From assembly GCA_945897185.1 (NCBI GenBank), contig CAMDFC010000018.1, positions 1-32,667 on the forward strand: DNA of 32,667 nucleotides, in the 5' to 3' direction. A program made the position numbers and the translations under genes. Below are positions 1 to 32,667 of the stretch, piece after piece. The notes under the pieces are model-generated. The model worked only from the letters and a program-made list of their open reading frames with translations. It had not been told where the DNA came from and ran no database searches. Source of the stretch: Chitinophaga pinensis. GTDB lineage: Bacteria; Bacteroidota; Bacteroidia; Chitinophagales; Chitinophagaceae. The stretch's first letter is position 1. The number at the start of each line of letters is the position of its first letter.

Positions 1-856
1 TTTTTAATAGACCATCTTTAGAAGAAACTGGCAAAGGTTTTCCTATAGCCTTTTTTATCTTTTGGTTACTCACCACATATGATTCCGTTAGCTTTTGTAG
101 CCTTTCGGTTGTAAGCGGTAATCGAAGAATATCTCCTAATTTAGAAAGAACTTGAATCAAACCATTTGAGACATTCCAAATCCTTGGTTTTTTATTTTGT
201 GATTCAGCCAAAATCGAAATTACTTCATTGGTAGAAAGTGCCTCATCATCTGCCACATTGTAAATTCCTGATGGTATGTCTTCGTTGTTGATGAGCTCTT
301 TGAAAATGAACATTAAATTATCGATACTACAAAAGGATCGTTTATTATCAAAAGCCCCAAGTGGCCAAGGAATATTTTTTGAAACAAGCTTATACAATAA
401 ATTTAAATTTCCTTTATTTCTAGGCCCATGAATCATACAAGGCCTTAGCACATAAACTCTTTTCCCTTTTGGCATTTCTTTTGAGAAAATGTATTGTTCG
501 GCCAATAACTTACTCTTACCATAGTGGGTTACTGGGTTGGGATGGTATTGTTCCGTCAATTCTCCTGATACTTCGTCTGCGACAGCTTTGACAGAGCTTA
601 GCGTGATAAAAACCTTTGCTTCTGAAGCAAGAAAAGCATCAAATACTTTTTTGGTTAGTTCTGTATTGACTTCGTAGTATTCTTGTGTTTCAGAGGTGTT
701 TTTAAGGTCGTGAGCCTTGCCGGCGAGGTGGATAACGACTTCAGCACCATCAATATTCGATTCCTTGCCTCTTAAAGTAACACGAGTAACTTCATTTTTA
801 ACATAATTTAAAAATGAAGTACCAATAAAACCTGATGAACCCGTTAGATAAATCAT
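1..856 (-). CDS. NAD-dependent epimerase/dehydratase (SDR family), 3' end cut by window edge
   Basis: Reading from the ATG at 854-856 gives about 285 uninterrupted codons that run off the window, so the C-terminus is missing. The N-terminus carries the Rossmann glycine motif GSSGFIG (residues about 6-12). A TLSS segment and a YGKSK motif supply the SDR Ser and Tyr-x-x-x-Lys active-site residues. The extended-SDR sugar-nucleotide family fits, and homologues in polysaccharide loci are annotated as UDP-GlcNAc 4-epimerase or quinovosamine/fucosamine 4-ketoreductase. I cannot tell the substrate. Its ATG overlaps the stop of the cupin gene upstream (ATGA), so the two are probably translationally coupled. 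In many Bacteroidota clusters such a gene directly precedes the initiating sugar-phosphate transferase, which would lie beyond the left edge (inference). Confidence 0.85.
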   Translation of the reverse strand, partial: MIYLTGSSGFIGTSFLNYVKNEVTRVTLRGKESNIDGAEVVIHLAGKAHDLKNTSETQEYYEVNTELTKKVFDAFLASEAKVFITLSSVKAVADEVSGELTEQYHPNPVTHYGKSKLLAEQYIFSKEMPKGKRVYVLRPCMIHGPRNKGNLNLLYKLVSKNIPWPLGAFDNKRSFCSIDNLMFIFKELINNEDIPSGIYNVADDEALSTNEVISILAESQNKKPRIWNVSNGLIQVLSKLGDILRLPLTTERLQKLTESYVVSNQKIKKAIGKPLPVSSKDGLLK

Positions 857-1332
857 TTTCCAAAATCATCTTGTAATCGAACAATATCATTTTCATCTGA
901 AGGATTATCTGCATCGGTATGTTGCCAAATCTCAGCCACGACCGCATAATCTTCTAAACCGACAAGACGGTGACGCTCCCCTTGAAGTAATGTAACCATT
1001 GTGCCAACATTTAATATTTCTAATTCATTTTCAGAATCAGTATTACTTCTTGCTACTCCTGCCTGACCTTGAACGACACGCCAAATTTCTGCTCTTCTGT
1101 GATGGTATTGCCAAGATAATCTCATAGTAGGTGCTACTATCAGTATTTTCGGACTCAACTTGCCTGATATTTTCAAACTTGAAACATCCAGACCATCAAA
1201 ATATACATCCGCAAAACATTGAGCCTGGTCTTCTGCAATTACAAAAAAACCACCCCAAGGTCGGTTATGGTCTTTATCAACAATCCTAAAATGTTGTTCT
1301 TCTAACTCTCTTTGAACTAAACTAAATATCAT
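853..1332 (-). CDS. Cupin protein, mannose-6-phosphate isomerase type II-like
   Basis: A 159-residue single-domain cupin. The metal-binding signature is visible as QYHHRRAEIW followed by a Gly-rich turn (about residues 75-90) and a second motif GERHRL near residue 118. This resembles the isomerase domain of the bifunctional ManC/type II PMI enzymes, here free-standing with an extra N-terminal segment containing RPWGGFF. It may supply or edit mannose phosphate for the adjacent gmd/fcl GDP-fucose genes, or act as another sugar isomerase; the family is often loosely annotated. It lies 6 bp after fcl and overlaps the next gene by 4 bp, so it belongs to the same transcript. The specific reaction is not shown by the sequence. 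Confidence 0.75.
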   Translation of the reverse strand: MIFSLVQRELEEQHFRIVDKDHNRPWGGFFVIAEDQAQCFADVYFDGLDVSSLKISGKLSPKILIVAPTMRLSWQYHHRRAEIWRVVQGQAGVARSNTDSENELEILNVGTMVTLLQGERHRLVGLEDYAVVAEIWQHTDADNPSDENDIVRLQDDFGK

Positions 1333-1338
1333 AAAAAC

Positions 1339-2271
1339 TTAAGACCAATTATACTCTTTAACTTCATTATATACTTTCCTAATACCTTCTTCCAAAGTAA
1401 TACTAGAACGCCAACCTAGGTCGGTTAACTTAGATACATCCATTAACTTCCGTGAAGTACCATCAGGCTTGGAAGTGTCGGTCAGAATTTCACCCTCAAA
1501 TCCAACAATCGTCTTCACTAATTGCGCTAGATCAATAATGGAAATATCCTCACCTACACCAATATTGACCAAGCCGCTCCCATTATAATTCTCCATTACA
1601 AACAAACATGCTGAAGCGAGATCATCCGCATGTAAAAACTCTCTTTTGGGAGCACCAGTACCCCAAATTGTTACGGATATTTCACCGTTACGCTTAGCGG
1701 TTATAAACTTTCTGAGAAGTGCTGGCAATACATGTGAATTGGTTAGGTCATAATTATCATTTGGGCCATACAAATTGGTAGGCATTACTGAAATAAAATT
1801 ACAACCGTATTGTGCACGGTATGCATCGCACATCTTTACTCCAGCAATTTTTGCTATGGCATATGGTTCATTGGTATCTTCCAGTAAACCTGTCAATAAA
1901 TATTCTTCTTTTAAAGGTTGCGATGCTAATTTGGGATAAATACAAGAAGACCCTAAAAACAAAAATTTTTTAACCCCATTTAAATAGGAATGATGAATCA
2001 CATTCGACTGAATCATCATGTTCTCGTAAATGAAATCCGCTCTAAAAGTGTTATTCGCAACAATACCTCCGACTTTGGCTGCAGCTAAAAAAACATACTC
2101 CGGTTTTTCAATGGCAAAGAAATTAGCAACGTCTTGTTGATTTCGTAAATCCAATTCAGAAGACGTTTTTAATAGAAAATTACTATAGCCTTTTGATTGC
2201 AAAGCACGTAACATGGACGAACCTACCATCCCGCGATGCCCAGCAATATAAATTTTAGATGATTTGTCCAT
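1339..2271 (-). CDS. fcl: GDP-L-fucose synthase
   Basis: A 310-residue extended SDR matching GDP-4-keto-6-deoxy-D-mannose 3,5-epimerase-4-reductase (Fcl/WcaG), which makes GDP-L-fucose with NADPH. Visible are the nucleotide-binding motif GHRGMVG near residue 11, the FLGSSCIYP segment with the catalytic Ser and Cys, YAIAKIAG with the Tyr/Lys pair, and the family-typical PTNLYGPNDNYD stretch. Length is normal for the family. It lies 17 bp downstream of gmd, which makes its substrate, so the two form the standard GDP-fucose module. Base composition is close to gmd and to the low-GC background. Confidence 0.95.
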   Translation of the reverse strand: MDKSSKIYIAGHRGMVGSSMLRALQSKGYSNFLLKTSSELDLRNQQDVANFFAIEKPEYVFLAAAKVGGIVANNTFRADFIYENMMIQSNVIHHSYLNGVKKFLFLGSSCIYPKLASQPLKEEYLLTGLLEDTNEPYAIAKIAGVKMCDAYRAQYGCNFISVMPTNLYGPNDNYDLTNSHVLPALLRKFITAKRNGEISVTIWGTGAPKREFLHADDLASACLFVMENYNGSGLVNIGVGEDISIIDLAQLVKTIVGFEGEILTDTSKPDGTSRKLMDVSKLTDLGWRSSITLEEGIRKVYNEVKEYNWS

Positions 2272-2288
2272 GAAATCGATTTGAGAAT

Positions 2289-3404
2289 TTAAGAAGCTCT
2301 AAAGCCAGTTTTTTTAAGCATCATATCCTTTTTCACTCGATCTACATCCATTGCTACCATTTCTTGAACCAATCCAGATAAATCATATTTTGGTCTCCAA
2401 CCTAACTGCGTTTTTGATTTAGTCGGATCTCCTATGAGTAAATCCACCTCAGTAGGTCGAAAATACTGTGGATCAACAGCTATCACTTGTTTACCAATTT
2501 CTAATTGAAACTCTGGATTAGAACAAGACGCAACAAACCCTTTTTCATTAACACCAAGTCCTTTGAATTCAATTGTAATTCCAACTTCTGCAAATGCCAT
2601 GCGCACGAAATCCCGTACATAGGTTGTTTTACCCATTGCAATTACATAATCATCGGGGTGATCTTGTTGTAAAATGCGCCACATAGCCTCTACATAATCT
2701 TTAGCATGCCCCCAGTCGCGTTGTGCATCTAAATTACCTAAATACAAACAGTCTTGTTGACCTAAAGCAATTGCTGCCGTGGCCATCGTAATTTTACGAG
2801 TGACAAAGGTTTCACCTCTACGCGGCGACTCATGATTGAACAATATCCCATTACAAGCAAACATATTGTATGCCTCTCTATAGTTTTTCGTTATCCAAAA
2901 ACCATAAATTTTTGCAGCACCATATGGGGAACGGGGATAAAATGGAGATTTCTCGTCATAAAGTCCTTTTTCATTCTTGTTCTCCGCCAAACCCCCATAC
3001 AATTCAGAAGTGGAGGCCTGATAAATTCGTGTTTTGTTCTGTAGCCCTAAAATACGAACAGCCTCTAAAATACGCAAAGTCCCTAAACCATCTACATTGG
3101 CTACATATTCTGGAGAATCAAAAGAAACCTTTACATGACTCATAGCGCCCAAGTTGTAGATTTCATCAGGTTGTACTTCTTGAATAATTCGTATAATGTT
3201 AGTAGAATCGGTTAAATCGCCATAATGCAATTTAAAATTGACATGACTCTGATGTTGATCTTGATAAATGTGATCAATCCTTTGGGTGTTAAAAGAGGAA
3301 GCTCTTCTTTTAACACCATGAACCACGTATCCTTTTTCTAATAATAATTCTGCTAGATAAGAACCATCTTGACCAGTGATTCCTGTAATAAGGGCTATTT
3401 TCAT
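2289..3404 (-). CDS. gmd: GDP-mannose 4,6-dehydratase
   Basis: A 371-residue protein that converts GDP-D-mannose to GDP-4-keto-6-deoxy-D-mannose. The N-terminal [10 protein letters not shown] motif, the Gmd-typical [10 protein letters not shown] segment, the TSELYGG region and YGAAKIYG (Tyr/Lys) are all present, with the C-terminal RPTEVDLL-type segment characteristic of Gmd. Length is normal for the family. Together with fcl just downstream it provides GDP-L-fucose. Upstream there is a 132-bp AT-rich gap with a hairpin, so this gene may start a new transcript or be read through from the preceding genes. I did not find a convincing promoter in that gap. Confidence 0.96.
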
Positions 3405-3491
3405 TTCAGTTTTTTTTCTAATTTCTATATAATCTTGATTTACAAATCATCATATGTAAAAAATTCTAGCTAAATATCTAAGACCATTCGA

Positions 3492-3532
3492 TAATATATT
3501 GAACAAATATATATTATTTATTCAATATATTA
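3492..3532 (-). terminator. AT-rich hairpin between the unknown gene and gmd
   Basis: A perfect 12-bp inverted repeat (arms 3492-3503 and 3521-3532, starting TAATATATTGAA) with a 17-base loop. It begins four bases beyond the TAG stop of the gene at 3537-4376. Stem composition is almost all A/T and there is no clear U-tract, so termination is possible but uncertain; it could also be an mRNA-stabilising or recombination-related palindrome. Confidence 0.4.
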
Positions 3533-3536
3533 CTAT

Positions 3537-4376
3537 CTACTTTAAACAATCATAATTCGTCTTAATATTCTTAAGATTTGAAGAACCATAAACTACATAA
3601 TCAAGCGGTAATTTTTTAATATAATGTAGCGATTCTTGAATGTTACTAGCACCACCACTAGACATAATACTCATTCCCATTTTTTTGTAGAGTGATTCTT
3701 TGAATATTAAACCTTCAACCTCATTTAAAGAAGGAAACACATTAAATCCATCTTTATTTATGTTAAAACAAGTAATTAATTGGCTCTGTAAATTCGAGTC
3801 AAATTTAGATATAACTTTGTCCAACAATAAAGGATTCAAGGTAATTAAACCAGGAGAATAACCTTTTGCAATGAGTGACTTGCAGAATGATTCAAGTAAA
3901 TCATATCTCTTCAAGCCTAATAATAAATCAGTTACTATGTTCTGCAAATATACAAAACTACCGTTCTTCAAATTTTTGGGTATTTCTAAATCCAGAATAA
4001 GTGGCAGGATGTACTTTATATTTCCTGTAATTAAAAAAGTAGGAAAATGTAAAAAAATACTTCTGAAAGACGACTTACTAAAAACATATTTCAGCAGCAT
4101 TGACATGCCACCCTCATTTACCATTGAAGCAAATTTATGTGGATATGGAACACTATAGTGAATTTCACCTTTATAGGCCTTGGAAACACTATTGGTAATA
4201 TCATATCCTCGAAGATTCGAGTTCATCATAAACCCTGATAAGCCCACATCCATAGAGGCATCTATAAAAGAAATTATAGTCTTATTATCACTAAATATAT
4301 CTTTGGTTTTATCCCCTTTGTCAATATCATTGTGGTTAACCCCAAAAAACTGATTATCGCCTAAAATTTGTTTCAT
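3537..4376 (-). CDS. Conserved protein of unknown function paired with a Gfo/Idh oxidoreductase
   Basis: A 279-residue soluble protein. The N-terminus reads ILGDNQFFGVNH; mid-protein segments contain YLQNIVTDLLLG and GLITLNPLLLDK; the C-terminus has MGMSIMSSGGAS and DYVVYGSSNLKNI. The alternation of short hydrophobic strands with helices and the Gly-rich C-terminal strand-loop look like a TIM-barrel enzyme, perhaps aldo-keto-reductase- or aldolase-like, but I can name no catalytic residues. I recall similar proteins beside oxidoreductases in other polysaccharide loci. Its ATG overlaps the stop of the Gfo/Idh/MocA gene (ATGA), so the pair is probably co-translated and acts on one substrate. 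Composition is very AT-rich. Function unknown. Confidence 0.7.
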   Translation of the reverse strand: MKQILGDNQFFGVNHNDIDKGDKTKDIFSDNKTIISFIDASMDVGLSGFMMNSNLRGYDITNSVSKAYKGEIHYSVPYPHKFASMVNEGGMSMLLKYVFSKSSFRSIFLHFPTFLITGNIKYILPLILDLEIPKNLKNGSFVYLQNIVTDLLLGLKRYDLLESFCKSLIAKGYSPGLITLNPLLLDKVISKFDSNLQSQLITCFNINKDGFNVFPSLNEVEGLIFKESLYKKMGMSIMSSGGASNIQESLHYIKKLPLDYVVYGSSNLKNIKTNYDCLK

Positions 4377-5314
4377 CGAGTAATGAGATTTTTGATGACT
4401 TGTCTTGTAATTAATGCGTCACTGAGGTTGGAGATAGTATTCCTTGAGCCAATAAAATCTTGCATTTGACTCGTAAACTCAACACCTCGTAAATAGAATG
4501 GAACTTTCTCAGCTAAATCAGCTACAGATATTCTTCTTGATAAAATAGTATTAGTAAAAAGTTCAACTTTTTGTTGATCAAATCTAATTATGGTGCCATC
4601 TTTCATGGTAATGACAAACTTAAACACTGGCTTCCTGTAAGCTTTATTTACCCAATCAAAATGAAAATAATACTTGATTGATTTATCCTCTAAATCAGCA
4701 ATTAATATGTCATCTACATCAGAAATGATTGACTGTGATTGTTTATTAATTATAGTTGGATTAGACACGCCAAATATATGAACACATAAATCAATTATAT
4801 GTGCACCAACTTCATTAGTTACTCCTGAATAAACCCCATTTCTCCAACCTTTGGGTTTTTGTTCAATTGTATTACTAAAATAGAATCCCTCAACATTAGC
4901 TACCTCTTCTATGTTTATAAATTCCTTAACCCACTTAACAATTGGATTAAATCGAAGTACATATCCAATTGCAATATCTTGACTAAAATTTAAAGTCCTT
5001 GAGAAATCATCATTCAAACCTCCGAAAGGCTTCTCCACAAAAATACTAGGAATCTCGTTCCTCACACAATTCTCGAGTATTGGAACATGAAACATAGGAG
5101 GGGTACACACCAAAGCATAATCAAAAGATTCATTTAATCCTTTATCATTACCTATAATTCTTATATTTAAATTCCTCTTTGCAAAATAATTTACTTTCTT
5201 GTCTGGATCCACAAAAAGAAAATCTGCATTCTCAATTAATTGATTTAAAATAGAATAATGGGTCAATCCCATTCTACCGAAACCGTAAATGATAAATTTC
5301 TTACTCATTTTCAT
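4373..5314 (-). CDS. Gfo/Idh/MocA-family oxidoreductase
   Basis: A 313-residue NAD(P)-dependent sugar or inositol oxidoreductase. The Rossmann motif is GFGRMGLTH near residue 11, followed by an acidic strand end (FVDPD) and the family-typical VEKPFGG (EKP) motif near residue 93. A GAHIIDLCVHIFG segment around residue 170 carries the catalytic-region Asp/His found in the C-terminal domain. Two possible starts exist: ATG at 5314 and ATG at 5308. It is the first intact gene after the IS scar and overlaps the unknown gene downstream by 4 bp. Members in polysaccharide clusters oxidise or reduce nucleotide-linked sugars (e.g. WbpB-type 3-oxidation), but the closely coupled partner here is not an aminotransferase, so the substrate is open. 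Confidence 0.85.
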   Translation of the reverse strand: MKMSKKFIIYGFGRMGLTHYSILNQLIENADFLFVDPDKKVNYFAKRNLNIRIIGNDKGLNESFDYALVCTPPMFHVPILENCVRNEIPSIFVEKPFGGLNDDFSRTLNFSQDIAIGYVLRFNPIVKWVKEFINIEEVANVEGFYFSNTIEQKPKGWRNGVYSGVTNEVGAHIIDLCVHIFGVSNPTIINKQSQSIISDVDDILIADLEDKSIKYYFHFDWVNKAYRKPVFKFVITMKDGTIIRFDQQKVELFTNTILSRRISVADLAEKVPFYLRGVEFTSQMQDFIGSRNTISNLSDALITRQVIKNLITR

Positions 5315-5501
5315 TTTTTTATTGCCTTAAAAATAAAATCTGTGTGTTCACATCAATATGTAAGCTCCCTCAATTAGAGTGAGCAGAACTTCATATGGTA
5401 GTCCACGGATTGTAATAGTCCCCTTTTGTCCAACCAGTGATTGACTCGTTTAAGTTTACTCATGCTGCTTTTAGGTAACAATCAATGGGTTTCTCTCTGT
5501 T

Positions 5502-5880
5502 ATGGCAGTAAGCGTTCGGCCTATAAGTGAACAGCTCCTGTCTCACTCCGAATAGGGAGTTCAATTTGCATGCAATGAGTTTACTGGCTTACTCAAGAGC
5601 TATAGCCCCGTGATTCAAAGCATGAGCCGAAAAGGGTACTGTTGGGATAAAAGCTGTCACTGAAAGCTATTTCAAAAGCCTCAAAGTGGGGTGCGTTTAC
5701 CAAACACATTATGCGAATCGCCGTGAGGCAGAACTGGATATTTTTCAGTGGATTGAAACCTGTTACAACAAAAAAAGAAGACATTCAGAATTTGGCAATT
5801 TAACCATCGACGAGTTCAATCAATAAAACCAAAATAAATGTACCACTTAACTTTCTGTCCGGACTTGATTAGGAAGTCCA
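5502..5880 (+). pseudogene. IS3-family transposase remnant (C-terminal integrase core and right end)
   Basis: On the plus strand, opposite to every gene, the frame from 5502 reads MAVSVRPI, then HSE-stop-GVQFACNEF, LLKSYSPVIQSMSRKGYCWD, and after one extra A at about 5652 AVTESYFKSLK, then ELDIFQWIETCYNKKRRHS and a stop ending at 5826. This order matches the last third of IS3/IS150-type OrfB (DDE core with the HSDRG motif and final ESFF/RRH block). In HSDRG the Asp is replaced by Glu and the Arg codon is TAG; the frameshift also breaks the gene. The sequence ending at 5880 in AAGTCCA resembles a terminal inverted repeat of this family. The 5' part and left end are missing, so the element is dead. 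Confidence 0.85.
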
Positions 5881-5920
5881 GCGTACTAATTTTAGTATTG
5901 ACGTTATTTGGTCTATGAAA

Positions 5921-6030
5921 TGGGACACCACTTTACTAAATTTTTCAACAAGTATTAATCAAATGTATTACACTGCACTCTACTTGTTGAAAATACAATG
6001 AATTTGTATTGGTCTGGTAAAGTTGTCCCA
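5921..6030. repeat. 110-bp palindromic element (MITE-like or deleted IS)
   Basis: The outer ends are imperfect inverted repeats: TGGGACACCACTTTAC at 5921-5936 pairs with GTAAAGTTGTCCCA at 6017-6030. Inside, TTTTCAACAAGTA (5942-5954) pairs perfectly with TACTTGTTGAAAA (5981-5993), and AATACAA/TTGTATT at about 5992-6010 forms a further small palindrome. Nested inverted repeats of this size with no coding content resemble a miniature inverted-repeat element or the fused ends of a deleted insertion sequence. I cannot see clear target-site duplications. Confidence 0.6.
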
Positions 6031-6179
6031 GCGAATTTTGTATTTCGGTACTCTTTGGGCAAGCTAAATCATTTTTGAAAGACGCCTTTAGTTTGATATT
6101 ATGTAAGGATTACATTGCAATTTTTTATCTGTGCCCACGCAGTGCAAAAACTGATTTAGTTAGGTATTATTCCGTAGGA

Positions 6180-7274
6180 TTATTCGATACATTTCTTATA
6201 TAAGGTTACAATACGTTTCCAGTTATACCGATTTTGTGCTATTCTTCGCATATCATGTCCAAGCTTGTCAAGATCATTCTTTCTTAGGTGCTTAAGGATG
6301 ATTATCAGAGACTCGACATCGCCAAAATAAAATGATTTCTCTTCAGTTGTCGAACGGTTAGTTTCAACATCAAAGCATATTATCGGCAAACCAATATTCA
6401 TAGCTTCAACAAGAGATGGTGCAGTACCACAAAGAGAATGTGTATGGAAGTATATCTCACCATTACCCCTTATTACGTTAAGATAGTCCAGATCATAAAC
6501 AGCATCCTGTAGAAAAATATTAGGATATTTTTCGTAGTTGTCAAATTTCAATTTTATTCCATAATCAGAAATATTCCAGTTTGATACGACAACTAAATTT
6601 CTTTCAGGTATTTGCTTATATGCTTCTATTAGGAGGTGAATATTCATATCCTCCTGTGCCCGAGAGACCGTCACATCATATTTAGTCTCCAGAAATGGGA
6701 ATTTAACTATCAATTCGTCTGTTATAGGCCTGCGAGTCGCATGATCACCACCATATTCAGCTAATACACTATCAATATTGTAAGTATCCTTTACATAATC
6801 CTGCAACACCTGGTTATCAACAACTACTACATCCGAGAATCGTATGCATAACTTTTCAAACCATTTTTTAATTGCTATCTCGAGAGCTGCGAGGGATTTT
6901 TTTCCACGAACCTTTTTCCATTCGATCCCACCAATATTAAAAACTATCTTTTTCTTAAAAAAAACACGGAAAGGAAACGCAATTGCTCCTGAAAATCCCA
7001 GAATGACAAGTACATCTGAAGTAAACAGTGCATGTATTATTGACCATGCATCATATAACATAGACTGCCAGCCATTTGCCTTTAAAGGCACATAGACAAG
7101 ATTTGAATTATGATATCGCTTTAGTGTTTTATCCTTTGAAACTCCCGAACAGTATACTATCAGGTCATACTCCGTATTCAGATAAATAGCTAAGTATTCC
7201 GCGAGTGTCTCAAATCCGCCGTATTTAGCGGGAATACCGTTGGTCCCGATAATGGCAACTTTCTTTCGATGCAT
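6180..7274 (-). CDS. Glycosyltransferase family 4, DUF1972 (rhamnosyltransferase-like)
   Basis: A 364-residue glycosyltransferase. The N-terminus VAIIGTNGIPAKYGGFETL is the signature of the DUF1972 domain found in WcaE/rhamnosyl- and other sugar transferases with a GT-B fold. A second conserved block, NIGGIEWKKVRGKK, follows near residue 115, and the C-terminal donor-binding region has the SLVEAMNIGLPIICFD motif of GT4 enzymes. It would add one sugar to the lipid-linked repeat unit at the cytoplasmic membrane face. Its ATG shares one base with the stop of the preceding SDR gene (TAATG), so they are coupled. It is the last intact gene of its block before the IS scar, which interrupts the cluster immediately downstream. 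Confidence 0.9.
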   Translation of the reverse strand: MHRKKVAIIGTNGIPAKYGGFETLAEYLAIYLNTEYDLIVYCSGVSKDKTLKRYHNSNLVYVPLKANGWQSMLYDAWSIIHALFTSDVLVILGFSGAIAFPFRVFFKKKIVFNIGGIEWKKVRGKKSLAALEIAIKKWFEKLCIRFSDVVVVDNQVLQDYVKDTYNIDSVLAEYGGDHATRRPITDELIVKFPFLETKYDVTVSRAQEDMNIHLLIEAYKQIPERNLVVVSNWNISDYGIKLKFDNYEKYPNIFLQDAVYDLDYLNVIRGNGEIYFHTHSLCGTAPSLVEAMNIGLPIICFDVETNRSTTEEKSFYFGDVESLIIILKHLRKNDLDKLGHDMRRIAQNRYNWKRIVTLYKKCIE

Positions 7275-8176
7275 TAAGGCAGATAGTTTGAGTAATAATC
7301 CTTAATATATTCTTTTAAAGATACTCTCCAATCACGCATAAGATTGAGGTTCCGAATTCGTAATTTCCTGTTATCTATACGTTCGTTTGGCGGTCTTTTA
7401 GCAAAGTATATATCTTTAAAATGGTCTGATTTCACCGGAGTGATCTTTACCCTGGATTCTAAATTGAGTACTTTAAGCAGTTCAATAGTAACATCAAGCC
7501 TGCTTGTTTGGCCTTCGCAAACCATATTGTATAAACCCCAATATTCTTTTCGGATAAGTTCTTTGACATTTTTAGCAAAATCCTGAGTATAGGTAGGGGT
7601 ACCATCTTTATCATCAACAATAAAAAGTTCCTCCTTGCCTTCCTTTAATTGTTTCATGATTTTTTGTATGAATTTTTTATCTTTCGAAGGCCCTGCTCCC
7701 ATCATCCACCCTGCCCTACATACCAAAAAGCGTTTTGCATTAGTTTCAACAAATTTTTCGGCCATATACTTAGAACGGGCATATACACCTAATGGATTAG
7801 GAGTATCCCAATCATCATACAGCTCTTTCTGGCCATCAAAAATCCCGGCAGTGCCGATATAGAGAATCGGGATATCCAGATCATTTGCTATACTAACGGC
7901 CGTTTCCACAGACAATGTGTTTGTGGCATACGTGTCATCTGCATTTTTTTCACAAAATTCCAGATCTGTATATGCCCCTAGGTGGAATAAATAATCCGGT
8001 TTAAACTGCTCAACATCTTTCCTGTAAGATTCTGCATCTCTAAAATCCAGAAAGGATAACCATGATTCATTAACGTCTTTGTCAACGCACTTTAGCTCGT
8101 AGTCGTTTGCAAATTGTTTGTGAAAAGCCTCACCCAGCATTCCTCCGCAACCTGCTATATAAATTTTCTTTTTCAT
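7274..8176 (-). CDS. RmlD-like SDR (NDP-4-keto-6-deoxyhexose reductase family)
   Basis: A 300-residue extended SDR. The Rossmann motif is GCGGMLGEAF near residue 9; FHLGAYTDLEFCE at about residues 65-77 is the typical RmlD block; YARSKYMAE provides the Tyr/Lys pair, and the following RAGWMMG matches the family. RmlD reduces dTDP-4-keto-L-rhamnose, but no RmlA or RmlB is encoded in the window. The substrate may therefore be another 4-keto sugar, for instance the CDP-linked product of RfbG and the RmlC-like epimerase, or dTDP-sugars made by genes elsewhere (inference). It sits between a GT4 and the DUF1972 transferase, overlapping the latter by one base. Confidence 0.85.
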   Translation of the reverse strand: MKKKIYIAGCGGMLGEAFHKQFANDYELKCVDKDVNESWLSFLDFRDAESYRKDVEQFKPDYLFHLGAYTDLEFCEKNADDTYATNTLSVETAVSIANDLDIPILYIGTAGIFDGQKELYDDWDTPNPLGVYARSKYMAEKFVETNAKRFLVCRAGWMMGAGPSKDKKFIQKIMKQLKEGKEELFIVDDKDGTPTYTQDFAKNVKELIRKEYWGLYNMVCEGQTSRLDVTIELLKVLNLESRVKITPVKSDHFKDIYFAKRPPNERIDNRKLRIRNLNLMRDWRVSLKEYIKDYYSNYLP

Positions 8177-8184
8177 ATTTTCTC

Positions 8185-9141
8185 TTAACCTTTATTTATT
8201 AATTTTTTATAGATACACATTAATTGCTGAGCTACTGAGAATATATCCAACCCTTTTTCAAAGATCTTCTCTCTTGACGAAAATCCGTTAAATTCCAACG
8301 CATCCCTGGAGAGTATAGCCAATTCATCAGCCTCAAAAGTACTAGAAATAAAACACCCGGCTATATCCGACATTAGTTCTTTAACATTTCCGACCGGTGT
8401 AGATACAACAGGAGTATTACAAGCCAGGCATTCTTTGACAGAATTTGGTGATCCTTCAAAATCCGAAGTCAGAACATGCAAATCTGAAGCAACTATATAA
8501 TATGGCATCAGATCTCGCCGTGTATTTGTTAATATCAGTGGCTCAATATTCTTGAATTGGAACTGGTTATTGAGTATCTCTATGACTTGGTTAAACCTGT
8601 CTATTCGTTTTTGTGGCCTGATGTTATTTGATGAAAAAAAGAGAATATATCTTTTCTGCCTGTCTAACCCAAGTTTGTCTTTGCAAATAAGCCGGTCATT
8701 CGGTGTGAAAAATTCCGTATTAACACCATTGGGTAAATAAACAGTTTTTTCATGAATAATTTCAGGAGATTTATTCTTAAGGATTATAACATCAAAAAAT
8801 GCATTTAACAGCTTGAACAGCAATGCCCCGCCTTCTTTTACTGGTGTGTTTTGATAGGACATGACGCATTTAGAATTAAACGCACCGCCCGACAAAACTA
8901 AAATCAAAGCGCTAAAGCTATGATGACAATGTATGACATCATATTTATTACGTTTTAAATGCCTCCGAAGATTAAAAATTGCTTTAAAGTATTGGGATTT
9001 CCCCCGCTCCTTTCCATTGATAAAGAAAACTTCGGTTTCGGCTCGCTGGGATTGAAGAGACTCTATTTGTTCCTTAACAAAAATACCAAATACGGGATAC
9101 TTAAGAGTAGGATAATTATTTGTTACATGAAGGATTTTCAT
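8185..9141 (-). CDS. Glycosyltransferase family 4
   Basis: A 318-residue GT-B enzyme, a little short for GT4. The N-terminus ILHVTNNYPTLKYPVFG and a CHHSFSALI segment near residue 73 form the acceptor domain. The C-terminal domain has the YILFFSSNNIRPQKRID nucleotide-contact loop and SPNSVKECLACNTPVVSTPVG, the EX7E-type donor-binding region, with one Glu in NSVKECLA. A retaining glycosyltransferase acting on the lipid-linked repeat is expected; donor and acceptor cannot be told. It lies 8 bp before the RmlD-like gene and 19 bp after the previous GT4, consistent with one operon. Confidence 0.88.
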   Translation of the reverse strand: MKILHVTNNYPTLKYPVFGIFVKEQIESLQSQRAETEVFFINGKERGKSQYFKAIFNLRRHLKRNKYDVIHCHHSFSALILVLSGGAFNSKCVMSYQNTPVKEGGALLFKLLNAFFDVIILKNKSPEIIHEKTVYLPNGVNTEFFTPNDRLICKDKLGLDRQKRYILFFSSNNIRPQKRIDRFNQVIEILNNQFQFKNIEPLILTNTRRDLMPYYIVASDLHVLTSDFEGSPNSVKECLACNTPVVSTPVGNVKELMSDIAGCFISSTFEADELAILSRDALEFNGFSSREKIFEKGLDIFSVAQQLMCIYKKLINKG

Positions 9142-9160
9142 TATATGATATAATATCGGA

Positions 9161-10252
9161 TCAATACGCTAACGACTTATATACATCAATAAATTCAGAC
9201 CCCATTTTATTTATAGAGAATCTTTCCTCGATTATACTTAAGCCTTTTTTCCCAAAATCATCAGCGATGTGCTGATTATCAATAAGATAAAGTAGCTTTT
9301 TTTCGATTTCCGGGAGATCGTCATTAGACAGGATATAGCCGGATTCCCCGTGACTAACAAGCTCTTTAGTACCGCCATGTCCGGTAACTATTACGGGTTT
9401 TTTTAGCGCCATATATTCCATTACAGCATTAGAAATCCCCTCGAAAGGAGTAAACAAAACGCCAATATTTGCGATGCCAATTAGTTGTTCCACCTCTTTC
9501 ACAGGACCGGTAAGTAATACATTTTCGATATTTTCATTAACCAAGCGCTTTCTGATATGATCCAGTTTTTTACCCCCGCCTAGCGCAACGAAATTAATAT
9601 CTTTTCTTTTCAACGAAACACTTTGGGCGAGATCAATAAAAAGATCATTGCATTTATTTATATTAAATGCTGCAACCATTACAACTACAAACGGAACATC
9701 AATTCCCCATTTTTTTTTAATTTCTGCAGAATCGTACCTGTGTGAAAACCGCCCCAATCTTATACCATTATGGATGACCCGGGCTTTGGGAGAACTTATG
9801 TGATATGCTGCTAATCCGGCATAAGAGTTGGCAAGAACAGAATCAGCAAACAGTACATTCAGTTTAAAAATAAGTTTTGAAAAAATCCATCCATCTTTTT
9901 GTGGTCTTGCATCTGTTATCATGCTTGTAATAAGCATCGTCTTATTAATAAATTTTGATGGTATAGCATAAAAAGTTTCCATGATACCCCACGCATGAAT
10001 AATATCGGGTCTTATATCGTTGCAAATTCTGTTAAATTTAAAGAAGATACTAATGTCTTTTTTTTGCCAAAATCTTTTTATTATTATAATTTTTTCAAAC
10101 AGATCTGCTTCGATATGGTAATGAATCTTATCATTCATCAAAACCAAAAATAATCTATACTTGGAATTTGCCTTAAGATAATGTGCCAATTCCAACAATC
10201 TACGCTCCTTCCCGCCGGGGCCCAAAGAATAAATAAAAAAAAGTATCTTCAT
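9161..10252 (-). CDS. Glycosyltransferase family 4
   Basis: A 363-residue GT-B enzyme of normal length. The N-terminus FFIYSLGPGGKERRLLELA holds the GGxER-type glycine loop of GT4. A DIIHAWGIMET block lies near residue 87, and the C-terminal domain carries TPFEGISNAVMEYMALKKPVI and GHGGTKELV, with the donor-binding Glu residues. It probably adds one residue to the growing repeat unit at the inner membrane. It starts one base after the wzy stop region (ATG at 10250-10252 just beyond the TAA at 10254-10256), so it is very tightly linked to the polymerase. Confidence 0.9.
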   Translation of the reverse strand: MKILFFIYSLGPGGKERRLLELAHYLKANSKYRLFLVLMNDKIHYHIEADLFEKIIIIKRFWQKKDISIFFKFNRICNDIRPDIIHAWGIMETFYAIPSKFINKTMLITSMITDARPQKDGWIFSKLIFKLNVLFADSVLANSYAGLAAYHISSPKARVIHNGIRLGRFSHRYDSAEIKKKWGIDVPFVVVMVAAFNINKCNDLFIDLAQSVSLKRKDINFVALGGGKKLDHIRKRLVNENIENVLLTGPVKEVEQLIGIANIGVLFTPFEGISNAVMEYMALKKPVIVTGHGGTKELVSHGESGYILSNDDLPEIEKKLLYLIDNQHIADDFGKKGLSIIEERFSINKMGSEFIDVYKSLAY

Positions 10253-10253
10253 T

Positions 10254-11456
10254 TTAAATATTGTTGCTCTTCTTTGTTATTACGGGTTTATTGATATATC
10301 CTCCTGATGCAACATAAGCAAATATAAGCCATATTATTTTAGACTCGAATATTTGCCCAGTAAGAAGTATCCCAATTATTGGAATGAAAAGTATGACTGG
10401 CAGTATTTCATTATTTTGATCTTTAGTCATGCTTGCTCGCTTCCATAGACGAAATATAAAAAGCAAAAGGAATGCAGTTCCTACTGCACCAGTGTAACAT
10501 AGCGCTTCTATAATACCATTATGAGGGCTGACCATCCCGATACTGCCGAAAAGTATCTCCATCTGATTGACGTATCCTGTAATTCCAATTCCAATTACAG
10601 GACTATCTAGTATAAGCGGAAGTATCAATACCCAGAGATAATCCCTATCGCCCAGGTCCCCGGAACTTAATGATCCGGATAACCGTGAAGCAATAATCTC
10701 ATTTGTTGCCAGATCTGCAAAAACGCTTCCTACCACCAGGAACCCAACGATTACAATTACAATTTTTCTAGCTGCAGACTTTGATTTCCACAATAAAAAA
10801 AAACTTAAGAGCCCTAAAAAACTACTCAGAAAAGCAAGCCGGGATCCCGTAATAACCATAACAAAAAATAAAAATGGCAGGAGCAAAATTAGCATTAACC
10901 GATTTATACCCCAACCGCTTTTATTTTCAAAAATCAAAGACGCAACCATAAAAATTGCACAGGTTAGATTTAAACCAATATTATTCTGATTATCTCCAAG
11001 TATAGAAATCCTTCCATCTAAAGAATTATCAATCTCAATATTTAGAAAGTAAAATACCGTTAATAAAAACGCGCTTAGCATGAATGCTAGAAAACACTTA
11101 TAGATGACTCTTGGATCTCTACTAAAATGATTCGTACCTAAAACAAAAAGCAATATGTTGAGAAATAGCAATACGTCAAAAAAGGGATATGAGATAGCAC
11201 CCTTGTTAATAAAACTTACAACTGTCAATATAGAAAAGTAGATAAGTATAGGAAGGAAAACCTTTTTGTACTTTTTAAACGAAAAGAAAAAACCAAATTC
11301 AAAGAGCACAGTGAACAAATAAAAAATGACTGTTATTTTAGTTACCAAAAAGTCTACGTCGGTATTAAAAGGTTTCCAACGTTCAAACGGAACAGAAAAG
11401 AACAGCAGGTACAGGGCGAAATTCTGTAACTTATTTAAACTGCTTTTATAAGTCAT
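10254..11456 (-). CDS. wzy: O-antigen/polysaccharide polymerase or ligase-like membrane protein
   Basis: A 400-residue integral membrane protein with roughly ten hydrophobic segments spread from residue about 15 to 390. The block GSRLAFLSSFLGLLSFF at about residue 208 and the periplasmic-loop pattern with SPHNGIIEALCYTGAVG near residue 311 are typical of the Wzy_C/O-antigen ligase superfamily, where an Arg and a loop His act on undecaprenyl-linked glycans. In a cluster that also carries a Wzx flippase, Wzy polymerase is the likelier role; a WaaL-type ligase cannot be excluded from sequence alone. It lies between asnB and a GT4 gene with almost no spacing on the downstream side. Confidence 0.82.
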   Translation of the reverse strand: MTYKSSLNKLQNFALYLLFFSVPFERWKPFNTDVDFLVTKITVIFYLFTVLFEFGFFFSFKKYKKVFLPILIYFSILTVVSFINKGAISYPFFDVLLFLNILLFVLGTNHFSRDPRVIYKCFLAFMLSAFLLTVFYFLNIEIDNSLDGRISILGDNQNNIGLNLTCAIFMVASLIFENKSGWGINRLMLILLLPFLFFVMVITGSRLAFLSSFLGLLSFFLLWKSKSAARKIVIVIVGFLVVGSVFADLATNEIIASRLSGSLSSGDLGDRDYLWVLILPLILDSPVIGIGITGYVNQMEILFGSIGMVSPHNGIIEALCYTGAVGTAFLLLFIFRLWKRASMTKDQNNEILPVILFIPIIGILLTGQIFESKIIWLIFAYVASGGYINKPVITKKSNNI

Positions 11457-11472
11457 CCAGCAATTGCTTTAA

Positions 11473-13362
11473 CTACATCCATTGCTTATACCACATTTGA
11501 AACTGGATTAATTTCCAAATAATCGTCTCGTCTTTTAACTTGTTGGCCAGGAATAAATTCTTGAGATTTTGCATGTAAGGAACTTGAAAGAAACCGGCCT
11601 CTTTTATATTTTCTGTTCTAAAATTATCCTCTATCAGCCAAATCAAATCTGCTTTAAGCCATTTCGAAAGAGGTATCGAAAACCCGCTTTTGGGCCGGGC
11701 CATGAGTGATTTGGGAATGTAGTTGTGAACAATATCCCGAAGAATCATTTTTTGAGTTGCCCCATATTTAAACTCAGTAGGGAGCTGGGCAGCAAACTCG
11801 ATGATACGCTGATCGAGAAAAGGTTCACGCCCTTCTAAAGAGACTGACATAGTTGCCCTATCAACCTTCGTCAGGATATCATTTTGCATATACATTTGGT
11901 AATCTATAGCAAGCACTTTCGATATAGTATCCCTGAAACCTCCGAAGTCACCGTCATAGGCTGAAGGTTGATTATGATAGGGATCAATAAATAAAGAATC
12001 TCTTACAAATCTATTAAGCAGGAAATATTCTTTAAATATCTTTTCCGAGGTAATATTGTGATTATTCTTGTATATACGAGCTATGACATCTAATTTATGT
12101 TTTAAATTTAGCTTCGAAATCGGTAAAACTGCAGCGGTTAGTCCTGAAACATATCCAGCTATCGGGCGCAATGCCCCCGAAATCATATTTAATTGCGCCA
12201 GGCGATCAAGATAAGATTTGTAAATTGAATACCCGGCAAATATTTCATCGCCTCCGTCTGCAGACATTGAAACGGTGACACTTTCCCGTGCAAACCGGCT
12301 AACCAATATTGTTGGTACAGCGGAGCTATCGGCAAAAGGTTCATCATAAAAATAAGGTAATGTGGGAATTATCTCCTGCGCTTCTTTCATAGTGCAATAA
12401 TATTCATTATGATCCGTGCCGATGTATTTTGCAATTTCTTTAGCGAAAGGAGCTTCATTATTCCCCATTTCAAAACCTATTGTAAAGGTTTTTATTTTAC
12501 TATTGGAGCGTGAACTCTGAAGGATCGAAGCCACAGCTGTAGAGTCATAACCACCACTCAAAAATATCCCCACGGGTACATCAGCAACCATCCGGTATTC
12601 AAAGGCGGAATGAAGCAATTTGTCGAGTTGGGTTTTAGCCTCTTCATATGAGATCTCCAGTCTGGGCAATTTATAATAATCCTTAACGTCCCAATATTTA
12701 CTAATTTGTATGCCTTTAGTATCGAGCTTTATAGTCAGAATATGACCAGGGTTCAGTTTCTTACAATTTTCAAAAATACAATTAGGAGCAGCCACATAGC
12801 CGAAATCCATATATTGATGGACCGCTTTTACATTGATCTGTTTAACAAATCCGGGATGCTTATGAAACGACTTAAGTTCTGAGCCAAATAGGAACAACTG
12901 GCCATCCCAATAATAGTACAAAGGTTTTACGCCTGGTCTATCTCTAAACATTGACAGCTCACGGGTTTGTTGGTTGTAAATAACAAACGCAAACATCCCG
13001 ATAAACTTCGAGACGCATTCTTTTCCCCATTCATCGAATGCATGAAGAATAACTTCAGTATCAGATTCAGAATTAAATGTATGCCCTTGTGCCCTGAGGT
13101 CTTTTTTTATTTCCTGGAAATTATAAATCTCACCATTAAAGACTATACTCAAATGTTTGTAATTCATTGGCTGGTGACCCGCAGGAGACAGGTCAAGAAT
13201 TGATAATCTCGTATGTCCTAACGCAAGTGTGAAATTAGGCAAATTCAATACATCACCACCTGCATCATCGGGCCCCCGGTGGTTCAGAGTAGAGGTCATT
13301 TTTATGAGCTCCGCTTTTCCGCTCAAGCCTTTATAGTCAACAAAGCCACAAATCCCACACAT
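11473..13362 (-). CDS. asnB: Asparagine synthase (glutamine-hydrolysing) family amidotransferase
   Basis: A 629-residue class II amidotransferase. Cys2 in MCGICGF is the N-terminal glutaminase nucleophile; LNHRGPDD and FNGEIYN belong to the same domain. The synthetase domain has the PP-loop LSGGYDSTA near residue 268 and the SADGGDEIFAGY segment. Length is near that of bacterial AsnB. In O-antigen loci, AsnB-like proteins (e.g. the WbpS type in Pseudomonas) are linked to amidation of sugar uronic acids to uronamides. Here a UDP-N-acetylhexosamine dehydrogenase and a UDP-glucuronate 4-epimerase supply candidate uronates, so a uronamide in the glycan is plausible (inference). A housekeeping asparagine synthetase role is less likely in this position. 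Confidence 0.92.
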   Translation of the reverse strand: MCGICGFVDYKGLSGKAELIKMTSTLNHRGPDDAGGDVLNLPNFTLALGHTRLSILDLSPAGHQPMNYKHLSIVFNGEIYNFQEIKKDLRAQGHTFNSESDTEVILHAFDEWGKECVSKFIGMFAFVIYNQQTRELSMFRDRPGVKPLYYYWDGQLFLFGSELKSFHKHPGFVKQINVKAVHQYMDFGYVAAPNCIFENCKKLNPGHILTIKLDTKGIQISKYWDVKDYYKLPRLEISYEEAKTQLDKLLHSAFEYRMVADVPVGIFLSGGYDSTAVASILQSSRSNSKIKTFTIGFEMGNNEAPFAKEIAKYIGTDHNEYYCTMKEAQEIIPTLPYFYDEPFADSSAVPTILVSRFARESVTVSMSADGGDEIFAGYSIYKSYLDRLAQLNMISGALRPIAGYVSGLTAAVLPISKLNLKHKLDVIARIYKNNHNITSEKIFKEYFLLNRFVRDSLFIDPYHNQPSAYDGDFGGFRDTISKVLAIDYQMYMQNDILTKVDRATMSVSLEGREPFLDQRIIEFAAQLPTEFKYGATQKMILRDIVHNYIPKSLMARPKSGFSIPLSKWLKADLIWLIEDNFRTENIKEAGFFQVPYMQNLKNLFLANKLKDETIIWKLIQFQMWYKQWM

Positions 13363-13379
13363 GATTAACTATATTTTAA

Positions 13380-14465
13380 TTATAAAAAAGAAGTAAATTT
13401 TCTGATAGTTTTTAATACCGACAGTCCCGATGCACCCATAAGAACCCGTATTAAATATTGTGTCATCTCTTTTGCCAAGATATTTTTATCAAATGACACC
13501 GCTTTATAAAAGGCTTTTATTGATTCGAACCTGGAATAACTAATGTAATATAACGCACAGTATAGATATTTCCGGGCAACACTTTTATTTACAGCCTTAT
13601 CATGAACCGCCTCCGGATATTTGGCAACAAATTTTTCATATATATTATCGATCATTGAAGTCAATAATATCTTCTTTTGTAAGGGAATGGAAAACTGGCT
13701 GGACCTCTTTGCGCCTAACCATACATTAACAAAATCGGCGGCACTATGACGGTCACCTGTAACATCAACTATATTATCGATGTATATAGGCGCTGTTCTA
13801 TTTAAATTCTCTACGCTATAATTACTTGAAACAGATTTTTCATGGGTTCTGAAATCCAGTAGTATCTCATTTAAATTTAAAAGAGTATTTTCCTTTGACA
13901 ATTTTGACCATAACACAAAGTCCTGACTGGTTCTAAACTGTTCATCATATCCTCCATATTTTTCATGAACGATATCTTTACGAAACATCACGGTAGAATG
14001 GATAAAGGGACTGTCGAACATTAGCTGCCAGATGACAGACAACTTTGATGTTTCCTTTTCCTCTGCCCTTGATCGTATAGGTTTTCCGTCACTATCAATT
14101 ATTCTGGACTGAGCCCCTACCAATATTACTTCCGGATTTAATTCTAAGAATTGAACTTGTCTTTCCAGTCGCAGCTTATATGAAATATCATCGCAATCCT
14201 GACGGGCTATATATTGTCCCTTTGCGAGTTTTAGACCAATATTAAGGGATTTTGTGAGCCCAAAATTAGTTTCATTTCTAACAACCGTAATTCTTGGATC
14301 CGAGTATGAACGCAAAATTTCATTTGTTTTGTCAGTCGAAGCATCATCTATAATCAAAAAATCAAAGTCTTCATATGATTGCTGCAAAATCGAAATAATA
14401 GCTTTATCAAGATAGGTTTCCCCATTGTAGACCGCCATTAAAACAGATACCTTACAATTCTTCAT
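13380..14465 (-). CDS. Glycosyltransferase family 2
   Basis: A 361-residue GT-A inverting glycosyltransferase. The N-terminus KVSVLMAVYNGETYLDKAI is the GT2 nucleotide-binding block; FLIIDDASTDKT follows near residue 36, and the metal-binding DxD-type motif appears as RQDCDD at about residue 94. SPFIHSTVMFRKD near residue 152 fits the acceptor side. The last 120 residues are not conserved in an obvious way. It is immediately adjacent to the methyltransferase upstream (stop at 14466, start at 14465) and 17 bp before asnB. Donor and acceptor are unknown. Confidence 0.9.
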   Translation of the reverse strand: MKNCKVSVLMAVYNGETYLDKAIISILQQSYEDFDFLIIDDASTDKTNEILRSYSDPRITVVRNETNFGLTKSLNIGLKLAKGQYIARQDCDDISYKLRLERQVQFLELNPEVILVGAQSRIIDSDGKPIRSRAEEKETSKLSVIWQLMFDSPFIHSTVMFRKDIVHEKYGGYDEQFRTSQDFVLWSKLSKENTLLNLNEILLDFRTHEKSVSSNYSVENLNRTAPIYIDNIVDVTGDRHSAADFVNVWLGAKRSSQFSIPLQKKILLTSMIDNIYEKFVAKYPEAVHDKAVNKSVARKYLYCALYYISYSRFESIKAFYKAVSFDKNILAKEMTQYLIRVLMGASGLSVLKTIRKFTSFL

Positions 14466-15539
14466 TTAATTAATCAAATCAACTTTTTTTGCTACAATAT
14501 TACCCTTGCCAAAATATACCAACTCCATATTGCCGGCCTCAATAAAATAGGCTGCAAATTCTTCAGGAGTCAAAAATCGTTGATATGTATGATTTCCATA
14601 ATAATCAAATGTATTTGTCCAGGTTGTTTTAAAATCAGGCATTAATTCATAATATAAAACTGTCTTGGATTTACGCAAGAAATATCCTATTAGCGGAACA
14701 TTATTCAAGGCTGCTATCAGGCCTGTAATGAATAACAATTTAAATCTTTCCGTCTGGCTTAGTCTTTTTCTGATCAAATCATAGTAAGATTTGTAAATAC
14801 TGCCTTTAATTTTAGCTACCGTGGATTTGGTTTCGTCTCTCGTATAGTGTGCTGCTAAAATTTTTCCGCCGAGTTTGAGAGTTCTGAATAACTCTCGAAC
14901 TGTCATGACCGAGTCCTGGGTATGTTGAATTACACCTTCACAATACACCATATCAAATTGTTCGTTTGCAAAAGGCAATTTGGCTATATCCGCCTGAACA
15001 CCGACCCAATTACTATTCATTCTTAATTTTCTTGCCACAACTTCGATTGCAGATGATAGGTCAACCGATACAACAGATGCACCAAGTGATAATATATATT
15101 TTGACTGATCACCGGCACCGGCACCGGCATCAATAATAACTTTACCAGTAAATTCTGTAGTATCAACTTTGAATTTTTGTGAAACACGCATTTTTAAATC
15201 CTCGTCACTTCTCATCATACTATTCCAGGTCCATTGCCATCCAAAACTATCAACAGTCTCTGTTTGTTGGGATGAGTGATTATCTTCAACTGCCACGGGA
15301 GGGGTTAAAGAGTATATTTCAAGCCAATCCTTATATTTTACAGCAAGCTCAGGTGATAATCTTACAATACAATCCACTATAGGATAGCCAGTCTCTGTTC
15401 CTTGTATTCGCATTGCGCCGCAAATGGGTACACCAGAAGGGGTGCGTGCGGATATAATCGGTTCTAGTGGTTTACCGCTGATGGGATCTTGCCAATTTAT
15501 TCTGTCGAATAAAGGCGATACTGTTTCATTGTCTCGCAT
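14466..15539 (-). CDS. SAM-dependent methyltransferase with N-terminal Trm112-like segment
   Basis: A 357-residue class I methyltransferase. Residues about 18-65 (DPISGKPLEP onward) look like the small beta-rich segment often found before polysaccharide methyltransferases; the zinc cysteines are not obvious. A VDSFGWQWTW motif at about 96-105 precedes the SAM-binding VIIDAGAGAGDQ (about 134-145), and MVYCEGVIQHTQD is motif IV. The same architecture, including DSFG-aromatic-QW, occurs in the gene at 17222-18202, so the two are distant paralogues. It probably methylates a sugar hydroxyl of the repeat unit or its lipid-linked precursor (inference). It is followed directly by a GT2 gene. Confidence 0.85.
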   Translation of the reverse strand: MRDNETVSPLFDRINWQDPISGKPLEPIISARTPSGVPICGAMRIQGTETGYPIVDCIVRLSPELAVKYKDWLEIYSLTPPVAVEDNHSSQQTETVDSFGWQWTWNSMMRSDEDLKMRVSQKFKVDTTEFTGKVIIDAGAGAGDQSKYILSLGASVVSVDLSSAIEVVARKLRMNSNWVGVQADIAKLPFANEQFDMVYCEGVIQHTQDSVMTVRELFRTLKLGGKILAAHYTRDETKSTVAKIKGSIYKSYYDLIRKRLSQTERFKLLFITGLIAALNNVPLIGYFLRKSKTVLYYELMPDFKTTWTNTFDYYGNHTYQRFLTPEEFAAYFIEAGNMELVYFGKGNIVAKKVDLIN

Positions 15540-15549
15540 TGATATGACA

Positions 15550-16500
15550 TTATTTATTAAGGAGTAATGATATTCGTTTTTCGAATTTGGTATTTATGAT
15601 CTTATCAAATAAAGAGGGATATAGAAATCCTGTGAAAAGAATGCCCCAAAGCCTGAAGTTAAAAGGTGTGATTTTTAATAATGCGTAAATTTTTCTAAAT
15701 CCTTTGCTCTTATGACCGGTCTTAAAATGTTTTATTCCCGTCTGGATTTCTAATGCTGAATGAGCTTTCTTATCAACATCATGGAAATAAACTTCCATTT
15801 CCTGAGGAGTAAAAGCATCTCGTGCTTCAGATTGTATCTCTACTCCCGCTTCACGGCAGATCTCAAGCCCTTCGGGCTTCCACTTCCCTTTTTCTACGCA
15901 TTGGCTATAGACAATCCCCGGGGCATATAAGCCCCAAAACGGCTCATTAAGCCGCTTGCTTAGATAAGTACCTATATCTTCAAATTCCCATGCATTCATG
16001 CCATCGATAAGAACTTTTCGTAAGGTCTCAACCTTCCAAATCGCAACCTGTGCAGAAACACGATATTTTTGTTCTTTATCAATGGTACCAATTCCCGGAT
16101 AGCCCTCAACTGGAGCCGACGGCGGAAAAGCAAGTGGAAGGCCGGCAGCCAATCGCAAACAGCCAACATCTTCCCTGAAAGCAATTTCCACTAATTTTAA
16201 AATATAATTGTTATCAATATTTTCCGTGATTAAGAAATCTTCGAGAAAAATGATCACATGTGACGAATTTATTGCGTCTAACATCTTATGCACATTAGAC
16301 GCCCAGTTTAAATCCTCTCCGATCGCAATAGTCTCAACATCCGGATTATCAAATTGCTTAAAATTAGTGCCAAGGTATATTTGGGAAGTACAATCAGGCC
16401 ATTTATTCCTGAATATTTTAAAAAACGGGTCCCATAGATCTGCATATTTATCACAGGAGACAACTAGTACAGGAATTTGCAAAAGACTTTTATCGATCAT
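15550..16500 (-). CDS. Putative glycosyltransferase of an uncharacterised GT-A-like family
   Basis: I place the start at the ATG at 16498-16500, which overlaps the TGA of the methyltransferase upstream as ATGA; a longer frame to 16542 exists but would extend into that gene. The 316-residue protein begins MIDKSLLQIPVLVVSCDKYADLW. It contains PDCTSQIYLGTN, ETIAIGEDLNWASN and IIFLEDFLIT, blocks that I associate with putative transferases in polysaccharide loci; the LED of FLEDF could serve as the GT-A metal-binding acidic site. A short hydrophobic segment lies near the C-terminus. It is embedded between two methyltransferases and a GT2 gene. The sugar transferred is unknown. Confidence 0.7.
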   Translation of the reverse strand: MIDKSLLQIPVLVVSCDKYADLWDPFFKIFRNKWPDCTSQIYLGTNFKQFDNPDVETIAIGEDLNWASNVHKMLDAINSSHVIIFLEDFLITENIDNNYILKLVEIAFREDVGCLRLAAGLPLAFPPSAPVEGYPGIGTIDKEQKYRVSAQVAIWKVETLRKVLIDGMNAWEFEDIGTYLSKRLNEPFWGLYAPGIVYSQCVEKGKWKPEGLEICREAGVEIQSEARDAFTPQEMEVYFHDVDKKAHSALEIQTGIKHFKTGHKSKGFRKIYALLKITPFNFRLWGILFTGFLYPSLFDKIINTKFEKRISLLLNK

Positions 16501-17213
16501 ATTTCCAGGTCTTTGATAGCCCGCACATGATATCCATAACAAAGCAGTTCACTTCCAGATCCACCCTCAAGACGTTTACTTTTTAAAAAATTCAATAAAA
16601 ATGCAATGCAAGCTTTCAGCAGATAAGATTCTTTCCCGTATGTTTCCATTATTCTTCTTAGTTCCTGTGCAGTATATTCCTCATAATCCCCGTTCGGAGT
16701 TAATTCCACTATGGAGAATCCTAAAGCTGAGAGATTATGTTCGTAAAAGAACTTATTGAATCCTGAATAAAAGTGATATGGAGCCATGTGGGTTAAACTG
16801 CAAAACGGCGCTGTAAGAATAAGTTCTGCGCCGGGACGTAAAAGCCTGGAAAACTCTTTTAAAGCAGCTACCGCATCCGGAACGTGTTCAATTACCTCGG
16901 TACATAATATCGCATCGAATGAATTGTCTGGTGCCGGAATTGCAGTAATATCTGATACCAAATCAATTTTTGCAGTATCCCATGTACCTGATTGGAGAGA
17001 GGTACCATCACCTAAACCATCATATTGACAAAAATCCTGACTCACATATTCCAGATGAGAACAATACTTTCTAAACCTTTGAGTGCCTGCACCTGCATCC
17101 AGCAAACGTTTACCAGGTGAAAGTTTTGAAAGTGCGTTATTTACCCAATTATCTCTGACTAAAAAATTATTGGTCCCAATATCTCCAATAAAAATTTTGA
17201 ATAATTTTTTCAT
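16497..17213 (-). CDS. SAM-dependent methyltransferase (class I)
   Basis: A 238-residue protein with the SAM-binding motif RLLDAGAGTQRFRKYC at about residues 37-52, an acidic strand end, and the FDAILCTEVIEHVPD block (motif IV/post-II of Methyltransf_11) near residue 103, then LLRPGAELILTAPF. The C-terminus has an FYSGFNKFFYEHNL segment typical of polysaccharide-locus members. It is probably a sugar O-methyltransferase or a terminal-residue modifying enzyme (inference). It lies 8 bp after the methyltransferase at 17222-18202 and overlaps the glycosyltransferase-like gene by 4 bp, so three methyltransferases and one transferase form a compact sub-operon. Confidence 0.87.
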   Translation of the reverse strand: MKKLFKIFIGDIGTNNFLVRDNWVNNALSKLSPGKRLLDAGAGTQRFRKYCSHLEYVSQDFCQYDGLGDGTSLQSGTWDTAKIDLVSDITAIPAPDNSFDAILCTEVIEHVPDAVAALKEFSRLLRPGAELILTAPFCSLTHMAPYHFYSGFNKFFYEHNLSALGFSIVELTPNGDYEEYTAQELRRIMETYGKESYLLKACIAFLLNFLKSKRLEGGSGSELLCYGYHVRAIKDLEI

Positions 17214-17221
17214 ATAATTAG

Positions 17222-18202
17222 TTAGTGTTCAGGTTTTTTAGCAACAAGAACATATCCATTATCGCCTCGTCCGCAATAAATGATCTCCAAATTAGACGTA
17301 ACTGCCCATTTGCGAAGTGTTTTTAATGTTTGCGGCTTATCGTAGGCGGGTGACAGCATATCAAAGGTGTCAAGAATTGCCCAATCTATAAGTTCCTTTT
17401 TAGATAACTCTGGAAAGTGTTCAGAGTAATTTAGAATAGGTATTATTTGAGCAAGGAATTTACCTGCAAGGGGAATTTTTAGTAACAAAGTAGAAAAAGG
17501 AAACCACTTGGGTACATACCACTCAACAAGCTTGAGCAACTTCTCTTTTTTCATTTTCTTAGTAAAAGGTCTAACCCAATATTTGGTTACAAAAATAGAT
17601 TTCCAATTTTTAAGGTAAACATCTATCGCAATTTCGCCGCCAGGCTTCAGAAATTCAACCATTTTTGAGAAACTCATTTTCGGATCGGGGGTGTGCTGAA
17701 TTACACCAAAACAAAAAACATAATCAAATGAGTATTTTTTAAATGGTAAATTATAAATATCGGCTTGTGCAATAAAAAAATCCCGGGTATCTTTGTTATT
17801 TCTCCAGTTTGCCTCTACAGCATTTGAATAATCAATAGAATATAGATTTGCCTTAGTTTTTAATAAAATTTCGGTGAATCTACCGGCGCCTGAGCCAACT
17901 TCCAAAAGATCTTTATTCTCTAGTATCTTATTAGTCCAGCCTGTATTTTTATAAAATCTTTTTGAAGTCAGATCATGGCTGCTAAATCTATCTAATTGAA
18001 CCTTATCAAAAATATTCCATTGATATCCAAAACTATCTGCATAGTTAATTTTTTCAACAAAGCGGGGAATGTCATCTTTTATATCGAATCTATTGCCTTG
18101 TTTATCTAAAAGGCCATTCTCATCAACCGACAATTCACTCCCATTTGTAGGGCTTCTTAAAAAGTTAAGGTATTTTATTATATTCATTTTACGAACTTCC
18201 AT
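17222..18202 (-). CDS. SAM-dependent methyltransferase with N-terminal Trm112-like segment
   Basis: A 326-residue class I methyltransferase. Residues about 12-50 (NFLRSPTNGSEL through DDIPRFVEK) resemble a cysteine-less Trm112-like domain, followed by ADSFGYQWNIF at about 55-65. The SAM motif is LLEVGSGAGRFTE (about 99-111), and FDYVFCFGVIQHTPDP is the downstream conserved block. An internal ATG at 18187 (MNIIKYLN) could be the true start, since the first five residues (MEVRK) add no recognisable domain. It shares architecture with the gene at 14466-15539. A sugar O-methyltransferase role is inferred from context; the substrate cannot be read from the sequence. Confidence 0.87.
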   Translation of the reverse strand: MEVRKMNIIKYLNFLRSPTNGSELSVDENGLLDKQGNRFDIKDDIPRFVEKINYADSFGYQWNIFDKVQLDRFSSHDLTSKRFYKNTGWTNKILENKDLLEVGSGAGRFTEILLKTKANLYSIDYSNAVEANWRNNKDTRDFFIAQADIYNLPFKKYSFDYVFCFGVIQHTPDPKMSFSKMVEFLKPGGEIAIDVYLKNWKSIFVTKYWVRPFTKKMKKEKLLKLVEWYVPKWFPFSTLLLKIPLAGKFLAQIIPILNYSEHFPELSKKELIDWAILDTFDMLSPAYDKPQTLKTLRKWAVTSNLEIIYCGRGDNGYVLVAKKPEH

Positions 18203-18268
18203 TAGCTCTTTCTTACTTTTGTATAATTGTACCGCATTACCTACTACTTTCTGAATGTCTAGTATATA

Positions 18269-19348
18269 TTACCCCTGACCATTGTCAGTGTCTTTGGTGG
18301 CTTTGTAGTAATCCACGTACCATTTGACAAAGTTCTTGACGCCATCCCTTACCGCTGTATTTGGCTTAAAACCTATCCATTCGGCTAAATCTTTTGTTTC
18401 AGCGTTAGTAGCTGGTACATCACCTGGCTGCATAGGCAAGAGGTTTTTTATTGCTTTTTTACCTAAGAATTCTTCAATGGATACTATATATTCGTTTAGT
18501 CCAATTGGATTTGAATTTCCAATATTAAATATCTTATAGGGGGCTGAGGAAGATGCAGGATCTGGATACATTGAATCCCAAGATGTATTTTTCTCTGCTG
18601 GTTTTAAGCACAATCTGCCTATACTTTCCACTATATCATCGATATAAGTAAAATCTCGGACCATATTTCCGTTATTGAAGACATCTATAGGTTCGCCGGC
18701 TTCAATTGCTTTGGTAAAAAGAAAAAGTGCCATATCCGGCCTTCCCCAGGGACCATAAACTGTGAAGAACCTTAAGCCTGTAGTCGGTAAGCCATATAAA
18801 TGACTATATGAGTGAGCAAATAACTCATTCGACTTTTTGGTAGCGGCATATAAAGACATGGGGTGTTCTGTAGATTCATGCGTACTTAATGGCATCTTAG
18901 TATTGAGCCCATATACACTAGAACTACTAGCGTACACTAAGTGCTTTATATTGTTATGCCTGCAACACTCCAAAATATTAAGAAAACCGACAACATTGCT
19001 ATTGATGTATGCACCTGGGTTTTCAATGGAATACCTCACACCCGCCTGAGCAGCAAGATTTATCACAATATCGAATTGTTCGGTAGAGAACAGCCGTTCT
19101 AATATCTTCTTGTCTTCTAATTGAGCTTTTATGAACCTAAACCGGTTAATTGTTTCACTTCTAACAATCTTGTTATCTACAATCTGTTCCCTACCCAGCC
19201 CAATCGCCTTTAAACGGTCATACTTAAGATTAATATCATAATAACTATTAATACAGTCTAAACCTACTACTTCAAAACCTTTCTCAAGCAGTTGGCGGGT
19301 AACGTGAAAGCCTATGAATCCAGCTGATCCGGTAACTAAAATTTTCAT
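18269..19348 (-). CDS. UDP-glucuronate 4-epimerase (CapI/LpsL family)
   Basis: A 359-residue extended SDR. The N-terminus [19 protein letters not shown] holds the NAD-binding motif; [18 protein letters not shown] near residue 30 is characteristic of UDP-GlcA 4-epimerases of the CapI type. YASSSSVYG and [11 protein letters not shown] give the catalytic Ser and Tyr/Lys; [16 protein letters not shown] is a further family signature. The reaction interconverts UDP-GlcA and UDP-GalA. No UDP-glucose dehydrogenase is visible, so UDP-GlcA must come from elsewhere. It supplies a possible substrate for AsnB-type amidation. A 132-bp gap upstream holds no clear promoter. Confidence 0.92.
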
Positions 19349-19481
19349 TTAACTCAAGTAATTAATCTTGTTTAACACCTGCCCTAATGAACTTGACGAC
19401 TTACAATAGGCTGGAAAAGCGCCTGGAAATTTAGATTTTAAGACATTTGTAATATAATTATTTATGTTCATAATAAATGTG

Positions 19482-20339
19482 TTAATTATTTCTTATTTCT
19501 TTATTAATTCTAATTTGAGCAGAGTATGACTTGATTGTAATTTTTATCAAATTATAATAAAAGCTAAAATTCTTTATTTTAGAATTTTCAAAAAGCAATA
19601 TGATTATTTTTTTTCTAAATAAATTGAAATCTACATATCTACCAGTTATTGAATATGGTTTTCTTTTTGAGCCATTTATTCCTACCCAATAAAGAACCTT
19701 TGGAATGATGAAATATTTTCCCTTGGAAACTAATCTTGAAACAAATAATACATCAGACCAATCGAATGGATCAAGTGGAATGTCAACTATTACAGATTTC
19801 CTATGTATACCATAAATCAAACTAGGTACTAAATCCTCTATTGATCGTTTGATTCTCAGAAAAGAGGAATTTGAACCTATCGAGCTGGGGGTAATCTTTT
19901 CGAGAATATTACCATTATTTATATCAAAAATTTCATAATGAGATAAAACTGACACACAGTCAAGAGAATTATCCAAAATCTCTATGCTCTGCTCCAAAAA
20001 AGTCTGATCTCTTTTGTCATCCACCGCGCACCACATAAAATACTCGCCCACTGATTCATCTAGCACAAACTGAAAATTGGCGACTGGTCCGCGATTTTCC
20101 GTCTGACGTACATAACGAATCCGCGCATCTTTTGCAGCAAATTCTTTACAAATTACTTGAGTTGAATCGGTGGAGCCATTATCAGAAATAATTAACTCAA
20201 AATCGGCATAGGTCTGCGCCAATAATGAAATCATCGCTTCGCGGAGGAAAGGTTCGCCGTTATACACCGGCATGCCGATGCTCACTTTCGGTAATAGCGG
20301 TTGAACTTGTTGTGTTGTATTTTTAGTTTCCATGAGCAT
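19482..20339 (-). CDS. Glycosyltransferase family 2, compositionally chimeric
   Basis: A 285-residue GT2. VSIGMPVYNGEPFLREAM at about residues 20-37 and LIISDNGSTDST near residue 55 are the nucleotide-binding blocks; YFMWCAVDDKRD around residue 104 takes the place of the DxD motif. The first start (ATG 20337-20339) overlaps wzx by 17 bp; a second ATG at 20331-20333 is equally possible. The first third of the gene has moderate GC like wzx, whereas the last half is extremely AT-rich (11 G/C in the 60 bases 19501-19560), with poly-lysine/isoleucine character. A recombination joint inside the gene, roughly 19,950-20,050, is the simplest explanation. Whether the hybrid is active is unknown, but the frame is intact. 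Confidence 0.85.
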   Translation of the reverse strand: MLMETKNTTQQVQPLLPKVSIGMPVYNGEPFLREAMISLLAQTYADFELIISDNGSTDSTQVICKEFAAKDARIRYVRQTENRGPVANFQFVLDESVGEYFMWCAVDDKRDQTFLEQSIEILDNSLDCVSVLSHYEIFDINNGNILEKITPSSIGSNSSFLRIKRSIEDLVPSLIYGIHRKSVIVDIPLDPFDWSDVLFVSRLVSKGKYFIIPKVLYWVGINGSKRKPYSITGRYVDFNLFRKKIIILLFENSKIKNFSFYYNLIKITIKSYSAQIRINKEIRNN

Positions 20340-21846
20340 TAGATTGCCCCATCAATCGAGATTTTAGTAGGTTGAACAATGGCTTTCGTATTTCGCTGGA
20401 CGCGAGAGTAGCCGCGCTCAGGGTGGCGAAGGCTGCCACCACCAGTAATGCCAAGTCGGAGATGCCACCTTGCCATACTACTGGCCACAACCACTGCACA
20501 ACTTTTGCTGTAAGGAGAGAGGCGGCCAAAGGGACTACAACGTCCCCACCATACCAGTGCCACTTCTCTTTCGTCAGAATTCGCTGATACATAAACTGCA
20601 CTGAAATAAGGCAATACCCGGCGTTCAAAATTACCCATATCCATGCGGCACCCATTGAGCCGTATTGCGGCACTATCCACAGAATGGCCGGCACAAATAC
20701 GGCGACGGCAACGACGTTAGACCATATCGCCAAACGCGTCCAGCCATAGGCTAGTTGTGTCTGATAGGGTATCCACATCAAGGCATTTAGTAGCGTACCC
20801 AAGGACAGAACACTCATAAAGGGGGCAACGCGCTCAGCTAATTCGGCATCATGCACCCAAAGCCGTAATAATGTCTCGGCAAAGAAAAAAAGCACAATTG
20901 CTGCACTGCCTACAACGATACTGACCAGTTGCGCGCCTTGATGGTAGTTAGTCGCCAAAGCAGCTGTATTTCCTTGGGCAACAAACTGGCAAAATTTGGG
21001 GTAATACGCTTGGGTAATAGGACCGACTAACATATATAATCCACCAGCAACAGTGGCAGCCAAAGTATAAAGACCATATTCGCTAAGCGTCAATAGTTTG
21101 GATAGCAAAACTTTGTCCACCTGAGTGAGCAATAACGCTAGTAGAGTGACGCCCATCATTCCCCCTGCAAAGCGCAACACGCTTTTCAGTGCATCGACCG
21201 AAAAGCGTCCGCTACGTTCGCCTTTTGGGAAGCAACGGTAAGTGGCAATACCTAATATGGCAAGTGTTGTGATGGATACTAATGCCTGCCAAAGAAAAAA
21301 CGCTCCGATAGTGGGCGCCACCCAGACTAAGATGCCTATGGCGCCTATACTGCGAAGTGTTGCCATGAGACCGTTGACAACATTTAACAACACTTGTCGC
21401 TGCAGGCCAACGAGAGTGCTGCGATAAATGTTCTCAACAAATCGTAATGCGGTTACCAACCCCAAAATCACAAAAGCCTTGGAGACTACTTCGGTGGATA
21501 GGGTTTCAGCACGCAGCCAATCGGTAGCAATCCAGTCGGCGCTTAGGGCAATGCCGCCTGCGATGACCACGGCGATGGCAACTGCGATGATTTCAATGCT
21601 GCGAAGCAAGTCCAAGATAGATTCATTGCTATGGCTGCCACCTGTAAAGCGTGCCATTTCTCGCCCCAAAGTAGGGCTCATGCCCAAGTCAAGCAAAACC
21701 AGAAAAGATTGTAACAATGCAAACAAGCCAATTAGCCCATAGGACTCCATTCCTAGATACTTTATGTAAACTGGGACAAAAGCAATACTCATCAGGACAG
21801 TCCAACCTTGACCTAGGTAGTTAGCAATAAGATTTTTCTTAATCAT
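20323..21846 (-). CDS. wzx: Wzx-type flippase, MATE/PST family polysaccharide transporter
   Basis: A 507-residue membrane protein with about 12-14 hydrophobic segments. The N-terminus KKNLIANYLGQGWTVLMSIA and the YGLIGLFALLQSFLVLLDLGMSPTLGREMAR stretch (in pieces, residues about 35-66) are typical of Wzx/RfbX proteins, which translocate undecaprenyl-linked repeat units to the periplasm. Length is at the upper end for the family. The gene is much richer in G/C than most of the cluster (39 of the 60 bases 20401-20460), and codon use looks proteobacterial, suggesting transfer. It ends inside the start of the GT2 gene and is preceded by about 256 bp without a gene. Confidence 0.92.
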   Translation of the reverse strand: MIKKNLIANYLGQGWTVLMSIAFVPVYIKYLGMESYGLIGLFALLQSFLVLLDLGMSPTLGREMARFTGGSHSNESILDLLRSIEIIAVAIAVVIAGGIALSADWIATDWLRAETLSTEVVSKAFVILGLVTALRFVENIYRSTLVGLQRQVLLNVVNGLMATLRSIGAIGILVWVAPTIGAFFLWQALVSITTLAILGIATYRCFPKGERSGRFSVDALKSVLRFAGGMMGVTLLALLLTQVDKVLLSKLLTLSEYGLYTLAATVAGGLYMLVGPITQAYYPKFCQFVAQGNTAALATNYHQGAQLVSIVVGSAAIVLFFFAETLLRLWVHDAELAERVAPFMSVLSLGTLLNALMWIPYQTQLAYGWTRLAIWSNVVAVAVFVPAILWIVPQYGSMGAAWIWVILNAGYCLISVQFMYQRILTKEKWHWYGGDVVVPLAASLLTAKVVQWLWPVVWQGGISDLALLVVAAFATLSAATLASSEIRKPLFNLLKSRLMGQSNAHGN

Positions 21847-22102
21847 GAGGTTATTTCAAAAAACTGGTCAAAATTTGAGAATACAAACCCTGAAACCAAA
21901 ATGCATAGGCCTATTTTCGTTAAAATATGGTAATAGTGTATCGTGAGTTCAAACAATATTAGAGTGTCAAATGATATCGTTTTAAAAAAATGACTTGTTG
22001 AGAAATAAAAAACTACTACCAACCTGTGCTAGAGCGAGCTCAAATAAATGCGACAAATTTAATCAGCCATTAATTCTTATTTGCGACCAGCTCATGAGTA
22101 AA

Positions 22103-22747
22103 TCACATCAAGCGAAATAAAGATGGAAGAACTGCTTGCCCGATCGTTGCTGTATTTCCAAGCAAACTTAGTGCCTCTACCCAACCCATGCCTTTCTTCC
22201 ACGACTTCTTGGATATTTTCACCCAGTCTGTATCTTGGAGTTCTGGTGGCAAAAGCTTGAGCGCATCAAATGGGGAGACAAGCCCTTCAGCTGCTCCGAT
22301 GATTTTTGTTAAACCAGCAGGTGTCAGCTTCACGTGATCACGTCGTAGCGTGTCACCAGAGTTCAGGCGAAGTCGAGTCATCTTGCGATCAAGCCATATT
22401 CGTAATGCAGCATCATGCAGCGGAATAGAGATATGGTTTTGGTCAGGAATAACTTCTGAATCTTTAAGTAAAGAAACTAACTCTTTGACACCTTCGATAT
22501 CGGTCATGGCCGGCTTGCGCAAGGCGAGATCTGTCAAATATCCGTGAGCTCGCGTCATGGGGATATTGCAACTTTCAGCAACATCTTCTGCCTTTGGAGC
22601 GAGCAATCCAGAATCCACAGCCGCACCAATTAGTACCAACTCTAATTCTCTTTTTGTCAGGCTTCCAAATGGCTGTGCTCGTAGCTTTGTCCAGACTTGA
22701 TCTCCAAACAAGGTTAAAAAGTCAGTCAAATGTATAATTTTCTGCAT
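22103..22747 (-). CDS. Unrecognised protein, GC-rich, possibly winged-helix at the N-terminus
   Basis: A 214-residue soluble protein read from the ATG at 22745-22747 (a TTG one codon upstream is also open). Residues about 28-75 include LTKRELELVLIGAAVDSGLL and AESCNIPMTRAHGYLTDLAL, which could fold as a helix-turn-helix, and a basic patch RKMTRLRLNSGDTLRRDHVKL follows in the middle. The C-terminus has hydrophobic character (VEALSLLGNTATIGQAVL) but no clear membrane segment. I recognise no family. Composition matches wzx, not the flanking AT-rich genes, so it probably arrived with wzx. It is isolated by gene-free gaps of about 256 and 292 bp and has no obvious sugar-metabolic motif; it may be a cargo gene (regulator, defence or addiction) rather than a polysaccharide enzyme. 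Confidence 0.65.
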   Translation of the reverse strand: MQKIIHLTDFLTLFGDQVWTKLRAQPFGSLTKRELELVLIGAAVDSGLLAPKAEDVAESCNIPMTRAHGYLTDLALRKPAMTDIEGVKELVSLLKDSEVIPDQNHISIPLHDAALRIWLDRKMTRLRLNSGDTLRRDHVKLTPAGLTKIIGAAEGLVSPFDALKLLPPELQDTDWVKISKKSWKKGMGWVEALSLLGNTATIGQAVLPSLFRLM

Positions 22748-23039
22748 CAATTTAGTGCCTATAGCTTATCCATATGAGATTCTCACAGGCACTTTTAATG
22801 CACTCTTCAGAATATGAAACAATAATAAAAGGAAATAGATTTATGCCAGCATCGGGAACCGCCGATATTACTTTGTTAGTGTTATCTGTTTACAAAAATA
22901 CAAAGACCCTCAATACGCACCTCGACACATTTTAAAAAAAATAAAGCTATGAACTTCCCACTTGAATCAAAAAAATATCAGAATATCCAACGTCACTCCT
23001 TCGATACCGTAAAAGTCATGCCTAGGTAAAATGCGGCCA
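22748..23039. other. Gene-free spacer at the upstream border of the GC-rich segment
   Basis: About 290 bp with no credible gene. Composition falls back to AT-rich toward 23 kb. It may hold the recombination border of the imported segment, but I see no inverted repeats, integrase motif or clear promoter. Confidence 0.5.
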
Positions 23040-23780
23040 TCAAGAAATCCGCTTCAAATATCCATCAGGTGCAACAGAGATTAATAATTTACTATCAATC
23101 ATTTTGTCGACAATAAAATCATCATTCCGACTTAAAAAATCTCTTACAGCGGTTTTTGGATTATTCCCTACACCCCAGTTTCTAATGCCCCAGTCCCAAT
23201 CTTTTGGCATATCCTCTACAACAGTATCAAATACTACACAGTAACAATCTACGCTAGTTAACTTTGCATATAATTCTAACTCCTGAAGAACGTGGTCATG
23301 TGTATGGTTCGAATCTAGACAAACCATAATTCTTTTCTTTTTTGAAGCTATTTCCTCTACTTGGCTAAAGATATCTTCACTGACAGAAGAACCCTCTAGC
23401 AGTTTAATCCTATTCATCATTGGATGTGATTCAATTAAATCGCGGTTATATTTCCGGATGTCAATATCTATACCTAATACCAGTCCATCCCCTCCAATTA
23501 ATTCCAACAAAGAAGCATAGTAAACGATAGAGCCACCATGCGCAACGCCTGTTTCAATAATTAAATCTGGCTTGGTTTCCCAAATAATTTCCTGCATGGC
23601 TAACATATCCTGAGGTAGTGCAATTATGGGGCGACCCATCCAGGTGAAATTGTAAGAATATTTTAAACTAGCGGTGTCAGCTAAGAATTTTAAACCGAGG
23701 CTAACAAGCTCTTCATTTTTACCTTGAACTTCAATGTTTTTATTTTTTTCTTCAAGGAATTTCTTTACTTCAGGGTGCAT
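23040..23780 (-). CDS. CmcI-like (cephalosporin hydroxylase family) SAM-dependent protein
   Basis: A 246-residue protein of the CmcI/RhmM-like group, which despite the family name has a methyltransferase fold. Visible are TWMGRPIIALPQDM near residue 46, the SAM-site ETGVAHGGS (76-84), LGIDIDIRKYN (about 102-112) and LDSNHTHDHVLQELELY (155-171), with acidic residues (FDTVVED) that may bind a divalent metal as in CmcI. Length is standard. Members in polysaccharide loci are presumed sugar O-methyltransferases. It is the last gene of the CDP-sugar block, 29 bp after another methyltransferase. Substrate unknown. Confidence 0.85.
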   Translation of the reverse strand: MHPEVKKFLEEKNKNIEVQGKNEELVSLGLKFLADTASLKYSYNFTWMGRPIIALPQDMLAMQEIIWETKPDLIIETGVAHGGSIVYYASLLELIGGDGLVLGIDIDIRKYNRDLIESHPMMNRIKLLEGSSVSEDIFSQVEEIASKKKRIMVCLDSNHTHDHVLQELELYAKLTSVDCYCVVFDTVVEDMPKDWDWGIRNWGVGNNPKTAVRDFLSRNDDFIVDKMIDSKLLISVAPDGYLKRIS

Positions 23781-23809
23781 ATAAATGATTATTAAATAGT
23801 GGTTTGTGT

Positions 23810-24607
23810 TTATCTAAAATGTTTGACAAATTTAATAGGAGAAAAGTCCCCTATTGTTGGGAATTCTACGGCTATTTTATGCAATGCATGATGATATGAA
23901 ATATCTTCACCAGTTTCAAGACAATATTTGGAATATACACCTCGAGAAATATAGTAATATGTACTCGAGAAATTAATGATGTCCACTCCTTTAAATAAGG
24001 AATTCGCATAGTCTAAATAATCACTCTCATTGTAATACAAATTATGCCATCTAATTGGTATTTCATTTAATCCCAACTGGCCTCTTAAATTGTTTAAGTT
24101 TAATTGTCCTCCAAGGAAGTTTTCTGTTGCAAAATAAGCTCCGTTATTAGAAAGCAATGAATGGATTTTTTTTAGTGCTCCTTGCTGCATTTCCCATGAT
24201 GTTAAATTAATTAAACATCTATTTGAAATAATAATATCGAATTTTTTAGAAAACAATAAATCAATTTCGTTTACATCCCCTTGCAAAAAATCTATGTTAG
24301 ATAAATCCCCACTAATCTTTCTTTTCATTGCGCTTTTTATCATAGATTCACTATAATCGACACCTACTACGTGTGCAACATTTGGAAGGCTGGAGATTTC
24401 AATTGTAGTAAATCCATCGCCGCAACCCACATCTAAAACTTGAAGTTGCTTGCCCTGTAGTTCTAAAATAGCCTTCTTTAGGGTTGAAATCTCAAGATTC
24501 CTTAAATAAACATCATCAGTAGTTGCTTGTGGGTTTAGATCTTGTGCAAAGGCTTTGTCAGCCCGTTCATTCCAATAGTTTTTAATCTCAGTGTCTTTGC
24601 TACTCAT
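23810..24607 (-). CDS. SAM-dependent methyltransferase (class I)
   Basis: A 265-residue protein. The N-terminus EIKNYWNERADKAF is followed by the SAM motif VLDVGCGDGFTTIEI (about 57-71), a GVDYSESMI acidic strand end near residue 83 and FDIIISNRCLINL near 125, the pattern of Methyltransf_25/11 enzymes. It lies 10 bp after the NeuD-like acetyltransferase gene and 29 bp before the CmcI-like gene. It may N- or O-methylate the amino sugar made by the upstream genes, or act on the acyl group (inference). Confidence 0.87.
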   Translation of the reverse strand: MSSKDTEIKNYWNERADKAFAQDLNPQATTDDVYLRNLEISTLKKAILELQGKQLQVLDVGCGDGFTTIEISSLPNVAHVVGVDYSESMIKSAMKRKISGDLSNIDFLQGDVNEIDLLFSKKFDIIISNRCLINLTSWEMQQGALKKIHSLLSNNGAYFATENFLGGQLNLNNLRGQLGLNEIPIRWHNLYYNESDYLDYANSLFKGVDIINFSSTYYYISRGVYSKYCLETGEDISYHHALHKIAVEFPTIGDFSPIKFVKHFR

Positions 24608-24617
24608 ATTATTTTTT

Positions 24618-25169
24618 TTAAATTTTTATATTTCTTGTTTTAAGGATCTCATTAATTTCAAACCTTATGCTGTCTCCAACCTCACAATGTGCACCTAAAG
24701 TTGTCCCTGTAGAAAAGTAATTGCTGGATCCAACCTTTGAATCGTGCTGAATTGAAATATTATTAAGAAAGTAGTTATTATTTCCAATTTGAACGTTATT
24801 CCCGAAATAAGAATTGTTCATAATTACATTACCAACACCTAAATTATAGTTAATACCAAAAACTACATTCTTGTCAATTATATTAACGAAGGGTACACCA
24901 TTTCCAACTAGTCGATCAAAAATCTGCTTTCGCTCAATTAAATCTCCACCTATTGCAATAATAGCAGCATCAAATTTATCGTTTTCCCAATATTCAAATA
25001 CTTGTTCTGAAGTACCTGTAACCTCCACATCAAATACTTTATAGCCGATCAGACTTTTATCCCTGTCGAAAATTACAAAAGAATAGGGAATCGAGCTTCT
25101 ACTAGCAATCTCGATTATTTGTGCCGCTCCACCATTTTTTGCACTTCCGATAATTGCAACTTTCTTCAT
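24618..25169 (-). CDS. NeuD/PglD-like sugar acetyltransferase, left-handed beta-helix
   Basis: A 183-residue protein. The N-terminal Rossmann-like part opens VAIIGSAKNGGAAQIIE, and DAAIIAIGG lies near residue 68. From about residue 100 a hexapeptide-repeat helix begins (VVFGINYNLGVGNVIMNNS in outline), with His142 in IQHDSKVG the likely catalytic base, as in PglD. The C-terminus is about 15-30 residues shorter than usual, ending soon after the last repeat. The family transfers acetyl to a 4-amino-6-deoxysugar nucleotide (PglD) or to sialic acid (NeuD). Placed directly after a DegT aminotransferase with a 4-bp overlap, N-acylation of its amino product is the natural reading (inference). Confidence 0.83.
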   Translation of the reverse strand: MKKVAIIGSAKNGGAAQIIEIASRSSIPYSFVIFDRDKSLIGYKVFDVEVTGTSEQVFEYWENDKFDAAIIAIGGDLIERKQIFDRLVGNGVPFVNIIDKNVVFGINYNLGVGNVIMNNSYFGNNVQIGNNNYFLNNISIQHDSKVGSSNYFSTGTTLGAHCEVGDSIRFEINEILKTRNIKI

Positions 25170-26269
25170 ATTGTTAATTTTTTAATTACTTCAATTACTC
25201 TATCCAATTCAGTTTTTGTGATATCGTGATAAGATGGTAGGTTAATGGAATAATTTGACAGTAATGTGGAAACCTGATGACCTGAATTGCCAAAAAATGG
25301 AAGAGAACTTAATGGCCAAAAGAATACTCGAGCATCTATATTTTCAGCTAAAAATGCAGCCATCAAAATTTCTCTGGTAACGCCAGTTTCAGGTAAGAAA
25401 GCAACAGTTGGCATCCACGCACCGTTAATTGTCCCACTAGGCTCAGGGTTCATTCTTAACCCTGAGATTTTTTCTAGTCTTTGACGATAATAATTTAGAA
25501 CTTCACGCTTTCGATTTATCAGTTCATCAACCCTGTCCATTTGGGCACAACCAATTGCTGCTTGAATATTAGAAATCTTGTATTTAAATCCAATAACATC
25601 AGGCCAAAACTGTTTTAACTGACTCCGAGACCTTCCATGGTTACTAAGAGTCAATATTTTTTCATATAATTCCTTATCATTTGTTACGAGCATACCTCCT
25701 TCACCGGTAGTAATTGTTTTTGTACCATGAAAAGAAAAAGTTCCAAAACTCCCCATTGAGCCTGCAGATTTACCATGATAAACAGAACCAATTGCTTCTG
25801 CTGAATCTTCGATTAAAGGTATCCCATATTTAGTACTGATTTCCAGTAAACTATGCATATCACATAAATTACCATATAAGTGTACCGCAATTATCGCCTT
25901 TGTTTTAGGAGTGATAGCCTTCTCGACCAATTGAGGATCTAAACACCATGAATCACTTAATATATCTACAAATACTGGTTTAGCGCCTAAATGCACAATT
26001 GGAGCGGCAGTTGCAATCCAATTAGTATCTGCCATGATAACTTCATCGCCAGGACTTATTCCAAGCGCTGCCATGCCCATGTGCAATGCACCCGTACAAC
26101 TCGAAGTAGCTATCGCATAATCAACCCCGAGATGTTTCTTGAAAGATTCCTCAAAACGATTAATGTACTCGTAACACCGATCACCCCAACCATTGATAGC
26201 TGCATCATTTGAATAACTAACTTCCAGATCGGTAATGGAGGGTTTAGTATAAAGTATTCTAGGCTTCAT
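25166..26269 (-). CDS. DegT/DnrJ/EryC1/StrS-family PLP aminotransferase
   Basis: A 367-residue sugar aminotransferase. Conserved blocks include ATSSCTGALHMGMAALG (54-70), DTNWIATAAP (81-90), IEDSAEAIGS with Asp155 contacting PLP, and SFHGTKTITTGEGG with Lys184 as the Schiff-base lysine. The lysine shows it is a transaminase and not an RfbH/ColD-type dehydratase, where it is His. Perosamine- or viosamine-type 4-aminotransferases are the closest in pattern; position of amination (C3 or C4) cannot be read. Overlaps by 4 bp with both the C-methyltransferase upstream and the acetyltransferase downstream, placing it firmly in the CDP-sugar pathway. Confidence 0.93.
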   Translation of the reverse strand: MKPRILYTKPSITDLEVSYSNDAAINGWGDRCYEYINRFEESFKKHLGVDYAIATSSCTGALHMGMAALGISPGDEVIMADTNWIATAAPIVHLGAKPVFVDILSDSWCLDPQLVEKAITPKTKAIIAVHLYGNLCDMHSLLEISTKYGIPLIEDSAEAIGSVYHGKSAGSMGSFGTFSFHGTKTITTGEGGMLVTNDKELYEKILTLSNHGRSRSQLKQFWPDVIGFKYKISNIQAAIGCAQMDRVDELINRKREVLNYYRQRLEKISGLRMNPEPSGTINGAWMPTVAFLPETGVTREILMAAFLAENIDARVFFWPLSSLPFFGNSGHQVSTLLSNYSINLPSYHDITKTELDRVIEVIKKLTI

Positions 26270-27489
26270 AAAATTTTAAGTTTAGGTATCGATACTACAA
26301 ACTTTGTTCCTCGTGCCAATAGTTCCTTATTTTGTTCAATAACCTCACATGCAATATTCCATGGAAGAATAATTATGTAATCTGCATTTTCGTCCATTAT
26401 TGCAGCTGGTGGCAGAATGGGAATATGGCTACCCGGCATAAACTTGTTTTGTTTTGCTTCAGCAGCATCACAAACAAAAGATAAGAGATCCGGTTTTATA
26501 CCTGCGTAGTTAAGTAGCGTATTTCCCTTTGCCGCGGCACCGTATGCTACAACCTTTTTACCCGCTCGTTTTTGTTTTATCAGGAATTCCAGCAAATCAT
26601 ACTTTACATAATCTGCCTGCTCCTGAAAAGAAATATAGGTTGCCAATTGCATTAAGCCTGCATTACATTCTACCTTCATAAGATCGCTAACAGCCTGACT
26701 TGTTGGGCGCCGATCGCCTTCATGACAACCAAAAATCCGGAGACTACCACCATGTGTGGGTAACTCTTCTACATCAAATATTCGCAAGCCAGCTGTGGTA
26801 AAAATTCTACTAACAGCATGGAGTGATAAATAAGAAAAGTGCTCGTGATATACCGTGTCAAATTGGTTATTTTCAATGAGGCGCATCAGATGGGGGAACT
26901 CGAGTGTGATAGTACCACCTTGTTTCAATGCTTCCTTAAGTCCAATTGTGAAATCGTTAATATCAGGCACATGAGCGTACACATTATTGCCGATGATAAG
27001 GTCAGCTTGTTGATATTCGGACGCGATTTTTTTCGCAATCTGCTCGCCAAAAAATTCCCGAAGAACCGGTATGCCCAGCTTTTCCGCCGCATCAGCTGTG
27101 CTCGTAGTTGGCTCAATACCCAAACAAGGTACACCTGCTGCAACGAAATTCTTTAATAAGTATCCGTCGTTAGAAGCAACTTCAATGACGTAGCTCTTAT
27201 CCGAAAGATTGAGCTGTGTAGTCATCTTCTCGCAATAAGCCGCTGCATGATGCAACCAACTGGTTGAAGTACTGGAAAAATATGCATAGTCTGCACTAAA
27301 AAGCTCGTCAGCCTGTGCATAGTCTTCCGTCTGAGCCAGCCAGCACTCATCGCAGATCATAATTTTTAATGGGTAATATTTCTCGGGTAATGAAAGTTGA
27401 TCTTTCGTCAAATACGCATTTGAAGGTGGTGCAAAACCAAGATCAAGAAATGTATGCGAAAGTGCTTTATCGCAATGCCTGCAATTCAT
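26266..27489 (-). CDS. NDP-hexose C-methyltransferase (TylCIII/TcaB9-like)
   Basis: A 407-residue three-part enzyme. Cys3, Cys6, Cys46 and Cys49 form the N-terminal zinc site (Methyltransf_13 domain). SAM is bound by VIEVASNDGYLL (101-112). YHEHFSY at 214-220 supplies the Tyr, Glu and His used by TylCIII-type 3-C-methyltransferases. The C-terminal Methyltransf_14 domain contains VVAYGAAAKGNTLLNYAG. The family adds a methyl carbon, usually at C3, to a 4-keto-6-deoxy sugar nucleotide. Directly after RfbF, RfbG and an RmlC-like epimerase, the substrate is probably a CDP-4-keto-6-deoxyhexose (inference), giving a branched-chain sugar. Overlaps both neighbours by 4 bp (ATGA). Confidence 0.92.
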   Translation of the reverse strand: MNCRHCDKALSHTFLDLGFAPPSNAYLTKDQLSLPEKYYPLKIMICDECWLAQTEDYAQADELFSADYAYFSSTSTSWLHHAAAYCEKMTTQLNLSDKSYVIEVASNDGYLLKNFVAAGVPCLGIEPTTSTADAAEKLGIPVLREFFGEQIAKKIASEYQQADLIIGNNVYAHVPDINDFTIGLKEALKQGGTITLEFPHLMRLIENNQFDTVYHEHFSYLSLHAVSRIFTTAGLRIFDVEELPTHGGSLRIFGCHEGDRRPTSQAVSDLMKVECNAGLMQLATYISFQEQADYVKYDLLEFLIKQKRAGKKVVAYGAAAKGNTLLNYAGIKPDLLSFVCDAAEAKQNKFMPGSHIPILPPAAIMDENADYIIILPWNIACEVIEQNKELLARGTKFVVSIPKLKIL

Positions 27490-28061
27490 AGTATTGTAAT
27501 TCCTTTAAAATTTATATTTATCAATCGGTGAGAACGATCACGTTCTGAGTTCACTGTGATTTGAAGCGGCCAATGTATTGCCAATTCTGGATCGTCAAAT
27601 CTTACACCTGCTTCAGCCTCGGCTCTATAAGCTTCACTATGGAAATAAATCAACTCGCAATTATTTGTCATTGTTTGAAACCCATGCCCGAAACCCTCAG
27701 GTATCAGCAAAGCTCTCCCATTCTCGGCAGAAAGCAGTTCTGCGTGCCATTTCAAAAAAGTTGGAGATCCCTGTCGCAGATCAACAGCTACATCCCAAAC
27801 TTCGCCTCGCACACAGGTAACTAACTTCATTTCGGTATATGGCGAGTTTTGATAGTGTATACCCCGCACGGTTCCAGCATGTTCGGTCAACGTATGATTT
27901 ATCTGAATTATCGGCTTATTCCAACCGGCATCTGCAAGATCTTCCGCACAGAACAATCGCGATAAAAATCCCCGCTCGTCACCAATCCGATTTCTCTCAA
28001 TCACCATTGGACCCTTTATAGGGAGATCGGTTATTGTGAAGCGATTATTTCTTAGACTCAT
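27486..28061 (-). CDS. RmlC-family sugar-nucleotide 3,5-epimerase (CDP-sugar pathway)
   Basis: A 191-residue cupin of the dTDP-4-dehydrorhamnose 3,5-epimerase family. RGIHYQ carries the catalytic His, DVAVDLRQGSP the Asp paired with it, IPEGFGHGFQTM the conserved cupin strand, and YFHSEAYRAEAEAGVRFDDP the Tyr and the family-typical C-terminal block. All catalytic positions look intact. No dTDP-glucose genes are present; it overlaps RfbG upstream by 17 bp and the C-methyltransferase downstream by 4 bp, so a CDP-4-keto-6-deoxyglucose (3- or 5-) epimerase is the sensible reading (inference). Epimerisation at C3 also helps C3 methylation, as in TylCIII-type pathways. Confidence 0.88.
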   Translation of the reverse strand: MSLRNNRFTITDLPIKGPMVIERNRIGDERGFLSRLFCAEDLADAGWNKPIIQINHTLTEHAGTVRGIHYQNSPYTEMKLVTCVRGEVWDVAVDLRQGSPTFLKWHAELLSAENGRALLIPEGFGHGFQTMTNNCELIYFHSEAYRAEAEAGVRFDDPELAIHWPLQITVNSERDRSHRLININFKGITIL

Positions 28062-29103
28062 AGTAAGTAATATCCCGTTCGCATAACTCTACTGCAGAAG
28101 TTCCTTCAGCAAGCAGCTTATACCAGCTCATAGTCTTCTTAATTGCATCATTTAAAGACAGGCGTGGATTAAACCCCAATATTTCTCTCGCCTTTGAAAT
28201 TTCTAGTGCCAAACAGCCGGCCTCATGCAGCCCGTCATTTGTCTCACTATAAAAAATAGTTCCGGTCTCATGAATTTTCAATGCTGAATCAATCAACTGA
28301 CGCACTGTCGCAGCATCATGGGATTGTGGGCCAAAATTATATGCTCCTGCCAACTCTGGGTTGTCCCATAATTTTTCAGCTAACAAGAGGTATCCGGAAA
28401 GGGGCTCAAGTACGTGTTGCCAGGGTCGTTTTGCTTCAGGTCTTCTTACCTGAAGGTCCGTTCCAGATTGCCAGGAACGGATAGCATCAGGGATGAGTCT
28501 GTCTTCCGACCAATCGCCGCCACCAATCACATTTCCTGCACGCGCGGAGGCGACAGCAATGCCCTGTGCCGACAAAAAAGACTGCCGGTAAGAATTTATA
28601 ACAATCTCAGAAGCAGCTTTACTTGAGCTGTATGGGTCGTGTCCGCCTAAAGCATCAGTTTCCTTGTAAGGCCATACCCATTCATTGTTATGATATACTT
28701 TATCTGTAGTTATCATTACCGCCACGCGGGTGCTTTTTGCTCCCCGTAAACACTCGAGTACATTTGCCGATCCTATTATATTTGTCGAGAATGTAAGCAG
28801 GGGGTCTTGATAACTTGCCCTAACCAATGGTTGAGCGGCTAAATGGAATACAATCTCAGGATCAGCCTGATCAATTATTGCAGATAGTTTTTCCAGGTCG
28901 CGGATATCGCAGAAATGACTGTCACAAAATGCGGAAACATTAGAAAGTTCAAACAAACTAGGGGATGTACTTGGTGCTAAGCCGATACCTGTAATTTCAG
29001 CACCCATCTTCTTAAGCCACAATGTAAGCCACCCACCCTTGAAACCGGTATGTCCCGTGACTAACACTCGCTTATTATGCCAAAAGTTTTTAGTGTAACT
29101 CAT
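28045..29103 (-). CDS. rfbG: CDP-glucose 4,6-dehydratase
   Basis: A 352-residue SDR read from the ATG at 29101-29103, which shares a base with the RfbF stop (TAATG). An ATG at 29121 would add six residues; the family usually begins shortly before FWxxKRV, which favours 29103. NAD is bound by VLVTGHTGFKGGWL; FHLAAQPLVRASYQDP, TTDKVYHN and DPYSSSKAASE supply the typical catalytic Thr, Asp/Lys and Tyr/Lys residues, and ARAGNVIGGGDWSEDRLIPD is a strong RfbG signature. It makes CDP-4-keto-6-deoxy-D-glucose from the RfbF product. Composition is richer in G/C than the AT-rich background (36 of 60 bases at 28501-28560). Confidence 0.96.
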   Translation of the reverse strand: MSYTKNFWHNKRVLVTGHTGFKGGWLTLWLKKMGAEITGIGLAPSTSPSLFELSNVSAFCDSHFCDIRDLEKLSAIIDQADPEIVFHLAAQPLVRASYQDPLLTFSTNIIGSANVLECLRGAKSTRVAVMITTDKVYHNNEWVWPYKETDALGGHDPYSSSKAASEIVINSYRQSFLSAQGIAVASARAGNVIGGGDWSEDRLIPDAIRSWQSGTDLQVRRPEAKRPWQHVLEPLSGYLLLAEKLWDNPELAGAYNFGPQSHDAATVRQLIDSALKIHETGTIFYSETNDGLHEAGCLALEISKAREILGFNPRLSLNDAIKKTMSWYKLLAEGTSAVELCERDITYYESKK

Positions 29104-29876
29104 TATTTCCAGATTTTCCATGGAGCGTTTCCGCTTGACCAGAGTTCCTCGAGTAAATTCTTTTCCCTAAGAGTATCCATAGGTTGCCAAAAGCCATCAT
29201 GCACAAAAGCCATCATCTGGCCAATTTCAGCAAGCTTTGTAAGCGGTTCGCCTTCCCAACTCGATAGATCATTATCAATAAATTCCAAAACCTTAGGAGA
29301 AAGAACGAAAAAGCCCCCGTTAATTAACCCTCCATCGCCTCGTGGCTTCTCAACGAAACCTTTAACCAGACCATCCCGATGCTCTATTGCTCCATATCGC
29401 CCAGGTGGTTGAACGGCGGTAATACTTGCAAGTTTGCCGTGATTAAGGTGAAACTGGACACTTTTTGCGATATCTACATCACTTAAACCGTCACCGTAAG
29501 TGAAACAAAAAGCTTCTTCATTTTCGATGAAGCTTTTTACACGTTTAAGGCGCCCACCCGTTAACGTATTATCTCCAGTATCTACTAAGGTGATCTTCCA
29601 GGGCTCAGCGTATTGCTGATGAACTTCCATCTGATTTGACGCAATATCAAACGTGACGTCCGACATATGAAGGAAATAATTTGCGAAATATTCTTTTATA
29701 ATGTAACCTTTATAACCGCAGCATATAATAAAGTCATTCACACCGTGAGAGGAATACAATTTCATAATATGCCATAAAATTGGTTTCCCACCAATTTCGA
29801 TCATTGGTTTAGGCTTAAGGTGTGTTTCTTCAGAAATCCGGGTACCTAATCCCCCTGCAAGTATGACGGCTTTCAT
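29103..29876 (-). CDS. rfbF: Glucose-1-phosphate cytidylyltransferase
   Basis: A 257-residue nucleotidyltransferase, the exact family length. MKAVILAGGLGTRISEET is the nucleotide-binding loop, KPKPMIEIGGKPILWHIM the following sugar-nucleotide block, and YGDGLSDVD the metal-binding Asp region near residue 130; VQPPGRYGAI and FVEKPRGD are typical of RfbF. It forms CDP-glucose from CTP and glucose-1-phosphate, the committed step of the CDP-sugar branch. It is the first gene of a compact overlapping block, preceded by a 225-bp gap holding a candidate promoter at 30028-30058. Confidence 0.97.
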   Translation of the reverse strand: MKAVILAGGLGTRISEETHLKPKPMIEIGGKPILWHIMKLYSSHGVNDFIICCGYKGYIIKEYFANYFLHMSDVTFDIASNQMEVHQQYAEPWKITLVDTGDNTLTGGRLKRVKSFIENEEAFCFTYGDGLSDVDIAKSVQFHLNHGKLASITAVQPPGRYGAIEHRDGLVKGFVEKPRGDGGLINGGFFVLSPKVLEFIDNDLSSWEGEPLTKLAEIGQMMAFVHDGFWQPMDTLREKNLLEELWSSGNAPWKIWK

Positions 29877-30027
29877 AACTAAATATTTAAAAATAAACTA
29901 ACACTAACGATTATTTTCATAACATTGAAATACAATTTCTATGCCTTTGTTAATGCCAATATTCGGAATTTACCCAACGAAGTTTATAAATGTGTACGTC
30001 GTCAAGTTTATTTGGAAAAGTGTTAAA

Positions 30028-30058
30028 CAAAACTAAGTAATTGGTTTTGATAAATCAA
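30028..30058 (-). promoter_or_regulatory. Candidate Bacteroidota-type promoter for the CDP-sugar operon
   Basis: On the minus strand a TTG (30056-30058) is followed after exactly 20 bp by TAGTTTTG (30028-30035), fitting the -33 TTG / -7 TAnnTTTG pattern known for the primary sigma factor of Bacteroidota with 19-21 bp spacing. It lies about 150 bp upstream of the rfbF start in a gene-free gap. In an AT-rich genome such a match can occur by chance. Confidence 0.45.
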
Positions 30059-30101
30059 TATCGTGATATGATGTATTATATAGTTGTGCGTTACACAGAT
30101 A

Positions 30102-31388
30102 TTATAATCTTGAATCTATTACTTCTCTTGGAAGTATTCCTTTGACATCATAAACGACTCCTGTTGGAGCTAATGATCGCACATCTAATACTAAAAATTC
30201 TTTGTGGGCAACTGCTAAAACCACAGCTGCAAATTTCCCAGTGGGTAAATCACTAATTACCTCTATACCATATTCTTGCATTACTTCATTGGGGTTTACC
30301 CAAGGATCGTAAACATCTACTTGTATATCAAAATTCACTAACTCATTATATATATCAATTACTCGAGTATTACGGACATCTGGGCAATCCTCTTTGAAAG
30401 TAAAACCTAACAACAATACTTTAGAGTCAATAACTTTCAAATCTTTCCGCATCATTAATTTCACTACTTCAGTAGCAACATATTTACCCATAGAATCATT
30501 AAGCCTTCTACCTGCCAAAATTATTTCTGGAAAATAGCCAACCTCCTGGGCTTTTTGAGATAAATAATAAGGGTCTACACCAATACAATGACCACCAACT
30601 AAACCAGGTTTGAATTTTAAAAAGTTCCATTTGGTTCCTGCAGCCTCTAGTACATCATTTGTGTCTATCCCGATCAAATTAAAAATTTTACTTAATTCAT
30701 TGACAAATGCTATATTGATATCTCTTTGTGAATTTTCAATCACTTTAGCAGCCTCGGCTACTTTAATACTAGGTGCTTTATGTGTTCCTGCAGTAATTAT
30801 ACTTTTATAAATGCGGTCGATAAAATCAGCAATTTCTGGAGTTGATCCACTGGTTACTTTTAGGATTTTGGTCAGTGTATGTTCTTTATCTCCGGGATTT
30901 ATCCGCTCAGGTGAGTAACCACAATAAAACTCTTCATTGTACTTTAGCCCACTAACTCGTTCAAGCACGGGTACCATCTCTTCTTCAGTCACACCTGGGT
31001 ATACCGTTGATTCATAGATAACAATATCTCCCTTATTAAGATACTTCGCAATTGATTCACTCGCCTTAATCATTGGTATTAATACAGGCCTATTGTGTTT
31101 ATCAGTTGGAGTTGGCACAGTAACGATATAGATGTTACAGTTTGCCAGTTCTGCCGAATTAATTGTTGGAAAAAACCCACAAACTTTAGTATGTGTGGTT
31201 TTCAAAACTAATTTTAACTGGTTACTCTCAATCTCAAGGGTATTATCCACTCCTTCACGTAGCTCATTTACTCTATTTTCATTGATGTCAAAACCAATTA
31301 CTGGATATTTTTCAGCAAAAGCAACTGCTAAAGGCAAGCCTACATATCCGAGTCCAATAATACCAATTTTTGAATTTTCTAATTTCAT
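30102..31388 (-). CDS. UDP-N-acetyl-hexosamine 6-dehydrogenase (TviB/WbpA family)
   Basis: A 428-residue nucleotide-sugar dehydrogenase. The N-terminal Rossmann motif is GIIGLGYVGLPLAVAF; YESTVYPGVTEE near residue 125 is the conserved central block; AEAAKVIENSQRDINIAFVNE (in outline) matches the family helix, and Cys268 in GGHCIGVDPYYL is the catalytic thiol. A C-terminal UDP-binding domain follows (GFTFKEDCPDVRNTR). Two NAD-dependent oxidations give the uronic acid. Sequence style is that of TviB/WbpA (UDP-GlcNAc or UDP-GalNAc), not of UDP-glucose dehydrogenase. It supplies an amino-uronate that AsnB may amidate (inference). It is separated by about 180 bp from DUF2283 upstream and 225 bp from rfbF downstream. 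Confidence 0.93.
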   Translation of the reverse strand: MKLENSKIGIIGLGYVGLPLAVAFAEKYPVIGFDINENRVNELREGVDNTLEIESNQLKLVLKTTHTKVCGFFPTINSAELANCNIYIVTVPTPTDKHNRPVLIPMIKASESIAKYLNKGDIVIYESTVYPGVTEEEMVPVLERVSGLKYNEEFYCGYSPERINPGDKEHTLTKILKVTSGSTPEIADFIDRIYKSIITAGTHKAPSIKVAEAAKVIENSQRDINIAFVNELSKIFNLIGIDTNDVLEAAGTKWNFLKFKPGLVGGHCIGVDPYYLSQKAQEVGYFPEIILAGRRLNDSMGKYVATEVVKLMMRKDLKVIDSKVLLLGFTFKEDCPDVRNTRVIDIYNELVNFDIQVDVYDPWVNPNEVMQEYGIEVISDLPTGKFAAVVLAVAHKEFLVLDVRSLAPTGVVYDVKGILPREVIDSRL

Positions 31389-31400
31389 GATTTATCATTT

Positions 31401-31424
31401 ACTGCGCACCAAACTGCGCACCAA
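31401..31424. repeat. Two tandem perfect 12-bp repeats ahead of the UDP-sugar dehydrogenase
   Basis: ACTGCGCACCAA occurs twice head-to-tail (31401-31412 and 31413-31424), beginning 12 bp upstream of the dehydrogenase start. It is GC-rich against an AT-rich leader. It could be a regulator-binding or slippage site; nothing more can be said. Confidence 0.6.
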
Positions 31425-31569
31425 CTACGTTGATTTTGATTGTTTTTTGAATATTTTAAGGAAACTCACAATTCAAACAAGGGCTCATAATCAACACTTT
31501 AAATATTTACACAAATTAACAAATACCCCTCGTCGGTCTGGACCACACTAATCCTGAATCAATTGATAA

Positions 31570-31761
31570 TTAAGCAACTTCGTACTCAACTTTTAAAGGA
31601 GTATTTTCATTTTTTGAAGCTTCTAAAACCTCTATAGCAACGACTTCTCCTTTCTCAGAATAATCTGTAATTACTCCGTTTTTTTCGTCAGATTCTACAA
31701 TCTTTAAATCATTTAATCTGATATATAAAATATCTGTTTCTTTGTCATACTTAAGTTTCAT
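31570..31761 (-). CDS. DUF2283 family small protein
   Basis: A 63-residue acidic protein matching the DUF2283 pattern: an N-terminal MKLKYDKETDILYIRL strand pair, a central acidic turn with GVITDYSEKGEVVAIEVLEAS, and a short tail. The family is of unknown function and is often found near toxin-antitoxin or DNA-associated genes. It lies between the regulator and the UDP-sugar dehydrogenase, with 125 bp before and 181 bp after, so it need not belong to the polysaccharide operon. Its short length is normal for the family, which argues against it being a fragment. Confidence 0.85.
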   Translation of the reverse strand: MKLKYDKETDILYIRLNDLKIVESDEKNGVITDYSEKGEVVAIEVLEASKNENTPLKVEYEVA

Positions 31762-31778
31762 AAATAATTATTTTAAAT

Positions 31779-31802
31779 ATTTAATTAATTTGGTAATTAA
31801 AT
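31779..31802. other. AT-rich inverted repeat before the DUF2283 gene
   Basis: ATTTAATTA (31779-31787) and TAATTAAAT (31794-31802) form a perfect 9-bp stem with a six-base loop, 18 bp upstream of the DUF2283 start. It may be an operator, a weak terminator after the regulator gene, or chance in an AT-rich spacer. Confidence 0.3.
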
Positions 31803-31886
31803 AAACTGTTTTAATTAAAGTTGGATTGATATTAGCATTTACAAAAACCCTAATCATGTATGAGTTCATGCCGCCTTCGTTTATTC

Positions 31887-32423
31887 CTACCCCATCAACT
31901 TCATAAACACCCCAACATCTTTCAACATTTTCTCGGTAAATTCTAGGGGTTGGTATAGGGCAACGCGTATTTTTTTATCAATCAAGTTTTCCACCTTTTC
32001 AATTAACTGGAATAAATAAGCTTTATCAATATCACCTACAATCACTAAATCAACAAAGGGATTGTTTTTTCCTAAAGCAAGGTCACCTGTTAAGTATACC
32101 TCATCCACATTCCCTAACTTTTCCAATACATTTTCAATAATCTGATCCAGGCCTACATATTGCATGATCACCCCTCGTAAGGATTTAAACATGGGGTGTT
32201 TTGTGTTTACAGAATAATATTTGGTTTTAGTGTTTATATTATCATGCTTCTCCTGAATAAATTGCATGTTCGATAGCTTATTAAGTTCCAAACGCACTGT
32301 ATTAGTGCTTACTCCAAAATCTTTAGATAGGCCACGCAAATACACTTTGATAGCCGGGTTTAACAACAGCTTTGTAAGTAGAGCAAAGCTAATTTTACTC
32401 GAAAAAATAGGGTTTAATGTCAA
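31887..32423 (-). CDS. Winged-helix transcriptional regulator with nucleotidyltransferase-like C-terminal domain
   Basis: A 178-residue protein read from TTG at 32421-32423. An in-frame TAA lies upstream with no ATG or GTG between, and the next in-frame ATG would remove the DNA-binding domain, so TTG is the best start. Residues about 10-60 (ALLTKLLLNPAIKVYLRG, FGVSTNTVRLELNKL) form a winged helix of the ArsR/MarR-like kind. Residues about 103-165 (VDEVYLTGDLALG, VDLVIVGDID) resemble a minimal nucleotidyltransferase fold, with the GD...D acidic pattern kept only in part. Such proteins head exopolysaccharide clusters in Bacteroidota and probably act as local regulators (inference). A palindrome at 32482-32495 may be its operator. 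Confidence 0.85.
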   Translation of the reverse strand: MTLNPIFSSKISFALLTKLLLNPAIKVYLRGLSKDFGVSTNTVRLELNKLSNMQFIQEKHDNINTKTKYYSVNTKHPMFKSLRGVIMQYVGLDQIIENVLEKLGNVDEVYLTGDLALGKNNPFVDLVIVGDIDKAYLFQLIEKVENLIDKKIRVALYQPLEFTEKMLKDVGVFMKLMG

Positions 32424-32442
32424 AATTAGGAGAGAGGTAACA

Positions 32443-32453
32443 CGGCTTCGCCG
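32443..32453. other. Small GC-rich stem-loop in the regulator leader
   Basis: CGGCTTCGCCG forms a 4-bp GC stem closing a three-base loop, about 20-30 bp upstream of the TTG start of the regulator. In an AT-rich leader it stands out and could affect translation initiation from the TTG codon (inference). Confidence 0.35.
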
Positions 32454-32481
32454 CTCTTAATCACATATAGGTGAATAAAAA

Positions 32482-32495
32482 ACTCAATATTGAGT
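32482..32495. promoter_or_regulatory. Perfect 14-bp palindrome upstream of the regulator, candidate operator
   Basis: ACTCAATATTGAGT reads identically on both strands and is centred about 65 bp upstream of the regulator start. Size and symmetry suit a dimeric winged-helix protein, so autoregulation or cluster control is possible. I found no second copy upstream of the other genes by eye. Confidence 0.45.
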
Positions 32496-32667
32496 AATAA
32501 AAATATAAGATATTATTGATATTTACTAATAAAACAAATTATTTTTTTAGCTGTGTTGGTATGGTAATAGCAAAATAAATGATTAACCAAAGGACATTTA
32601 ACACTGACTGCTGTCAGCAATTATATATATGCCTTAAACTAGGCGGTTTGGATATTATTATTTATTA

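Follow-up and report, generated by a model that had tools for sequence, protein, structure and literature searches.

A compositionally foreign flippase and a compositional edge in or near a glycosyltransferase gene in a surface-sugar gene cluster of Chitinophaga pinensis

When base composition changes abruptly inside the open reading frame of a glycosyltransferase, does the change mark the joint between two fused enzymes, or the edge of a gene module exchanged at the locus? We addressed this question in a 32,667-nucleotide stretch of Chitinophaga pinensis DNA (contig CAMDFC010000018.1; hereafter, the window). The original prediction had proposed an imported GC-rich segment whose recombination joint lies within a GT2-family glycosyltransferase gene (hereafter, GT). 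By its gene content, which includes TonB/T9SS-type proteins, the assembly reads as Bacteroidota. The features on which the analysis rests are collected in Table 1.

Table 1 Coordinates of features in and around the GC-rich block.
Feature	Position	Strand	Characteristics and basis
AT-rich stretch	19431..19950		Spans the 3' portion of the GT gene plus the downstream spacer; segmentation
GT2-family glycosyltransferase	19482..20339	(-)	285 aa, intact frame; PF00535, composition, AF2 model, Foldseek
Interval most likely holding the compositional edge	19830..20021		GT codons 107-170 (range within 2 log units), best codon 121; single change point in corrected GC; raw segmentation 19951-20021
GC-rich block, probable import	19951..22710		Segmentation; without a DNA relative in the genus, plasmids or E. 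coli
Polysaccharide (O-unit) flippase, Wzx/MOP type	20323..21846	(-)	PF01943, PF13440; codon-GC outlier
Uncharacterized ORF	22103..22750	(-)	215 aa; no family match
RMNT_CmcI-type methyltransferase	23040..23780	(-)	PF04989, E 6e-87; last cassette gene and right-hand neighbor of the block
Cassette DegT aminotransferase - C-methyltransferase - rfbC - rfbG - rfbF (CDP-deoxysugar synthesis)	25166..29876	(-)	Pfam/NCBIfam; synteny

Base composition of the block and of its genes

The base counts given in the original prediction (39 of 60 G+C at 20401-20460, 11 of 60 at 19501-19560) were both exact on recount. Penalized segmentation of the whole window delimited a GC-rich block of roughly 2.7 kb inside a surface-sugar gene cluster (GC 0.458; genome baseline 0.383, with a standard deviation of 0.032 per 500 bp, from a sample of ~374 kb of other contigs), and this block is directly adjoined by an AT-rich stretch with a GC of 0.25. 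The left edge of the block lies inside the GT frame and, both in this segmentation and under the strictest penalty (which yields a block of 20021-22700), falls within the region around 19,950-20,050 where the change had been placed. The right-hand edge corresponds to the end of a recurrent cassette module, described below. Repeats flanking the block were looked for, and none were found. Elsewhere in the window, segmentation delimited a second compositional patch, AT-rich with a GC of 0.30, at 3171-5340, which covers the genes at 3537-4376 and 4373-5314.

Synonymous GC was scored by comparing each gene with versions that encode the same protein but have their codons sampled from genome usage, with 148 genome genes as the baseline. 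On this amino-acid-corrected scale, the composition of the flippase is foreign, with a Z of 7.8 that none of the 148 genome genes reaches. The flippase and the ORF at 22.1 kb had both been described as strongly GC-rich; this holds for the flippase, but the ORF is borderline (Z 2.6, about the 95th percentile of the genome) and may fall outside the import of the flippase. The rfb genes in the window also have a GC of 0.43, with synonymous Z values not above 2.6. The ORF matches no Pfam, NCBIfam, or PADLOC family, and searches of sampled Bacteroidota genomes, of plasmids and phages, and of viral contigs gave no significant relative. Its low-confidence model (pLDDT 63) gave a Foldseek match to Lpg1083 (TM 0.32), which was set aside as unreliable because the sequence search was empty.

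The flippase matches the Polysacc_synt/MOP superfamily in Pfam (PF01943, E 1.3e-18; PF13440, E 4.5e-12), and its end overlaps the start of the GT gene by 17 bases. Judging from its family, the predicted flippase would carry a polysaccharide repeat unit across the membrane. A homologue with 54-55% identity was found in genome G580 (locus L080), while just two weak homologues (30% and 20%) turned up among 40 other genomes of the genus. The closest flippase homologue, at locus L066, is itself GC-poor (GC 0.366).

Within the GT gene, GC was 0.434 in codons 1-116 versus 0.272 in codons 117-285, whereas the amino acids alone would give 0.401 and 0.310, respectively, so that about half of the step is accounted for by amino-acid composition. 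Synonymous GC was mildly high in the first part (Z 2.2) and low in the second (Z -3.2), the latter mostly from the last 65 codons; the strongest raw break is found at codon 233, within the very AT-rich tail of the gene, and not at codons 105-130. AT-rich 3' ends also occur in other genes of the cluster. When the amino-acid-corrected GC of flippase and GT was analyzed jointly with a single change point, the best break, at GT codon 121, fitted 8.3 log units better than one at the gene boundary. With the GT analyzed alone, the synonymous break was placed at codon 168, and a stronger internal break was seen in only one of 212 genome genes. This places the break among the strongest 1% in genome genes, which is more than usual for a gene of single origin. 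The GC difference between the N- and C-terminal halves is likewise distinctive: it amounts to 0.178 in the GT versus at most 0.065 among 35 related GT2 genes, none of which shares a comparable shift. Inverted repeats were seen between the interior of the GT gene and the downstream spacer; their layout does not fit a single inverted duplication, and they were put down to chance. Analysis of GC and codon usage, as proposed at the outset, recovers a break within the frame, but about half of the raw step reflects protein composition and the strongest raw break lies elsewhere. The shift in composition is real and exceptional, but it can be located only approximately and looks larger in raw GC than it is. 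Together, these data support, with moderate strength, a compositional boundary inside the GT gene or close to it.

Ancestry of the two glycosyltransferase halves

Several features describe the GT as a regular member of its family. It matches PF00535 with an E-value of 5e-27 (95.3 bits, cut-off 23.3), and residues D107, D108, and D196 are invariant in the GT alignment (A1), where they would correspond to a DXD-like metal/donor motif and to an acidic residue of the C-terminal half. The AlphaFold (AF2) model has a mean pLDDT of 67, with residues 21-80 mostly above 85, and displays the GT-A elements in canonical order across both halves, through residue ~221. Its top Foldseek matches are GT-A enzymes. 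The GT resembles SpsA (1qg8), a Leptospira GT (6p61), and the Pasteurella heparosan synthase (8vh8) in the order of GT-A strands and helices and in belonging to PF00535, although identity to these enzymes is only ~20%. By analogy with its family, the GT probably contributes one sugar to the repeat unit.

Full-length colinear homologues of the GT were identified in Cyanobacteria (L026), Actinomycetota (L059, and L086 by content), Alphaproteobacteria (L060, L062), and Bacteroidota (L093, L094, L096, L102). Locus L086 (MT835644.1), although labelled "Bacteriophage sp.", is a polysaccharide gene cluster with a GC of 0.73 and is most likely a bacterial (actinobacterial) contig. Compared with its relatives, the GT displays a drop in identity from about 55% to about 20% at residue ~117, in the region of the composition edge. 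This drop was rejected as support for a fusion, since subfamily members lacking a composition step show the same drop when compared with one another: across subfamily pairs, N-terminal halves are ~50-60% alike and C-terminal halves mostly 15-36%, and the GT behaves like L102a, L102b, and L088 (median 0.53 for the N-terminal half, 0.17 for the C-terminal half).

Maximum-likelihood trees of the separate halves both group the GT with the GT2 genes of locus L102. In the N-half tree, the splits GT+L102a and GT+L102a+L102b received support values of 89 and 90, respectively, and in the C-half tree the split GT+L102b received 81, with long branches and C-half identities of ~17-25%. The C-terminal half also matched a subfamily C-half profile with 21-26 bits, while shuffled controls reached a maximum of 1.4-4.1. 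A separate search with the C-terminal half, as had been suggested, yielded chance matches only and no independent relatives across genomes, plasmids, and viral contigs. Candidate matches in G223, G601, G514, and an Arthrobacter plasmid proved to be chance on alignment, none being a glycosyltransferase; two of them, which by eye look MoeA-like and enolase-superfamily-like, are plainly unrelated. Searches of the family, phylum, plasmids, phages, and viral sequences found no parental full-length GT gene.

A fusion of two different GT2 enzymes, the in-frame hybrid of the original prediction, is therefore not supported by these comparisons, because homologues are colinear over their full length, both halves have common relatives, the C-terminal half matches the subfamily profile, and the GT-A elements retain their order. 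Both halves appear instead to share their closest relatives, the L102 GT2 genes, with moderate support and a weak C-half signal, an outcome that the original prediction itself had named as refuting a hybrid. The GT looks like an intact GT2 of single ancestry, from one subfamily whose members are found again and again beside rfbF/C-methyltransferase cassettes.

A recurrent cassette with exchangeable neighbors

Upstream of the block, and on the same strand, lies a cassette comprising rfbF (TIGR02623), rfbG (TIGR02622), rfbC, a C-methyltransferase (PF08484), a DegT aminotransferase, and the RMNT_CmcI-type methyltransferase. Its core, rfbF-rfbG-rfbC-C-methyltransferase, recurs in L102 (G678), L080 (G580), L081 (G005), and L118 (G176, from the same genus), and homologues of the CmcI-type gene were found in L080, L102, and L118 with 50-55% identity. 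The window resembles these CDP-deoxysugar O-antigen cassettes in gene families and in the order of rfbF, rfbG, rfbC, and the C-methyltransferase, and differs from them in its downstream neighbors. The CmcI-type gene is followed by the uncharacterized ORF, the GC-rich flippase, and the GT in the window, by a flippase (54% identity) and another GT in L080, by two GT2 genes of the GT's own subfamily in L102, and by purB in L118; the gene adjoining the rfbFGC/CmcI-like cassette was different in every genome examined. In L102, a Bacteroidota locus, the two adjacent GT2 genes have overlapping frames (L102:8279-9876) and lie within a matching rfbFGC/DegT/CmcI-like cassette, and GT2 genes of the same subfamily also adjoin rfb cassettes in L104, L105, and L089. 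Since the cassette recurs with different neighbors in four other genomes, the arrangement in the window corresponds to ordinary modular exchange at an O-antigen locus. At one end of the L080 contig (G580:C93) lies a group II intron-type reverse transcriptase; the contig also encodes a UDP-glucose dehydrogenase that, judged by eye, is of a proteobacterial type, possibly through mis-binning or recent transfer.

At the DNA level, relatives of the region among the 40 other genomes of the genus were restricted to the two genes that flank the block, an epimerase gene and, opposite it, the CmcI-type gene; the block itself (19.35-23.0 kb) had none. Searches of plasmids and E. coli genomes gave no DNA-level relative of the block either, so that no donor was identified, and viral contigs searched with the C-terminal half of the GT, the flippase, and the ORF gave no match.

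Explanations for the locus and their implications

The import of a segment of foreign composition, as originally proposed, is supported by the outlying flippase, by a block without DNA relatives in the genus, and by a cassette with exchangeable neighbors. These data favor an imported module of orf and wzx that has one edge within the GT gene or close to it; the import event itself, the order of events, and the role of the enzyme are what we infer from them. On balance, we favor the view that a module was swapped in beside a common CDP-deoxysugar cassette of a surface-polysaccharide (O-antigen type) cluster, the GT being a single-subfamily GT2. The imported module would include the flippase and, in all probability, the small ORF, together with an allele of the GT or at least its 5' part, and its exchange would have given rise to the GC-rich block. 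In the resulting pathway, the flippase would move the repeat unit across the membrane after the GT has added one of its sugars. The edge within the GT gene may trace back to homologous crossing-over of related alleles of a single GT. Several points count against this reading, namely the GC-poor composition of the closest flippase homologue, the weakness of the C-half tree, the lack of a DNA-level donor, the unusually strong internal synonymous break, and an ORF that may have a separate origin from the import. An alternative without any import, in which the region is old in the lineage and its uneven GC results from protein composition together with local mutation and chance, would accommodate the share of the GT step explained by amino-acid content, the borderline ORF, and the rfb genes, which reach a similar GC without being synonymous outliers; yet it is already strained by the flippase, unmatched among genome genes, and by a block lacking genus relatives that its neighbors have, and we consider it improbable.

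How far the GT gene itself is recombinant is a separate matter. That the N-terminal half of one GT2 was joined to the C-terminal half of a different GT2 would explain the fall in identity near the composition edge, but the equal fall in relatives of even composition, the closest relatives common to both halves, and a C-terminal half that matches the subfamily profile and has no independent relatives make it very unlikely. A mosaic of two alleles from one lineage, in which homologous recombination in the conserved GT-A core placed an imported 5' part ahead of an AT-rich 3' part already resident, is a serious contender that falls somewhat short of an even chance. It draws on the corrected break located inside the gene, on an N-C difference exceeding that of all 35 homologues, on the rarity of stronger internal breaks in the genome, and on documented recombination hybrids of glycosyltransferases in Helicobacter pylori (PMC6892558); however, no parental allele was found, the break shifts when the GT is analyzed alone, and amino-acid content accounts for about half of the step. 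That the GT is a natural in-frame mosaic, produced when an allele imported with the flippase recombined with a resident allele in the conserved GT-A core, we regard as rather doubtful.

In H. pylori, recombination within glycosyltransferase genes among the LPS genes leads to in-frame hybrids (PMC6892558). The window is similar to these hybrids (HP1105 alleles, HPB8_399) in the proposed in-frame joining of N- and C-terminal parts by recombination at a surface-glycan locus. The H. pylori hybrids have known parental alleles, and sequence data show their joint (PMC6892558), whereas for the GT of the window the searches gave no parent and both halves have common closest relatives; it would be a further, weaker example. 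If the GT is a mosaic, one donor-binding half could pair with another acceptor half and thereby alter a surface sugar. If the joint is real, flippase and glycosyltransferase modules would be swapped via a crossover inside the transferase gene, which offers a simple way of generating new surface sugars, and the locus would represent one more case of modular O-antigen evolution rather than a new principle.
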